From Desulfosarcina sp. BuS5 (lineage in GTDB: Bacteria; Desulfobacterota; Desulfobacteria; Desulfobacterales; BuS5): a stretch of 64,000 nucleotides of DNA. The position numbers and the translations under genes are program-made. Within the stretch, counting starts at the first letter, position 1. Each line of letters starts with the position of its first letter. This document shows, in pieces, positions 1 to 64,000 of the stretch. Under the pieces are notes generated by a model, which was not told where the DNA came from, did no database searches, and saw only the letters and a program-made list of their open reading frames with translations. Location of the stretch: assembly GCF_028752835.1 (NCBI RefSeq), contig NZ_CP087952.1:1097041-1161040 (forward strand), given 5' to 3'.

Positions 1-256
1 CAATTTCGGCCGCATTCAATTCTTCAGCAAAGTTCAAAACCTTGTCGATTTTGGAATTGATTAGCCTTTGGTCGTTTCCTATTAATGCAAAACCTATTTC
101 AGCTCGCTGGTGAATATCATTTGATCCCACTTCTGCAACAGATATATTAAAAGAGTTGGATATCCTGCTGATGATAGATTTAACTATTTTCCGTTTAGAC
201 TTCAGGCTGCGGCAGTCATGCAGTCTGAATATGATTTTCCCTGTACCTGCAATCAT
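1..256 (-). CDS. DUF503 family protein (partial, C-terminus outside window)
   Basis: The first 85 or so residues of a small DUF503 (YlxP-like) protein are visible: an N-terminal strand (IAGTGKIIFRLHD), the family's SLKSKRKIVKS segment, then SVAEVGSNDIHQRAEIGFAL. The ATG directly follows the infB stop codon with no gap, so it is co-transcribed with nusA-infB and translation is probably coupled. In many bacteria this family sits between infB and rbfA; that partner would lie beyond the left edge. The molecular function of the family is not firmly established; a ribosome-related role is inferred from its position only. The 3' end is cut by the window. Confidence 0.85.
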   Translation of the reverse strand, partial: MIAGTGKIIFRLHDCRSLKSKRKIVKSIISRISNSFNISVAEVGSNDIHQRAEIGFALIGNDQRLINSKIDKVLNFAEELNAAEI

Positions 257-2899
257 TTATTCAAGCTTGGCCTTGATCTCCTCAAGATGATAGCATTCTA
301 TGGTGTCACCGGTTTTGATATCATTGTAGTTTTCAATTCCGATCCCGCATTCATAACCACTGCTTACCTCTTTTACATCATCTTTGAAACGTCTAAGAGA
401 CGCAATTTTTCCCTCATAGGTAATAATTCCCTCTCTTAAAAGACGAACAAGCTCACCACGTTCTATCTTTCCATCAGTAACATAGGAGCCTGCTATAGTG
501 CCTACTTTAGGAATGTGGTAAACTTCACGAATTTCTGCTCTGCCATGAATATGCTCTTTAAAAGTGGAAGCCATCATACCTGAAATTGCACCCTTAATAT
601 CATTTATAACATTATAAATGATATTATAAAATCGCATATCGACATGCTCTTCCCCAGCCAGGGACTCGATTTTTATATTGGGACGAACATTGAAACCGAT
701 GATTATTGCATCTGAAACGGCGGCCAGGGATATATCCGATTCGACTACTGTCCCGGTTGCGGAATGGATGATATTTATTTTTACTTCTTGATTTGAAAGT
801 TTTGTCAGCGAGTCCTCTATCGCCTCAATGGAGCCCTGTACGTCGGCCTTGATTATGAGGTTAAGTTTACTGACTTTACCCTTCTGCATCTTTTCGTAAA
901 GCTTTTCAAGACTTAATCTGCCGCTTTTAGCAAGCTCTTTTGCGCGCTGTTTCCGGATCCTGTGCGCACTGACATGCTTGGCATCTTTTTCATCAGAGAG
1001 CGCGATCAATTCATCCCCTGCATTAGGCACGCCGGACAAGCCCGTAATTCCCACAGGTATTGAAGGACCTGCTGTTTTTTCAATTTTTCCCCTATCATTC
1101 AACATGGCTCTTACTTTTCCGTAATGAATGCCGCATACAACCGGATCGCCTGTTTTGAGAGTTCCCTGCTGCACAAGTATGGTAGCAACCGCGCCTCTTC
1201 CTGAATCCAGCTTTGCTTCGACAACATGCCCTGAAGCGAGCTTGTCAGGATTTGCCTTTAGTTCCAGAACCTCAGCCTGGAGGAGCACCATTTCAAGTAG
1301 ATTGCCTATGCCCTGATTATGTTTTGCCGAGACATTCACAAAAATTGTATCTCCGCCCCAGTCTTCAGGGACAAGACCGGATTCAGCCAGTTCGCGCTGG
1401 ACGCGGTCCGGATCGGCATCGGGTTTATCGATCTTGTTAATTGCGACAATAATCGGAACATCCGCAACTTTTGAATGATTTATAGCTTCAATGGTTTGCG
1501 GCATTACCCCGTCATCTGCGGCTACAACCAGGATGACGATATCCGTAATGCTCGCCCCTCGGGAACGCATTGCTGTAAAAGCTTCATGCCCCGGGGTGTC
1601 CAGAAATACAATATGGCCTTTATCTGTTTTAACATGATAGGCCCCTATGTGCTGGGTTATTCCCCCGGCTTCTGCATCAGTAACACTGGTTTTGCGAATA
1701 ACATCAAGCAGAGATGTCTTGCCGTGGTCGACATGCCCCATAATGGTAACCACAGGTGGTCTCGCAACCAGATTACCTGTATCATCTCCCTTTACCCGTA
1801 AAATGGTATCTTCTTCAAAAGATGCTTTTTCTATTTCATAGTTGAATTCTGATGCAATCAGTGCTGCCGTGTCAAAGTCTATAGTCTGGTTTACGGTTGC
1901 CATTATACCTAAAGTCATAAGTTGTGCAATCATATCATTAGCTTTGATGCCCATCCTTTTTGCAAGTTCTGACAGGGTGATGGCATCGTCTATCTTGATT
2001 CTTCGTTTAATAGCTTTAGGTGTTGTTATGTGAGTTTTCAACGCTGGAGTAGTCTTTTTATTGTGAACTCCCTTTTTACCTTTTTGGGCGCGTTTTTTAC
2101 CTGTAAAAAGAGCCTTTCCTTCAACAACCTCTTTGCGTCGGAAGGAAATTTTCTTTTTGCTCCAGTGCTTTTCTTTACGGCCCTGATCCGCGGCAACTTT
2201 TTCCTGTTGCTTGTTTTCTTTCTTTTTTGTTTTGTCCGGTTTAGTTTCCGTTGTGCGGGTTTTAATAGAACTTTTTATATCAGATTTTGGTTTGCCTGTG
2301 ACAGGTTTTGTTTCTTCAGGTGCTTTTTGCAAAGAAGGCGCGGGTAGATGTATAATTTTAGCAGGTGTCTCTTTTTTTTCTGTTTTTAATTTTTTTACAG
2401 GTTTTTTGACTTTTCTGTCAGGCGTTTTTACTGCTTTTACCGGTTCTTCTATTAATGGTTCGGTAGTTATGGTTTCTTTTTTGTGAACAGGCTCGACAGT
2501 CTTTTCCTCTTTTAAAAGCAAGTCTTCTTTCTCTTCCGTTTTTAACATCAAATCTTTTTTTTCTTCCGTCTTTTTATCCGGCTCCGGCAGGTCTGTTTTT
2601 ACCGGTTCTTCAGCATGTATAACCTGTTCAGGCAGTGTTTCGGGTTCGGGAGGTTCCTTTATAGGCTTTTTCTCAGCAACTTTCCTGCGTCTTCTAATAA
2701 CGGTCGGCTTGACACGAGTTACTTCTAAATCGGTCTGTTTTTTTTCAAGAATATTCGCTTTAATCATAACGACCAAGTCATCATCAAGAGAAGCCATATG
2801 GCTTTTTACTGAAATATCCAAAGATTTAATTCTGTCAAGCAAATCTTTGTTTGCCATGTTAAGATCTCTGGCAAGTTCATAGACCCTGGTTTTAGCCAT
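257..2899 (-). CDS. infB: Translation initiation factor IF-2
   Basis: GTPase that brings initiator fMet-tRNA to the 30S subunit and promotes subunit joining. Seen: an N-terminal IF2_N helix domain ([14 protein letters not shown]), about 280 residues of low-complexity Lys/Glu/Pro-rich linker, a second IF2_N-like segment ([17 protein letters not shown]), then the G domain with P-loop [13 protein letters not shown]3 DTPGHE and G4 NKID, followed by the beta-barrel domains and the fMet-tRNA-binding C-terminus. The ATG at 2899 is preferred over an upstream TTG at 2926 because it gives the canonical MAKTRVYEL start just after a GGGGGAGGA ribosome-binding stretch. About 880 residues, normal for bacterial IF2. 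It follows nusA after about 30 bases in the same operon. Confidence 0.96.
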
Positions 2900-2928
2900 T
2901 CCTCCCCCTGCTTTTTTTTCTTTCAATA

Positions 2929-4293
2929 TTATTTCGTATCTTCTATGAGAGGATTACTCTCTATATCTTGATCATCTTTACCAGAAGTGTCATCTGTATA
3001 ATCTGTGCCGGAAGTATCGTCTTCATCAGAAGTATCATCAGTATCATCTGTGCCTAAATTTTTTAAAGGCTCTTTTGCCGCTTCTATAAGCTCGGCAGCC
3101 TTTTCCTCTGTCATTTCTCTAATCTTCAGTAATTCCTGAACAGAAGCACTGCTAAGTTCCAAGGGTGAAAAAAAACCGTTTTCATATAACGCATCCGCAA
3201 GACTTATACCTATTCCCGGTAATTTTATAAGAGATTCATAACCATCTTTTAATGTTTTGCTGTATTTTGTATCATTTTGAACATCAAGGCGCCAGCTTGT
3301 AAGTTTTGAGGCGAGGCGCACGTTTTGCCCACCTTTGCCTATTGCAATTGAAAGGTATTCGTCAGGTACTATTACCTCCATTGAATGATTCTGCTCGTCT
3401 ATAATTACCCTGATTATCTCAGCCGGAGCCAAAGCATTACAAACATATTTTGCAATATCCGCATACCAGGTAATTATATCAATTTTTTCGCCTTTTAGTT
3501 CCTGCACCACGTTTTGTACCCGGCTTCCTTTCATGCCCACACAAGCGCCGACAGGGTCTATGTCCGGATCATGAGATGAGACGGCAATTTTTGCTCTGAC
3601 CCCCGGCTCGCGTACTACGCCCATAATATCCACAATTCCTTCATTGATTTCAGGAACTTCTGTCTTGAAGAGATTTACAAGGAAATCGGGATGTGTTCTT
3701 GATAATATAATTTGTGGTCCACGTGTGTCATGGAGAACATCAATTATGCATGCCCTGATACGGTCGCCGCGTTTATAAGTTTCTCCGGGAATCTGATCCC
3801 GATTGGGAAGTATACTCTCGGCATTACCGAGATTTACAACTATGCTGCCTCGTTCAAAACGCTGGACAATTCCGTTTATGATTTCACCCTTGCGCCCTAT
3901 GAAGTCGGCATAAACAGCATCCTTTTCCGCGTCTTTCATTTTTTGGATTATAACCTGTTTTGCTGATTGCGCAGCGATTCGGCCGAAAGTTGTTGTGTCC
4001 ATCTTCGTGCCCAGACTGTCGCCTATCTCACATTCAGGATCAAGCTTTTGCCCTTCTTCAAAATCGACCTGTGTATCAGGATCGGTTATTTTTTCCACTA
4101 CCTCTTTAAACTGAAACACCTCAATTTCACCGATCTCTTCATTATACTGTATTTCAACATCGATCTTGTCGCCGAATTTTTTCTTTACAGCGGATTTCAA
4201 AGCTTCTTCAAGCGCTCTTATAAGGGTTATACGATCAATACCTTTTTCCCGGCTTACCTGATCTATAACACGTTTAATGTCTGATATCAGCAT
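2929..4293 (-). CDS. nusA: Transcription termination/antitermination factor NusA
   Basis: RNA polymerase-associated factor affecting pausing, termination and antitermination. Domains seen in order: NusA N-terminal domain ([18 protein letters not shown]), S1 domain ([20 protein letters not shown]), KH1 ([19 protein letters not shown]) and KH2 ([18 protein letters not shown]), then a helix-hairpin-helix-like C-terminal segment ([19 protein letters not shown]). The last 40 residues are an unusual acidic repeat rich in DDT/DDTS units. The ATG at 4293 is chosen because GGAG lies just upstream and the protein then starts canonically. rimP, the usual neighbour, is absent; a tRNA-Gly and a terminator lie upstream instead. 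Confidence 0.96.
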
Positions 4294-4329
4294 CTCTATT
4301 CTCCATTTGAGCTGGGCCCTTAAAAACAA

Positions 4330-4351
4330 AAAACGGGCTTTTGCCCGTTTT
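4330..4351 (-). terminator. Intrinsic terminator between tRNA-Gly and nusA
   Basis: A perfect 9-bp stem AAAACGGGC/GCCCGTTTT closes on a four-base loop. Read on the minus strand it is followed by a T-rich run (TTTTTTGTTTTT). It lies downstream of tRNA-Gly and about 37 bases before the nusA start, so nusA transcription from the tRNA promoter must read through it. Confidence 0.8.
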
Positions 4352-4549
4352 CCTTTTTATTGCAGGTAGATCTTTTGAACCTGATCGAAAATTTTATCCG
4401 GCCATTCAAATATTCATAAAAGATTTAATCCTCAACTCAATAACCACTTTATATAGAAGCAAAGAAAAAAAGTTCTACCTGAAAAAACCTTTACACCGGA
4501 AAAGGCTGATTTCCCAATTAAGTCACCCCACTATACCGCTAATTTATAG

Positions 4550-4625
4550 TGGAGCGGGCAACGAGATTCGAACTCGCGACACCAAGCTTGGGAAGCTTGT
4601 ACTCTACCAGCTGAGCTATGCCCGC
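4550..4625 (-). tRNA. tRNA-Gly (anticodon CCC)
   Basis: The minus strand folds as a complete tRNA: acceptor GCGGGCA paired with TGCCCGC, D arm TAGCTCAGCTGGTAGAG, anticodon stem CAAGC/GCTTG with loop TTCCCAA giving anticodon CCC, and T arm with GTTCGAA. The CCA end is encoded (4550-4552). It reads GGG codons. Confidence 0.95.
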
Positions 4626-4662
4626 AGCCTGAGTTCCTTTCAAAGACCTCAGGTTGAAAACC

Positions 4663-4691
4663 TGTTTACGCTAAAAGAATAATAATGTCAA
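4663..4691 (-). promoter_or_regulatory. Predicted promoter of tRNA-Gly (and possibly nusA operon)
   Basis: On the minus strand TTGACA (4686-4691) is followed after 17 bases by TAAACA (4663-4668), a reasonable sigma-70 promoter about 35-40 bases before the mature tRNA 5' end. Confidence 0.5.
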
Positions 4692-4708
4692 TATTTTTTT
4701 AGCGGTAT

Positions 4709-5056
4709 TTATCTTAGAATATCAAGAATTTTTTTAAGCTCGATACGGATATGATTCAGGATTTTCTGCGAAGGCGTGTCCGGCTGATTGTCTGCGGCTG
4801 ATTTTAAGTATTGACGTGCGCCCTGAATGGTAAATTTTTTTTTATAGAGCAGGTATTTAATCTTGAGGATCAGCTCAACATCTTCTTTTTTATACAGTCT
4901 TTGACCGGAAGGTGTACGCTTTGGTTTTATTTTTTTGAATTCGGTTTCCCAGAACCTGAGCACATAGGCTGGAACATCTGCAAGTTCGCTGACCTCGCCG
5001 ACTTTGAAATAGAACTTGTCCGGGAGTTCTGGTGAAATGGGTATTTCTTTCGGCAT
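4709..5056 (-). CDS. MerR-family transcriptional regulator
   Basis: Small DNA-binding protein of about 115 residues. The N-terminal winged helix-turn-helix is visible: KVGEVSELADVPAYVLRFWE, followed by the wing RTPSGQRLYKKEDVELI, typical of the MerR family. The C-terminus is short and holds no effector-binding domain or metal-binding cysteines, so its signal cannot be read. This type of minimal MerR protein often follows pheT (sometimes with ihfA) in related bacteria, as here. The ATG at 5056 is chosen over an upstream start at 5086 because the extra residues are not typical; no strong ribosome-binding site decides it. Confidence 0.85.
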   Translation of the reverse strand: MPKEIPISPELPDKFYFKVGEVSELADVPAYVLRFWETEFKKIKPKRTPSGQRLYKKEDVELILKIKYLLYKKKFTIQGARQYLKSAADNQPDTPSQKILNHIRIELKKILDILR

Positions 5057-5090
5057 TTTATAAACGTAAACCGTTACTCTATTCAATTGT

Positions 5091-5184
5091 TTGAACTGTG
5101 ATTTATTTGATTTCAGGATTTCCCTGATTCTCCCCGCTTTTTTAAATCATAGCCCATCATTTAATCATATAAATCACAGTTCAG
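5091..5184. repeat. Short inverted-repeat element between pheT and the MerR gene
   Basis: A perfect 14-bp inverted repeat, GAACTGTGATTTAT at 5093-5106 and its complement at 5169-5182, bounds a roughly 90-bp AT-rich element. With mismatches the arms extend to about 22 bp. It occupies nearly all the space between pheT and the regulator. No target duplication was recognised. Confidence 0.7.
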
Positions 5185-5188
5185 ACTA

Positions 5189-7639
5189 TCATTCAGGAAG
5201 CGTTGCATTAAACTCGGTTATAAGCTTATCGGAAAGTTTTTTATGGATTGCATTGATTTTATTGTCTTCCAGTGTCTCATTGGCAGATCTGTAAGTTATT
5301 CTGAAAGATAGGCTTTTTTTGTCTATCGGAACAGGTTCGCCTTCAAAAGCTGCAAGGAGTTGCAGCTTTTCCACAAGCTTTTCTCCAAAAAGATTTAATT
5401 GTTCAAGTATGTTTGCCGATTCGAGATTTTTATCAACAATCATTGTAATATCTCTGGAAACTGCAGGGAATTTGGGGATTGGTTCAGCAAATATGGTTTC
5501 CGGTATGAGTTTGTAAAGCTCCGTGAGGTTGATTTCAAATATAAAAGCATTTGCTGAAAGGTCAAAATTCTTTAAAACATGATGATTGACCTCTCCTATA
5601 ATTCCTGCTGTTTTGTTTCCTGAAATAATTCGTGCAGTATACCCGGGTTTTGTATAAACGCATTGATTGTCCGGCAGCCTGGTAAATCTGACAGAAGCTG
5701 GTTTGTTAATTTTAAGCGCGTCAAACAGTGCTTCAACAGCTCCCTTAATGTCATAAAAATCGACAGGGATATCCTTATCGTACCATGTTGATGCCTGCCT
5801 TGTTCCGGTCCATAAGCCCGTTATTATTTCTTTTTCCCTAGGCAGAGTATCTTCTCCCTTGTGAATGAATATTTTGCCGATTTCAAATAGTTTTAAATTA
5901 TGCATACTTCGCGTAATGTTTCTACGCATGGTTTCAAGCAATCCCGGAACAAGAGAAGACCGCATAGCGGCATGGTCATTAGACAAAGGATTCAAGAGTC
6001 TGATCATGTTATACCGTGCATCGTCACGCTCAAGATTCAGGCGGGCTGTAGATTGATTATTGATAAAGCTGTAATTGATACACTCTGAAAAACCTAAACC
6101 GGTCATAAGCCTTTTGATCTGTTTTTTATGAGCTATATGTATGGAAGAAGATTTTGCCTGAACAGGAACAACAGGGAATGTTACCGGGATCTTGTTATAA
6201 CCGTAAAGCCTGGCTATCTCTTCCGTAATATCTACCGGCCTTTTTATGTCGACCCTGTAAGAGGGTGGGGTTATTAACAATAAATCATCTGCCTCATCCC
6301 TTCTTTTATTTTCAACAGAGAACTCTATTCCTTCAAGCAGTTTTATAATTTTGTCGCGTTTTATATCTGTTCCCAGGAGGGAATTTATTTCTTCAGGTTT
6401 TACATATATTGACAAAGGTTCATAAGGTACTGGGTTTTCATCGATTGTTCCGTTTACGGCGGAGCCGCATCCTGTTTTTTCTATAAGCAGCGCTGCTCTG
6501 TTTAATGCTTTAATCGTACCTGCGGGATCAACGCCCCGTTCAAAACGATGGGCGGAATCCGTATTCAACCCGAGTTTTTTTGAGGTTTTTCTTATACATA
6601 CCGGGTCGAAATATGCACTTTCCAGGAGAACGGATCTTGTAGTATCCGTGACCTCTGAATTGAGTCCTCCCATGACACCTGCAATGGCAATCGGTTTTTC
6701 TCCATCGCAAATCATAAGCATCCGGCTGGAGAGCCTTCGTTTCTTATTATCAAGGGTAGTAATATTTTCCCCTTGTTTTGCGGTGCGAACGACGATTCTT
6801 TTTTCTGCCAGTTTATCAAAATCAAAGGCATGGAGCGGCTGGCCTGTTTCCATCATAACATAATTTGTTATATCGACAAAGTTGTTGACCGGCCGGATTC
6901 CTGTTGATATCAAACGGTCTTTCAGCCAGAAAGGTGAAGGGCCGATTTTAACATTCTTAAAAAGCTTTGCGCCATATCTTGGGCACAGGTCAGTATTTTG
7001 TACTGTTACAGATGTAAGATTGAAAATGTTTTCCGGTGTATCCGGTCTGCCGGAAGCAATGTGCTTGCTTGAGGGGTATTGAACCGGCTTGTTGTGAAAA
7101 GCTGCAATTTCTCTTGCAACTCCTATAATGCTCAGGCAGTCCGGCCTGTTTGGAGTAAGATCGATTTCAAGCACATGGTCGGTCAGTTTAAGCGCACCGG
7201 CAAGATTCTCTCCCGGCGTAAGGGTATCCGGAAGGTTCATAATTCCTTTTTTGTCTTCGCCTATGCCAAGCTCGGTTGCACTGCAGAGCATACCACCCGA
7301 TGCCTCGCCGCGGATTACACTCTTTTCGATGATAAGACCGCTTGGCAGTTCGGTTCCCGGCAGGGCCAGCGGAACATGCATACCTGTTTTGATATTGTCC
7401 GCCCCGCAAACTACATTTATCAGGTTATCGCTGGTGTTTACAGCGCAAAGCCTTAACCGGTCGGCATTGGGATGCGGTCTGATTTCGGTTATGCATCCGA
7501 CAATGACTTTGTCAAGATAATCATATCTGTCATAAATATTATCTACTTCAAGGCCGGCCATTGTAAGCGCGTCGGCAAGTGCAGAGATTTCCATATCAAC
7601 GGGAATATATTTTTTGAGCCAGCTTAAACTTACCTTCAT
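5189..7639 (-). CDS. pheT: Phenylalanine--tRNA ligase beta subunit
   Basis: Beta subunit of the alpha2-beta2 enzyme that charges tRNA-Phe. Seen in order: N-terminal start MKVSLSWLKKYIPVD, tRNA-binding (EMAP-like) domain around residues 40-150 (VIVGCITEIRPHPNADRLRLC), B3/B4 editing domain (including the ENITTLDNKKRRL region), B5 domain, catalytic-like core, and C-terminal anticodon-binding FDX-ACB domain (EPIPKFPAVSRDITMIVDK). Length 816 residues, normal for the family. It starts one base after the pheS stop codon, so the pair is translationally coupled. Confidence 0.97.
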   Translation of the reverse strand: MKVSLSWLKKYIPVDMEISALADALTMAGLEVDNIYDRYDYLDKVIVGCITEIRPHPNADRLRLCAVNTSDNLINVVCGADNIKTGMHVPLALPGTELPSGLIIEKSVIRGEASGGMLCSATELGIGEDKKGIMNLPDTLTPGENLAGALKLTDHVLEIDLTPNRPDCLSIIGVAREIAAFHNKPVQYPSSKHIASGRPDTPENIFNLTSVTVQNTDLCPRYGAKLFKNVKIGPSPFWLKDRLISTGIRPVNNFVDITNYVMMETGQPLHAFDFDKLAEKRIVVRTAKQGENITTLDNKKRRLSSRMLMICDGEKPIAIAGVMGGLNSEVTDTTRSVLLESAYFDPVCIRKTSKKLGLNTDSAHRFERGVDPAGTIKALNRAALLIEKTGCGSAVNGTIDENPVPYEPLSIYVKPEEINSLLGTDIKRDKIIKLLEGIEFSVENKRRDEADDLLLITPPSYRVDIKRPVDITEEIARLYGYNKIPVTFPVVPVQAKSSSIHIAHKKQIKRLMTGLGFSECINYSFINNQSTARLNLERDDARYNMIRLLNPLSNDHAAMRSSLVPGLLETMRRNITRSMHNLKLFEIGKIFIHKGEDTLPREKEIITGLWTGTRQASTWYDKDIPVDFYDIKGAVEALFDALKINKPASVRFTRLPDNQCVYTKPGYTARIISGNKTAGIIGEVNHHVLKNFDLSANAFIFEINLTELYKLIPETIFAEPIPKFPAVSRDITMIVDKNLESANILEQLNLFGEKLVEKLQLLAAFEGEPVPIDKKSLSFRITYRSANETLEDNKINAIHKKLSDKLITEFNATLPE

Positions 7640-7640
7640 C

Positions 7641-8648
7641 TTAGAATTGCCTTAAAAACCTGAGATCATTTTCAAAATATTTTCTGATATCGTCAATCCT
7701 GTATTTCAGCATGGCGATCCGTTCTATACCCATTCCGAATGCGAATCCTTTATATAAATCGGTATCGTAGCCTGCATTTTCAAAGACCGCCGGGTGTACC
7801 ATACCGCAGCCGAGAACTTCCAGCCAGCCTGTTCCTGAACAGACCCTGCACCCTTTGCCCCGACAGATTACACAAAGGATATCGACTTCTGCGCTCGGCT
7901 CTGTAAAAGGGAAGAAACTGGGGCGGAACCTTAATGATATCTTATCATCAAATATCTGATGAATAAAAAGAGTAAGCATTCCTTTAAGGTCGCCGAATGT
8001 GGCCTTTTTATCAACCATCAAACCCTCCACCTGGTGAAACATTGGAGTATGGGTCAGATCGGAATCGCACCGGTAGACTTTTCCCGGCGCAATGATTCTG
8101 ACCGGGGGAGCCTGCTGCTCCATTATTCTTACCTGGATCGGGGAAGTATGTGTTCTGAGAACAATATTATCCGATATATAAAAGGTGTCCTGCATGTCCC
8201 TGGCAGGATGATTTTTTTGAATGTTCAGCGCTTCAAAATTATAATAATCAGTCTCTACCTCCGGCCCCTCCGCAATATCAAAACCGAATCTGACGAAAAT
8301 ATCACAAATACGGTCTGTGATCCGGGTAATCGGATGCAGGGAACCTGTGGCAGGCGATCTGCCGGGAAGTGAAACATCGATGCGATCTTCTGTTTGAAGA
8401 GCTTTGCTTTCGATATCCCGGCGCTTTTTTTGGAAGGCTGCGTCCAGACTCTTCTTCGCAAGGTTGGCCTTTTTTCCGGCTTCCGGCCTTTCGCCCGGAG
8501 GAAGATTTGAAATATTTCTTAAAAATTGGGTTACACGTCCCTTTCGGCCGAGATATTTTACAAAGAGAGATTCCAGGCTCTTTTTGCTGTCGGCCGATTC
8601 CAGTTCCTGTAAAGCGTTTTCTTTTATTTGGTCAATATTATATTTCAC
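7641..8648 (-). CDS. pheS: Phenylalanine--tRNA ligase alpha subunit
   Basis: Catalytic subunit of PheRS, class II synthetase, 335 residues. Seen: N-terminal coiled-coil ([20 protein letters not shown]), motif 2 ([20 protein letters not shown]) and motif 3 region ([16 protein letters not shown]). The segment [17 protein letters not shown] carries paired cysteines that could bind zinc, a variation found in some lineages. The start codon is GTG at 8648. It belongs to the infC-rpmI-rplT-pheST operon. Confidence 0.97.
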
Positions 8649-8679
8649 AATATGTTAAACAAATTTTACGGAATTTATT

Positions 8680-9030
8680 TTAAAGCTGCATGGATGCCGT
8701 TGTTGCCAGTTGTGCGAAGCCTGGGGGATCGGATATAGCCAAATCTGCGAGAACTTTGCGGTCAAGTTCAATGTCCGCAAGTTTCAGCCCATGCATGAAT
8801 TTACTGTAAGAAAGATTATTCAAACGTGCTGCTGCATTTATTCTTGCAATCCATAGCTTACGGAACTCCCGTTTTTTGACCTTTCGATCACGATAAGCGT
8901 ACATAAGCGCTTTGTCTACTGCATCTGCGGCAGTTCGGTAGAGCTTGCTGCGGCCCCCGCGGAATCCTTTTGCAAGCTTTAAAATTTTTTGTCTGCGTTG
9001 TCTTGCTTTATAACCTCTTTTTACACGCAT
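8680..9030 (-). CDS. rplT: Large ribosomal subunit protein bL20
   Basis: Basic 116-residue protein with the full L20 signature: [21 protein letters not shown], then [20 protein letters not shown] and [18 protein letters not shown]. It is essential for early 50S assembly, and in several bacteria it represses its own operon by binding the rpmI-rplT mRNA. It lies 31 bases downstream of rpmI and upstream of pheS, the standard order. Confidence 0.98.
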
Positions 9031-9061
9031 AATTTTACTCCTTATTCCTCAATATCAATGA

Positions 9062-9259
9062 CTACCTGTTAGGTAAAAGCAGTCTTATTTCTCTCATATC
9101 ACTTTTAGAAGCAATTTGTCCTTTTCTTAAAGATCTTTTTCTCTTGGTTGTCTTTTTTGTTAAAATATGGTTGGAATGTGATTTTGAAAAAGCTATTTTC
9201 CCGGTGCCTGTTTTCCGGAAACGCTTTGCGGCTGATCTGTTTGTCTTTATTTTCGGCAT
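9062..9259 (-). CDS. rpmI: Large ribosomal subunit protein bL35
   Basis: 65-residue basic protein, start [20 protein letters not shown], with the conserved [13 protein letters not shown]-like stretch (here [16 protein letters not shown]) and C-terminal [12 protein letters not shown] clear ribosome-binding sequence (AAGGAGCAGGAG) lies directly upstream. It is the first of the rpmI-rplT pair behind infC. Confidence 0.98.
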
Positions 9260-9296
9260 CTCCTGCTCCTTGATTAAAAATAGGGATTAAAAATAG

Positions 9297-9330
9297 ATGG
9301 CGCGAGCTGTCAAGAAACAGCACACGCCAT
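9297..9330 (-). promoter_or_regulatory. Leader hairpin between infC and rpmI
   Basis: The 120-base infC-rpmI spacer contains an interrupted hairpin (ATGGCG/CGCCAT plus GCTGT/ACAGC). The position matches where bL20 autoregulation acts in other bacteria, but no L20-site consensus was verified. The role is inferred. Confidence 0.3.
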
Positions 9331-9379
9331 GTTTAGACCTTTGAAAGATTATTCGGAAAGACTTTTTATGGGTTCAATA

Positions 9380-9919
9380 CTATTTGGGAGCCAGTATCAT
9401 AATCATTGTCCGGCCTTCAAATTTAGGGTATGATTCCACTGTTGCGATTTCGTTTACACTCTCGGCAATTTTGCTTAACACATCCCTTCCCTGCTGGGAA
9501 AGTGTTATTTCGCGTCCCCGAAACATGACTGTAACCTTTACCTTATCCTTGTTGCCTATAAATTTTGTTATATGGCCTATCTTGGTCTGCAAATCATGCT
9601 CGCCTGTTTTGGGACGAACCTTTATCTCTTTGACCTGGACTGTGCTCTGTTTTTTTTTTGCTTCCTGTTTTTTTTTGGTCTGTTCATATTTATAACGACC
9701 ATAATCCATTATTTTGCAAACAGGCGGCCTGGCATTGGGAGAGACCTCCACAAGGTCAAGCCCGTGGTCATTGGCCATTGCAAGCGCCTGGTGGATTTGC
9801 AATATACCCGACTGGTTTCCTTCGGGATCAATAACGCGAACTTCTTTAGCTCTTATGTCCCGATTAATAAAAGTTCTATCCTTTTTATTGGATTTTAAAA
9901 ATTTTCTGTGTATAGCTAT
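9380..9919 (-). CDS. infC: Translation initiation factor IF-3, probable AUA start
   Basis: IF3 prevents premature 50S joining and proofreads the initiator codon. The reading frame is conserved from INRDIRAKEVRVIDPEG through LDLVEVSPNARPPVCKIMDYG (N-domain) to the C-domain (VKEIKVRPKTGEHDLQTKI, KVKVTVMFRGREIT). The first ATG in frame would remove most of the N-domain. Upstream, GGGGAGG is followed after six bases by ATA at 9917-9919, giving a 179-residue protein, close to the 180 residues of E. coli IF3. A rare AUA/AUU start is known for infC because IF3 discriminates against it, giving autoregulation. A second in-frame ATA follows two codons later. Confidence 0.9.
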   Translation of the reverse strand: MAIHRKFLKSNKKDRTFINRDIRAKEVRVIDPEGNQSGILQIHQALAMANDHGLDLVEVSPNARPPVCKIMDYGRYKYEQTKKKQEAKKKQSTVQVKEIKVRPKTGEHDLQTKIGHITKFIGNKDKVKVTVMFRGREITLSQQGRDVLSKIAESVNEIATVESYPKFEGRTMIMILAPK

Positions 9920-10023
9920 GCTTTACCTCCCCAAGAATTTATATTAAGCCTTTTTTCTCATTTAGTTAAAATCTAATAAACTAATTAATGATTCAAGGAA
10001 ATGCAAGAAAAAAATGTTTATTT

Positions 10024-10533
10024 TTACTGTTGGAGTGTATATTTGGAGAGGAGACTCTCTTTCCAATAATTATTTTTGGGGTTTGAGAAAAAGGCTTTAA
10101 AGAGTTTCAGGCTCTCCTCACGCAATATCCCCGGAACTATAGAAATCGTACTTTGTTTATAAAGAGGCCGGAGTTTACTGAGATTGCAGTTTGCGCCGCC
10201 GCCCATTATATCCTCATAAGCATAGACTATTCGGCCTGTTCTACTTAATATAATTGCACCGAAGCACATGAGGCATGGCTCAAGTGTGCAGAAAAGAGTT
10301 GTTTTGAGTCTATCTATGCTCCGGCCAAGATCAACAGAATCTCTTAAACATATCATCTCGGCATGATCTATTTCATTAGTCGTTCCTCCTGATGTGCCTT
10401 TTCTATAACCTGTTGCAATTATTTCGTTCTCATACACCATCACTGCCCCTACCGGGAATTCGCCATATGAGAGCGCTTCTTTCGCAAGTTGCAGAGCTTT
10501 TTTCATAAAGAAATTATCATCTAAATCGGTCAT
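10024..10533 (-). CDS. Nucleoside/tRNA adenosine deaminase family protein
   Basis: Zinc-dependent deaminase of the cytidine/deoxycytidylate deaminase superfamily, about 169 residues. Motifs seen: the zinc ligand and proton shuttle DHAEMICL (HAE) and PCLMC (PCxxC). N-terminal FFMKKALQLAKEALSYGEFPVGAVMV is TadA-like, and TadA converts A34 to inosine in tRNA-Arg. The region after PCLMC (GGGANCNL, PLYKQSTI) is less typical of TadA, so a guanine or other nucleoside deaminase is possible. The ATG at 10533 is preferred over 10569 because the family's N-terminus begins there. Confidence 0.8.
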   Translation of the reverse strand: MTDLDDNFFMKKALQLAKEALSYGEFPVGAVMVYENEIIATGYRKGTSGGTTNEIDHAEMICLRDSVDLGRSIDRLKTTLFCTLEPCLMCFGAIILSRTGRIVYAYEDIMGGGANCNLSKLRPLYKQSTISIVPGILREESLKLFKAFFSNPKNNYWKESLLSKYTLQQ

Positions 10534-10556
10534 CGTCCAAAATCCAACGCTTTGTG

Positions 10557-10740
10557 AATTGTCAGCCAATTATGGCATATATATTGCTTTCTTTTCCAAT
10601 AATTATACACATCTTCAATATATTACTGATGCCGGTAATATCAAGTTTTATTTTTTATAGTCCCATTGCTATATTCGTTCATCAAATCTCATCAGTGAAG
10701 CACTTTCTGCACCACCGTCCCGGTTTACGCGCACGGTTTC
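10557..10740. repeat. Left duplicated block flanking the toxin-antitoxin pair
   Basis: Two segments recur on the other side of the toxin-antitoxin pair. The first, about 10557-10590 (core ATGGCATATATATTGCTTTC), matches 11599-11630. The second, about 10668-10740 (core TTCATCAAATCTCA), matches 11526-11598 at roughly 80 percent. The order of the two is swapped between sides. Confidence 0.7.
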
Positions 10741-10760
10741 ATAGTTTAGATATTTTAAAA

Positions 10761-10806
10761 TTGACAATATGTTTTCCTTACCATATTGTATTATTGTAAG
10801 GAAAAC
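10761..10806 (+). promoter_or_regulatory. Promoter and operator of the toxin-antitoxin operon
   Basis: TTGACA (10761-10766) and TATTGT (10784-10789) are 17 bases apart. A perfect 11-bp inverted repeat, GTTTTCCTTAC at 10771-10781 and GTAAGGAAAAC at 10796-10806, overlaps the spacer and -10 region. This is the expected architecture for autorepression by the AbrB-type antitoxin. Confidence 0.7.
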
Positions 10807-10833
10807 ATTGTAGCGTAAAGGGAGGGAAAAACC

Positions 10834-11067
10834 ATGCAATCGGTCATTACTTCAAAGTTTCAAACCACTATTCCGAAAGGAGTACGAGAAAACCTTAAGC
10901 TTACTGTTAAAGATACTCTGGAATGGAAAATCGAGCACGGCAAGATAGTTGTAATTCCTGTTCAAAAAAGATTTTTAAACTATAAAAATTCGATAAAAAC
11001 AGGTGCTGGTAAAATTGAAGAAGATATCATATTATCTCATGATAAACGGATGGAAAAATATCTGTGA
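10834..11067 (+). CDS. AbrB/MazE-type antitoxin
   Basis: 77-residue protein whose first 45 residues form a SpoVT-AbrB swapped-hairpin DNA-binding domain: MQSVITSKFQTTIPKGVREN, then LEWKIEHGKIVVIPV. The C-terminal half is charged and would wrap the toxin. Strong ribosome-binding site AGGGAGG upstream. Its last codons overlap the toxin start by four bases (GTGA), so translation is coupled. It should repress the palindromic promoter at 10761-10806 alone or with the toxin. Confidence 0.85.
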   Translation: MQSVITSKFQTTIPKGVRENLKLTVKDTLEWKIEHGKIVVIPVQKRFLNYKNSIKTGAGKIEEDIILSHDKRMEKYL

Positions 11068-11471
11068 AAAAATATATTATAGATACAAATGCGCTGATAT
11101 CTTTTGTTACGGATAGAAACCAGGAACAGCAGGTAAAAATAGATAAGCTCTTTAATGATGCTGCCCGTCTAAGAATTATGGTGCTTTGCCCACAAAATGT
11201 TTTGACTGAGTTTGTTTATGTAATGGATACAGTTTATCAAATCCCAAAATCTGAAATAAGCAAAATAGTTCGGGATTTTATCGATATGCCGGGTATTGAA
11301 GTGGTTCATGATCTTAACATGAAAACCCTTATATCCTATTGGCCTGAGGTTTTTAAAGATTATGGTGACGCTATCATCGCAACGCTTTGTAAAAATACCA
11401 AAGGGTCTTTAATTGTAACATTTGATCGTAAATTCAGGGCAAAATTGAAAAAAATAGGTCTATCCACCTGA
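11064..11471 (+). CDS. PIN-domain ribonuclease toxin (VapC-like)
   Basis: 135-residue PIN domain. Expected acidic catalytic residues are present: Asp in IIDTNALISF near the N-terminus, Glu in LTEFVYVM, Asp in DYGDAIIATL and Asp in TFDRKF near the C-terminus. Members cleave tRNA or rRNA as toxins. Start is GTG, overlapping the antitoxin stop. Pairing with an AbrB-type antitoxin is common for VapBC systems. The whole pair sits between duplicated intergenic sequence, suggesting it was gained together with, or within, a repeat. Confidence 0.85.
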   Translation: MKKYIIDTNALISFVTDRNQEQQVKIDKLFNDAARLRIMVLCPQNVLTEFVYVMDTVYQIPKSEISKIVRDFIDMPGIEVVHDLNMKTLISYWPEVFKDYGDAIIATLCKNTKGSLIVTFDRKFRAKLKKIGLST

Positions 11472-11525
11472 ACCCTCCCACGACTCATACTATAGTTCAA
11501 AACACCACGGGCATATAGTTTAGCA

Positions 11526-11630
11526 TATTTCTGTATTCATTCATCAAATCTCACCAGTAAAGCACTTTCCTCACCAACGTCCCGGTTCATGCTTTTGTCA
11601 GGCAACCATGGCATATATATTGCTTTCTCG
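11526..11630. repeat. Right duplicated block flanking the toxin-antitoxin pair
   Basis: Counterpart of 10557-10740 with the two segments adjacent and in opposite order: 11526-11598 then 11599-11630. The kinase relic's open frame begins directly after it, at 11634, so this repeat marks where that gene lost its 5' end. Confidence 0.65.
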
Positions 11631-11633
11631 TAA

Positions 11634-12262
11634 TTACAGATATGGAAAGATTTCTTGCCCAAAAAAAGTTGGAGGAGTTTTCTTGAGGTGATCCTGGTAT
11701 CACGAGAGGCTTTGATCAATGCCGCAGTGCATGGAGCCAAATTGAATTATGATAAAACTGTCAAGTTTGAACTGCGGATTGAACCGGCCGGCCTGGTAAT
11801 GGAGATTGGCATCCTTCATAAACCATAAAAAGTAGTTTACACTTTTTGAAAACGATATTTGATTGTATTAACTATTTACTGATAAGGGACTTCCCTTATA
11901 ATGAATTTGATAGAGTAAGCATTTTAGCCCTGAAAGGGCGTGACATAAGAATCGCCACCATTATGTCACGCCCTTTCAGGGCTCTAATTTATTAGACATA
12001 TCACCCAGGGCGCTGCCCTGGGTGATATGTCTAACCCCCTTCAGGGTTTTTGACTAAAGTGTAAACTAAATTTGAAGGATGCCTGGAGATTGAAGATAAT
12101 GGCCCGGGCTTTGACTGGCAAGGCCGCCTGAAAAAGGAACGGCCGGGCAGAGATGTTTCCGGCAGAGGTTTGTATATCATGAAAACCTATTGTGATGAAA
12201 TTTTATATAATGAAGCAGGCAACAGGTTGACACTTATGAAAAAAATTGAACAAAAACAATAA
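11634..12262 (+). pseudogene. Serine-kinase/anti-sigma factor (RsbW-like HATPase), disrupted
   Basis: Two in-frame pieces of a HATPase_c_2 domain. The left piece contains the N-box (SREALINAAVHGAK) and ends VMEI; the right piece begins EDNGPGFDWQG (G1 box) and contains GRGLYIMKTYCDE (G2 box) with stop at 12260-12262. Removing 11808-12083 plus one copy of the 8-bp duplication joins them exactly as LVMEI-EDNGPGFDW. The 5' end is also missing: an in-frame stop lies at 11631-11633 at the repeat junction and no good start follows. Such kinases phosphorylate STAS antagonists, and the STAS gene follows directly. The gene is almost certainly non-functional. Confidence 0.88.
11808..12083. mobile_element. 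276-bp palindromic miniature element inserted in kinase gene
   Basis: Terminal inverted repeats GGCATCCTTCA/TGAAGGATGCC are flanked by an 8-bp target duplication TGGAGATT (11800-11807 and 12084-12091). A second inverted pair (GTTTACACTTT / AAAGTGTAAAC) lies inside. The centre holds three perfect hairpins: 8-bp arms near 11882-11899, 23-bp arms 11926-11948/11961-11983, and 20-bp arms 11992-12011/12015-12034. There is no coding capacity. GGC ends with an 8-bp duplication resemble those of the IS1595 group, so mobilisation by such a transposase is an inference. Confidence 0.9.
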
Positions 12263-12280
12263 AGCCGGCAGGAGGAAAGT

Positions 12281-12577
12281 ATGGGCGGAACAGCAGCAAA
12301 AACAGTTACACCGGGTATGGATATTGTGGCATCCATGGCGGAAGAATTCAGAGCTGAACTTCTTAAGTCCGTTGAAGGGGGCGTCAAGGAATTGACTGCA
12401 GACCTTGATGGTGTCAGGATGGTCGATTCGGTTGGGCTGGGGGTTTTGATCGCTGCTCATAACAGCTTGCAAAAGAATGATGGAGTATTCATCGTAATCA
12501 ATGCTTCGGAAGATATTTATAAACTGTTTAAGGTTATGCGGCTTGATCGGCATTTTGAAGTTAAAATGGCTGAATGA
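12281..12577 (+). CDS. STAS-domain anti-sigma factor antagonist
   Basis: 98-residue single STAS domain. The conserved loop ADLDGVRMVDSVGLGVLIAA contains the DSxGLG motif whose serine is phosphorylated in SpoIIAA/RsbV-type proteins. A GGAGGAAAG ribosome-binding site precedes the ATG. It lies immediately behind the broken RsbW-like kinase gene, its presumed phosphorylating partner, and upstream of cheA. Whether the protein still cycles between phosphorylated and free states is doubtful given the kinase damage. Confidence 0.88.
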   Translation: MGGTAAKTVTPGMDIVASMAEEFRAELLKSVEGGVKELTADLDGVRMVDSVGLGVLIAAHNSLQKNDGVFIVINASEDIYKLFKVMRLDRHFEVKMAE

Positions 12578-12624
12578 TTACGAATCAAAGGTATTTTTTT
12601 GATCAGGGAGGAAGCGGATAAGCT

Positions 12625-12759
12625 ATGGGATATGAAAAAATAAAAAAAAATTTAGGCAAGATGGCACGTTTTCTTGTTGAAATGGCGATTATGGAGTTGA
12701 CTGCTCTGGCGTTTTTAATGGTCATTTTCGTAACTTGGGCTGATTCAGTTAAATTTTAA
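12625..12759 (+). CDS. Small single-pass membrane protein (44 aa)
   Basis: Short open frame with an AGGGAGG ribosome-binding stretch upstream and the right spacing to fit between the STAS gene and cheA. The N-terminus is basic (MGYEKIKKNLGKMARF), followed by a hydrophobic segment (LTALAFLMVIFVTWA) able to span the membrane. It resembles no family I can name. Function unknown; position suggests a role, or historical role, with the STAS/chemotaxis cluster. Confidence 0.5.
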   Translation: MGYEKIKKNLGKMARFLVEMAIMELTALAFLMVIFVTWADSVKF

Positions 12760-12801
12760 TTTCAAAAGGTCAGTTTTTGTAATTTTTTAAGGAGCATAAT
12801 C

Positions 12802-13335
12802 ATGAGCATTGAAAATGATGAAACCCTGCAGATTTATATTGAAGAATCTCTGGAACATCTGGCGGACATAGAAAATGATTTCCTTGCCATAGAGGAGAAC
12901 GGTGCTGATATAGATGAAGATATGGTTAACAAGGTTTATCGCGCCGCACATTCCATTAAGGGCGGGGCAGGTTTTATGGGGCTGACCAATATCAAGGATC
13001 TGACCCATGAGATGGAGAATATTTTGGGCAAGATCAGGAGCCGCGAGATGATCCCCAACCCTGAGATTATTAATATTCTGCTGCTGGCCTCCGATGCTTT
13101 GCGAAACCTGATCAATGATGTGTTTAATAGCAATGATATAGATATCTCGGAACATCTTGATGCGCTCAGGGGCATTCTTGCAGGCTCTTTGCCTGAAGAA
13201 GAAAAGGAGAGCGTGGAGAATATTGTGGATATATCTTTTCCGAATGGGAGAAGCGTTTTTAGTGTTACTGAATATGGGATTGCGGCTCCCCGGAAGGAAG
13301 GCAAGTTTATATACCTGGTTGAATATGACCTGATT
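12802..13335 (+). pseudogene. cheA: cheA 5' fragment (HPt domain), split by an IS
   Basis: Encodes the phosphotransfer domain of the chemotaxis kinase CheA: ESLEHLADIENDFL, then the phosphorylation site YRAAHSIKGGAGFMGL with the accepting histidine at residue 50. Native sequence runs to YLVEYDLI at 13335; beyond that the frame enters IS DNA and stops at 13398. The 9-bp duplication GACCTGATT (13327-13335) marks the insertion. Joining to 15651 restores the frame as VEYDLI-HDVHQKNKNP. A ribosome-binding site (AAGGAG) precedes the ATG. The fragment could still be made as an HPt protein with about 20 foreign residues. Confidence 0.9.
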
Positions 13336-13404
13336 TGGGGTGTCCAAAAACTCAGTTTTGTGGCTACTTTTTTTGCTCAACTTTTGGCCCTATCATGAGT
13401 GCGA

Positions 13405-13710
13405 TTAATATCTTGGCACATTGTTGGGGTCATGAAATGCAGCATTAAAATTATCTTCCCCAACCAAATCCCGGCATTCTTTGCACTCCTGCCATATCCC
13501 TGAATGGCTGTTATTGTAATGAAAATGGCAGAGACCCTCGTGCTCGTGATGATATTGGCAATAATCTCCACCTTTTATAGATGCAAAAGAAGTGTCACAG
13601 CAAATCCATTGGTCACAACATTTTGTTTTTATTAAAGGAACAGAATCGTTTCCACAAAAGCTACAATGTTTGCCAGGGATTATTTTTGCTTGCAATCTAT
13701 CATATGTCAT
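13405..13710 (-). CDS. Cys/His-rich passenger protein of the IS
   Basis: 101-residue protein rich in potential zinc ligands: CSFCGN, TKCCDQWICCD, CQYHHEHEGLCHFHYN and QECKECRD. The spacing suggests two or three zinc-binding knuckles, but no exact family is recognised. It lies wholly inside the insertion sequence and runs opposite to the transposase, so it is a passenger or accessory protein, not part of the chemotaxis cluster. The start MTYDRLQAKI at 13710 has no strong ribosome-binding site. Confidence 0.6.
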   Translation of the reverse strand: MTYDRLQAKIIPGKHCSFCGNDSVPLIKTKCCDQWICCDTSFASIKGGDYCQYHHEHEGLCHFHYNNSHSGIWQECKECRDLVGEDNFNAAFHDPNNVPRY

Positions 13711-13834
13711 TCAGGCACCTTCAATATTTTCAGTAAAATTTGCGTAGACCATAACAAAATGCCGTCAATAATTCAAAATTGCTGATTGAAAAAAATTATT
13801 ATTCCCTATATATTCAAATATTTTAACCAAAAAG

Positions 13835-15486
13835 ATGGTTATTGCTATGAGTAAAGTTTCAAAATTAAAAAAAGTAGAACTGCCTGGAAAGACAAAGCAG
13901 TTGATCGTACTCGTATAATTAAGTATCAGAAAGCTGAGCTGAAACGTACTAAAAATGAACGAAATAAATACAAGTCTGAACTCCGGAAAAATAGACAAGA
14001 ATTAGAACAAGAACGTAAAAAGAACACATTGTCGGTTAATAGTAAGGAGGAATTGATTTTTATTTCTTTACGCCTATTTTTGGTCGGACACGTTGGATTC
14101 AGAGCAATATCAAGAATGTTTGGCATTTTACAAGCATACCTTGGGATAACCAAAATACCGTGCCCTCAAACGATCATTAACTGGGTCACCAGATATTCAC
14201 TATCAAAAATCTGGAACTATAAAGGGCTTTCTTCTGTTTCTTTTGATATGGATAAGATTGTAAATGGTGCTATTTGGATGATAGATACCTCAATAGCATT
14301 GGGAGCTGGTAAAATTCTTGCTATTTTGGAGCTTAGAACTGATCATTTTAAAAATCATGAAGGTGCTCCAACTCTTGAAAACATCAATTGTGTAGCAATT
14401 TCAGTGGCGAAATCATGGACTGGAGAATCCATTGCAAATTTTTTACAAAAGGTGATTCTCATCACCGGAAAACCTGCTGCATATTTGAAAGACGGAGGAA
14501 TGGACCTCATGAAAGGTGTCAGACTCCTAAATGAAAGAGGATTTTCAAGTTTCTCCATTGATGATATTTCTCATGTTGTTGCCAATCTATTAAAAAAAGA
14601 ATATACAAAACATCCTTCGTATGACTGTTTTATCTCTGCTTGCGGACAAGCCTCAAAAAAATTTAAGCAAACAGTACTTGCATTTTTTGCACCCCCAAAG
14701 GTTTCGACAAAAGCTCGATTCATGAATATTCATCGAATGGTGAAATGGGCTGAAATGGTTCTTAAGCACTCACCACGGGGGCGAGTTTCAAAGGACTCTG
14801 TAGTTTCAAAACTTAGGAATTATCTTGGTAAACTTCCTGAATATAAACAGTTTATCAAGCGATTTCTTCGTGATGCATCTCCTCTTTTAAAAAGCCAGGA
14901 AATTCTTAAAGCTCAAGGCTTGAATATGAAAACCTACAAAGAGTGCAAAGAACTTTTAAAAAATATCCCTCAAAGCTCTCAAGTACGTATCGGTTTTATT
15001 ACCTGGATGGAAAAACAATTAATAGTCGCTGAATCATTGGGCATGGGCAATACTGGAATGCCTATTTGTTCTGATAATATTGAATCCCTGTTTGGACTTG
15101 GTAAAACACATGGTACAGGAGAAGTAAAAGATGCAAACCGAATTGCACTTCGTTTACCGGCTTTTTGCGGATCTGTGAATAGAGAATCCGTTCGGATGGC
15201 AATGGGCGTTACAGTAAAGGAACAACAGGAAGTTGAAAATAAGTTGTTGTCTTTAACTCGGCAGCGCCGAAAAATTTTACCAACCCCCGGAAGCCTTACA
15301 GATAGTTTGTCAACTGAGTTTGACTGTGGTTTAACTCTTCTACCGGTGCCAAAAAATGATGAAAAATCAAAAGATGTAACTGATATTACAGCAAATTTTG
15401 AACAATTAGGTGGGCCCGTAAATAAGTTTACAAAACAACCTTATGCGCCCAATAATGCTGAATATAATAACCGTGCCGCAGCTTAA
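13835..15486 (+). CDS. DDE transposase with probable -1 frameshift at an A7 run
   Basis: The main frame, open from 13855, encodes a coiled, basic N-terminal region, then the catalytic part. Candidate DDE residues are in AIWMIDTSIALGAGKIL, LKDGGMDLMKGVRLL and CSDNIESLFGLGKTHG. No in-frame ATG precedes the basic region. An ATG at 13835 (or 13847) in the other frame starts MSKVSKLKK and meets seven A residues (13867-13873); a -1 slip there joins it to SRTAWKDKAVDRTRI, giving a continuous N-terminus of about 550 residues. This may be programmed frameshifting or a disabling indel. A TTG start at 14029 is the alternative and would lose the coiled N-terminus. Confidence 0.75.
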
Positions 15487-15566
15487 TAAGCATTTGTTTG
15501 ACCACATTCAAATATAAATAATGGGTATTATCAACATGTTAATGCTTTGTTTATAAATGGAGCAAA

Positions 15567-18287
15567 TTGACATACATAACTTATATTCTGAAGGGGGGGC
15601 CAAATCCTGAGCAAGCTAATTATGGGGATTTAGACACCCCAGACCTGATTCATGATGTTCACCAAAAGAACAAGAATCCTCTTGATGTGCTGAATGAAAT
15701 GCAACAGTGCGGTGATATTTTAGAGAGCAAGATAGATGTGGAAGCAGTCGGGGATCTTGAAGAGGGTGAACCTTCCACCCGTCTTCCGTTTCTGGTTCTA
15801 TTTGCCACTATTTTGAAACCAGACGATATTAACGCGCTGTTTGAAATAGATGAAGAACATATCTATCTCCTTGCCGAAGACCTGACCATAAGGCCGCTGT
15901 CTGAACCAGAACCTGCTGAGCAGGAAGAAGTTCCGCCTGTGATTCAGGCTGAACCTGCGCCTGTAGAAGCTGCCAAAGAAGCTGAACCTGCGATCGTAGT
16001 AAAAGCAGTAAAAAAAGTTGAACCTGCGTCTGGAAAAGCTCCTCAAAAAAAGAAAGCCGTTCCTCCCAAAAATCCAGTTGTGGCTGATACCAGTCTCAGG
16101 GTTCATGTCAGCCTGCTCGATTCTTTAATGACCCTGGCAGGAGAACTTGTACTCAGCCGAAACCAGTTGCTCCAGTCCGGGGCGGCAGATGATAAAAGTG
16201 GCCTGGAGAGTGCCTGTCAGAGGATTGATATGATTACTTCCGAACTCCAGGAAGCCATCATGAAAACCAGGATGCAGGCAGTGGGCAATGTTTTCAGCAA
16301 GTTTCCAAGAGTCGTGCGAGATCTGGCAAGAAACCTGGGCAAAGAAATAGAGCTGGAAGTCGAAGGGCAAGAGGTTGAACTTGATAAAACCATCATCGAG
16401 GGGATCGGAGATCCTCTGACTCATCTGGTCAGAAATTCTGTTGATCACGGGATTGAAACTCCGGATGTGCGCCGTAAGGCAGGTAAGGAAACTACCGGCA
16501 GGGTAGAATTAAGAGCCTTTCACGAAGCCGGACAGGTCAACATCGAGATCCGGGATGACGGCAAAGGGCTGGACGGGAATAAGCTGGCCGGATTGGCAAT
16601 TGATAAAGGTCTCTTAACAGAAGATCAGGCGACCGCCATGTCGGATAAGGAAAAAATGAATCTGATTTTTATGCCGGGATTTTCAACAGCAAAAGAAGTA
16701 ACAGATGTCTCCGGACGCGGAGTAGGCATGGACGTGGTCAAGACCAATCTAGATAAACTTGGCGGTGTAGTCGATATTGATTCTGAAGTCGGCAAAGGGA
16801 CAATCATCAGGATCAAGCTCCCGCTTACTCTGGCGATTATTCCCAGCCAGTTGATCAGCGCCGGAGGAGAGCGCTATGCCATTCCCCAGGTAAATATGGA
16901 GGAGCTTTTAAGGATTCCGGCGGCCCAGGTTAAAGACCGGATAGAGAAAGTGGGCGATGCCGAGGTGGTGCGCCTGCGCGGCAACTTGCTGCCACTGATC
17001 AAACTGGCCGATGTAATAGGCATAGAGTCAATTTATACTGATTCTGCAGACGGGCTTGAGATGCCTGACCGCAGACAAAATATAGCCGACCGGAGATCAA
17101 AAAAGAGTCCTGAATATTCTGAAACCAGCCCTGACGAAATAGTTGATCAGAACAACCAGCCAATCTCCAGAGCTTCGAGCGATCGCCGCTATCATGCCGA
17201 CAGCGCTTTGAATATTGTCGTGGTCTCCACCGGAACCATGAAATACGGGCTTGTGGTGGACAGTCTGCACGATTCCGAAGAGATAGTTGTCAAGCCGCTT
17301 GGACGGCATTTGAAACATTGCAAGGGCTATGCCGGGGCTACAATCATGGGCGACGGACGGGTTGCCTTGATCCTTGATGTAGCAGGACTTTCCAGGATGG
17401 CGGAGCTGAATTCCGTGGAAGTGGCAGAGCGGGCATCCGAAGTGCATGAGGAGGAGTTGAAAACAGGTAAAGATATTCAATCCCTGCTTATGTTCAGGAA
17501 CGCGGAGGATGAGCAGTTTTCCGTGCCACTGGGTCTTGTCTCCCGCATAGAAAAGATTAAACGGGATACCATTGAAGAAGTGGGCGGCAAAAGGGTGATG
17601 CAATACAGGGAGATGAGCCTGCCGCTTTTATCCATAGAAGATGTGGCCGCAGTCAAGCCTGTTGCGGATATCGAGAACCTGCTGGTGATTGTATTTACCA
17701 TAGCGGGCAAAGAGATGGGACTTCTGGCCACCAGTCCGGTTGATGCTGCTGATGTTGCCGCTGCTTTTGATGACAGCACCCTGAAACAGACCGGTATCAT
17801 GGGCTCGGCTATTATCGACGGCTGCACAACCCAGATGGTTGATATCTTTGAACTTGTTGAGACCATGCATCCTGAATGGTTTGAAGAACGTGAAGTTGTT
17901 CAAACTGAAGCCGGCGAAGCCGCCACCATTCTATATGCCGAGGATTCAAATTTTTTCCGAACCCAGGTAAAGGGTTTTCTGAAAGAGGAAGGCTATAATG
18001 TAACCGAAGCGGAAGACGGTGAAATAGCCTGGAACCTGCTTTGCGAACGCGGCAAAGAGATAGACCTGGTTGTAACGGATATTGAAATGCCGAATATGAA
18101 TGGTTTTGAGTTTGCAAAAAAAATCAAACAGGATGAACGTTTTAAGCATCTCCCGGTTATCGCCATGACAACCCTGGCCGGTGAGGAGGATATCGCCAAA
18201 GGACGGGAAATCGGAATTGACGCTTACCAGATTAAACTGGACAAGGAACAATTGCTGGAAAGTATTCATGGTTACTTGAGTAAATAA
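15567..18287 (+). pseudogene. cheA: cheA 3' fragment (kinase, CheW-like and receiver domains)
   Basis: Native sequence starts at 15642; the preceding 25 codons are IS end sequence. Seen in order: an Ala/Pro/Glu-rich linker, the dimerisation helices (LLDSLMTLAGELVLSRNQLL), the ATPase domain with N-box LVRNSVDHGIE, G1 DDGKGLDG and G2 GRGVGMDVV, two CheW-like domains, and a C-terminal receiver (LYAEDSNFFRTQVK, VTDIEMPNMNG with the phospho-acceptor Asp). Intact CheA would be about 1056 residues. A TTG at 15567 with GGAG four bases upstream could start an HPt-less protein from within the IS. All catalytic boxes remain intact. Confidence 0.88.
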
Positions 18288-18374
18288 ATATCGATTCCCA
18301 CGCTGGAGAGAGAAAACGAGAAAAATTAATTATCTGACAATCTATATATTTACTTATTTTTGAAGAAGGAGAAT

Positions 18375-20039
18375 ATGTTGACGTATCTAAAAAATATAAA
18401 AATACAGAAAAAATTTATTGTTTTGGGGTGTTGTTTTATACTGTCTTCACTGATCTCAATTATAGGCATGCGGGAGATAGCCTTGACTACGTTTATGCAG
18501 AAACTTGAAAGAGATCATGCTGTGACAAGCATGTTTTTTGAGTTTCGGATAAAAGAATATCATTATCTTCTGGATAAAGATCAACCTGAATCAATTAATA
18601 ATTTAAAAGAATTGGCGAATAAAAGAAGTGATGTTTATGGTGAAATGGGTTTATTGCAACTGCTGGATGAGATCAAAAAGCAGCCTGTTGCAATTCTGGC
18701 TCAAACAAATGGAATAGAAAAAATCATATTCCGTATATTAGGTTTAGGAGAAGCTTTTAATCTATGTGAGCAGGATATAAAAAACTGCAATAATTTAATT
18801 GAAATGATTAGGCAGTTTCAAAATGGCAGCCTTGAAACAAATCGTTATATGGAAGATCTGAAATCTTTTGGTAATCCAATGCTGGAAAAAGGTGATCAGT
18901 TTGCTGGTATTATGGTAAAATCAGCTTTACTTGTGAAAAATTGGATAATTGCAATTAACATAATGATTGCCTTTGTTGTAGTTGGTCTGCTGTTTGTTGT
19001 TTCAAAAATGATTATTGGCCCGATTATGGAAATAACAGGTGTTTCCAGGAAGGTAGCCAAAGGTGATTTATCCCTGTCTGTAAAATTTACCAGCAAGGAT
19101 GAACTGGGAGAATTATCTAAATCTTTTAATACTCTGGTGGGAAATACCTGTCAACTTATAGAAGGTATTGCTTCAAGAGCGGAAAGCCTCTCATCCTCTT
19201 CCACTGAACTTTCAGCTATTTCCCAGCAAATGTCGGCCGGTTCCGAGCAAACATCGGGCAAATCAAACACAGTTGCGGCGGCAGCCGAAGAGATGAATTC
19301 GAATATGACATCTGTAGCTGCAGCCACGGAACAGGCATCAACCAATGTCAGCATGGTTGCGACCGCGACAGAGGAAATGACCTCGACGATCAGCGAGATT
19401 GCCCAAAACTCCGAAAAGGCGCGCTGTATCACAAATGAAGCGGTTGCCCAGGCAAAAAGCGCTTCAAACAGGGTGGATAAACTCGGAAAAGCGGCGGATG
19501 AAATAGGAAAGGTAACAGAGGCCATTACCGAAATTTCCGAACAGACCAATCTTCTGGCTTTAAATGCCACTATTGAAGCTGCACGCGCCGGAGAAGCCGG
19601 CAAAGGCTTTGCCGTGGTTGCCACCGAAATAAAGGAGCTGGCAAAACAGACGGCCGCAGCCACATTAGAAATCAAAGAGAAGATCGGTGGAATCCAGGAT
19701 TCGACGGCAGGAACCGTGACAGAGATCGAACAGATTTCAAAGGTTATAAATGATGTTAATGAGATTGTCGCCACCATTGCAACGGCAGTGGAAGAGCAGT
19801 CCGCCACCAGCCGGGAAATCGCCGGAAATATTGCCCAGGCATCCCAGGGCATCCAGGAAGTAACCGAAAACGTGGCTCAAAGTTCCAGCGTTTCCGGGGA
19901 GATAGCAAAAGATATTTCAGAAGTCAATCAATCTGCGAGTGAAATGTCAAACAGCAGCTCCCAGGTAAATATGAGCGCTGACTATCTTGCAGGATTATCT
20001 GATAAATTAAAGGAGATGGTGGGGCAGTTTAAGGTATAG
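18375..20039 (+). CDS. Methyl-accepting chemotaxis protein
   Basis: Membrane receptor of about 554 residues. TM1 near the N-terminus ([19 protein letters not shown]), a periplasmic helical sensor region of about 140 residues, TM2 ([20 protein letters not shown]), a HAMP domain ([13 protein letters not shown]...), and the cytoplasmic signalling domain with the CheA/CheW-binding hairpin ([19 protein letters not shown]). The sensor domain is not recognised. AGGAG just upstream supports the ATG at 18375 although spacing is short. It follows cheA in the cluster. Confidence 0.92.
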
Positions 20040-20130
20040 GGTTATAGGGTGGGTAGTTGTGAATAGTGAGTGGAAATGGGTATTATAGAAAAATGCGGGT
20101 TAACGAGTCTCTATCCAGGGAGAGAATAAG

Positions 20131-21777
20131 ATGAAAATTAAATACAAATTAGGCATTGCGACTCTTGGGCTGTCCTTAATTATTTTTTTTATGTTTCTGG
20201 CTACCTACTGGGTGACAGGCAAACAAAAGGACGACGGCCTGATTATAAACCTGGCCGGCAGACAGAGAATGCTTACACAGAAAATGACTAAAGAGGTTAT
20301 TCTTTTCCATCTGGACAGGGAAAAGACAGGCCGGGATGATCCAAAGCTTGCTCAAGCGGTGCGGAATACCACGCAGGTTTTTGATAAAACGCTTTCAGCT
20401 CTTAAAGATTCCGGAGAGGCGCCCATTGCGCTTGATCTTACGCAGACTGCCTACCGAAAGTGTCCCAGGGCCAGGGAACCGGCCTACAGCCAGTTAGAGA
20501 AAGTGAGCGGAATCTGGAAAGAATTTTCCGCCCGAATTGGGGCGGTGTTGGCAGGCAAGGATAACTCAGGAAAAAATTTTAATATTATCGTAAAGACCAA
20601 TACCAGGCTTCTTGGGGAAATGAATAAAGCGGTCGGCATGATGCAGAAGCAGTCCGAATCAAGGGTCAGCCAGCTTTTAAAGCTCCAGATTGCTGGGGTT
20701 CTGATCGGGATTATCTGTATGGTATTTGCGTTTTTGACAGTGCATGACATCATCAGCCGCATGGAAAAGGTCAGAGATTTTTCTACAAAGTTTGGGACCG
20801 GTGATTTTACGGTTAAAGCCGGATTAAAGAGCAATGATGAACTGGGGATCATTGGCAGCAATCTTGATGAGATGGCTGCCAATCTCAAGGACATGATAGG
20901 AGCCATCATGAATAATGCCGGCGACCTGAACAGCTCTTCCACCGATCTTTTTTCTATTTCAGGCCGGATGTCAAGTGGAGCGGACGAGGTTTCAGGTAAC
21001 TCCAACACCGTTGCCGCGGCCGCCGAGGAGATGAGCTCCAACATGAATTCAGTGGCTGCGGCCACGGAAGAGGCTTCAACCAATGTCGGCATGGTGGCGG
21101 CGGCGTCTGAAGAGATGATCGCCGTAATCAACGAGATTGCCCAAAACACGGAAAAGGCCCGCGCCATTACCGCTGAAGCCGTTGCCGAGGCCGGGAGCGC
21201 TTCCGAGAAGGTCGGCGACCTTGGGAAGGCGGCTCAGGATATCGGCAAGGTAACCGAAAGTATCACCGAGATTTCCGAGCAGACCAATCTTCTGGCCTTG
21301 AATGCCACTATTGAAGCTGCCCGCGCCGGAGAAGCCGGCAAAGGCTTTGCGGTTGTCGCCAATGAGATCAAGGAGCTTGCCAGGCAGACATCTGAAGCCA
21401 CCACAGAGATAAAGAGCGGGATCACGGGTATCCAGGATTCTACGGAAGGAACTGTAATCCAGATTGATCAGATCTCAAAGGTCGTTAATGAGGTTAACGA
21501 GATTGTATCCACCATTGCCACGGCTGTTGAGGAACAATCGGTCACAACGCGGGAGATTGCCGAAAACGTGGTTCAGGCATCCCAGGGGATTGCCGAAGTT
21601 ACTGAAAACGTGACTCAGAGCTCAACAGTTGCCGGGGAGATAGCCAAGGATATTTCAGAAGTTAATCAATCTGCGAACGAAATGTCAAGCAGCAGTTCCC
21701 GGGTGAATGTGAGCGCGGAAGAGCTGAGCGGGCTGGCGGAGCAGTTGAAAGAGATGGTGGGGCAGTTCACTGTTTAG
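20131..21777 (+). CDS. Methyl-accepting chemotaxis protein with PilJ-type sensor
   Basis: 548-residue receptor. TM1 ([21 protein letters not shown]) is followed by [18 protein letters not shown], the signature of the type IV pili methyl-accepting N-terminal (PilJ-like) domain also seen in nitrate/nitrite sensors. TM2 ([20 protein letters not shown]), HAMP and a signalling domain follow, with tip [20 protein letters not shown]. The 3' half is closely similar in DNA sequence to the preceding receptor, indicating duplication or gene conversion. A GGGAGAGAA ribosome-binding site precedes the ATG. Confidence 0.93.
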
Positions 21778-21863
21778 TTTTTTTGTTTTTCAGACCATTT
21801 TACGATGATTAGCGTTATTACAGATACGCCGATTAAAATGAGTCCAAGATAATAATACCACAT
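21774..21863 (-). CDS. Tiny membrane peptide (29 aa)
   Basis: Open frame starting [20 protein letters not shown] followed by a basic tail (VKWSEKQKN). It is essentially one transmembrane helix. It begins 4 bases after the stop of the upstream 59-residue membrane gene, with that gene's GGAG end acting as ribosome-binding site, and its stop overlaps the end of the receptor gene on the other strand. Unrecognised; the arrangement argues that it is translated. Confidence 0.45.
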
Positions 21864-21867
21864 GTTA

Positions 21868-22047
21868 TTACTCCTTTTGCTGAATAAAATAGGCGATTAT
21901 CAACATGATAATAGCGGAAAAAAGACCAAATGTCAGCTCAATTATATCATATTTTGATGACATTATTTGTTTGGCAATACCAGTAGCAAAGAAAATTTTA
22001 CTGAGATCAGCAAAGTATTTTGAAAGAAGTTCTTTTCGTTTATCCAT
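21868..22047 (-). CDS. Small membrane protein (59 aa)
   Basis: Begins MDKRKELLSKYFADLSKIFF and ends with a membrane-spanning segment (ELTFGLFSAIIMLIIAYFI) and QQKE. The start lies three bases after the stop of the 69-residue protein upstream on the minus strand, so the three small genes 22260-21774 look like one operon inserted in antisense between a receptor gene and cheW. No family recognised. Confidence 0.5.
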   Translation of the reverse strand: MDKRKELLSKYFADLSKIFFATGIAKQIMSSKYDIIELTFGLFSAIIMLIIAYFIQQKE

Positions 22048-22050
22048 AAT

Positions 22051-22260
22051 TTAATTGGTTTTTCTATGATTTTGTTTAGCTTTCTGAATGGTTTCAGGGG
22101 TTATTTCACCTTTTTTCCATTGTGCCGAGATGGAATCGCTAAGTTGAGCGCCTATCAATTTTGCCAGGAAATGACGTATTTCCAGCAGATTTTCCGTAGG
22201 CAGCAGATCAAGGCTTTTAACAATATCTTTCTTGATTTCAAGGTCTGTTGCAGTTTGCAT
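22051..22260 (-). CDS. Small cytoplasmic protein (69 aa), antitoxin-like
   Basis: Helical, charged protein: MQTATDLEIKKDIVKSLDLL, then LLEIRHFLAKLIGAQL and a C-terminal KKGEITPETIQKAKQNH. The ATG at 22260 is preferred because GAGG lies six bases upstream; an ATG at 22272 would add four residues. The pattern of an amphipathic helix around LPTENLLEIRHFLAKL resembles antitoxin-type proteins, but I cannot name a family. It is the first gene of a three-gene minus-strand operon with two tiny membrane proteins. Confidence 0.55.
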   Translation of the reverse strand: MQTATDLEIKKDIVKSLDLLPTENLLEIRHFLAKLIGAQLSDSISAQWKKGEITPETIQKAKQNHRKTN

Positions 22261-22450
22261 AAGAAACCTCATAATATGTAAAATGACCGGGTTTGATATT
22301 TATAGTTGTACCGTGAACGGTTACTTATTATTTTACATATAAAATGAACCAGGTCAAGAATTGAAGGATATGTCTGGAGAATTTATCAATCACCATTTTT
22401 TAATGGATAATGTTCGATGAATTATCATAAAACAACGGAGGAAATAATAA

Positions 22451-22969
22451 ATGGCGCAATCAGCATCAGTCTCTTCAAGCAATAATAGCACGGATTTTGC
22501 AACTTTTTATATCGGGGATGCGCTTTGCGGGATGGATATCTTGAAGATTCAGGAGATTAATAAGCAGATGGAGATGACCAGTGTGCCCCAGGCTCCGGAT
22601 TATGTAAAAGGTATTTTAAATCTTCGCGGACAGATCGTCACTGTTATCGATCTAAGTCGAAAGCTGGGTCTGGCGGGGAGAGTCTCAGGTGAAGATGCCA
22701 GAAATGTAATAGTGAAATCGCAGGATGAGCATGTGGGGCTCCTGGTTGACCGGATCAGCGATGTGGTCAAGGTGGATTGGGATAAGGTGGAACCTCCTCC
22801 GGCAAGCATGGACGGACTCCAGGGGAAATTTTTCAAAGGTGTTTACAAGACCGAAAAGAGCCTGGTGGGAATCCTGGAAATGGAGGAGGTCCTCAGGGAA
22901 GACTCAGCCTTAAAGGATTCATTTAACCATCCCAGAGGATTTGAATATAATGATAAAAAACAAGCTTAG
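22451..22969 (+). CDS. cheW: Chemotaxis coupling protein CheW
   Basis: 172-residue CheW domain protein linking receptors to CheA. Seen: FYIGDALCGMDILKIQEINK, VPQAPDYVKGILNLRGQIV (the conserved NLRGxI core), VIDLSRKLGL and LLVDRISDVV. GGAGG lies ten bases upstream of the ATG. Its last codons overlap the start of cheB by 20 bases, so cheW-cheB-cheR are translationally linked. Confidence 0.95.
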   Translation: MAQSASVSSSNNSTDFATFYIGDALCGMDILKIQEINKQMEMTSVPQAPDYVKGILNLRGQIVTVIDLSRKLGLAGRVSGEDARNVIVKSQDEHVGLLVDRISDVVKVDWDKVEPPPASMDGLQGKFFKGVYKTEKSLVGILEMEEVLREDSALKDSFNHPRGFEYNDKKQA

Positions 22970-24047
22970 AGTGCTGGTAGTTGATGACACTGTTGTGTAT
23001 CGCAAGATAGTCAGCGATGTGCTGTCGGAATTACCTGATGTTGAAGTTGTGGGCGTGGCGCATAATGGCAAAATTGCGATGTCGAAAATAAAAACGCTTA
23101 AACCGGATCTTCTTACGCTCGATATTGAGATGCCGGAAGTAAACGGCCTGGAAGTCTTGAAATATTTGCAGGAATCAGCGCCCGGCACAGGCGCTGTTAT
23201 GCTGAGCACCTTGACCAGCAAGGGCGGTGAGATGACAATGCGGGCCCTGGAACTGGGCGCCTTTGATTTTATTCCCAAGCCTCAGTCGGGAACCATGGCG
23301 GATAATAAGAAGGCGGTCAAAGATGCTCTGGAACCGATGGTTAAAGCATTTGCCGACCGAAAAAGCGTAAAAAATATTCTTTCCGGTGTAGCAAAAAAGG
23401 GAGTGGCGCGTGTGGGGGTAAGTACTGTAAAACGGTCTGCTGTCGGAGTCGGAAAAAGAAGGCAGAAATCGGAGATTATCGGTATCGGTATCTCCACCGG
23501 AGGTCCTAATGCTTTGGCCGCAATGATGCCGGGGATACCTTCTAATATCGGGGCGCCGATCCTGATTGTGCAGCATATGCCGCCGGTCTTTACACAGTCG
23601 CTTGCCAAAAGCCTGAACTCCAGGTGCGCCATTGAAGTGCGTGAGGCTGTTAATGGAGAACCTCTAACTCCCAATACGGCTCTGATTGCTCCGGGCGGCA
23701 AACAGATGAAAATTGTGGCCGGAGCGGATGGTAAGCGCCGGGTAATAAAAATTACCGACGATCCACCTGAAAACAGTTGCAAACCTTCCGTCGATTACCT
23801 GTTTCGTTCGATTGCCCATCATTATGTAGGCCGGGCAACCGGAGTAATCATGACCGGGATGGGTTCGGACGGTACCACAGGATTAAAGCTGATGAAACGG
23901 AACGGCGCAACAATCATTGCCCAGGATGAGGCGAGCTGCGTTGTTTATGGTATGCCCAAAGCGCCTGCGGAAGCAGGCATAGTCGATACTATTGTGCCGC
24001 TTGATAAAATTGCCGCGGCAATAACCGGAACGGTGCAAAATAGATGA
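22950..24047 (+). CDS. cheB: Protein-glutamate methylesterase CheB
   Basis: Receiver plus esterase protein, 365 residues. Receiver: LVVDDTVVYRKIVSD and the phospho-acceptor Asp58 in LLTLDIEMPEVNG. Esterase triad: Ser in GISTGGPNAL, His in IVQHMPPVFT, Asp in TGMGSDGTTGL. It removes methyl groups from receptors and deamidates glutamines when phosphorylated. The ATG at 22950 is chosen; a TTG at 22941 would add three residues. Without intact CheA its phosphorylation source is unclear. Overlaps cheR by ATGA. Confidence 0.95.
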   Translation: MIKNKLRVLVVDDTVVYRKIVSDVLSELPDVEVVGVAHNGKIAMSKIKTLKPDLLTLDIEMPEVNGLEVLKYLQESAPGTGAVMLSTLTSKGGEMTMRALELGAFDFIPKPQSGTMADNKKAVKDALEPMVKAFADRKSVKNILSGVAKKGVARVGVSTVKRSAVGVGKRRQKSEIIGIGISTGGPNALAAMMPGIPSNIGAPILIVQHMPPVFTQSLAKSLNSRCAIEVREAVNGEPLTPNTALIAPGGKQMKIVAGADGKRRVIKITDDPPENSCKPSVDYLFRSIAHHYVGRATGVIMTGMGSDGTTGLKLMKRNGATIIAQDEASCVVYGMPKAPAEAGIVDTIVPLDKIAAAITGTVQNR

Positions 24048-24880
24048 TTAAAATTAAACCGGAAGAACTTACTCTGCTGGCCCAGTATATTCATAATATT
24101 TCCGGGATCTTTTATGATCAGAAAAAAGCATATCTGTTTGAATCCCGGCTGGGGCCGCTGGTGGAAGAATCAGGTTTATTAAATTATACTGAATTATATC
24201 ATAAAGCCAAGGCTGATCCTAAAAAAATAATCGAGAAAAAAATTATTGACGCGATTTCCACCAACGAAACCCTTTTTTTTCGCGATACAGGGCCTTTTGA
24301 TCTTCTGAAACACAAGATAATCCCGGATCTTGTTGATGCCAGAAGCGCAAAGACTGCAGGACGGCAGGTACCCTTGAAAATATGGAGTTCAGCCTGCTCA
24401 ACAGGGCAGGAAGTTTACAGCATCGCAATAGTTTTAAAAGAGCTGCTCCCTGATTTTAAAAAGTATAATATCAAACTGCTCGGAACCGATATTTCCGATG
24501 CCGCCGTCGCCCAGGCAAGTTCCGGAAAATATAACAAGTTCGAGATAGAGCGTGGCCTGGCAAGGAATACATTGCAGAAATTTTTTACTCTTAACGGAGG
24601 CGCCTGGAAAATAAAGGATGAGATCCGTGCCCTGGCAACCTTTAAAAAACAGAACCTGATGCTTCCCTTTAACGGCTTGGGCAAATTTGATATTATATTC
24701 TGCCGTAACGTTGCCATCTATTTCAGCATGGCCGACAGAAAAAAAGTTTTTAACAAGCTGGCGGATATGCTTATGCCCGATGGTTATCTGATTATCGGAT
24801 CGACTGAATCGTTAACCGGCGTATGTCCTAAATTTGTTCCTGAAAGGCATATTCGGTCGGTTTATTATAAGTTGAAATAA
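24044..24880 (+). CDS. cheR: Chemotaxis protein methyltransferase CheR
   Basis: 278-residue SAM-dependent glutamate methyltransferase of receptors. Seen: N-terminal helical domain, ISTNETLFFRDTGPFDLLK (receptor-binding region), the SAM-binding stretch KIWSSACSTGQEVYSIA, LLGTDISDAAV, and FDIIFCRNVAIYFS with the CRNV motif typical of CheR. It starts inside the cheB stop codon, implying coupled translation. Confidence 0.95.
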   Translation: MIKIKPEELTLLAQYIHNISGIFYDQKKAYLFESRLGPLVEESGLLNYTELYHKAKADPKKIIEKKIIDAISTNETLFFRDTGPFDLLKHKIIPDLVDARSAKTAGRQVPLKIWSSACSTGQEVYSIAIVLKELLPDFKKYNIKLLGTDISDAAVAQASSGKYNKFEIERGLARNTLQKFFTLNGGAWKIKDEIRALATFKKQNLMLPFNGLGKFDIIFCRNVAIYFSMADRKKVFNKLADMLMPDGYLIIGSTESLTGVCPKFVPERHIRSVYYKLK

Positions 24881-24890
24881 AGAGGTATTA

Positions 24891-25388
24891 ATGAATAGCT
24901 TGAAAATCCTGGTGGTTGATGACGATCCCTCCACAAGGCTGCTTTTAAAAAAGTGGCTTGAAAAAGAAGACTTTGATGTTGAGACGGCCGTAAACGGAAC
25001 GGAAGCGGTGGGGCTTATCTCAGAGCATTATTATGATGTGGTGCTGACCGATCTGATGATGCCGGGCGGTGTGGACGGCCTCGGCGTGCTGGATGCGGCC
25101 AGGGAGACACACGACGGCAGAACCGAAGTTATTCTGATCACTGCCTTTGCCTCGGTTGAAAATGCAGTTGCGGCCATGCGCAAAGGCGCGGCCGATTACC
25201 TGCAAAAACCGATCAATCATGATGAATTGATGCTTCGCCTGGAGAAGATCAGCAGCATGAAAGCATTGATTAAAAATGCCTGCGACCTGCGCGAAGCCAT
25301 GGATGTGACGGAACAGAATGCCGCTGCGACCATTCAGAATCTGGAAATGGAGATTTCAAGATTAAATAAAAAATTATCTGAAGTGTGA
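24891..25388 (+). CDS. Single-domain response regulator with coiled-coil tail
   Basis: 165 residues. Receiver domain with acidic pocket (LVVDDDPSTRLLLKKW), phospho-acceptor Asp54 in VVLTDLMMPGGVDGLG, switch Thr/Ser region (EVILITAFASVENAV) and Lys in YLQKPINHDEL. The last 45 residues (TIQNLEMEISRLNKKLSEV) form a predicted coiled coil rather than a DNA-binding output. It ends the chemotaxis cluster and could be the CheY-like output, though CheY proteins usually lack the tail. Confidence 0.88.
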   Translation: MNSLKILVVDDDPSTRLLLKKWLEKEDFDVETAVNGTEAVGLISEHYYDVVLTDLMMPGGVDGLGVLDAARETHDGRTEVILITAFASVENAVAAMRKGAADYLQKPINHDELMLRLEKISSMKALIKNACDLREAMDVTEQNAAATIQNLEMEISRLNKKLSEV

Positions 25389-25854
25389 AAGTTCCGGGAC
25401 GTTTTTTAATACAGACCTCATACAGACCTCGGAATTTCAAAATGATATATTTCTCATAACGCATTGAAAGGACATGAGATTTTATGCGCAGCCTGCCAAA
25501 TTGGACATTCGTGCCAAGCATCTATTTTTATAACATATTGATTTGAAAGAATATATTTTTTCATGCGCTCCCATACAGAGCACGGGAGCGCAAAAAAAAC
25601 TTATAGTCTGACAGCATTTGCTAAATCTCCCTGGTCTGACAACGTAAGGCGGGACAGCTACTTTGGTGGATTCGTCGCTTACGCTCCTTAATCCACCCTA
25701 CGGTTCAAGAGCAACGTAAGTTTGTAGGGTGGATTAAGCGAAGCGAATCCACCGAAACCCGCTGTATTTTTCAACCGTTAACTGTGAACCTATAACCGTG
25801 AACGGTTACAATATTTATAACTTTTTAAACTGAACCTCAGTTGCCATTGCTGGT
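25389..25854. other. Intergenic region between response regulator and IS4 element
   Basis: No credible gene. It contains a hairpin at 25565-25591 (GCGCTCCC/GGGAGCGC) without a T-run, the large GGTGGATT palindrome at 25665-25753, and CCGTGAACGGTTAC at 25796-25809, which also occurs at 22311-22324. Confidence 0.7.
25665..25753. repeat. GGTGGATT...AATCCACC palindromic repeat
   Basis: Left arm 25665-25701 and right arm 25724-25753 are inverted copies of one unit (GTAGGGTGGATTAAG...). A third, single-unit copy lies at 47773-47807. The unit is itself palindromic. Confidence 0.75.
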
Positions 25855-27407
25855 ACTCGATGTTCAAGTTTTTGATGACGAACTTGCCAAAAGCACTTAG
25901 CAAGGACAATATTTACGTGATAGAGAGGGTGTTGGCTCCAATCTACCTATGGTTCTTCCGCTCATATGTTTTCCCGATGGCATAAGTCGGAAAACTTTTT
26001 TGATAACTTGCCCCATTTCTTTAAGCTTTTCACCGGGATCTTGTTGTTGCAGCAAAAATTTGACACATTCCATCAAAACATCCATTTGAGCTCTTTTTTG
26101 TAGACTTCCCACGGTAAACACGGGAGTTTTGTTCTCTATGCAGGCCTTTTGCTCAGGGTGAAGGAGGAGGCAATGGTCTAGCAACAGACTCAAGATCAGG
26201 CCTCGGCTTGATCCTTCTTCGTCATATTGTTTGGCCTCTTGTCCCCATCCTTCATAAAGCTTCCAGTCTTCAAAAAAAACCTCTACAAGCCATCTCAAAG
26301 AATATGCTTGAATAATGTCAACTGTGCGCCAACTCACATCAGTGGCAGCTAAGTAACGGTATTCATCTTCCCCTTCATATTTAAGAGCTATCACAAAAAG
26401 CACATTGCCATCGTGTGCATCAACCTTAAGGCGGGCACTGCTCACTGTTGCATTGACTTTTTCACCGCCTCGCACACGAATGGTGCAATTTACACCTTTG
26501 TTAATCATGTTGAAATAATCCGTAATTGTCTTTTTTTTACCTTTGTACCGTATATTTTGATTTGACTTTAATTGGCTGATAACTTGCACTCCTCCCAAAA
26601 TATTAGAGGCTCCATTCATAAATTCTTTTGAACCGTATAAAGCGTCAGCCAATACACATTTAACAGTAATTTTAGGATAATATTCTTTAAAATTTTCAAG
26701 TAAGAGCAGGGCTAATTGAATTTTTTTCGGGTACTCAGGGTTAAATGCTGGTTTGACAGGACGCTTATTCTTCGGGAGTCCCTTTTTTTTCAATCTCTCT
26801 TCTTCTTTTTTCCAGGCACTAACAACTGGATCAGGCATGTAAAACTTAAAACCAATAGGTACGGTTATAGAGTCTGTGACCAAAAGAAGCAAAACAACTG
26901 TTTGCCCATTAACATAACCTCCGCTTGCTTTGTGTTTTTGCTTATGAGCCTTGTATATTCGCTTTGTATTCTTAGAACGGGCACGATCAGACTCATCAAA
27001 AACAATTACACCATTTGTGATACCATATTTTTTCAAAATACGCCTGACGCTTCCAACAAGTAAATTGTCCCATGAAATCTTACCCTTACGAAACATCCAA
27101 GATAGAGCTGCTAATTTATAATTGCCCAGACTCGCCCGTTCAAATTTTGCCCAACATACAGCATTTACCATTAATATACCGGTAAGACAAAAGCTTAGCC
27201 ATGCTTTCTGGGTAAATGTTAATCCCGCACTAGGTTGGTATTGCTCCAGGCTATTGTTGAGATCTTCAATGTACTGTTTGATAAATGGTGCAGATTCAGT
27301 TAATAGCATTATGAATGGGCTCTTTCAAAGTTGTTAATATTTTTAATGGTCGTGATTATACTATCAAACTTTAAATTTAGCTAATCATAAAAACTTGATC
27401 ATCGAGT
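25855..27407 (-). mobile_element. IS4-family insertion sequence
   Basis: About 1.55 kb. Ends ACTCGATGTTCAAGTTTTT (25855 onward) and its near-complement ending at 27407 form 19-bp inverted repeats with one mismatch. A single transposase fills the element. A clear target duplication was not found; only GGT is shared at both borders. Confidence 0.85.
25897..27309 (-). CDS. IS4-family DDE transposase
   Basis: 470-residue transposase. First catalytic Asp in VIVFDESDRARSK, second in CVLADALYGSKEF, and the IS4 signature Y-(2)-R-(3)-E-(6)-K in YSLRWLVEVFFEDWK, which supplies the catalytic Glu. The frame is complete from MLLTESAPFIKQYIEDL to SRKYCPC, so it may be active. It fills nearly all the element and reads toward the chemotaxis cluster. 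Confidence 0.92.
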   Translation of the reverse strand: MLLTESAPFIKQYIEDLNNSLEQYQPSAGLTFTQKAWLSFCLTGILMVNAVCWAKFERASLGNYKLAALSWMFRKGKISWDNLLVGSVRRILKKYGITNGVIVFDESDRARSKNTKRIYKAHKQKHKASGGYVNGQTVVLLLLVTDSITVPIGFKFYMPDPVVSAWKKEEERLKKKGLPKNKRPVKPAFNPEYPKKIQLALLLLENFKEYYPKITVKCVLADALYGSKEFMNGASNILGGVQVISQLKSNQNIRYKGKKKTITDYFNMINKGVNCTIRVRGGEKVNATVSSARLKVDAHDGNVLFVIALKYEGEDEYRYLAATDVSWRTVDIIQAYSLRWLVEVFFEDWKLYEGWGQEAKQYDEEGSSRGLILSLLLDHCLLLHPEQKACIENKTPVFTVGSLQKRAQMDVLMECVKFLLQQQDPGEKLKEMGQVIKKVFRLMPSGKHMSGRTIGRLEPTPSLSRKYCPC

Positions 27408-27626
27408 GGTATTACATTCGTTTTTTTGGCCAAGTTAATTTTATAAAAATATATGCGTACATGATTATCATGGCCAACCCTTTTCTATGACTTTTTTCAT
27501 TTCTTCAGGAGATAACTCGAATCCCTTTACATCGATATTTGCATGAATTTTCCTTATTTTTTAAGTATTCTTTTGGCAGACTTTTTTCTTGAAACATATT
27601 CAGATATTCCATGAATTATTTGACTG

Positions 27627-27824
27627 TTAATAGATCGACAAGTCCATGGAAAAAGTTTCGGCGGACTTGATTTCCACCGGTTTTAGTTCGCCTTTTTCTC
27701 TTATCCGCAAGTCGACTTCGTTGCCGCGGGAGTCGCGGAAGAAGTAGATCTCCGGCCTTATGCCCTTGTTGAGCGCGCCCTTGATGATTTCGACAATCAC
27801 AAGGTTTTCGTACAGTTTTCCACT
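27627..27824 (-). pseudogene. DUF4143-type ATPase C-terminal relic
   Basis: An open stretch on the minus strand reads KLYENLVIVEIIKGAL, then IYFFRDSRGNEVDLRI and KPVEIKSAETFSMDL before a stop. This is the C-terminal DUF4143 domain of AAA-type ATPases (FRDxxGxEVDLLI...IEIKS). An in-frame stop lies just upstream at 27825-27827 and the ATPase part is missing, so only a fragment of about 65 codons remains. Codon use here is distinctly GC-richer than the surroundings, consistent with foreign origin. Confidence 0.8.
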
Positions 27825-28199
27825 TTATCAGGATCAGCCAGGTTATAGCGAAATACTTTACATATCTTATAACAACCAGTGTTATAAGATAGCTTTTTCC
27901 GTTTGCGCTGTATCTCCGCTATTTCAGTCTTGACACTTATTATACTTTTTGACAATATAAAGGATTAAATTAAAATCGTGTAGAATTAAAGATAAAATCA
28001 TGCCAATGTATTAAACCTGATGATACAATATAGATTTTCAGATAATTACCCGATTTTAAAATTTGGTTACAAGGCCGGAGGGGGGGGGGTTCAAAATCTT
28101 GAACCCCTACTACGATGACCGATAACGCAGTGAAAGTATTTATGTGGAAATCTATAATACAATTTACGAATTAAAACCGTAAATTCCGGAGTAATAAAA
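27825..28199. other. Gene-free region upstream of ileS
   Basis: Holds a CTTATAACA/TGTTATAAG hairpin near 27870-27892 and the TATAG-family repeat at 28029-28156. A minus-strand frame of about 56 codons starting TTG near 27955 exists, but nothing supports it as a gene. Confidence 0.5.
28029..28156. repeat. TATAG-family hairpin repeat, copy 1
   Basis: Ends TATAGATTTTCA and TGGAAATCTATA pair completely with one G-T wobble. Inside are the family segments AAGGCCGGAG and GACCGATAACGCAGTGAAA around a variable hairpin, here GGGGTTCAA/TTGAACCCC (28086-28107). Lies directly upstream of ileS. Confidence 0.75.
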
Positions 28200-30995
28200 A
28201 TGGACTATAAAAAAACCCTGAATCTGCCGGTTACAAAATTTCGCATGAAAGCGAATCTTGTAAAGCATGAACCTGAACAATTGAAATCATGGGAAGAATC
28301 AGGTCTATACGACAAACTCAGAAAAACGTCCCATGATAAAGAACAGTTTATTCTGCACGACGGCCCCCCCTATGCTAACGGGAATATCCATATCGGTACT
28401 GCTTTAAATAAGATTTTAAAGGACATTATTATTCGCACAAAACAGATGCAGGGTTTTGATGCAGTATATGTTCCCGGCTGGGACTGTCACGGACTGCCGA
28501 TAGAGCACAATGTGGAAAAGGAGCTGGGGAATAAAAAAAAGGATATGTCTCAAAAAGATATCAGAAAATTATGCCGGTCGTATGCTGAGAAATATATAGA
28601 TATTCAGAGAGAGGAGTTTAAAAGACTTGGGGTTATGGGTGAATGGGACAACCCTTACCTGACAATGAATTACAGATACGAAGCTATAATCGCGGCAGAA
28701 TGCGGCAAATTTGCCCTTGGAGGCGGCCTCTTCAGAAGCAAAAAACCTATTCTATGGTGCTGCAGCTGTAAAACGGCGCTTGCAGAGGCCGAGATTGAAT
28801 ACGAAGATGTGACATCACCTTCCATATACGTTAAATTCCCTGTTAAAGATGATTTGAGCACATCCATTCCCGTTATATCAGCCAAAAATGTATTTGTTGT
28901 TATATGGACAACCACCCCCTGGACTCTGCCGGCAAATCTGGCTGTATGTCTTCACCCTGAGTTTATATATGCGGCAGTCGATACCGGAAATGATGAAATA
29001 TTAATCATCGCAAGGGAGCTTGTTGAAACATGCATGGATACTTTCGGTTTTTCGGATTATAAAATAGTCGCTGAATTTGAAGCCGGATTACTGGAAAAGA
29101 AAAAGTGCCTTCATCCTTTTCTGGACCGGACATCGTTAATTATCCTGGGACGTCATGTTACACTCGATGCCGGAACGGGTTGTGTTCATACTGCGCCCGG
29201 ACATGGACGGGAAGATTATGAAGTCGGCTTGCAGTATGGTCTTGATGTTTATTCCCCGGTAGATGACAGGGGCTGTTTTACCCAGGAAGTCGATTTCCTT
29301 GAGGATAAATTTGTTTTCAAGGCCGACAGGGAGATTATAGAAAAACTTGCCCATAACGGTTCCCTCCTTGCTGAAAAAAAGATGGCCCATTCCTATCCGC
29401 ACTGCTGGAGATGCAAAAAACCGGTGATTTTCAGGGCGACCCCGCAGTGGTTTATCTCTATGGAAAATACAGGGTTGCGCAGCAAAGCCCTTAAAGAGAT
29501 AGATCATGTGGAATGGATTCCCCTCTGGGGGAGAGAAAGAATTTACGGAATGATAGAAAACAGGCCGGACTGGTGTGTCTCCAGGCAGCGTTCCTGGGGC
29601 GTCCCGATTACAATATTCTATTGCGAAAAGTGTGAAACCCTGCACATTAATCAGGAGATTATAGATATAATTTATAATTTTTTTGAAAAACACGGAGCAG
29701 ATATATGGTTTGAAAAAGATGCAATAGATTTTTTACCGAAAAATTCCGTGTGTGAGAAATGCGGCCATGACAAATTTGTAAAAGAGACCGACATACTCGA
29801 TGTATGGTTCGATTCAGGAGTAAGTCACGTTGCCGTGCTGGAAGACCGCCCTTATTTAAAATGGCCTGCGGATCTATACCTCGAGGGGAGTGATCAGCAC
29901 AGGGGATGGTTTCACAGTTCCCTGCTGACGGCTGTTGGCACAAGAGATAAAGCGCCTTTTAAATCGGTTTTGACACATGGTTTTGTTGTTGATGAAAAAG
30001 GTAAAAAAATGTCTAAATCACTGGGAAATGTTATTGCTCCCAAAAAGGTTATAGACAGATACGGAGCCGAACTTCTGCGGCTTTGGGTATCTGCGTCTGA
30101 TTACAAGGATGATATTCGTATCTCTGATAATATCCTGGCTCAATTAACAGATGCCTATAAAAAAATAAGAAACACCTGCAGGTTCATGCTTGGTAATCTT
30201 TACGACTTTGATCCTGAGCAGGATGCCGTACTTTATGAATCGATGCTTGAGATTGACAGGTTCGCCTTGCATAACCTTCATAAATTGATAGAAAAGACAC
30301 TGGAGGCCTATGACAGCTTTGAGCTGCATACAATCTATCATGCGCTCTACAATTTCTGCACGCTCGATATGTCGGCGCTTTACCTTGATATCCTTAAAGA
30401 CAGGCTCTACACATCGTCGCCCGGATCTGTAGAAAGAAGAAGTGCGCAAACCGCAATGCATGTTATTCTCGATGCACTTGTGAAGCTTATGGCCCCTATA
30501 CTCGCTTTTACTGCGGAAGAGATCTGGAAGTTCATGCCCGAAACCAATGGCAAAGAGGAGAGTATCCACCTCTCATCTTTGCCTGTCGTAAATTATAAAT
30601 TTATAGATAATCTACTTGAAAAAAAATGGAAACTGATCATAAGCTTGAGAAATGAAGTAACCAAAGCCCTTGAGGAGGCCAGAGTCGGCAAACTTATAGG
30701 CCATTCGCTTGATGGGGCTGTTACAATATGCGCAAATGGAGCCCTGTATGATGAGCTGGCGCCTTATGCAGATGATTTAAAATCAATTTTTATAGTTTCC
30801 GATGCTTTTTTGACAGGAGATGAGAAACCGGGCGCTTACAAGAGTGAAAATATCGAGGGATTGTCGATTTTGGTTGAACAGGCTTCCGGTGATAAATGTG
30901 TGCGATGCTGGATGCACGATTCTTCAGTCGGGAATGATGACGTTCATCCTGAAATTTGTGAAAGGTGCGGGCAGGTGATAAGTGCCCTCACATAA
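28200..30995 (+). CDS. ileS: Isoleucine--tRNA ligase
   Basis: Class I synthetase of 931 residues that charges tRNA-Ile. HIGH-type motif in PPYANGNIHIGTALNKI, editing (CP1) domain with TTTPWTLPANLAV, KMSKS motif in DEKGKKMSKSLGN, the tryptophan-rich core WFDSGVSHVAVL, anticodon-binding region, and C-terminal zinc site CVRCWMHD...CERCGQ. Length is normal for the bacterial type. It is the first gene of ileS-lspA-lgt, and a TATAG-family repeat lies just upstream. Confidence 0.97.
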   Translation: MDYKKTLNLPVTKFRMKANLVKHEPEQLKSWEESGLYDKLRKTSHDKEQFILHDGPPYANGNIHIGTALNKILKDIIIRTKQMQGFDAVYVPGWDCHGLPIEHNVEKELGNKKKDMSQKDIRKLCRSYAEKYIDIQREEFKRLGVMGEWDNPYLTMNYRYEAIIAAECGKFALGGGLFRSKKPILWCCSCKTALAEAEIEYEDVTSPSIYVKFPVKDDLSTSIPVISAKNVFVVIWTTTPWTLPANLAVCLHPEFIYAAVDTGNDEILIIARELVETCMDTFGFSDYKIVAEFEAGLLEKKKCLHPFLDRTSLIILGRHVTLDAGTGCVHTAPGHGREDYEVGLQYGLDVYSPVDDRGCFTQEVDFLEDKFVFKADREIIEKLAHNGSLLAEKKMAHSYPHCWRCKKPVIFRATPQWFISMENTGLRSKALKEIDHVEWIPLWGRERIYGMIENRPDWCVSRQRSWGVPITIFYCEKCETLHINQEIIDIIYNFFEKHGADIWFEKDAIDFLPKNSVCEKCGHDKFVKETDILDVWFDSGVSHVAVLEDRPYLKWPADLYLEGSDQHRGWFHSSLLTAVGTRDKAPFKSVLTHGFVVDEKGKKMSKSLGNVIAPKKVIDRYGAELLRLWVSASDYKDDIRISDNILAQLTDAYKKIRNTCRFMLGNLYDFDPEQDAVLYESMLEIDRFALHNLHKLIEKTLEAYDSFELHTIYHALYNFCTLDMSALYLDILKDRLYTSSPGSVERRSAQTAMHVILDALVKLMAPILAFTAEEIWKFMPETNGKEESIHLSSLPVVNYKFIDNLLEKKWKLIISLRNEVTKALEEARVGKLIGHSLDGAVTICANGALYDELAPYADDLKSIFIVSDAFLTGDEKPGAYKSENIEGLSILVEQASGDKCVRCWMHDSSVGNDDVHPEICERCGQVISALT

Positions 30996-30997
30996 CA

Positions 30998-31489
30998 GTG
31001 AATTTAAAAAAAGATAAATACCTAAAGCTTTTTGTTATTGCCGGAATTGTTATCATTTTAGACCAGATTACCAAACTGGCGGTTCTGAATAACCTTGATC
31101 TTTATCGATCTGTTACGGTAATACACGGATTTTTCAACCTTACCCATATTTTAAATCCCGGCGGTGCTTTCGGCTTTATGGCTAATCAAAGTGCAGGAAT
31201 CCGCAGCATGCTGTTTATCGTTATCTCATCATTAGCCATATGCCTGATATTTTACTTTTACTATACTACTCCCCCGGCATATTCATTATTGCAGACAGCC
31301 TTTGCGCTTATCTTTGGTGGAGCAATCGGTAATATGATCGATAGGTTTCGTTTTGGGAAAGTGGTCGATTTTCTCGATTTCTACCTTGGTGAATTGCACT
31401 GGCCGGCCTTTAACGTAGCTGACAGTGCTATTTCAACAGGAATATGTATTTTTATTATCCATATTCTATTTAAAAAAATGCCGAAATAA
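30998..31489 (+). CDS. lspA: Lipoprotein signal peptidase (SPase II)
   Basis: 163-residue inner-membrane aspartic peptidase that cleaves signal peptides of diacylated prolipoproteins. Four hydrophobic segments are visible. Conserved blocks: FVIAGIVIILDQITKL, FFNLTHILNPGGAFGF, GGAIGNMIDRFRFGKVVDFL (first catalytic Asp) and WPAFNVADSAIS (second catalytic Asp). GTG at 30998 is chosen, two bases after the ileS stop; frames extending earlier run back into ileS. ileS-lspA coupling is common in bacteria, and lgt follows. Confidence 0.94.
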   Translation: MNLKKDKYLKLFVIAGIVIILDQITKLAVLNNLDLYRSVTVIHGFFNLTHILNPGGAFGFMANQSAGIRSMLFIVISSLAICLIFYFYYTTPPAYSLLQTAFALIFGGAIGNMIDRFRFGKVVDFLDFYLGELHWPAFNVADSAISTGICIFIIHILFKKMPK

Positions 31490-31656
31490 TCGGCTAATAA
31501 TTTTAGTATCTTAGCGGATTATTGTGGAGATTCTATTTATTGAGCATATACTAATTAAACTTATGCCATCAGGTATTAGCTTTTAGCAATTAATACCTAA
31601 CAGCTAAAAGCTAAGCGCTAATAGCTGTTCATCATGGATTACCACACTAATCCGTG
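31490..31656. other. lspA-lgt spacer with paired inverted repeats
   Basis: A perfect 12-bp inverted repeat TTAGCTTTTAGC (31576-31587) / GCTAAAAGCTAA (31603-31614) and a second hairpin (CATCATGGATTA...TAATCCGTGATG, about 31629-31658) touching the lgt start. No T-run follows, so neither is a standard terminator. Confidence 0.55.
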
Positions 31657-32475
31657 ATGAACCTAATTTTATATAGATTGCAAGATATCATGCATCCATT
31701 TCTTTTAAGGTTCGGCAATATTTCAATATATACTTACGGTTTTTTTCTTGCGGCAGGCTTTGTTGCAGGTTTATTGCTCGCAAAAAGCGAGGCAAAAAGG
31801 CTTGGGCAGAATTCTGACAAGATAATGGATCTTGCCTTTTACCTCCTGATTGCAGCCATTATCGGCTCCCGCCTGCTATATGTTTTTACAAATCCCGGAA
31901 CCTTCATGGAAAATCCTGTGGATATTATCAGAATCTGGAAAGGCGGGCTCGTATTCTACGGCGGATTTATTGCAGCTATGGTTACGGGAATGATCCTGTT
32001 AAAAAAATGGGACATGGATTTGTGGACGGTCACGGATATAATTGCGCCTTCAATCGCAGCGGGCCAGTTTCTTGGAAGAATAGGCTGCTTTTCTGCAGGA
32101 TGCTGCTACGGGAAAATATGCGATCTTCCATGGGCCATTGTTTTTAAAAATGCCGATTCCCTGGCGCCGGTCGGAATTCCGCTGCATCCGACCCAGCTTT
32201 ACCATGCTTTCAGCAATCTGGTTATTTTCCTGTTTTTGTGGTTTTATCGGACTCGTAAAAAATTTGCAGGTCAGTTATTCTGGATCTATGTTTTTCTGTA
32301 CGGAATTACCAGGGCTTTTATTGAAATTTTCAGAGGCGACTTCAGGGGACATGTTTTCTTTGGCGTATTATCGATTTCACAGTTTATAGGTTTGATAATG
32401 GCGATTATTGCAATAATCGTACTGAAAAATTTTTCCAAAGGGATATCTATAAAAAAAGAAATCAAAATAGAATGA
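31657..32475 (+). CDS. lgt: Prolipoprotein diacylglyceryl transferase
   Basis: Integral membrane enzyme that transfers diacylglycerol from phosphatidylglycerol to the lipobox cysteine of prolipoproteins, the step before LspA. About seven membrane segments. Conserved motifs: WKGGLVFYGGFIAAM and the Lgt signature region FLGRIGCFSAGCCYGKI, which departs from the usual GRIGNFxNxE form. C-terminal HPTQLYHA and RAFIEIFRGD are typical. Start is uncertain: ATG 31657 or ATG 31690 (MHPFLLRFG), both without a strong ribosome-binding site. Stop overlaps the next gene by four bases. Confidence 0.9.
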   Translation: MNLILYRLQDIMHPFLLRFGNISIYTYGFFLAAGFVAGLLLAKSEAKRLGQNSDKIMDLAFYLLIAAIIGSRLLYVFTNPGTFMENPVDIIRIWKGGLVFYGGFIAAMVTGMILLKKWDMDLWTVTDIIAPSIAAGQFLGRIGCFSAGCCYGKICDLPWAIVFKNADSLAPVGIPLHPTQLYHAFSNLVIFLFLWFYRTRKKFAGQLFWIYVFLYGITRAFIEIFRGDFRGHVFFGVLSISQFIGLIMAIIAIIVLKNFSKGISIKKEIKIE

Positions 32476-33395
32476 ATCAACTTTTATATATTGCTGTAAA
32501 AAAATCACAAATAAATTTCTATAAAGATTTTAATCTTTTTTTTAGAACACCAAATAATGAATACCAATTGTATAAACCTGCCGGCAGAACTTTAAGCGAA
32601 ATCAGGATCAATGAAGGTAGACATCCGCCCCTTTTTATCCATCAGAATGATAGGATTTCGGCTCTCAAATCGCTGCAAAAAAGTTTTCATCTTCAACTTG
32701 AAAAAAATATCGCCGGGGGAAACATAGCTGAGGTAAAATCTATTCTCTGCGCGCTTGTTGGAGAGGCCATGTCGGAACCAAGGAGCGGAACTCTTCAAAT
32801 ATTGCCTGAAACTATGGATATGCTGGTTTTACAATATTCTAAACAGCCGGATGTAATAAAGAGACTGGCATCGATTTCATCCAAAGACTATACAACAATA
32901 ATACACTCAGTCAATGTAATGGCCTTAATGATAGGATTTTGTTTTTACAATCATTACTCATTGGCTGATACAAACTATTTCGGATTGACCGCTCTTCTGC
33001 ATGATGTGGGAAAAATTCAAATACCTGGTGAAATACTCACCGCTAGGCGTAAACTGACATATTCTGAATTCAGAATAATGAAAGCTCATACTCTAATAGG
33101 CCGTGAAATCATTCTTGAGAGCGAAGGCATTGATGATTCTGTTGCGGTTGGAGCCATTGAACACCATGAAAAACTTGACGGCAGCGGATACCCAGGAGGG
33201 ATAACGGATATCTCTTATATCGGTAAATTGCTTGGCATAATTGATTGTTATGAAGCCCTGACCACTGAAGATCGGCCTTACAGAAGGGCAAAACAGCCGC
33301 TCGACACTTTAGGATTGATTAAAGAAGATATTCAGTCGGGAAAATTAGATGAAAAAATGTTTAAGCAGTTTTGCTACAGCATGGTTGAAAAATAA
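32472..33395 (+). CDS. HD-GYP domain protein, probable c-di-GMP phosphodiesterase
   Basis: 307 residues. The first 120 residues are a less conserved N-terminal domain (LFFRTPNNEYQLYKPAG). The HD-GYP domain follows: HSVNVMALM, the HD pair LLHDVGKIQIP, then HTLIGREI, AIEHHEKLDGSGYPGG with the GYP motif, and IIDCYEALTTEDRPYR. All metal ligands usually seen in active members are present. It would hydrolyse cyclic di-GMP. ATG overlaps the lgt stop (ATGA), so it is co-translated with lgt. Confidence 0.9.
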   Translation: MNQLLYIAVKKSQINFYKDFNLFFRTPNNEYQLYKPAGRTLSEIRINEGRHPPLFIHQNDRISALKSLQKSFHLQLEKNIAGGNIAEVKSILCALVGEAMSEPRSGTLQILPETMDMLVLQYSKQPDVIKRLASISSKDYTTIIHSVNVMALMIGFCFYNHYSLADTNYFGLTALLHDVGKIQIPGEILTARRKLTYSEFRIMKAHTLIGREIILESEGIDDSVAVGAIEHHEKLDGSGYPGGITDISYIGKLLGIIDCYEALTTEDRPYRRAKQPLDTLGLIKEDIQSGKLDEKMFKQFCYSMVEK

Positions 33396-33401
33396 ATTAA
33401 A

Positions 33402-34907
33402 ATGCCGGTCATTAAATACTCCGAGTTGAAAAAATATTTAAATGAGGCTTCCTTAAAAGGGTTTGGACAAGTCTATTTGATTTTTGGTGAAGAAGTTCTT
33501 TATAAAAATACCCTTAATGAACTTGTTGGCGCGATTCTGCCGGATGCCTCAAAAGAACTGAATTATGAACCTGTCGACGGAGCGGATGATAATCTCCATG
33601 ATGTAATTAATAAATTAAATACATATTCACTTCTTTCAGGCCCCAAAGTTGTGGCATATTGCGACTCGCGTATATTCTATACCAAAGAAGATGAAGAGAC
33701 TCTCCTGGAAAAAGCGAAAGAAGCGTATAATAAGAATAATCTGAAAAAGAGCGCAAAATATTTTTTAAACCTGCTCAGCCTGCTCAAACTTGACTATGAT
33801 GACTTAAACCAGGCAAACAGAGAAAAAATATTCAATTCAGAGTTGGCGCTACTTAATGAACATTCATGGATAGATAAATTATTAGAATACTGTATTGACA
33901 ATAAGCTTTCCATTAATAACGGCAAAGATAACAAGAAAATTCTGCAGAATGCTATTGAAAAAGGATTTCCAAGAGGTAATTATCTTGTCATTACAACTGA
34001 ATTAGTAAATAAAAAAACAGGACTCTTTGGCGCAATCAAGAAAACCGGAATTATTATTGACTGTTCGGTTCCCAAGGGAACCCGAAGAGACGATAAGGCT
34101 GTCCAGGCTGCCGTGATCAATGAGAGTATGAGATCGATTCTCAACAAAAGAGGAAAAGAAATAAGCAGGGATGCTTACAATGCTTTGTATAGCCTTACAG
34201 GTTTTGATTTGCGTACATTTGCAAATAATATTGAAAAGCTGACTGATTATATAGGAGAAAGAGAAGAAATAACCGTCAATGACGTCAAATCCGTATTAAA
34301 GCGAACAAAAAAAGATCTTTTGTATGAATTCACAAATGCAATCACCGATAGAGATGTGGATCAGTCTCTTTTTTTTATGTCTACACTTCTATCGGGTGGC
34401 GATATCAAGCATCCCCTTCAACTTCTCGCAGCCGTTGCCAACCAGATAAGAAAACTTTTAATGATTAAAAGTTTCGTTAAGAGCAGATATGGAAAGGCCT
34501 GGTATAATGGCTGCCAATATCCTCAGTTTCAAGCTACGGTAATGCCGGCGGTTATTGAATTCGACAGAGAAATTACAGGCCGCATCAACGAATGGGACAG
34601 AATGCTTGAAGATGATGAAATGCTTACCAAAAAAGGCAAAAAAAGTAAATCCGGAACAAAAAAAGCTGCTGATAAATTATTTTTAATAGCACAGAATCCC
34701 GGCAGTCCGTATCCGGTGTACAGGATGCTGCAAAAATCAGGAAGATTTACCGAAAATGAGCTGGTTTCCGCCATGCAATCTATCCATGACGCAGACCTTT
34801 GTTTTAAGTCAACCGGGCAGGCTCCGAAACTGATTCTTGAAGATATCATTTTAAAAATTTGCCGAAAATACAACCCCAACAAGGAGAGTCGGTTTCAAAA
34901 TGTTTAA
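33402..34907 (+). CDS. holA: DNA polymerase III delta subunit (clamp loader), enlarged
   Basis: 501 residues, against about 340 for typical delta. N-terminal VYLIFGEEVLYKNTLNELV is the usual family start (LxGxExxL). An extra segment of about 100 residues (roughly 85-180, lysine-rich and helical) interrupts domain I. The second and third domains are recognisable: RGKEISRDAYNALYSLTGFD and HPLQLLAAVANQIRKLL. The role is to open the sliding clamp in the DnaX complex. The ATG is six bases after the HD-GYP gene stop. The C-terminal codons run into a short inverted-repeat element. Confidence 0.85.
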   Translation: MPVIKYSELKKYLNEASLKGFGQVYLIFGEEVLYKNTLNELVGAILPDASKELNYEPVDGADDNLHDVINKLNTYSLLSGPKVVAYCDSRIFYTKEDEETLLEKAKEAYNKNNLKKSAKYFLNLLSLLKLDYDDLNQANREKIFNSELALLNEHSWIDKLLEYCIDNKLSINNGKDNKKILQNAIEKGFPRGNYLVITTELVNKKTGLFGAIKKTGIIIDCSVPKGTRRDDKAVQAAVINESMRSILNKRGKEISRDAYNALYSLTGFDLRTFANNIEKLTDYIGEREEITVNDVKSVLKRTKKDLLYEFTNAITDRDVDQSLFFMSTLLSGGDIKHPLQLLAAVANQIRKLLMIKSFVKSRYGKAWYNGCQYPQFQATVMPAVIEFDREITGRINEWDRMLEDDEMLTKKGKKSKSGTKKAADKLFLIAQNPGSPYPVYRMLQKSGRFTENELVSAMQSIHDADLCFKSTGQAPKLILEDIILKICRKYNPNKESRFQNV

Positions 34908-35022
34908 TTTCGTTCGAGGTCAAGGAAGACAAAAATTTTAACCGGAGGAATACATTAAGTATTTCGAGGATTAAAGTTTTTTTCTGACGTAGGGATCGGG
35001 CGAAAGGGAGCGTTTTGAAATT
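34891..35022. repeat. Inverted-repeat element between holA and argC
   Basis: TTTCAAAA at 34893-34900 and TTTTGAAA at 35013-35020 bound about 132 bp; inner arms (GACAAAAATTTTAA and ATTAAAGTTTTTTTCTGACG) also pair imperfectly. It supplies the last codons and stop of holA. A partial relative lies near 63812-63875 (AGAGTCGGTTTCAA...GGTCAAG). Confidence 0.65.
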
Positions 35023-35037
35023 GGCTCATGTGATATA

Positions 35038-36075
35038 ATGATAAAAGCTGGAATTGTAGGCGCCACCGGATATGCAGGCGCAGAACTTGTGAGAATACTG
35101 GCAGGCCATCCTGAAGTTGATTTGACGACATTAACATCACGTCAGTATACAGGTATCGAGTTTGCAAAAATATACCCTTCAATGTCCGGAATTGTAAATC
35201 TTGTTTGTGAAAAATATGACGCTGACAGGTTGTGTGAAAGAACCGATGTTATTTTTACAGCGCTTCCACACAAATTGCCCATGGAAATTGTGCCGGAACT
35301 AATCAAGCGTAAAAAAAAAGTGATAGATCTTTCCGCTGATTTCAGGTTTAATGACCCATTGAATTATGAAGCCCATTATCAAACCCATACAGCCAGGGAT
35401 TTATTAAAAACGGCAGTCTACGGATTGTGCGAAGTATATAATGAGGATATAGAGTCAGCCGACCTGATCGGGAACCCCGGATGTTATCCGACAAGCGTTC
35501 TTCTGCCGCTCATACCCCTGCTGAAAGCCGGTTATATTGATGCGGATATTATCACGGCCGATTCAAAATCAGGAGTAAGCGGAGCAGGGCGGTCTCCTCT
35601 GCTTACAACACATTTTTGCGAGGCTAATGAATCCTTGAATGCATACAAAGTCGGGTCCCATCGCCATAATCCCGAAATGGACGAAGTGTTAAGTTTCGCC
35701 GCGGGAAAGCCTGTCCATATTACCTTTGTACCGCACCTGATACCCATGACACGGGGAATGTATACAACAATTTATGCAAGTCTGTCTGAAAATGTCGGAA
35801 CGACCGAAATAAAGGAATGCCTTTCATCATATTACCGTGGTAGACCTTTTATACGGCTATGTTCCGATGAAACAGAGCCGAAAACATCCCATGTAAGGGG
35901 AACTAATTTTTGTGATATAGGCTTTACAGTGGATAAATTAAATAACCGGCTTATCCTGATGTCTGCTATAGATAACCTGGTAAAAGGAGCAGCCGGGCAG
36001 GCGGCGCAGAATATGAATATTATGTTTGGATTAGATGAAATAACAGGCCTATTTAACGTTCCATTTTCTGTATAG
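35038..36075 (+). CDS. argC: N-acetyl-gamma-glutamyl-phosphate reductase
   Basis: NADPH-dependent reductase of arginine synthesis, 345 residues. N-terminal Rossmann motif IVGATGYAGAELVRIL, catalytic Cys in LIGNPGCYPTSVLLPL, and the conserved SGVSGAGR and VPHLIPMTRGMY stretches. The ATG begins MIKAGIVGATG, the usual start for the family. The other arginine genes are not in the window; the gene stands alone between a repeat element and folD. Confidence 0.96.
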   Translation: MIKAGIVGATGYAGAELVRILAGHPEVDLTTLTSRQYTGIEFAKIYPSMSGIVNLVCEKYDADRLCERTDVIFTALPHKLPMEIVPELIKRKKKVIDLSADFRFNDPLNYEAHYQTHTARDLLKTAVYGLCEVYNEDIESADLIGNPGCYPTSVLLPLIPLLKAGYIDADIITADSKSGVSGAGRSPLLTTHFCEANESLNAYKVGSHRHNPEMDEVLSFAAGKPVHITFVPHLIPMTRGMYTTIYASLSENVGTTEIKECLSSYYRGRPFIRLCSDETEPKTSHVRGTNFCDIGFTVDKLNNRLILMSAIDNLVKGAAGQAAQNMNIMFGLDEITGLFNVPFSV

Positions 36076-36233
36076 ATAATTTAAGTGCATGTGTGCAAAA
36101 AAAAGAAATTTTCGGCGCAATTTAAATACCACTTTACATTTGCCATGCCTAATGTAAAATATAAAGGTTACTCCATGTAGGGGCCAATATCCTGAGCGCC
36201 TACTATAACAATAAAAAATAAAGGAGATTGTCA

Positions 36234-37145
36234 ATGTCAGCAACATTAATTAAAGGTACTGAAATACGTGAAGAGATTCTTGAAGAAATAACAGCCGAGG
36301 TAGCCGGGATCAAAGAAAAACATGGTGTTGTGCCCGGGCTTGTTACAATCCTGGTCGGAGAAAGTCCGGCATCCATTTCCTATGTTACCCTTAAAATCAA
36401 AACCGCGCACAGGGTCGGTTTTAATGAGGTTCAGGACAACCAGTCACCGGATATTTCCGAAGAGGATCTTCTTGCCTTGATCGATAAATATAATAACGAT
36501 GAATCCATCCACGGCATTCTTGTGCAGCTCCCGCTGCCAAAGCATATAGACGAAAAAAAGATACTGAATGCCATAGATCCTGATAAGGATGTAGATGGAT
36601 TTCATCCTGTAAATGTGGGCCGTCTTATGATAGGCGGAGATGAGGTTAAATTTCCGCCATGCACCCCTGCCGGTATCCAGGAAATGATAATACGCGCCGG
36701 TGTAGAAACAAGCGGCGCTGAGGTTGTTGTTGTGGGTCGTTCCAATATAGTTGGAAAACCGATTGCGAACATGATGCTCCAGAAAGGCGATGGCGCCAAT
36801 TCAACTGTAACTGTAGTGCACACACGCACAAAAGATCTGGAAGGACACTGCAAACGTGCCGACATTCTGATTGTTGCAGCCGGAGTGCCCGGGCTGGTAA
36901 AGCCTGAATGGATTAAACCAGGCGCGTGCGTTATTGATGTTGGAGTAAACCGTGTTGGTGAAAAACCGAGCAAAAAGGATCCCAGCAGGATGGTAGCTGT
37001 CCTCAAGGGGGATGTTGATTTTGATGCAGCCAAAGAGATCGCAGGATCCATTACCCCCGTTCCGGGTGGAGTCGGCCCCATGACAATTACAATGTTGATG
37101 AAAAACACTTTGAAATCACTCAAGTTTAAACTGGGAATCAATTAA
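36234..37145 (+). CDS. folD: Methylenetetrahydrofolate dehydrogenase/cyclohydrolase
   Basis: Bifunctional FolD, 303 residues, interconverting 5,10-methylene-, methenyl- and 10-formyl-THF; in sulfate reducers it can also serve the methyl branch of the Wood-Ljungdahl pathway. Motifs: VGESPASISYVTLKIKTA (catalytic Tyr and Lys), GILVQLPLPKHI, VVVGRSNIVGKPIANMM (NADP binding) and the C-terminal TPVPGGVGPMTITML. The ATG at 36234 follows AAGGAG with good spacing. Confidence 0.97.
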   Translation: MSATLIKGTEIREEILEEITAEVAGIKEKHGVVPGLVTILVGESPASISYVTLKIKTAHRVGFNEVQDNQSPDISEEDLLALIDKYNNDESIHGILVQLPLPKHIDEKKILNAIDPDKDVDGFHPVNVGRLMIGGDEVKFPPCTPAGIQEMIIRAGVETSGAEVVVVGRSNIVGKPIANMMLQKGDGANSTVTVVHTRTKDLEGHCKRADILIVAAGVPGLVKPEWIKPGACVIDVGVNRVGEKPSKKDPSRMVAVLKGDVDFDAAKEIAGSITPVPGGVGPMTITMLMKNTLKSLKFKLGIN

Positions 37146-37163
37146 TTGGGATTAACCCGCAAG

Positions 37164-37267
37164 TATAGATTGTCAGATATAAATTTCACAAGGCCAGAGG
37201 GAGGAAGGCGTATTGTAATACTCCGACGACCGATAACGCAGTGAAATTATTTATGTGACAATCTATA
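37164..37267. repeat. TATAG-family hairpin repeat, copy 2
   Basis: Ends TATAGATTGTCA / TGACAATCTATA pair perfectly. Compared with copy 1 one base differs in both arms (T-A to G-C), a compensatory change. The variable core is GTATTGTAATAC, and the conserved CGATAACGCAGTGAAATTA follows. A separate 10-bp hairpin (GCTGGGAAGC/GCTTCCCAGC) lies just downstream at 37275-37309. Confidence 0.78.
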
Positions 37268-37375
37268 GTGTGACGCTGGGAAGCTTCATGATGGGAATAG
37301 CTTCCCAGCTCTAAAGGCATGATTTTTGCTTGATTTTTATGTATTTTTAAAATATAACTTGTAAGTCCAATTATT

Positions 37376-38305
37376 ATGCGAAAGCAAATCTCTATCTTTG
37401 CATTAACCAACACCGGTTCATCGGTTAAACATATTACTGTTTCCAGAACTTTTATCTTTTGCATTTCTTTTTTTATTCTTGTCGGCCTGGTGTCATTCGG
37501 TTTTGTCCTTTATGATTACGTAACTGCAAAGCAAATAGCAGTTAACGCGCACAACTTTGAGAGAAAAAATTCCGTTCAGCAGGACGAAATATTCGAGCAG
37601 AGAAAGCAGATACAGAATTTAGCGGATAAGATTGAAGCATTCAAGACGAAACTGACATCATTAAAAAAGTTTGAAAAAAAGATACGGGTTATTGCAAATA
37701 TTGAAAAATCTGATGATCTGAACGATTTTTCAGGAGTCGGCGGATCTAATCCGGAGATCCTTGACACACGGATACAGGTTACAAAAAAACATAACAGTTT
37801 GATCAGGGAAATGCATGAACAGTTAGAACAATGCGATCGTGCAGCGGAAGCCCAAAAAAATGATTTTGAGACTCTTGCTAAAAAGCTGGCGCACCAGCAG
37901 AATATCCTGGCATCCACACCTGCCATACGCCCCATTTCCAAAGGATGGATCTCATCCAAGTTCGGATACCGGGTATCTCCCTTTACAGGACGTAAAGAAT
38001 TCCATAAAGGGATTGATTTTGCGGCACGAAAGGGCGATCCGATTTTCGCAACCGCTGATGGTCTTGTAACATTTTCAGGAATTAAAGGAGGGCTTGGCAA
38101 AGCAGTTGTTATTGACCACGGACATGGGATGTCGACACGTTATGGGCATGCATGTAAACTTTTGAAAAAACGGGGAGACCGGGTAAAAAAAGGCGATATT
38201 ATCGCTCTTGTCGGCAGTACAGGACGCAGTACCGGATCTCATGTTCATTATGAAGTTAGGCTTAATGGTATAGCTGTAAACCCTGACAAATTCATACTAA
38301 ACTAA
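37376..38305 (+). CDS. M23-family peptidoglycan endopeptidase, membrane-anchored
   Basis: 309 residues. One membrane anchor (RTFIFCISFFILVGLVSFGF), then a coiled coil of about 100 residues, then an M23 (LytM) domain. Zinc ligands are present: His/Asp in FHKGIDFAARKGDPI and HVHYEV, plus HGHGMSTRYGHA. The complete ligand set suggests an active enzyme that cuts peptide cross-links. The ATG at 37376 has no clear ribosome-binding site. The gene lies upstream of secA but is separated from it by a hairpin element. Confidence 0.9.
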   Translation: MRKQISIFALTNTGSSVKHITVSRTFIFCISFFILVGLVSFGFVLYDYVTAKQIAVNAHNFERKNSVQQDEIFEQRKQIQNLADKIEAFKTKLTSLKKFEKKIRVIANIEKSDDLNDFSGVGGSNPEILDTRIQVTKKHNSLIREMHEQLEQCDRAAEAQKNDFETLAKKLAHQQNILASTPAIRPISKGWISSKFGYRVSPFTGRKEFHKGIDFAARKGDPIFATADGLVTFSGIKGGLGKAVVIDHGHGMSTRYGHACKLLKKRGDRVKKGDIIALVGSTGRSTGSHVHYEVRLNGIAVNPDKFILN

Positions 38306-38311
38306 TTTTTA

Positions 38312-38469
38312 GGGAACTGGAAGGGAATAATCTACGCATATCGTGCAGAATTTTTGTTCGTCTTCAAGGCGTGGTAACAGTTGCATAGTGAACTATACAA
38401 CTGTTACCGCAACGTAGAAGACGGACAAAAGGGCAAGCAGGATGCGTAGATTATTTTCTGTAAGTTCCC
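38312..38469. mobile_element. Long-hairpin miniature element, copy 1 (158 bp)
   Basis: GGGAACT...AGTTCCC ends; the two halves are complementary almost end to end, through AATAATCTACGCAT/ATGCGTAGATTATT, GTTCGTCTTC/GAAGACGGAC and GGTAACAGTTG/CAACTGTTACC. TTA flanks both ends, a possible 3-bp target duplication. Non-coding. Copy 2 is at 56127-56291 in opposite orientation. Confidence 0.88.
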
Positions 38470-38576
38470 TTATTACACCTCAAAAAAATCGACAATTCAT
38501 TTCTGAATAATTCCGCTTAAAGAACAGGGAAGTTATTTCATCCTCGTTCCTAACCACCAATGAGGTCTTTTAATAG

Positions 38577-41105
38577 ATGATCGGCCAGTTTTTAACAAAA
38601 ATATTCGGCAGTAAAAATGAACGTGAATTGAAAATACTTCAACCGGCTGTTCAGTTGATAAATTCTTTGGAACCGGAAATGCGTGCGCTGAGTGATGACG
38701 AACTCATGGCAAAAACAGGGTACTTCAAAGAACAGAACGAGAATGGGGCAACACTTGGAGATATCCTGCCGGAAGTCTTTGCCACAGTGCGGGAAGCTTC
38801 CAGGCGAGTACTCAAGATGAGGCATTTTGACGTTCAACTTATCGGGGGAATGGTACTTAATTCCGGCAATATCGCTGAAATGAAAACAGGAGAAGGGAAA
38901 ACCCTGGCTGCCACTCTTCCCGCATACCTTAACGCGTTAACAGGTAAAGGCGTACATATTGTTACAGTCAATGATTATCTTGCAAGGCGCGATACGGAAT
39001 GGATGGGTCAACTATATAATTTTCTCGGGCTTTCCGTGGGCAGCATACTGCACGAAATGGATGATGCCGAGAGGAAGGAAGCATACGCGTCAGATATAAC
39101 TTACGGGACCAACAATGAATTCGGGTTTGATTATTTGCGGGATAATATGAAGTTTGATATTGAGTCGCTTGTTCAGCCTATGCTAAACTTTGCCATAGTT
39201 GACGAGGTTGACAGTATATTGATAGATGAGGCCAGAACACCTTTGATTATATCGGGTGCGGCAGAAAAATCGACGGATCTCTATTATCAGATCAATAGAA
39301 TAATACCGCGTCTTAAAAGGGATATTGATTACGCGATAGACGAAAAAGCCAGAAGCTCCATGCTGACCGACGAAGGCGTCGTAAATTTGGAAAAAATTTT
39401 TAAGGTCAACAACCTTTACGACCCCAATCATATTGAACTTCTCCACCATATTAACCAGGGTTTGAAAGCTCATTCTCTTTTTAAACGCGATGTCGATTAT
39501 ATAGTTAAAGAGGGTGAAGTTATAATTGTAGATGAATTCACAGGCAGACTTATGCCCGGGCGCAGATACAGTGAGGGACTGCATCAGGCCCTGGAAGCGA
39601 AAGAGGGTGTAAAAATAGAGAATGAGAATCAGACCCTTGCCACGATTACCTTTCAAAACTATTTCAGGATGTATGACAAACTATCCGGAATGACCGGAAC
39701 TGCGGATACCGAAGCCGGTGAGTTTAAAAAAATATATGACCTGGACGTTGTCGTAATTCCGACTCACCAGGAAATGATAAGAAATGATTATCCGGATCAG
39801 ATCTATAAAACCAGGAAAGAAAAATATAATGCCGCTATGGACGAGATTGTCAAACTCCATAAAAAAGGGCAGCCCGTGCTGGTCGGCACTGTTTCAATAG
39901 ATGTGTCCGAAGATTTTTCGGAAAAACTGAAAAAAAGGGGGATAAAGCATACTGTCCTTAATGCAAAAAATCATGAAAAAGAGGCTGAAATAATCAGCAT
40001 GGCAGGGCAGAAAGGTGCAGTAACTATTTCAACAAACATGGCGGGACGCGGGACTGACATTGTTCTTGGTGAAGGAGTCGCCGATCTGGGCGGATTGCAT
40101 ATTATCGGGACGGAAAGGCATGAAAGCAGGCGGATAGACAACCAGCTAAGAGGAAGATCGGGCAGGCAGGGCGACCTTGGTTCCTCACGATTCTACCTCT
40201 CCCTCGAAGATGATCTGCTTAGAATTTTCGGCGGCGATAGAATAACCAAGGTTATGGAAAAACTTGGAATGGAAGAAGGGGAACCTATTGAGCACAATCT
40301 TATCAGCAGGGCAATAGAGAATGCCCAGGCAAAGGTTGAAGGCCGCAATTTTGATATAAGAAAGCAGTTAATAGAATACGATGATGTCATGAATCAGCAA
40401 AGGGAGGTAATCTACAAGCAGCGTCGTGAAGCTCTTGAAGGAAAAAATCTGAAAGACGCGATTAAGGATATGATATATGATCAATCAGAAATAATTGCCG
40501 GCAATTTTGCAGATAATAAAACCTTTTCCGAGGAATGGGATTGGGATGGCATTAAAAAAATGGTTCGTAAAAAGTTTCATTTTAATTTGAACGGTATAGA
40601 TGACGATACAATGGATGGTTTGACAATAGAGGGCCTGACAGAGTTGATATACGAATCATCCATGGGGATATATAAAATTCGTGAATCTATTATAGGTGAA
40701 GAAGATTTTAGAACTTTTGAACGGATTGTAATGCTTCAGACTGTTGATAAGTTATGGAAGGACCATCTCCTAAGCATGGATCATCTTAAAGAAGGTATCG
40801 GTCTCAGGGGTTATGCCCAGCAGGATCCTCTTATAATTTATAAAAAAGAAGGGTTTGAAATGTTCCGGGAGATGATATCAAGGGTCAAGGAAGAGATAGT
40901 CGGACTCTTGTTCAGAATCCGGATAGAGCAACCGGAGAGGATAGATGATCTGAAACGGCCAAAAGAACAGGATCTTGTCTTCTCCGGCGGAGATGGGAGT
41001 GAAACAAAAAAAATGCCTGTCAAGCGCGCTGAAAGAAAGATTAGCAGGAATGCGCCTTGTCCGTGTGGAAGCGGTAAAAAATATAAAAAATGCTGCGGAA
41101 AATAA
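38577..41105 (+). CDS. secA: Preprotein translocase ATPase SecA
   Basis: 842-residue motor that drives secretory proteins through SecYEG. DEAD-type ATPase with Walker A region [15 protein letters not shown], Walker [16 protein letters not shown], motor 2 ([28 protein letters not shown]), and the C-terminal zinc site [17 protein letters not shown], which in other bacteria binds SecB or phospholipid. Length and order are normal. Confidence 0.97.
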
Positions 41106-41561
41106 TTGTGTATACAAGTTATCCATTTAGTCGGCGCAGGAGCACGATGCATCGTGCCCCCATAGTCAAAAATAGCTCGGGTTAGGTTAAAGGTAGTGGC
41201 CTTTACTCATGTGTATAGTGTTTAGTACTAGTAATGAGTTAAAAAATAAATACTTGCCTGTTAATCTCACATTATCCAACTCAATTTTTTTCCTTTTGCT
41301 CCTGAAGGTAGATAGATTATTCCGTTCGTTCTATTTAAGTTAGTTATAAATATATCAATAATTTTAAAAAGTTACGCAATAAATTCACCGCTCTTTATAT
41401 AACACCCGCTTTATATCGTATAAATAAAGCAAGAGCGTTTGAAAAATTTAAATAAAATTATTGACAATCCTTTATTATTGAATTACTAGTAGCGCCATCA
41501 CTCTACCGCAAGGAGATTGATGGTATTTTATTAAATAAAACAATTGGTTGGGAGATTACTT
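41106..41561. other. secA-rpmF intergenic region
   Basis: About 450 bases with no credible gene. Contains a perfect 16-bp palindrome GCACGATGCATCGTGC near 41141-41156 and a predicted rpmF promoter at 41461-41489. TACTAGTA occurs twice (about 41226 and 41484). Confidence 0.6.
41461..41489 (+). promoter_or_regulatory. Predicted rpmF promoter
   Basis: TTGACA at 41461-41466 with TACTAG at 41484-41489, 17 bases apart, about 70 bases upstream of the rpmF start. Confidence 0.45.
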
Positions 41562-41741
41562 ATGCCGGTACCAAAGCGTAAAACATCAAAGTCAAAACGT
41601 GATAAACGGAGAACCCATAAAAAGATTGAAGGTCAGGCGGTCATGACCTGTCCTGATTGCGGGGAGGCAAAACTGCCGCATCATGTATGCCGGGAATGCG
41701 GTATATATAGAGGACGTAATGTTATAGATACTGAAGGATAA
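41562..41741 (+). CDS. rpmF: Large ribosomal subunit protein bL32
   Basis: 59-residue protein starting MPVPKRKTSKSKRDKRRTH. It has the zinc-binding form, with CPDC and CREC pairs near the C-terminus. The ATG at 41562 is preferred over an upstream start at 41544 because bL32 always begins MA/MPVPKRK. In many bacteria rpmF leads the plsX-fabH-fabD-fabG-acpP-fabF operon; here an acyl-CoA dehydrogenase-like gene follows instead. A miniature element is inserted at its stop codon. Confidence 0.97.
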   Translation: MPVPKRKTSKSKRDKRRTHKKIEGQAVMTCPDCGEAKLPHHVCRECGIYRGRNVIDTEG

Positions 41742-41744
41742 TAA

Positions 41745-41869
41745 GCAGCAATTCCCGACCAAAAGTAAGATAACATATTTAAATTATTGGTATTTTATGA
41801 TTAGGGCTTGCAATTTTTTTGGAAAAAGCAATAGCTATCAAATAGCTATGACCTCATCGGGAATTGCTG
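41745..41869. mobile_element. 125-bp miniature element at the end of rpmF
   Basis: Perfect 13-bp inverted repeats CAGCAATTCCCGA (41746-41758) and TCGGGAATTGCTG (41857-41869) flanked by an 8-bp target duplication GATAATAA (41737-41744, 41870-41877). The left duplication includes the rpmF stop codon, so the insertion is just outside the coding sequence. No coding capacity. Confidence 0.88.
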
Positions 41870-41899
41870 GATAATAAACAATCAAGGGGATGCTAACAT

Positions 41900-43567
41900 A
41901 TGGCGGAGACTGAAATTGAGGGGGGTGCTCATCTGAAAGGCCTTGACGAGGATTTAATGCAGATGGTCCTCGATACTGTAGATCAGATCAGAAAGCGGCT
42001 TCTTACCAGGGAAACTATTCTCGAATTTGACAAGAATGATATCTTCCCGGAAGAGATAATAAGGACGATGCTAGGCCCGGATATCGGGTTGCATCTTCTT
42101 TTTATCCCTGAAGAATATGGGGGTATGGGGGGCGGTGCTCGGGATTCATGCGCGCTTGTTAGGGTCATCTCCGGAATATGCCTTGGTGTCAGCACGGCAT
42201 TTTTTGCGATTCAGCTTGGTGCCGATCCTATATTGGTCGGCGGAACGGAGGAACAGAAACAAAAGTGGCTTGGCGCTATATCTTCAGGTGAAACACTGGT
42301 CGCATATGCGGTTACAGAAGCCGAAGCCGGCAGCAACCTGGCCGCCTTAAAAACCAAAGCTGAACCTGTAATGGACGATGCCGGACAGGTAACAGGATAC
42401 AAGATTAACGGTTCAAAGCAGTTTATCTCCACCGGAGGATATGCCGATTTTATTACGCTCCTGGCGAAAACTCCTGAGGGGCCTACTTTTTTTGTTGTTG
42501 AAAAGGGCGCAGAGGGTTTTGTACAGGGCAGGGGTGAGGAAAAGCACGGGCTGCATGCGTCTAATACCTCTCCATTATCATTTACCGATGTTTTAGTCCC
42601 TGTGGAGAACCTTATAGGGGGTATTCCGGGGCAGGGTCTTAAACAGGCCGGTAAGGTTTTTGGATATACAAGGCTAATGGTTGCTGCCATGGCTATTGGA
42701 GCAGGCGAAGCCGCCTTGAATATCGTGATTCCTTATGCGAAAGAGAGGATCCAGTTCGGTTCTCCTATTTCAGAAAAGCAGGGCTACACTCACAAACTGG
42801 TTGTTCCCAATGCGGTACGGATGGAGGCTGCAGTGGCCTACATGGAAGAAGTGGGCTTGCGTTGTGATTCAGGAGAGGAAGGGCTTGACGTGGAGGGCTC
42901 AATCGCCAAGCTGTTTGCTACGGAAACGGCCAACAAGACTGCGGAGGACGCTATTCAGGCGCTTGGCGGGTATGGTTATATATGCGAATATGAAGTTGAA
43001 AAGATCAAAAGGGATGTAAAAGTTACTTGCATATACGAAGGTACAAGTGAAATTCAGCAGAATATCATCAGCACATTCAGGTGGAAAAAGACAAGGAAAA
43101 CAAAAGGGGCTTTTTATAAGGATATGGCCCTGGAAATGGAAGAACTTGACGCTGAAATGGGTGATATAGGATGCAGATATTATGGCCTTTCAGCCGGAGG
43201 GCTGAATGAGCTTATTGGTGTAGTCCATGAAAACAGGCTCACCAGAAAACAGTTTGTGATGTTTGCTTTGGCTGATTTGATGACTTTGGTGGAGGTGGGT
43301 GTCAGTTTTGCCCGCAAGGCATTTGCCCTTACAAAAGAAGGAAGTCCTGATGCTGAAAAGATCAGGGCGATGAATCGTATTTTTGCCAATGAAGTCGCTG
43401 AGTTCGCTGCAGGAAGCATACGCAAAATACTTATGGGGACCGGGCAATTTGATAATTCTTTTAAAACCGGTTTCATGGAAAAAATATCGTATGACCAGCT
43501 TTCAGGCAGTTGTGAAAATATCATAAACGATATGGACCAGGTGGCTGATATACTTTTTGCGAGGTAA
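41900..43567 (+). CDS. Acyl-CoA dehydrogenase family protein in FASII cluster
   Basis: FAD-dependent enzyme of 555 residues, longer than the usual 380. Core motifs: [18 protein letters not shown] (substrate/FAD region), [29 protein letters not shown], and [10 protein letters not shown] containing the usual catalytic Glu. The extra C-terminal 150 residues resemble the extension of long ACAD forms. It sits between rpmF and fabG, where plsX, fabH and fabD would be expected, and overlaps fabG by one base. The context suggests action on acyl-ACP or acyl-CoA in lipid synthesis rather than beta-oxidation; this is inferred. Confidence 0.88.
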
Positions 43568-44334
43568 TGATGGCAGCTATTAATAAACGAATAGTGGTGG
43601 TAACCGGTGCTTCCAGGGGAATAGGTCGCGCCATATGTATATCCATGGCGGAACCGGGAACGGAAATTTATTTTAACTATTATGTTCCCGGAGATGATTC
43701 TGCTGAAGTTGCCGCCGCTGCCGAGACGGAAAAACTTATTCTGGAAAAAGGCGGAACCGCCACAAGCAGCAGTGTCAATGTTGCATCAGAGCAGGAAGTT
43801 GTTGCTTTTTTTAAAAATATCATTGATAAAGCCGGTAAAATTGATGTCCTGATCAATAATGCCGGGATTACCAGGGACAGCCTGCTGGTCAGGATGAAGG
43901 AAAAGGACTGGGATGCAGTTCTTGGTGTAAATTTAAAAGGAGCTTTTCTCTGTACTAAGGCTGCTGCCAGGGAAATGATGAAAAACCGTTACGGACATAT
44001 TATTAACATTGCTTCGGTTGTGGGTGTGATCGGCAATCCGGGGCAGGCAAATTATGTTGCTTCCAAGGCGGGAATAATAGGATTGACAAAATCGGCCGCA
44101 AGAGAGCTTGCATCCCGTGGGATTACGGTTAATGCAGTAGCTCCCGGCTTTATTGAAACGGATATGACGGCTGCGCTTTCGGACAAGGCCAGGGAGGCTA
44201 TGTTAAATCAGGTTCCTCTTGGACGTCCCGGCCGGCCCGAAGATGTTGCGGAGATAGTTGCTTTTTTGGCCTCTGATAAAGCTTCTTATGTTACGGGCCA
44301 GGTAATTCATATAAGTGGTGGAATGTATATTTGA
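43567..44334 (+). CDS. fabG: 3-oxoacyl-ACP reductase
   Basis: 255-residue SDR-family NADPH reductase of the FASII cycle. Cofactor motif [27 protein letters not shown] (typical FabG), catalytic Ser in INIASVVG, Tyr and Lys in [10 protein letters not shown], and GFIETDMT. Start overlaps the preceding stop (TAATG). An insertion in the first 60 residues ([18 protein letters not shown]) is slightly longer than in E. coli FabG. acpP and fabF follow, which fixes the assignment. Confidence 0.94.
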
Positions 44335-44349
44335 AAGGAGTAATGTTAA

Positions 44350-44580
44350 ATGCCAATAGCTGAACAAGTAAAGAAGATAATAGCAGATAAACTTAGTGTT
44401 GAACTTGAGGAAGTTGTGCCTGCGGCATCCTTTGTTGATGATCTGGGAGCCGATTCACTTGATCTGGTTGAGCTGATTATGTCCATAGAAGAGGAATTTG
44501 ATGTGGAAATATCGGATGAAGATGCGGAAAAGTTGATCATCGTTCAGGATGCCATGGATTATATAGCGAAGCATGAATAA
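44350..44580 (+). CDS. acpP: Acyl carrier protein
   Basis: 76-residue acidic four-helix protein. The phosphopantetheine attachment serine lies in [14 protein letters not shown], and [17 protein letters not shown] is the recognition helix. AAAGGAG upstream gives a good ribosome-binding site. It carries growing fatty acyl chains for FabG and FabF, encoded on either side. Its last codons hold the ribosome-binding site of fabF. Confidence 0.97.
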
Positions 44581-44593
44581 GGAGAGGTTTTTG

Positions 44594-45832
44594 TTGGACA
44601 GAAGGGTAGTTATTACTGGTGTGGGACTTGTAACCCCTTTGGGGATAGGCGTTGATGAGACCTGGGCGGCTCTGTGCGCAGGCCAGTCGGGGATTGATGA
44701 AATAACAAGATTTGATGCTTCGGCCTATGCGACAAAAATTGCTGGAGAGGTGAAGGGCTTTCGCCCCGAAGACTTTTTGCAAAAAAAGGATGCTAAACGG
44801 GTTGAGCTTTTTTTGGCCTATGCTGTAGCGGCAACCCGTATGGCCATTGAAGATTCCGGGCTGATTATAGACGATTCAAACAGAAACAGGGTTGGCATTA
44901 TAACAGGATGCGGACTCGGCGGGCTTAATATGATAGAGCAAACGAGCGTCATGATAAGTAAAAAGGGACCAAAAAGGATTACACCCTTTTTTATTCCCAT
45001 GATAATAGGCAACATGGCTCCGGGGATGATTTCTATTTATTTTGGCGCCAAAGGTCCCAACTCTTCAATCGCCACCGCCTGCGCTGCCGGCACCCATGCA
45101 GTTGGGGATGCATACAAAACCATAGTAAGGGGCGCAGCCGACGCAATGATCACAGGAGGCGTGGAGTCTGTGATAAGCCCGTGCTGTATCGGTGGCTTTA
45201 ATGCCATGAAAGCTCTTTCCATCCGCAATGATGAGCCTCATAAAGCTTCACGGCCTTTTGACCGTGATCGTGATGGTTTTGTGGTTGGCGAGGGAAGCGG
45301 CATCCTTATACTCGAAGACCTCGAGTGTGCACTTGAAAGAGGCGCTCACATTTATGCGGAAATAGTCGGATACGGTATGAGCGGTGATGGTTACCACATA
45401 GCCGCGCCTGCTCCCAATGGTGAGGGAGCCGCAAGATGTATGCAGGCGGCCCTTGATAATTCCGGTATATCGTATGACAAGATAGACTATATTAATGCTC
45501 ACGGAACATCAACCCCGATAAATGATTTTTATGAAACAATGGCTATCAAGGAAGTCTTTAAGGATTATGCCTCTAAAATCGCCGTCAGCTCAACCAAGTC
45601 GATGACAGGCCACCTGCTTGGCGGTAGCGGAGGTGTTGAGGCGGTTTTTACTGCCAAGGCGATTTATGAAAGTATAGCCCCGCCCACCATAAATCTTGAC
45701 AATCCCTCAGATGAGTGTGACCTTGACTATGTGCCGCATATTGCGCGTAACATGAATATTGATTTCGCAATGACAAACTCATTCGGTTTTGGCGGGACAA
45801 ACGCAAGTCTTATTCTAAAAAAATATTCCTAA
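44594..45832 (+). CDS. fabF: 3-oxoacyl-ACP synthase II
   Basis: Beta-ketoacyl-ACP synthase elongating acyl-ACP with malonyl-ACP. Catalytic Cys in ATACAAGTHAVGDA, His in NAHGTSTPINDFYE and His in TKSMTGHLLGGSGG form the triad, with the C-terminal NSFGFGGTNASL loop. Start chosen: TTG at 44594, because AAGGAGAGG lies six bases upstream and the protein then begins LDRRVVITGVG like other FabF proteins. An ATG at 44573 overlapping acpP is the alternative and adds seven residues. Confidence 0.94.
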   Translation: MDRRVVITGVGLVTPLGIGVDETWAALCAGQSGIDEITRFDASAYATKIAGEVKGFRPEDFLQKKDAKRVELFLAYAVAATRMAIEDSGLIIDDSNRNRVGIITGCGLGGLNMIEQTSVMISKKGPKRITPFFIPMIIGNMAPGMISIYFGAKGPNSSIATACAAGTHAVGDAYKTIVRGAADAMITGGVESVISPCCIGGFNAMKALSIRNDEPHKASRPFDRDRDGFVVGEGSGILILEDLECALERGAHIYAEIVGYGMSGDGYHIAAPAPNGEGAARCMQAALDNSGISYDKIDYINAHGTSTPINDFYETMAIKEVFKDYASKIAVSSTKSMTGHLLGGSGGVEAVFTAKAIYESIAPPTINLDNPSDECDLDYVPHIARNMNIDFAMTNSFGFGGTNASLILKKYS

Positions 45833-45853
45833 ATTGTTTTTAAACGAAACGTG

Positions 45854-45875
45854 GGGGTTCAAGATTTTGAACCCC
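45854..45875. repeat. GGGGTTCAA hairpin before the ABC-F gene
   Basis: GGGGTTCAA/TTGAACCCC, the same arms as the core of TATAG-family copy 1 (28086-28107), without the family's flanks. It surrounds the upstream in-frame GTG of the ABC-F gene and would sit just before its start in the mRNA. Confidence 0.6.
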
Positions 45876-45892
45876 TACATGACTATTATATC

Positions 45893-47746
45893 GTGATCAA
45901 CATAGAAAATATTTCCAAAAGCTTTGGAGGCAATGCACTTTTTAAAGGGATTAGTTTCAGGGTTAATCCCAGGGAAAGAGTCGGTATTGTGGGGAGAAAC
46001 GGCCACGGCAAAACTACTCTTTTCCGGCTTATAATCGGAGAGGAAGACTTTGATGGCGGTTCCATAACAGTTACGAAAAATTACCGGATAGGCTATGTGC
46101 TACAGCAGCTTGATTTTACAGAAGATTCCATTCTTGCAGAGGGTGAAAAAGGTCTGCCGGAGCATGAACGTGATCAGTCATGGAAAGTCGAAAAAATTCT
46201 TACTGGATTGGGATTCGCTTTAAATGATTTGAGTAGACACCCAAAAGAATTCTCCGGTGGATTCCAGGTCCGCCTGAATCTTGCCAAGGCGCTTGTATCC
46301 GAGCCCGATCTCCTCCTTCTTGATGAACCGACCAATTATCTTGACATCACCTCCATACGATGGATAGAGCGTTTTCTTAATAACTGGCCCCGTGAACTGA
46401 TGCTGATATCACACAACAGAAGTTTCATGGACAGTGTCGTTACTCATATTGTGGGTATTCATCGCAAAAAGGTTCGCAAGGTAGCCGGTAATACTGAAAA
46501 ATATTATCAACAGATAGCCCAGCAGGAGGAGATATACGAGAAAACACGCATCAATGATGAGAAACGCAGAAAGGATGTTCAAATTTTCATAAACAGGTTC
46601 AGGGCCAAGGCAAGGCTCGCAAACCTTGTGCAGTCAAGAATCAAATCTTTGAACAGGATGGAAAAAAGGGAAAAGCTGGAAAAACAGGATGACCTTGAGT
46701 TTTCATTCAGAAGCCTCTCCTTTAGAAGTAAATACCTGATGAGCGCGGATAAAATTTCATTTGCATATGATAAAGAAGATTTCATTATTAAAAATTTTAA
46801 TATTACAATAGGGGCCGGAGATAGAATATGCGTAGTCGGGCAAAACGGTCGTGGTAAAACAACTCTTCTTAAACTGTTGGCCGGCGCGCTGCGGCCTGAT
46901 CAGGGTGAAATAAAATATAATCCGGCCGCATCAAAAGGTTTTTTTGAGCAGACAAACGTAAAAAGCCTTAATGACAGCTTTACCGTGGAGGAAGAAATTT
47001 TATCGTCTCACCGTGATGTTGACAGGCAGATGGCCAGGAATATTTGTGGGGCCATGATGTTCGGGGGAGATGCGGCCTTGAAAAAGATACGCGTTCTTTC
47101 CGGAGGAGAAAAAAGCAGGGTAATGCTGGGCAAGCTTCTTGCAGCACCGGTTAACCTGTTACTCCTTGATGAGCCGACAAATCATCTGGATATGGAATCG
47201 AGTGATGCTTTGCTGGAAGCGATCGATGATTTCGATGGAGCCGTTGTAATGGTTACCCATAACGAGATGTTTTTGCATGCTCTGGCGGACCGCTTAATCA
47301 TATTTCAGAATGGGTCCATTGATCTTTTTGACGGCTCTTATCAAAGTTTTCTTGATAAAGGCGGCTGGGGAGATAATAGTACCGAAAAAGAAGCCTCTCA
47401 TAGCAAGGGATTGCCTGCTAAAGAGACGGGTGCTCAAATAAATAAACAAAAATCAAGGCGTGAAAGATCAGGGCTTTTGTTTAAACGTTCCCAGGTGTTG
47501 AAACCGCTTAAACAGAAGATAAAAAAAGTTGAGGAAGAAATAGAGCGTTGCGAAAAACAACTTGATAGATTAAATTTGGAAATTGTGGATGCATCACATA
47601 AACATGATGGTGAAAAAATAGCAGAGCTGTCCATAGGGATTCATGTATGCAACTCGAAAATCGATTCTTTTTATGATGAACTGGAGGAATTGACAGATAC
47701 TCTTGCGGAAGAGGAAAAGGAGTTTGGTCAATTTATTGACGTTTGA
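45893..47746 (+). CDS. ABC-F family ATPase
   Basis: Soluble protein of about 617 residues with two ABC ATPase domains and no membrane segments. Domain 1: Walker A VGRNGHGKTTL, signature FSGGFQVRLNLAKAL, Walker B LLLLDEPTNYLDI. A linker (VQSRIKSLNRMEKREKLEK) resembles the tRNA-contacting P-site motif of ABC-F proteins. Domain 2: Walker A VGQNGRGKTTL, signature LSGGEKSRVMLG, LLLLDEPTNHLDM. A C-terminal coiled coil (KKVEEEIERCEKQLDRLN) follows. These act on the ribosome in translation or stress. GTG at 45893 is likely; an earlier GTG at 45851 falls in a repeat hairpin. Confidence 0.92.
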   Translation: MINIENISKSFGGNALFKGISFRVNPRERVGIVGRNGHGKTTLFRLIIGEEDFDGGSITVTKNYRIGYVLQQLDFTEDSILAEGEKGLPEHERDQSWKVEKILTGLGFALNDLSRHPKEFSGGFQVRLNLAKALVSEPDLLLLDEPTNYLDITSIRWIERFLNNWPRELMLISHNRSFMDSVVTHIVGIHRKKVRKVAGNTEKYYQQIAQQEEIYEKTRINDEKRRKDVQIFINRFRAKARLANLVQSRIKSLNRMEKREKLEKQDDLEFSFRSLSFRSKYLMSADKISFAYDKEDFIIKNFNITIGAGDRICVVGQNGRGKTTLLKLLAGALRPDQGEIKYNPAASKGFFEQTNVKSLNDSFTVEEEILSSHRDVDRQMARNICGAMMFGGDAALKKIRVLSGGEKSRVMLGKLLAAPVNLLLLDEPTNHLDMESSDALLEAIDDFDGAVVMVTHNEMFLHALADRLIIFQNGSIDLFDGSYQSFLDKGGWGDNSTEKEASHSKGLPAKETGAQINKQKSRRERSGLLFKRSQVLKPLKQKIKKVEEEIERCEKQLDRLNLEIVDASHKHDGEKIAELSIGIHVCNSKIDSFYDELEELTDTLAEEEKEFGQFIDV

Positions 47747-47772
47747 TTTTTATAGGTTTTCATATAAAAATT

Positions 47773-47807
47773 GCAGGGTGGATTAAGGAGCGTAGCGACG
47801 ACCCACC
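47773..47807. repeat. GGTGGATT-type repeat, single unit
   Basis: Related to the palindrome at 25665-25753: GCAGGGTGGATTAAG, then GCGTAGCGACGACCCACC. Lies between the ABC-F and VanZ genes. Confidence 0.7.
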
Positions 47808-47878
47808 AAAGTTAACAATATTAAACAGTTATTTAGTTTGTAAATTTTTGACCATATAATCGTCTTTTGGGCATAATA

Positions 47879-48313
47879 ATGAATAAAAAAAGCAAATTTT
47901 TTTTTTATTACTGGTTTCCTCTTTTATTATACTGTGTTCTTATCTACAGCCTTTCGTCCGATAAGTATCCTGTTCATGTCCCCAAATCTTTTTCTGCAGA
48001 TAAATTCATTCATTTTTTTGCATATGCTTTTCTTGGGTTGCTTATTATAAGAGCATTCGCAACCCTCTGGATTAAAGAGAATATAGTTTTTCTGATTATT
48101 ATCAGTACGCTTTTGTCGACTCTTTACGGCCTCAGCGATGAAATGCATCAGTATTTTGTTCCATACAGATGCGCTGATGTTAAGGATGTTTATGCCGATT
48201 TGCTCGGCAGTGCTTTTGGTGTATATGTTTATTATTTGTTATCTATTAAATACCATGTCCCGGTATTAATTCCCGGATTGACAAATTTGTGTAAATTTTG
48301 TAGAAAAGATTAA
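47879..48313 (+). CDS. VanZ-family membrane protein
   Basis: 144-residue protein with four predicted membrane segments. The VanZ signature is visible: YSLSSDKYPVHVP, DKFIHFFAYAFLGLLIIRAF, and YGLSDEMHQYFVPYRCADVKD, where Asp/Glu/His/Gln residues are strongly conserved in the family. Function in most bacteria is unknown; relatives in enterococci affect teicoplanin resistance. The ATG at 47879 is preferred (MNKKSKFFFYYWF). It stands alone between the ABC-F gene and fdhA. Confidence 0.87.
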   Translation: MNKKSKFFFYYWFPLLLYCVLIYSLSSDKYPVHVPKSFSADKFIHFFAYAFLGLLIIRAFATLWIKENIVFLIIISTLLSTLYGLSDEMHQYFVPYRCADVKDVYADLLGSAFGVYVYYLLSIKYHVPVLIPGLTNLCKFCRKD

Positions 48314-48361
48314 TAATTTTTTTTACATTGGTTGGGACCTTATAAGGAGATAAAATATACC

Positions 48362-51130
48362 ATGGAGGCACAAAACAGCATCATAATCAATGGAAATGAA
48401 TTTTCATTCGAGCCTGGGGAGACCATACTGGAAGTAGCCCGGCGGAATGATATTGATATACCCACACTATGTTATTTGAATGGAGCGGCTCCCAGCGGTA
48501 AGTGCGGTGTATGTGTAGTTGAGGTGGAGGGGCAGGATGATTTGCCGGAAGCATGTTCTACCACTGCTGCGGGTCAAATGGTTGTGCTGACTGAGTCGCC
48601 GAAGGTAATCGATTCGCGGCGTAATACTATCAGGAATATGCTTTCACTGGGAAATCATAATTGTGCGGCGCGTGGTTCAGATGATAGAGACTGGACTGCA
48701 TTTCAGCTTAACGTGCAGCAGGATGATAAAAGCGATCAGCTATGCCCCGTGTGGGGTGACTGCAGGCTTCAGGACCTTGCCTATAGATATCAGGTTTCCG
48801 CAACCGGGACACCGGGAACCAGGGTACAATATCCAATGGAGGATGTGAACCCGTTTATTGTGCGTGATTTTTCCCGGTGTATCAGGTGCGGCAGATGCGT
48901 GGCCGCATGCAGGGGGATACAGGTTAATGATGCCATAGATTTCGGACAGAACAAGCTGTCGGACAAGGTAGTCGCATCTGATGACAAGGCATTGAAGGAC
49001 TCTGATTGCGTCTTTTGCGGCGAATGTGTTCAGGCTTGCCCTGTGGGCGCCCTTGTGGAAAAGGATGTACGCTACCGGGTCAGGCAATGGGAGACTGAAA
49101 AAGTTCGTACCACATGCAGTTATTGCGGTGTCGGATGTCAACTTTATCTCCATGTTAAAGATAATAGAATAGTAAAGGTCACAGGCGTTGAAGGTACTCC
49201 GCCAAATTATGGAAGCCTTTGCGTAAAAGGACGGTTCGGGTATAACTTTGTAAATTCTCCTGAACGCCTCACAACTCCGCTGATAAAAGAGAATGGTGAG
49301 TTCCGGGAAGCCTCATGGGATGAAGCGCTTGATCTGGTTGCAGGCCGGCTTAAAAGTATTAAAGAAGAACACGGGCCTGACAGCATTGGGGTACTCACTT
49401 CCGCCAGGGTTTCAAATGAAGAGAATTATATAGCGCATAAATTTACACGCGCAACCCTTAAAACCAATAATATTGATCATTGCGCCCGGCTCTGACATTC
49501 CTCAACAGTGGCCGGTCTGGCCGCAGCTTTTGGAAGTGGAGCAATGACAAATACTATCGGAGATATTGGAACAGCGGACGTTATCCTCGTTACAGGTTCA
49601 AACACCACCGAAAACCATCCGGTCTTGTCCTCTGTCGTAAAGAGGGCTGTAAGGTTTAAAGGCGCAAAATTGATAGTTGTAGATCCCAGGCGCATAAAAC
49701 TGACCGAATTTACGGATTTATGGCTGAGACCCAATCTCGGCAGCGATGTTGCCTGGATCAACGGTCTGATGCACGTGATCATCAATGAAGAGCTTTATGA
49801 TAAAAAATTTGTAGAGAACAGAACCGAGGGTTTTGAGGAGTTAAAAAAGATTGTCGAAAAATTTACCCCGGAGAAAGTAGAAAAAATAACCGGCATACAT
49901 GCCAGGGATATAGTTGAAGCTGCCAGACTCTATGGAAAGGCTAAAGCAGCTAGTATCCTGTACTGCATGGGGATAACCCAGCATACAACCGGCACCGACA
50001 ATGTAAAATCTCTGGCCAACCTGTCGATGCTCTGCGGTAATATCGGCATACCGGGCGGAGGCGTCAATCCTCTGAGAGGTCAGAATAATGTACAGGGAGC
50101 CTGCGACATGGGCGGGCTGCCTAACGTGCTTACTGGATACCAGCCGGTGACGGATTTTGATGCAAGGAAACGGATGGAGGAAGCCTGGGGTGTTACAGAT
50201 CTTCCGGATAAGCCTGGTCTTACAGTTACCAAAATGATACCCAAAGCGCATGACGGTGAGCTTAAGGCTCTTTATATAATTGGAGAAAATCCGCTTGTAT
50301 CGGATCCGGATCTTAATCATGCTGAAAAATCGATAAAGAATCTCGATTTCCTGGTGGTTCAGGATCTTTTTCTTACGGAAACCGCGCAGATTGCCGATGT
50401 TGTGTTTCCTTCGCGATGTTTTGCCGAAAAGGACGGCACTTTTTCAAATACGGAGCGCCGGGTTCAGAGAATAAGAAAAGCGGTTGAGCCTCCGGGAGAG
50501 GCCAGGGATGACTGGGCAATAATCTGCGATATCTCTTCACGGATGGGATTCCCGATGTCTTATGAAAACAGCCGGGCCATAATGGAAGAGATCTCCATGG
50601 TTACGCCTTCCTATGCAGGTATAACGTATGACCGCATAGAAGATGTCGGCCTGCACTGGCCCTGCCCCACCGTCGATCATCCGGGCACCCCAATACTGCA
50701 TGGCGAGCAGTTTACACGCGGAAAGGGTCTCTTCCACAGTATAGACTATATACCCCCGGATGAGCGTGTTGATCAGGATTATCCAGTCTATCTGACAACC
50801 GGACGGGTTATTTATCAGTATCATACCGGCACAATGACAAGAAAAACAGAAGGATTGAATGAATGTGCTCCGGAATGTTTTGTAGAGATTTCTGCGCAGG
50901 ATGCTGAAAAATACGATCTGGACAACAAGGCGATAGTTAATATTGCTTCCAGGAGAGGCGAGATCAATGCAAAGGTGCTTATCTCAGGCAAGGCCGTTGA
51001 CGGGACGGTATTTATGCCATTCCATTTTGCGGAAGCTGCGGCAAACAGATTGACTAATGCCGCCCTGGATCCCGTTGCAGGGATACCGGAATATAAAGTT
51101 TGCGCGGTTAAGTTGTCAAAAGCGGCGTAG
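48362..51130 (+). CDS. fdhA: Selenocysteine formate dehydrogenase catalytic subunit
   Basis: One gene read through an in-frame UGA at 49493-49495. Before it the protein reads NIDHCARL and after it HSSTVAGLAAAFGSG, the exact context of Sec in formate dehydrogenases; Sec is residue 378 of about 922. Domains: N-terminal [2Fe-2S] (SGKCGVCVVEVEGQ), NuoG-like Cys/His segment, two ferredoxin clusters (CIRCGRCVAAC, CVFCGECVQACP), Mo/W-bisMGD [4Fe-4S] site (CSYCGVGCQLYL), molybdopterin oxidoreductase core and C-terminal dinucleotide-binding domain. No signal peptide, so a cytoplasmic enzyme oxidising formate or reducing CO2. The ATG at 48362 is preferred; GGAG lies 12 bases upstream, which is long. 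No beta subunit is adjacent. Confidence 0.93.
49493..49527 (+). promoter_or_regulatory. Bacterial SECIS element with Sec-coding UGA
   Basis: Downstream of the TGA a 6-bp stem GTGGCC (49508-49513) / GGCCGC (49519-49524), with one U-G pair, closes on the loop GGTCT (49514-49518). The loop lies 18 bases after the UGA. Both the GGUCU apical loop and the distance match the E. coli fdhF SECIS as I recall it. Confidence 0.85.
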
Positions 51131-51157
51131 TGACTTTAGGCACTATATAAAAATTTT

Positions 51158-51187
51158 AAAGGCTGATATTCATATCAGCCTTTTTTT
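51158..51187 (+). terminator. Terminator after fdhA
   Basis: Perfect 12-bp stem AAAGGCTGATAT / ATATCAGCCTTT on a two-base loop, followed by four more T residues. Separates fdhA from rlmD. Confidence 0.9.
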
Positions 51188-51212
51188 ATGCTTATTTCTC
51201 AGGATATTTTTT

Positions 51213-52601
51213 ATGAATCTAAAAAAAGGGGATCTGCTTGACCTTCGGGTGGATGGAGTTGCATTCGGAGGCAAGGGAATTGCCAAAATAGATGGTTTGA
51301 CGGTTTTTATTGATAACGGAATTCCCCAGGATTATGTTTCTGCCCGCATAATAAAAAAAAAGAAAAAATATCTTGAAGCCCGTGTTGAGGCAATTTTGGA
51401 ACCATCCACTTACAGGGTAGAACCGGAATGTGAATATAGCGGGTTTTGCGGCGGGTGCAAATGGCAGACCTTAAGGTATGAAAAACAGGTTGAATACAAG
51501 AGGCAGCACGTTGTCGATTCTCTTGAGCATATCGGGTTGTTTCACGATATTGAAGTGCATGCGACAATACCTTCCGGGAAAATTTTCGGGTACCGGAACA
51601 AGATGGAATTCTCCTGTTCCGACAGGAGATGGCTGCTCCCGGAGGAGCTGGGAAAAGATGATGTTGAAATCGGTTTTGCGCTTGGACTCCATGTCCCCGG
51701 TACTTTTTACAAGGTGCTGGATAATAAGTACTGTCTGCTGCAGCCTGATTTCGGCAATAAAATTTTGAATGATGTGCAAAGCTTCATCAGGAATTCCAAT
51801 GTTCCTGTTTACGGTCTGCGCAGTCATGAGGGATACTGGCGTTTTCTTATGCTCCGGCATTCCGTAGCGTTTGATCAGTGGATGGTCAATATAATTACTG
51901 CCGATGAAGATCGCGAAACCGTGCAGCCCATTGCCGATATACTAACAGAGCGGTATCCGGAGGTTGTTTCAGTAGTAAATAACATTAATTCCGGAAAAGC
52001 AGGAATTGCAGTCGGTGAGTATGAAATAAACCTGGCAGGGTCCTCAAGTATAACCGAGCGGATCGGCTCATACCATTTTACAATATCATCTAATTCATTT
52101 TTTCAGACCAATACTTCAGGCGCATTCGAGATATATAAAAAAGTAAAGGAATATGCCGGTCTCACAGGTCGTGAAATTGTGCTGGATCTATACAGCGGCA
52201 CAGGAAGCATAGCGATTTTTTTATCAGATAGTGCAAAAAAGGTAACCGGTCTGGAGATGGTTGAGAGCGCTGTCGGTGATGCTGAAAAAAATTGTATTAA
52301 TAATTCGGTATCCAACTGCACGTTCATACCTGGTGATATAAGATATTCACTTGCACAGATTAAAACCAGGCCGGATGTCCTGATAATAGATCCTCCAAGA
52401 TCCGGGATGCATAAGGATGTGGTCAAGCAGATTATGGCTGCGGCTCCGGAAAGAATTGTTTATGTATCCTGCAACCCGGCCACAATGGCCCGAGATCTTG
52501 CTATGATCAAGGATAGCTATGAAATTGTGGAAGTGCAGCCGATTGACATGTTTCCTCATACATACCATATTGAATCAGTGGCAAAAATTCGCAGGAAATA
52601 A
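51213..52601 (+). CDS. rlmD: 23S rRNA (uracil-5-)-methyltransferase, RlmD/TrmA family
   Basis: 462-residue SAM-dependent RNA m5U methyltransferase. N-terminal TRAM domain (GDLLDLRVDGVAFGGKGIAK), iron-sulfur cysteines (CEYSGFCGGCKWQ plus a later Cys, as in RumA), SAM-binding VLDLYSGTGSIAIFL, catalytic Cys in YVSCNPATMARDLAM, and C-terminal QPIDMFPHTYHIESV. The family includes RlmC, RlmD and TrmA; the iron-sulfur and TRAM parts favour RlmD-type, but the target uridine cannot be read. The ATG at 51213 is chosen because upstream in-frame codons overlap fdhA and its terminator. Confidence 0.88.
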   Translation: MNLKKGDLLDLRVDGVAFGGKGIAKIDGLTVFIDNGIPQDYVSARIIKKKKKYLEARVEAILEPSTYRVEPECEYSGFCGGCKWQTLRYEKQVEYKRQHVVDSLEHIGLFHDIEVHATIPSGKIFGYRNKMEFSCSDRRWLLPEELGKDDVEIGFALGLHVPGTFYKVLDNKYCLLQPDFGNKILNDVQSFIRNSNVPVYGLRSHEGYWRFLMLRHSVAFDQWMVNIITADEDRETVQPIADILTERYPEVVSVVNNINSGKAGIAVGEYEINLAGSSSITERIGSYHFTISSNSFFQTNTSGAFEIYKKVKEYAGLTGREIVLDLYSGTGSIAIFLSDSAKKVTGLEMVESAVGDAEKNCINNSVSNCTFIPGDIRYSLAQIKTRPDVLIIDPPRSGMHKDVVKQIMAAAPERIVYVSCNPATMARDLAMIKDSYEIVEVQPIDMFPHTYHIESVAKIRRK

Positions 52602-52617
52602 AATGATCTGAAAATTT

Positions 52618-53571
52618 TCAGAACTTATTTTGCCTGGCAAATTTTTTTTTTCTTCGCCGGTCACGTCTTTTTATGGCTTCGGGATAAAGTCCCGGGTAGT
52701 ATCTTTTCCATCTCTTATGGAACCAGAACCACTGATCAGGATATTCCCGGACCATGTTTTCAATCATATCCGTCATAACCTGTGTGTATGAGGTTATATC
52801 AGTTTTTAAATCATCCGTTTTTTTAACGCGCAAAGGTTTTTTGTAAATTAGTGTATAGTTACCATCCTTTTCCCTGACGCAAAAAGCCGGCAATACTATA
52901 CAATTGTATCTAATAGCCAGCATGGCTACAACCGGGGTGGCAGTTACTTTATGCCCAAAAAAGTCTACGTTGACGCCTTCTGACCGTTTGGTCGACTGGT
53001 CAACAAGCAAACCTAATGCTCCGCCTTTTCTAAGAGCCTTTACCATAGAAGGCAAGGCCCCTTTTTTATCTATTAAAATATTTCCGGAACTGGATCGGAG
53101 CCTGTGAATCCATCTGTCGAGCATTTTTAAACGTATACGACTTGCAACCAAGACGATACCGCTTTGAATATAATAAGAACAATGCAACAGGGAAAGTTCC
53201 CAGTTTCCTATATGGGCTGAAATAAAAATTACTCCTTTTCCGCTGTTTATTGCATTTAGAAGATTATCCTCACCCTTGATGCATGCTTTGCCAAGGATAT
53301 TTTTTTGGTGTAGGAAAGATAATTGACAGATTTCCAGAATGGTAATACCCATATTCTGGAAAATGCGTTTTGTCATGGTGCGGACTTTGCTTCCCGACCA
53401 TTGAGGATATGCGAATCTGAGGTTGCTCAGCACGATCCGCCTGTGCCGCAGGTCTAACACATATCCGGCCAGACCCAGCAATCTTCCTGTGTTTATAATG
53501 GAATTGCGGGAGATGTTTCGGATGAATAGTGATAAAAGACTGATAATACAGTTTTTACTAATCTGTTTCAT
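52618..53571 (-). CDS. Lipid A biosynthesis acyltransferase (LpxL/HtrB family)
   Basis: 317-residue membrane-associated acyltransferase adding a secondary acyl chain to lipid A. The catalytic HxxxxE motif is in SAHIGNWELSLLH, and GGALGLLVDQSTKRSEGV and the C-terminal EYPDQWFWFHKRWKRYY are typical. An N-terminal hydrophobic segment anchors it. This indicates a Gram-negative outer membrane. The gene is convergent with rlmD, ending 16 bases from it, and divergent from the cytochrome gene. Confidence 0.92.
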   Translation of the reverse strand: MKQISKNCIISLLSLFIRNISRNSIINTGRLLGLAGYVLDLRHRRIVLSNLRFAYPQWSGSKVRTMTKRIFQNMGITILEICQLSFLHQKNILGKACIKGEDNLLNAINSGKGVIFISAHIGNWELSLLHCSYYIQSGIVLVASRIRLKMLDRWIHRLRSSSGNILIDKKGALPSMVKALRKGGALGLLVDQSTKRSEGVNVDFFGHKVTATPVVAMLAIRYNCIVLPAFCVREKDGNYTLIYKKPLRVKKTDDLKTDITSYTQVMTDMIENMVREYPDQWFWFHKRWKRYYPGLYPEAIKRRDRRRKKKFARQNKF

Positions 53572-53770
53572 TTTTTTCTGGAGGCATGAGTTGATAATAT
53601 TTTATAAAATATACTGTCTGAAAAAAACTTGATATATTAAATATATAAGGGCTCATAGTTTTGCAAGAGTTACTTTTTTCGACTTGCTGGATGCATGGTT
53701 TATTTGTTGACAGGGAAGGGTACTCATGATATTTTTTTTAAAATTAATAATTCTATTAAGAGGAGGAAAA

Positions 53771-54253
53771 ATGGATAAAAAATTCTGTACAATAATATCC
53801 CTGTTTGTTGGAATTGCAGTGGCAGTAGTATTTATGGTACCCTGTCTTTATGCGGGGACTGAGGTTCCTGATGTTATCAAAATGGAACATAAAGCTTATA
53901 CCAAACATAAGAAAGGCATAGTTGAGTTTGCCCACAAAAAGCATGTGAAAGAATATAAGGCGACTTGTGGTGAATGCCATCATGACAAGGACGGTAAACC
54001 ACTTGAAAACCTTAAAGCGGGTGATGATGTTCAGAACTGTATGAAGTGCCATAAAAAAGCAGGATATATAAAAGGAAAAAAGGCAAAAGGTCTTTCAAAG
54101 GAACAGAAGCTCGAATATCACGCCAATGCAATGCATGATAACTGCAAGCCTTGCCACAAGAAATTTAACAAGAAAAATGGCCTGAAATCAAAGGATAAAG
54201 GCGCAGCCCCAACAACATGTAAGGCTTGTCACCCCAAGGCGCCCGGGAAATAA
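53771..54253 (+). CDS. Periplasmic tetraheme cytochrome c3-type protein
   Basis: 160 residues. Signal peptide (MDKKFCTIISLFVGIAVAVV...CLYAG), then four CxxCH heme sites: CGECH, CMKCH, CKPCH and CKACH, with nearby histidines (FAHKKHVKEYK, YHANAMHDN) as sixth ligands. This is the class III cytochrome c3 pattern; members shuttle electrons from periplasmic hydrogenases and formate dehydrogenases to membrane complexes. The protein is very lysine-rich. The ATG at 53771 is chosen because AGGAGG lies five bases upstream. It sits next to the dsr cluster. Confidence 0.92.
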   Translation: MDKKFCTIISLFVGIAVAVVFMVPCLYAGTEVPDVIKMEHKAYTKHKKGIVEFAHKKHVKEYKATCGECHHDKDGKPLENLKAGDDVQNCMKCHKKAGYIKGKKAKGLSKEQKLEYHANAMHDNCKPCHKKFNKKNGLKSKDKGAAPTTCKACHPKAPGK

Positions 54254-54379
54254 AATTTTTAGTATCCTATTCAAATTCCGGGGTAGAATTTTATGATATC
54301 AATAAATATTATTATAACTTACTGTTTTTATTAATGCTCATAATTTAATTTTTAAGATTAAACAGCTTTTAGATCTTTT

Positions 54380-54417
54380 ACAGGGCAATCATGCGGTATC
54401 ATGATTGCCCTGTTTTT
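54380..54417 (+). terminator. Terminator downstream of the cytochrome gene
   Basis: 13-bp perfect stem ACAGGGCAATCAT (54380-54392) / ATGATTGCCCTGT (54401-54413) followed by TTTTTT. It overlaps the last codons and stop of the convergent dsrN gene. Confidence 0.88.
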
Positions 54418-55825
54418 TGCCTGATTTATATTTGCTATAGGAAACGGCATTATTTACCATAGCCTCCGCCCAGGCAGGCGTTCCAAGGACATGAATATGC
54501 GTGTATGAGGCGAGTATATTTTTATAACATATTCCGTCCATTTTATTTAAAAATCCGGTTCCTTTCTCCATTTTGAACGCCAAGTCTGCGTCGTCACCAT
54601 TCCAACTGAGTACTTTTGAATAATGGAATTCATGGCCGCGCAATGTTGTGCCGATTTTAAAGAATGGATTATTCTCTTTTACGCTGACGATTGTGTACCC
54701 GTGCCCCTGTGGTTTTTTTGAAAAACCAAAAACAATCGGCAGCGCTCCTGTCATGGCATAAGAATTTTCGCCGAGAACAAGCTCCTTTCCAAGGTACATC
54801 AAACCGCCGCATTCCGCATAAATCGGGAGCCCGTCTTCGGCCCGGGAATGTAATTCATTTCTGAATTCAACGTGTTGGGCAAGCTTTTCAGCATGCGTTT
54901 CAGGAAAACCGCCCCCTATATATAGAGCATCAATTTCAGGCAATGGCTTGCCCTCAAGGGGACTTATGAAGATTATTTCGCCGCCTGCCTGTTTAAGAGA
55001 CTCTATATTTTCCGGATAATAGAACTGGAAAGCCGCATCCCTGAATATACCTATTTTGGGCCTGGGACTAATGGTGTCTGATAATATTCTATACTCAAAG
55101 GGTGTCGGGCATGCCGCAGGCGTGGATTGATGAGCAATATCGAATAATGTGTTAAGGTCGATATATTTTTTTGCTGTTTTAGCGGCATTTTCAATAGATA
55201 CTTTGGCCCAGGTGTGCTCAGGGGTAGGGACCAGACCCATGTGTCTTTCAGGAAAATATTGCCTCCCGAGTTTTGGCAGGGCCCCAAGTACAGGAATTCC
55301 GCAATAGTGCTCGATACTGTTGCTAAGATTTTTTTCGTGCCTTTTGCCGGCAACCTTGTTTAAAATGACCCCCTTAATCATGGTATGGGGATCAAATTTT
55401 ATACAGCCAAGAATTGCAGCAGCCATTGTTCGTGTAGATTTTGTACAATCAAGACACAAAACTACAGGTATATTAAGGAGTTTGGCAAGTTCAGCCGTGC
55501 TGGTCTTACCTTCCGGGTCTATACCGTCATATATGCCCCGGTTGCCCTCCACGATTGCGATGTCTGCATTTAAGGTGTAATAATTGTAAGTTTTAAGCGT
55601 AGTTTCTTTTGTAACAAGAAAGGTATCCAGATTATAGCAGGGCCGACCTGCTGCAAGAGCCAGCCAGCCCGCATCTATGTAGTCAGGACCTTTTTTAAAA
55701 GGTGCTACCCGCTTTCCATGCTCTTTTAATGCAGCAATTATTCCTATGGAAATTAAAGTTTTACCGGACCCGCCCCGCAGGGCGGCAACCACAATTCCGG
55801 AAGAAGGGGAATTTTTTTGCTGCAT
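54389..55825 (-). CDS. dsrN: Siroheme/cobyrinate a,c-diamide synthase DsrN
   Basis: 478-residue CbiA-type glutamine amidotransferase. N-terminal ATP-binding domain with P-loop ALRGGSGKTLISIGII and FKKGPDYIDAGWLA; C-terminal class I-like amidotransferase domain with nucleophilic Cys in LPIYAECGGLMYLGKEL and conserved His in GHEFHYSK. CbiA homologues next to dsrABD are known as DsrN and amidate siroheme to the siroheme amide bound by dissimilatory sulfite reductase; a role in cobalamin synthesis is the alternative. It begins 11 bases after dsrD, so it ends the dsrABDN operon. Confidence 0.9.
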   Translation of the reverse strand: MQQKNSPSSGIVVAALRGGSGKTLISIGIIAALKEHGKRVAPFKKGPDYIDAGWLALAAGRPCYNLDTFLVTKETTLKTYNYYTLNADIAIVEGNRGIYDGIDPEGKTSTAELAKLLNIPVVLCLDCTKSTRTMAAAILGCIKFDPHTMIKGVILNKVAGKRHEKNLSNSIEHYCGIPVLGALPKLGRQYFPERHMGLVPTPEHTWAKVSIENAAKTAKKYIDLNTLFDIAHQSTPAACPTPFEYRILSDTISPRPKIGIFRDAAFQFYYPENIESLKQAGGEIIFISPLEGKPLPEIDALYIGGGFPETHAEKLAQHVEFRNELHSRAEDGLPIYAECGGLMYLGKELVLGENSYAMTGALPIVFGFSKKPQGHGYTIVSVKENNPFFKIGTTLRGHEFHYSKVLSWNGDDADLAFKMEKGTGFLNKMDGICYKNILASYTHIHVLGTPAWAEAMVNNAVSYSKYKSGKKQGNHDTA

Positions 55826-55836
55826 TTGTGTTTTCT

Positions 55837-56079
55837 CTAATCTTCGTCTTCCGAGTGAGCCTGCTTGCCCGTCCCTTTAAGACCGATCAGGGTGGTGCTG
55901 CCACTTGACCAGTACTCGAGAATGCCTTCAGTTACCATTTTATTTACAAGATTTTTGACTGTTCTGGGTTTTTCATCCGGTATAAACTTGTAAAAATCTT
56001 TAAGATAAAACTTTGATTTTGCCTTTGATTTTTTTTTAAGATTTTCTACAATTGTTTTTTTTGCTGCTTCTTCATCCAT
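55837..56079 (-). CDS. dsrD: Dissimilatory sulfite reductase-associated protein DsrD
   Basis: 80-residue winged-helix protein starting MDEEAAKKTIVENLKKK, with FYLKDFYKFIPDEKPRTVKN and LEYWSSGSTTLIGLKG, the hallmark of DsrD (about 78 residues in Desulfovibrio). It is reported to stimulate sulfite reduction by DsrAB. The ATG at 56079 is preferred with AGAGGCG upstream; in-frame codons further upstream read into the inserted hairpin element. It is separated from dsrB by about 230 bases, most of it that element, an unusual gap for this operon. Confidence 0.95.
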   Translation of the reverse strand: MDEEAAKKTIVENLKKKSKAKSKFYLKDFYKFIPDEKPRTVKNLVNKMVTEGILEYWSSGSTTLIGLKGTGKQAHSEDED

Positions 56080-56126
56080 ATTTACGCCTCTTTTCTGGGT
56101 TAAGCCGGGAGCAATGCCCCGGCTTA

Positions 56127-56291
56127 GGGAACTTACCGAAAATAATCTATACGCATCCTGCTTGCCCTTTTGTCCGTCTTCTACGTTGCGGTAACAGTCG
56201 TATAGTCCACCACTATGCAACTGTTACCACGCCTTGAAGACGAACAAAAAATCTGCGCGATATGCGTATAGATTATTTCCTTCCAGTTCCC
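56127..56291. mobile_element. Long-hairpin miniature element, copy 2 (165 bp), inside dsr operon
   Basis: Inverted copy of 38312-38469. Arms of about 80 bases pair with few mismatches. TTA flanks both ends. Compared with copy 1 a TA pair is added in both arms (ATCTATACGCAT / ATGCGTATAGAT against ATCTACGCAT / ATGCGTAGAT), keeping the stem aligned. It lies between dsrB and dsrD. Confidence 0.9.
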
Positions 56292-56309
56292 TTATTAAAA
56301 AATTAAAAC

Positions 56310-57458
56310 CTAAAACTTAAAGTTAGAAGTTTGACGCCATGTATAGTATGCCGGATCCCTGAAATCATCTATCAGGTGATGTGTGAATTCGAGTTCACAT
56401 TTTTCAAAAAATCTTTCCCATCCGATTCTTTCAGCCCATTCTCCGAGGCGTTCATATTTGTTGGCATCTTTTGCATAGGCTTCTACTATACGTTTAATTG
56501 TAGCCGTCATTGTAGGCCAGCGCGGCTGTTCGTTGGGGATAAAGGCCACAACAACTTTTGAAAACTTCGGGTTGCTGATTCTGTTTGAGACCTTTCCACC
56601 AACCATGAGCACGATGCCGTCACCCACATCATCGGCCAGGGGCATTGAAGGACACATGGTGTAGCAGTTACCGCAGAACATGCAGCGTTCCTTGTTAACT
56701 GAAACACTATTTACCTTTGTTCCGTCTGCAAGCTCAATCTTGGCTGGTTTGACGGCTGCTGTGGGGCATGCGGCGATTGCAAGCGGAATTTCGCACATTT
56801 TGTCCAGGTATTCATGATCAAGCATAGGCGGTTTGCGGTGATAACCGAGAATAGCAATATCCGAACAGTGAACCGCGCCGCACATGTTAAGGCAGCAGGC
56901 CATGGAAACACGGAGATGCGCCGGCAACCTCATATCCTGGAAGTCGCTGAAAAGGACATCCATGGTAGCTTTAACCGTGCCGGATGCATCTGTGGCGGGT
57001 GTATGACAATGAATCCAGCCTTGAGTATGGATTATATTTGTTATGCCTGCGCCTGTGCCGCCGATGGGAAATTTTAAACTGCCCCCCGGAAATTTTCTGC
57101 TTGAAAGATCGTCTTTTAAAGGCTGGAGCTTATCCTTGCTGTCAACCATAAATTCGATATTATTTCTTGTTGTGAAACGTATATGTCCATCGCAGTGTTT
57201 GTCTGCGATTTCACAGATTTCACGGATGTGAGTGACACTCATGAGCCGGCATCCGCCCACTCGCACTGTATAAACCTCATCCCCTGTTTCCGAAACATGA
57301 ACAAGCACACCCGGTTCCAGTATTTCATGATACAGCCATTTACCCTTATTTTTTGCTATTACGGCAGGGTAAAATTCATCATATTTTCTAGGTCCGATGT
57401 CTGTTATCCTGTTTTCCATCGGTTTGTCAGGGTTATAACCTGATGATATAAAAGCCAT
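56310..57458 (-). CDS. dsrB: Dissimilatory sulfite reductase beta subunit
   Basis: 382-residue beta subunit of DsrAB, the siroheme enzyme reducing sulfite to a DsrC-bound trisulfide in the cytoplasm. Cluster cysteines fall at 151, 188, 189 and 193 ([20 protein letters not shown]), matching the characterised Desulfovibrio enzyme as I recall it. A ferredoxin domain follows ([18 protein letters not shown]). Start [13 protein letters not shown] is typical. It begins 11 bases after dsrA, so the pair is co-translated. Intact, no missing ligands. Confidence 0.97.
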
Positions 57459-57469
57459 ATTTATTCCCC

Positions 57470-58783
57470 CTATCTCAGATGATATTTTCTGAATTCGTTA
57501 ACATCACGTTCCCAGCCGCCTGGCACTTCATCTTCTTTCCAGAAGATATAGGGGTTGGTCCTCGGTTCCTGTACATGCTGGGGCACCGCTTTAATCCCTG
57601 TCTCTTCAAGCAGGCGCTGGAAACCCTGGCGTTTGATTAACTCACCGAGGCGTTCACGGTTTTTGCCTTCTTCCATCCACCAGTCCCAGATGCTTTCAAT
57701 AACTTCCTTGATTTCATCATAAGGTTCTTCAACCTTAATAAAAGGAATAAGGAGAGAACCCATCTGCGCGCCGTCAAGTATAGGAGCTTTGGCCCCAACC
57801 AGGATAGAGCATCCCTTGTCATTGCCGGGTCTCAGCGCTCTTGGCATGACATTGATACAGTGCATGCATCTTGTGCACTCTTTAGTGTTTATCATTAGCT
57901 TTTTGTCCTCATACTTCATGCAGCCGGTTGGACAAAGATTTATTACTTCCTTTTCAATATCGAACGGTCCCCAGTCTCGGCCGGCATGTGCTCCGGCATT
58001 GGATGGAAATTCTCCTCCCACATAAGCCTGGACAGCTTCCTGGTCAATTCGTATATCATCTCTCCAGGTTCCGATAAAAGACATATCAGAGCGTGCAATT
58101 GAAGCCACGCAGCAATTGGGGCAGCCGTCAAATTTGAATTTGAACTTATAAGGAAAGGCCGGACGATGGAGTTCGTCCTGATATTCGTTTGTCAGCTCAT
58201 GGCAGATCGCCTGGGTATCATAACATGCATATTCACAACGAGCCTGGCCGAGGCAATCCGAAGGAGTCCTGAGATTGGAGCCTGATCCTCCAAGGTCCTG
58301 GTTGAATGTATGTGTTAATTCATAAAAGATCTCTTCGAGCTGAGGTGTTGTTGTACCTATAAAGATAATATCACCGGTGGAACCGTGCATATTGGTTATA
58401 CCGCTTCCGCGAAATTCCCAAAGGTCGCAAAGATCTTTTAAATATTTTGTTGTATAGAATTTGCCGGCAGGCTGGCTGACGCGCATTGTATGAAAATGCG
58501 CCACGCCCGGAAACATCTCCGGCTGATCGCAGTATCTGCCGATAACTCCGCCGCCATAACCGAATACGCCGACTATCCCGCCGTGTTTCCAGTGGGTTCT
58601 GCCATGCTTGTATGAAAGCTCAAGAACGCCGAGAAGATCGTCAACGCAGTCCTGGGGGATCTGGAAATCAACATTCTTGTCATTTTTAGCCCTTGATTCA
58701 GCCTCCTGTTTCAGATCGTCCACAAAACTGGGCCATGGCCCGGATGAGAGCTGGTCTATCAAAGGAGTTTCATGTTTTGCCAT
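57470..58783 (-). CDS. dsrA: Dissimilatory sulfite reductase alpha subunit
   Basis: 437-residue alpha subunit of DsrAB. Siroheme-coupled [4Fe-4S] cysteines at 177, 183, 221 and 225 ([22 protein letters not shown]), the same numbering as in Desulfovibrio as I recall it. The inserted ferredoxin domain carries CPTGCMKYE and [16 protein letters not shown]. The start [12 protein letters not shown] follows GGAGGGAATATA. With dsrB, dsrD and dsrN it forms one operon. Its type is the reductive bacterial form, because dsrD is present and no oxidative sulfur genes are near. Confidence 0.98.
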
Positions 58784-58924
58784 TATATTCCCTCCGTAAT
58801 TATTTAATAATTAACTTTTTTGTTTGATTTATTGGAGCCTGGAAAGGTCACCTCCTCTCTTTTTATTTTCAATATTTTTATTTTTAATATATTGCTTTTT
58901 TTTGAAATACTTAATGAAAAAATA

Positions 58925-58953
58925 TTTATAAAATTCATATCGAATCTTGTCAA
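58925..58953 (-). promoter_or_regulatory. Predicted dsrA promoter
   Basis: On the minus strand TTGACA (58948-58953) and TATAAA (58925-58930) are exactly 17 bases apart, a near-consensus sigma-70 promoter. It predicts a leader of about 135 bases. The leader also holds a strong GGAGGTGA with no start codon after it, partly closed in a GGAG/CTCC hairpin. Confidence 0.7.
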
Positions 58954-59009
58954 TAAAAAAGCATGATTTCGCTTTAAATGATTGAAAAAATGTATGCCAC
59001 GGAATCAAA

Positions 59010-59134
59010 TATAGATTGCAAAATAATTCATTCCAGATAATTCATTTCACAATGCTATGGGAAAAATCTTAGGGAGGCGTACTGGTGGTACGTCGACCGA
59101 AGGTTTTGACCAATAAGGAAGGGGGACGAAATTA
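59010..59134. repeat. TATAG-family hairpin repeat, copy 3 (right end lost)
   Basis: Starts TATAGATTGCA and contains the core GGGAGGCGTACTGGTGGTAC, then GTCGACCGAAGGTTTTGACC. The core stem is GTAC/GTAC, against GCAC/GTGC in copy 4. The right end stops at GAAATTATT, whose TTA is the stop codon of the gene at 59132-60376, so the right terminal arm is missing. Confidence 0.7.
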
Positions 59135-60376
59135 TTCGAGCTGGGCATTATTAATAACGTGATGCAGAACCTCAGTATGCTGGGTCAGGTTCTGTTTTAT
59201 TATTGAGATCTCGGAAGATCGAGTATCATATGAAGCAACTATATTAATCATTAAATCAAGAAGATCTCGTTTATTACAGGATAAGAGCAGATTATTAAAA
59301 TATTTGTCCAAAACGCCCGGAAAAATGTTGTTTTCAGATTTTATGGCCAAACCCTTCATGAAAAGACCGTTCATGAAACCTTTAAAAGTCCCGGCAACCG
59401 CAACATCGTCGGCCCAGGCTGTGTCGCCTACTCCGTCTATACGGTCAAGCCGCATTCTTATGGAAAGATTCAAAAAAAATATCAGCAATCCTTCCAGGAT
59501 AGAATTCGTATCTGTCTCCTGCAGGTTTGAATCGGCACTGCTGCCAACCATAGATTCATATTGTCTGGCTGTAATAAGCTTCAGATCAATTCCGCCATCT
59601 TTTTTTCTGACTACAAAATCACCGGCAGCATGATGCCAGGGGAAAATTTGTTCAAAGGTTTCTATGTTATAGTAACAGGTCAGGATCATTGCTGCCTGTG
59701 TATATAGTTCAAGGGTCTCCCCGGTTGACAGATAATAGTTTCCGTTTACCGAATCCCAAACAATTATTCTTTTTTTTTGATTATCCGGATCTGTTGTAAT
59801 ATGAAATTCATTGAATCCGTCAAGCCATTCGCCAAGAAGCAATCCTGCTTTTCGGCCGGACTCTTTTTGGCCAGTCTTTTTTTGGACGGTTTTTGGTAAA
59901 GAGACTTCGCCATATTTATAGGCTGCTGAAAGAAAGGAAAACGGAAAGTTGTTATCCAGTTTTTGCAAGATATTATATTCTTTTAATAAAGTTGTTCTGC
60001 CGAAGGTGGAAAGCGCCACAGTGAGAACAAATTGTAATTTTTTATTTTTTATGCAAATTTCCACTCTTCCGGGATGATAAAATGCACCATGTTTTACCAG
60101 GTAGATGCTGATATCGTTTATCTCTTTACTATCAATATCCATGTCCAGGCGGCGCGAGATTGCGCTTAAAAGAGCTGCAGAAGAATCGTCTTTTAAAAAC
60201 CTGCAGGCAGCATTAAAATAGTCGCCATAAGTAATAGCCCGGTTATTCTCGGTTTTAATCTGTTTTACAGGACTGTTTCTGTTTACAGGCAGGCATGTCT
60301 CCCAGATTTCATCTTGGGGGCTTACCGGATTATTTATATGATCAATAAAAAATTTGAATGCCGGCTTGGTCGCCAT
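59132..60376 (-). CDS. Unrecognised protein, weakly kinase-like, upstream of dsrA
   Basis: 414 residues, soluble, no signal peptide. I do not recognise a family. Around residues 105-145 the pattern RVEICIKNKKLQFVLTVALS then LLKEYNILQKLDNNFPF resembles the N-lobe and alpha-C helix of aminoglycoside phosphotransferase-type kinases, and LLLGEWLDGFNEFHI and WHHAAGDFVVRKKDG resemble a hinge and a degenerate catalytic loop. The usual Lys and the HxDxxxxN motif are not evident, so a pseudo-kinase is possible. It starts six bases after the TPR gene. Its stop codon lies in a repeat. Confidence 0.6.
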   Translation of the reverse strand: MATKPAFKFFIDHINNPVSPQDEIWETCLPVNRNSPVKQIKTENNRAITYGDYFNAACRFLKDDSSAALLSAISRRLDMDIDSKEINDISIYLVKHGAFYHPGRVEICIKNKKLQFVLTVALSTFGRTTLLKEYNILQKLDNNFPFSFLSAAYKYGEVSLPKTVQKKTGQKESGRKAGLLLGEWLDGFNEFHITTDPDNQKKRIIVWDSVNGNYYLSTGETLELYTQAAMILTCYYNIETFEQIFPWHHAAGDFVVRKKDGGIDLKLITARQYESMVGSSADSNLQETDTNSILEGLLIFFLNLSIRMRLDRIDGVGDTAWADDVAVAGTFKGFMNGLFMKGLAIKSENNIFPGVLDKYFNNLLLSCNKRDLLDLMINIVASYDTRSSEISIIKQNLTQHTEVLHHVINNAQLE

Positions 60377-60382
60377 ACTCTT

Positions 60383-61006
60383 TTATTTCCTGTGATTGTT
60401 AATCTCTTCCAATATCTGCGGAGCCACTTCAAAGCCTAGTTCCACGGCCTTGTCACAATGCTCTATAGCCTTGCTGTATTCGCCTTTCTCAAGGTAACCT
60501 ATTGCAAGGTTATTGTGGGCAACCGAAAACATTGGTTCAATTCTAAGAGCCTTGAGATTTGCCTCGATACTTTCATCAATCAGTCCCTTCATAAGATATG
60601 CGTTTGCAAGGGTGGTGTATGCCTGCAAAAAATTTGAATTATAGGTTATGGCTTTCTGCAGGGCAGTTATGGCTTCATCTATATTCCCTTTTTGAAGTTG
60701 AATGAATCCAACATTGCCATGACCTTCTGCAAAACCGGCCCTTACTTTTATAGATTGCTGATTATATGCCAGGCAGCCGTCAATGTCGCCGCGCTGCAAA
60801 CAGATGCCGCCTAACTGCACATATGCCTCGGCTAAGTTCGGGCTGCTTTCTAAAGCCTCAATAAGTTCCTTTTCAGCTTCGTCAAATTTTTTTTTGCCCA
60901 TAAGTGCTACCGCAAGATTGTACCTGTTTGTGCCGCATCCCGGGTTTCCTTGCAAGGCGGCTTTTTGAGCGGCAATATATTCATCAACATTTTTTGCTTT
61001 TTCCAT
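60383..61006 (-). CDS. TPR-repeat protein
   Basis: 207 residues made almost entirely of about five tetratricopeptide repeats, for example NRYNLAVALMGKKKFDEAEK, LAEAYVQLGGICLQRGDIDG and VAHNNLAIGYLEKGEYSKAI. No signal peptide, so it is a cytoplasmic protein-binding scaffold. It is the first gene of a two-gene operon with the unrecognised 414-residue protein, reading toward dsrA. The partner is not known; the neighbouring protein is the obvious candidate. Confidence 0.9.
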   Translation of the reverse strand: MEKAKNVDEYIAAQKAALQGNPGCGTNRYNLAVALMGKKKFDEAEKELIEALESSPNLAEAYVQLGGICLQRGDIDGCLAYNQQSIKVRAGFAEGHGNVGFIQLQKGNIDEAITALQKAITYNSNFLQAYTTLANAYLMKGLIDESIEANLKALRIEPMFSVAHNNLAIGYLEKGEYSKAIEHCDKAVELGFEVAPQILEEINNHRK

Positions 61007-61204
61007 TACTAAAGTCCTTTGTGGATATTATTGATTTTTAGATAATTAATTTCAAATGGTGTGTGTCATGTTTCTTTTATTAAATTTAATATATTAACAT
61101 TATTTTCGCAAGCACCTTTTTTTGTTGACTCAACAACTTATTTTTTTTACAATTTTATATCAAGTGGATTGATTTTATGTTTTTTTGAGGAATTATTATA
61201 AGGT

Positions 61205-62245
61205 ATGGGTATAATCAAGGGATGTTACACAGCGCTTGTAACGCCATTTAAAGGTGATGCGGTTGACGATGAAGGACTTGACAGTCTGGTGGATTTCCAG
61301 ATTGAAAACGGAGTTGCCGGCATTCTGGCAGTAGGCACAACCGGCGAGAGCCCTACCCTGACGTGGGAAGAGCATAACAGGGTGGTTGAGAATGCTGCAG
61401 CAAAAACAAAGGGCCGGTGCTTATGTATTGCAGGCACCGGAAGCAACAATACTAAAGAGACAATTGAAGCTACCGGGCATGCGGCAGAATGCGGAGCAGA
61501 TGCCGTTCTGCTGGTGGATCCCTATTATAATGGTCCCAGTTCCCTTGAAATCCGCAGGGAATATATAGAGCCTGTTGCAAGGGAGTTTCCCGATATGCAG
61601 ATTATCCCTTATGTGATTCCCGGCCGTACAGGCGCTCAATTGATGCCGGAAGATCTGGCCATATTATCCAGGGAATTTTATAATGTGAATACGGTAAAAG
61701 AGGCCACTGGAAATATTGAAAATATGAGGCGCACAAGAGAGTGTTGCGGGCCAGGATATTCAATAATGTCCGGTGATGACGGTATGGTATTTCAAATGAT
61801 GACGGATCCTGACATTAAAGCTTCCGGTGTTATTTCCGTTTTATCCAATATTGTTCCCGGAGCGATTACGGAGTTGCTCAATTTAACAGGTAATGGCGAG
61901 ATTGAAAAGGCTGAAAAATTACATTCAGCTCTTAAACCGCTTTTTGAGCTGGTTACAGTTAGTACAATGGAGGCTACGCCATTTGGAGAGACTTTATGCC
62001 GGGCAAGAAATCCGTTGGCTGTAAAGACACTTATGTCCATTCTTGGAATGCCGTCTGGTGGATGCCGAAAACCTTTAGGTAAAATGACCCAAAAAGGCGT
62101 TGCAAAGGTCCTGTCTGTTGTACGCAGAGTTTATGAAGCAACGCCTGTACTTTTGAAGCCACTGGAAGATTTTTTTGGTGTTAAGGTTTTACAGCGTTTA
62201 ACCGACTCGTCAAACTGGGAAGGGCTCAGTTATGACAAATATTAG
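61205..62245 (+). CDS. dapA: 4-hydroxy-tetrahydrodipicolinate synthase family protein
   Basis: 346 residues, class I aldolase-type lyase. Residues of DapA are visible: VGTTGESPTL (active-site Thr pair), Tyr in IPYVIPGRTG, Arg in the same motif, and Schiff-base Lys in NTVKEATGN. That favours condensation of pyruvate with aspartate semialdehyde for lysine and peptidoglycan precursors over sialate-lyase relatives. The C-terminus is about 50 residues longer than usual DapA (ending VLQRLTDSSNWEGLSYDKY). ATG at 61205 with AAGG upstream. Confidence 0.88.
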   Translation: MGIIKGCYTALVTPFKGDAVDDEGLDSLVDFQIENGVAGILAVGTTGESPTLTWEEHNRVVENAAAKTKGRCLCIAGTGSNNTKETIEATGHAAECGADAVLLVDPYYNGPSSLEIRREYIEPVAREFPDMQIIPYVIPGRTGAQLMPEDLAILSREFYNVNTVKEATGNIENMRRTRECCGPGYSIMSGDDGMVFQMMTDPDIKASGVISVLSNIVPGAITELLNLTGNGEIEKAEKLHSALKPLFELVTVSTMEATPFGETLCRARNPLAVKTLMSILGMPSGGCRKPLGKMTQKGVAKVLSVVRRVYEATPVLLKPLEDFFGVKVLQRLTDSSNWEGLSYDKY

Positions 62246-62302
62246 TCTCCAGCCATAAATGCACAAAAAATAATCTCCGGAATATCAAATATATGCCGGT
62301 GG

Positions 62303-63094
62303 TTATTTTTTTCCCGGTTCTTTTTTCGGTTCTTGGATGATAAAATCGCCCTCTTTAAACAAGAGCCATTTTAACCATTTAATACCGAAATTAAATAGAG
62401 CTATTTCATCCTCTTTGATTTTTGCAACAGTCTTTTCATCAATGTTGTAGCGATCTAAAAATGAGCTGGTAAAAACAAATTCTTTAAACTTATCTATGTT
62501 GTAACTTACCATGAAAAACATGTTTTTGCTTTGCTCTGTAAGTTTGACGTTGGCAGGAAAAGATCTTTTTTTCACAACAATATCTGTCCATTCAGCATTG
62601 ATTTCATCATGGATATCTACTCCCTGATCCTTACGCCATTCGCGGACTTTCCATTCCCTGTTTTCTTTAAAACCGTGACAGTGAGGTTCATTAACAAAAA
62701 AATAGAACTCATTGTCATCGGCTCCTTCCTTATGGCTTAGTGAAGCAACGCCAAGGGGATAATATCTGCATGTTGTCGGCCTGTCTTCATAAACAATACA
62801 TCCATCCTCCCTGACAAAAGGGCATGACTGTAATTCATCATTCATCAGTTTTAGAGTGACAACAGGAAGATCTGTTTTTTCCAGCAACTGCGGAGTGGTA
62901 TATATTGCCAGAAATTCATTTGAGGAAAGATTAAGTCTCCGTTTTAGTCTGATTATATCATAGGGTGTCAGTATGATATTGATCCCCTTGCAGCACTTGG
63001 TGAAACAATCAATTTTCGAGTGACATTTGAATTTAAACTGGTCGTCGGGACCGAATTTTACAGGCTCTATGTTTGGCATACTATTTGGAATTTC
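62303..63094 (-). CDS. YkgJ-family cysteine cluster protein
   Basis: About 263 residues. The YkgJ-type metal-binding pattern is present: CHSKIDCFTKCCKG near the N-terminus (C-x6-C-x3-CC), then CPFVREDGCIVYEDRPTTCR. These proteins bind zinc or an iron-sulfur cluster; function is poorly known. The ATG at 63094 (MPNIEPVKFGPDDQ) is one option; ATGs at 63106, 63097 and 63124 are also in frame, and AAGGAGAAAATG supports the 63106 region. The exact start is therefore uncertain. It stands alone, convergent with dapA. Confidence 0.8.
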   Translation of the reverse strand, partial: EIPNSMPNIEPVKFGPDDQFKFKCHSKIDCFTKCCKGINIILTPYDIIRLKRRLNLSSNEFLAIYTTPQLLEKTDLPVVTLKLMNDELQSCPFVREDGCIVYEDRPTTCRYYPLGVASLSHKEGADDNEFYFFVNEPHCHGFKENREWKVREWRKDQGVDIHDEINAEWTDIVVKKRSFPANVKLTEQSKNMFFMVSYNIDKFKEFVFTSSFLDRYNIDEKTVAKIKEDEIALFNFGIKWLKWLLFKEGDFIIQEPKKEPGKK

Positions 63095-63133
63095 CATCAT
63101 TTTCTCCTTATTTATTTTACTCAATTTTTTATA

Positions 63134-63272
63134 TATAGAATTTCAGATAATTACCCGATTTTAAAATTTGGCACAAGGATAAAGTGAAAAACATGAGGGA
63201 GGCGCACTGATGGTGCGTCGACCGAAGGTTTTGACCGATAACGCAAGGAAATTATTTATGTGGAAATCTATA
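63134..63272. repeat. TATAG-family hairpin repeat, copy 4
   Basis: 139 bp from TATAGAATTTCAG to TGGAAATCTATA. Core GGGAGGCGCACTGATGGTGC, then GTCGACCGAAGGTTTTGACC and GATAACGCA. The internal segment ATAATTACCCGATTTTAAAA is shared with copy 1. Lies between the YkgJ-family gene and tRNA-fMet. Confidence 0.78.
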
Positions 63273-63386
63273 GCAGGATTTTTGCAAAGATAGAACAAAA
63301 TCTTTACGCAATCTTTTTTTATGCGCAATAAAAAAATACTTGACGCAATAATAATCTTAGGGTATTAATATTTTTTTTTAATTTGA

Positions 63387-63463
<77 letters not shown>

Positions 63464-63919
63464 TAGAAAAAAAAAGGGGTTAGATTATATTCCAAGCCTT
63501 TTTTTTTATTTATATTGCAAAATTATATAATTCTTTGGAATTGCAAGTGCATCGGCTTAAGTTTAGTAAGACCGTCACATAAACAATTCCAATGCGCTAT
63601 CGATCAAAATCTTCGGTCTCCCTGCTCCAGATTTTTTCTTCTATCCTTGTTAAACTACTTATCTAAAAATTTTATATTGCAAGATATTATATAATCGAAT
63701 TTTATATACATTGTGAATGTTTGACATGGTACAATAATTGCGTATTAAATTTTTAGTTTTTTAAGTATTAAAAGCCCGCTGACAGCATTTTAAAGGCAAC
63801 AATAGTTTATAGACAAGAGTCGGTTTCAAGAATTTTCGGTTTATGAAAGGTCAAGTAAGGCGAAATAGTTGAGACTGACATTGTGCAAAATAGGCGCTTT
63901 GAAAAAGGAGGGTGGAAAA
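63464..63919. other. Intergenic region after tRNA-fMet
   Basis: About 455 bases without a gene. A weak A-rich/T-rich hairpin (about 63469-63508) could end the tRNA transcript. A predicted promoter lies at 63721-63748. The stretch 63812-63875 resembles the element at 34891-35022. Confidence 0.55.
63721..63748 (+). promoter_or_regulatory. Predicted promoter of the last gene
   Basis: TTGACA (63721-63726) and TATTAA (63743-63748) are 16 bases apart, giving a leader of about 160 bases before the ATG at 63920. Confidence 0.5.
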
Positions 63920-64000
63920 ATGACAACTCAAATCATAAGTTTATGTAAAAGGGATATAATGTCCATGTGCACTGCGGATAGCAATGAAGAACAGAGTCAT
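63920..64000 (+). CDS. Unidentified protein (5' part only)
   Basis: An ATG preceded by AGGAGGGTGG opens a frame reading MTTQIISLCKRDIMSMC and running off the window end after 27 codons. Too little is present to name it. Confidence 0.6.
   Translation, partial: MTTQIISLCKRDIMSMCTADSNEEQSH

Follow-up and report, generated by a model that had tools for sequence, protein, structure and literature searches.

A MITE-like hairpin element between dsrB and dsrD in Desulfosarcina sp. BuS5 and the range of its folded core among bacteria

The 64,000-nucleotide stretch of Desulfosarcina sp. BuS5 DNA analysed here (the window) contains a dsr operon in which a long hairpin separates dsrB from dsrD, and this raises the question of whether the hairpin is a working part of the operon or an insertion. 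The hairpin (copy 2; 165 bp, 56127–56291, minus strand) occupies the gap between dsrB (56310–57458, minus strand) and dsrD (55837–56079, minus strand); Pfam searches identified the genes around it as those for DsrA and DsrB (NIR_SIR), DsrD and then a CbiA/GATase_3 protein (dsrN-like). A 158-bp relative (copy 1; 38312–38469, plus strand) lies between secA (38577–41105, Pfam) and an ORF at 37376–38305 that, judging from its sequence alone, presumably encodes a peptidase-like protein. Both copies were recognized by sequence, BLAST, RNA folding and model matches. They are oppositely oriented and carry direct TTA repeats at both ends, at 38309–38311 and 38470–38472 for copy 1 and at 56124–56126 and 56292–56294 for copy 2, where the 3-bp target site duplication reads TTA on the plus strand and TAA on the minus strand. 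Their predicted folding energies are −87.7 and −89.9 kcal/mol (z-scores of −13.75 and −13.59, respectively), and none of 200 shuffled sequences folded as well. Coordinates and folding thus agree with the preliminary description, which had reported two TTA-flanked hairpins in opposite orientation and a TA dinucleotide gained in both arms. The latter gain is indeed present in copy 2, which differs from the consensus of 17 close copies by a TA added in each arm (56148–56151, TATA where the family has TA, and 56267–56270) and by GTG added near the loop; the TA gain is absent from every other locus compared. This double TA is the lone matched two-arm change among the close copies. Sequence and alignments place the two arms of a conserved core loop of copy 2, AAGGCG and CAACGTA, at 56230–56235 and 56181–56187 of the minus strand, respectively.

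Comparison of the dsrB–dsrD spacers bears directly on the origin of copy 2. DsrD was present in 38 of the 40 genomes searched (BuS5 included), and spacers were taken from 30 loci (L260–L289), of which 27 were readable and L273, L278 and L285 were skipped. All 26 readable spacers other than that of BuS5 are 53–146 nt long, too short to hold the long element. The BuS5 spacer consists of TTTTTTAATAA, the element and TAAGCCGGGG; in both same-genus genomes, G001 (TTTTTTAAATAAGCCGGGG) and G002 (TTTTTAAATAAGCCGGAG), there is a clean empty site with a single TAA between dsrB and dsrD. Given these two empty sites, copy 2 is very probably a recent insertion, bounded by a 3-bp repeat, of a non-autonomous, MITE-like mobile element of ∼ 158 bp and not a part of the operon. 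The hairpin is absent from these two genomes, in line with the inserted element that the preliminary description had supposed.

The supposition that this element is present in multiple copies was borne out by a BLAST search of the BuS5 genome, which found it at 32 places (E ≤ 0.01). Most of these are whole; internal deletions were seen at 518358 and 3445872, three copies are split by an insert, and only end fragments remain at 1996847 and 1289539. Two whole copies (L005 and L011) sit inside another repeat, the uninterrupted form of which is found in the window (28028 and 63133), and TTA is duplicated at these insertions. Among the 162 elements from the loci then collected, 87 are flanked at both ends by TTA or TAA, with the two triplets identical in 78 of these 87 (P = 7 × 10−15 against one half), even though the end-finder, which required GG ends, favoured TTA and TAA but not equality of the two sides. 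Read in the orientation of the element, there were 45 TTA/TTA, 33 TAA/TAA and nine mixed cases; the other 75 elements, lacking such a triplet on one or both sides, reflect decay, truncation or misplaced ends. Near-identical copies in the BuS5 genome carry either triplet (15 with TTA and four with TAA) and, therefore, the triplet comes from the target. The length of the element is 157–160 bp in 93 of the 162 cases. Being short, non-coding and dispersed, with terminal inverted repeats and a target site duplication, the element is a MITE by anatomy; we infer its mobility from the repeats and the empty sites, because no mobilizing enzyme was found among the loci and genomes searched. Empty sites were read near the BuS5 genome only, and mobility of the Bifidobacterium elements described below is putative.

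The genome also contains a second, TA-flanked MITE with TATAGATT ends and a length of ∼ 104–140 bp, found in the window at 37164–37267, 28028–28156 and 63133–63272. Three hairpin copies (L017, L025/L027 and L026/L030) are interrupted by it in their loop region. In two of the loci with this nested form, 10 kb apart, the inner 104-bp inserts are identical, and the two elements seem to have spread as a unit.

The preliminary description had further proposed that copy 2 acts as an RNase III site, a partial terminator or a stability element that sets the expression of dsrD and dsrN against that of dsrAB. A host-selected RNA element of this kind (RNase III site, attenuator or stability element) would account for the great stability of the hairpin and for the fact that its constrained strand (see below) is the minus strand, that is, the sense strand of the dsr mRNA; the MITE hairpins of Neisseria, as presented in one review, are proposed targets of RNase III (PMC2229807). 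However, the element fits none of the 26 other readable spacers, two same-genus genomes have the empty site, and the copies in the BuS5 genome occur in both orientations relative to genes, 10 out of 25 being in the sense orientation to the upstream ORF (P = 0.42; counted by hand with a crude longest-ORF calling). With gene orientation unbiased, host mRNA function is not what constrains the element. Furthermore, paired positions of copy 2 carry three substitutions, of which two break pairs and none is compensated, and a scan for terminators came up empty on the dsr strand, its match within the element (56254–56268) being on the opposite strand. The regulatory role has thus lost its footing, and we regard a host-selected dsr RNA element as very improbable. 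Instead, copy 2 very probably inserted recently at the TAA beside a short hairpin of the spacer, duplicating those 3 bp, with the dsr operon as a tolerated landing site. The dsr transcript would now carry a very stable hairpin before dsrD, and RNase III cutting may follow as a side effect; such cutting, or polarity, is possible in Desulfosarcina sp. BuS5.

The short GC-rich hairpin that adjoins copy 2 (56100–56125, minus strand; delimited by folding and spacer comparison) has its base in the TTA at 56124–56126. In contrast to the long element, it is a recurring part of the operon: a predicted fold with a paired run of at least seven bases on the 5′ side was found in 27 of the 27 readable dsrB–dsrD spacers. 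In 23 of these, no more than two of 200 shuffled sequences folded as well (mean z-score of −4.1 for the spacers); P was 0.02 for the BuS5 spacer with the element removed and 0.025–0.045 for L270, L284 and L287 in the same shuffle test. The short hairpin thus looks, from these comparisons, like a conserved operon feature and, if structure tunes dsrAB against dsrD, it would be the candidate; no paper on a dsrB–dsrD hairpin was found in the literature searched. For the dsr question, a false lead is thereby removed and a better one gained.

The distribution of the long element was followed with searches of increasing reach. BLAST matches were found in 11 of 58 genomes, namely BuS5 and 10 of its 57 relatives. 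A first covariance model, built on 16 hand-picked copies, matched at least 90 of 242 genomes in the order of the host (64 of 131 genera; up to 14 candidates scored per genome) and at least 30 of 395 genomes drawn from the phylum (up to eight candidates scored in each). A search of a public genome set with a core pattern, for which we estimate about two chance matches, returned at least 118 stretches; those with names come from Gammaproteobacteria, Desulfobacterota, Nitrosomonas, Acidobacteria, Myxococcota, Campylobacterota, Saprospiraceae and four Bifidobacterium species, and Colwellia is also among the named genomes with the element. Many of these genomes are MAGs, in which binning errors can blur the host range; the records from Bifidobacterium and Colwellia are of named strains. 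A second covariance model (R2), built on loci of BuS5 and 17 named genomes and applied to up to 150 candidates per genome, matched 24 of 25 genomes, including six of the seven named genomes outside its training set. The one miss is a Clostridia MAG with no R2 matches, whose locus (L170) looks like a chance match to the pattern and was rejected as a family member. Training-independent R2 counts were 16 in B. vansinderenii, five in B. oedipodis, 18 in C. demingiae, 27 in Acidobacteria, 12 in Campylobacterota and three in Staskawiczbacteria; Ca. Venteria ishoeyi had at least 150 matches and a Nitrosomonas MAG had 140. Matches to the opposite strand of the same copies were weak (E-values of 0.007 and 0.1 in 64 kb) and, therefore, added little to these counts.

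At its gathering threshold, Rfam 15 reported only two tRNAs in the whole window, and ten element loci searched at E ≤ 1 gave nothing within the elements; the side matches outside them were to an adjoining tRNA and osmY (L172) and to three microRNA models (L193). The element being abundant and having no Rfam match, many genomes probably carry it unannotated. The core pattern had no matches among viral contigs, a BLAST search with one copy gave no match among plasmids and phages, and no description of the family was found in the literature searched, which included few subscription papers.

Several variants were seen at individual loci. In Bifidobacterium (L173, L198, L203 and L229), the core is kept and the outermost 15–25 bp of the arms vary between copies without loss of pairing. 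On visual inspection, an arm sometimes extends into the end of a neighbouring gene, and such hairpins may grow by copying the flank. In a family from G027 (L036 and L046), a complement of its partner arm takes the place of the AAGGCG arm, and the mismatched loop is lost. A stretch with the same core and other ends (TAGTGTCCGTCCATAAAT) lies at L021:2690–2871, within 1.2 kb of a family copy, and G001 (for example, contigs C35 and C79) has a sister repeat with GGGACGYGGAAAAAAATAAT ends and ∼ 180 bp between the flanking triplets.

What has been conserved across this range is the fold. In the alignment from the host's order, which omits L036 and L046, the two that lack the mismatched core loop, both sides have changed in 22 of 44 pairs and 94.6% of the cells pair, compared with 36–48% when the arms are slid against each other. 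Within the order, two loops of mismatched bases are found repeatedly; one sets AAGGCG against CAACGYA and the other lies nearer the ends. In the cross-phylum alignment (34 hand-chosen loci, of which two were missed by the script, leaving 32 aligned and 31 distinct), both sides have changed in 23 of 29 pairs and in 195 of 897 cells, and 90.3% of the cells pair versus 41–50% when slid. Because the core loops were fixed in the pattern used to collect this set, their conservation in it is imposed; the anchor pairs TTC/GAA, G/C and GYG/CRC are likewise fixed and say little, their 118 of 121 pairings being a weak check on a pattern that itself holds complementary anchors, whereas the outer, inner and apical pairs were free.

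Close copies tell a different story. The 17 closest (15 from BuS5 and two from the genus) show 29 substitutions at paired sites, none compensated and 15 pair-breaking, with a few sites recurring in two copies so that not all of these cells are separate events. In six other sets with 54 copies (four from single genomes and two pooled from related MAGs) there were 223 single and 10 double changes, i.e. 10 of 233 were compensated. These figures discriminate between the alternatives left by the preliminary description, that structure is retained or that the arms are converted to match: the covariation upholds retention of structure over the long run, and conversion as a general process is rejected by the near absence of compensated changes among close copies, the double TA of copy 2 being the exception. 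Arm-to-arm conversion, by template switching in the palindrome, would maintain the match between the arms even if no folded strand were selected, and could explain that double TA, the G027 arm that is the complement of its partner, and the outermost Bifidobacterium arms that vary yet pair in the loci read. It is at odds with the counts just given and with the persistence of the mismatched loops across families (the cross-phylum part of which is partly imposed by the pattern), and gives no reason for the excess of G.T over A.C described next; we consider it unlikely.

Counts of G.T pairs and A.C mismatches bear on which strand is constrained. Between 26 families (< 85% identity; the model was searched against 61 loci and gave 61 forward matches), G.T outnumbers A.C by 111 to 18 and is commoner in 25 of the 26, the exception being L040; this is a count on a model-fitted alignment in which inherited pairs are counted many times. 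With the core loops masked, the better fold belongs to the constrained strand in 25 of 28 families (< 75% identity) and to the other strand in two (L039 and L064), and one is level; the sets overlap and the families are related, so that P values from sign tests are guides only. A rigid pair count without model fitting, which suffers from bulges, gave a weaker result, with 58 G.T versus 28 A.C (18 families above, seven below and four tied) and off-register controls of 82:70, 84:56 and 79:58. Thus, one strand seems to be constrained, as judged from these pair counts and folds. In the 17 close copies, by contrast, a hand count gave 10 G.T versus 13 A.C, and the six other sets gave 76 versus 46; the contrast between families and close copies has P values of 3 × 10−5 for the BuS5 set and 9 × 10−7 for the pooled sets, and points to selection on copies that move, exerted through one strand. 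Resident copies drift without compensation, and the constraint appears to lie in the lineage that keeps moving. Selection of this kind would make the mode of movement testable. GC skew, computed for 40 sampled stretches, was so irregular that the origin and terminus could not be located for an analysis of replication-strand bias.

We consider the chances about evenly balanced that the element moves with one strand folded as a single strand, either ssDNA or RNA, and recognized at its internal loops by a putative enzyme. Since moving would require this folded strand, only source copies would be constrained; the enzyme would recognize it at the conserved internal loops, and integration would proceed via a cut staggered by 3 bp, without preference for either strand. 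A different mechanism would make the element a conventional MITE that derives from an IS5/PIF-Harbinger-type DDE insertion sequence, its structure being long terminal repeats bound as duplex DNA. Insertion sequences of this type make TWA duplications and have ends starting with GG; the duplications found here, TTA and TAA in both senses, fit the 3-bp TWA pattern, as do the GG-starting ends (GG having been required by the end-finder) and the palindromic architecture. However, PF13340 (DUF4096, the IS5 subfamily searched for) has matches in only three of 21 element-bearing genomes and not in that of BuS5. TWA and GG ends were absent from 30 PF01609 loci in 12 genomes, which hold a minority of the PF01609 matches outside BuS5, and from 17 further BuS5 stretches around other PF01609 matches. 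A scan of the loci for end pairs around ORFs gave 26, none with a transposase-like product in the first 60 residues (by eye). In addition, binding as a duplex would not explain an excess of G.T over A.C on one strand. Usual MITE families have common ends and a variable interior, and here the reverse is seen, with a shared core and varying ends. We view the IS5/PIF-Harbinger explanation as a serious contender that nonetheless falls short of an even chance.

Likewise, no autonomous partner was found in the BuS5 genome by the element ends (up to three mismatches; pairs judged by eye), and the scan of the loci revealed no elements with a gene in the loop, only the nested MITE. One pair of GGGAGCTGG ends near a PF01609 match, with no duplication, was discarded when it proved to lie inside a reading frame. 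The mobilizer may be a transposase that shares few end bases with the element, one of another family or one that was only transiently present. The same searches brought up two other insertion sequences in the BuS5 genome: a high-copy one with CAGTAGTGTCCGG ends and at least 40 matches, which has a 390-aa PF01609 frame and, as read in four copies (for example, L100, L108, L110 and L112), duplications of 9 bp, and one of 1512 bp with CTCAAGTTTTCGAAAA ends and 6-bp duplications (L397–L399).

The strand-specific hairpin also recalls REPINs. If the element were REPIN-like, a Y1 (RAYT) transposase would move it by acting on hairpins of ssDNA, in agreement with the Y1_Tnp matches in 21 of the 24 genomes tested, with 30 matches in BuS5. 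Yet the three genomes without such a match, G051, G062 and B. simiarum, all have elements (G051 and G062 are incomplete MAGs, at 86% and 80%), and, of 30 Y1 loci, only four lie within 1.5 kb of an element. Elements derived from IS200/IS605 (PATE) make no target duplication and have a fixed strand relative to the target, which is not the outcome seen here, with duplications of both senses (45 TTA/TTA and 33 TAA/TAA). We therefore find movement by a RAYT improbable.

Taken together, we tentatively suggest, as something less than likely, a widespread class of bacterial mobile elements of ∼ 158 bp, with a covarying core that holds conserved mismatched loops, movement through a folded strand, a putative core-recognizing enzyme and a 3-bp cut at TWA, in which sequence and ends turn over and the fold persists across phyla. 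MITEs do not usually keep a fold while their sequence and ends change. The element resembles the Tourist-type MITEs of IS5/PIF-Harbinger in its TWA duplication and GG-starting ends, but differs from them in that no partner transposase was found and in its conserved interior, variable ends and strand-specific constraint. REPINs and their RAYTs, as outlined in PMC3116915, are similar in being dispersed hairpins with a proposed movement as folded DNA and compensatory changes; the element differs in its TTA/TAA duplications, its single hairpin of ∼ 158 bp and the lack of any RAYT linkage in our searches. The bcr1 repeats of the Bacillus cereus group, going by the accounts in PMC3446304 and PMC6542083, are likewise mobile repeats likened to MITEs, with many copies that often lie in UTRs or within operons; their restriction to the B. 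cereus group and their TTTAT motifs set them apart by description. Abundant MITEs are reported for Thiomargarita (PMC4853749). Correia/NEMIS, ERIC, RUP and YPAL, as reviewed in PMC2229807, are bacterial MITEs of less than 200 bp that encode no protein, have inverted repeats and target duplications, and give long stem-loop transcripts, often from intergenic positions. The BuS5 element shares their size, non-coding nature, inverted repeats, duplications, predicted stem-loop transcripts and frequent intergenic position. That review assigns those families to named host groups, with TA at the ends of most, whereas the BuS5 element has a TTA/TAA duplication and one folded core that occurs in distant groups with differing ends. 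Thus, it departs from the MITE families as these accounts portray them (PMC2229807; PMC3116915; PMC3446304; PMC6542083) in having an interior fold that is common to distant groups and ends that vary.
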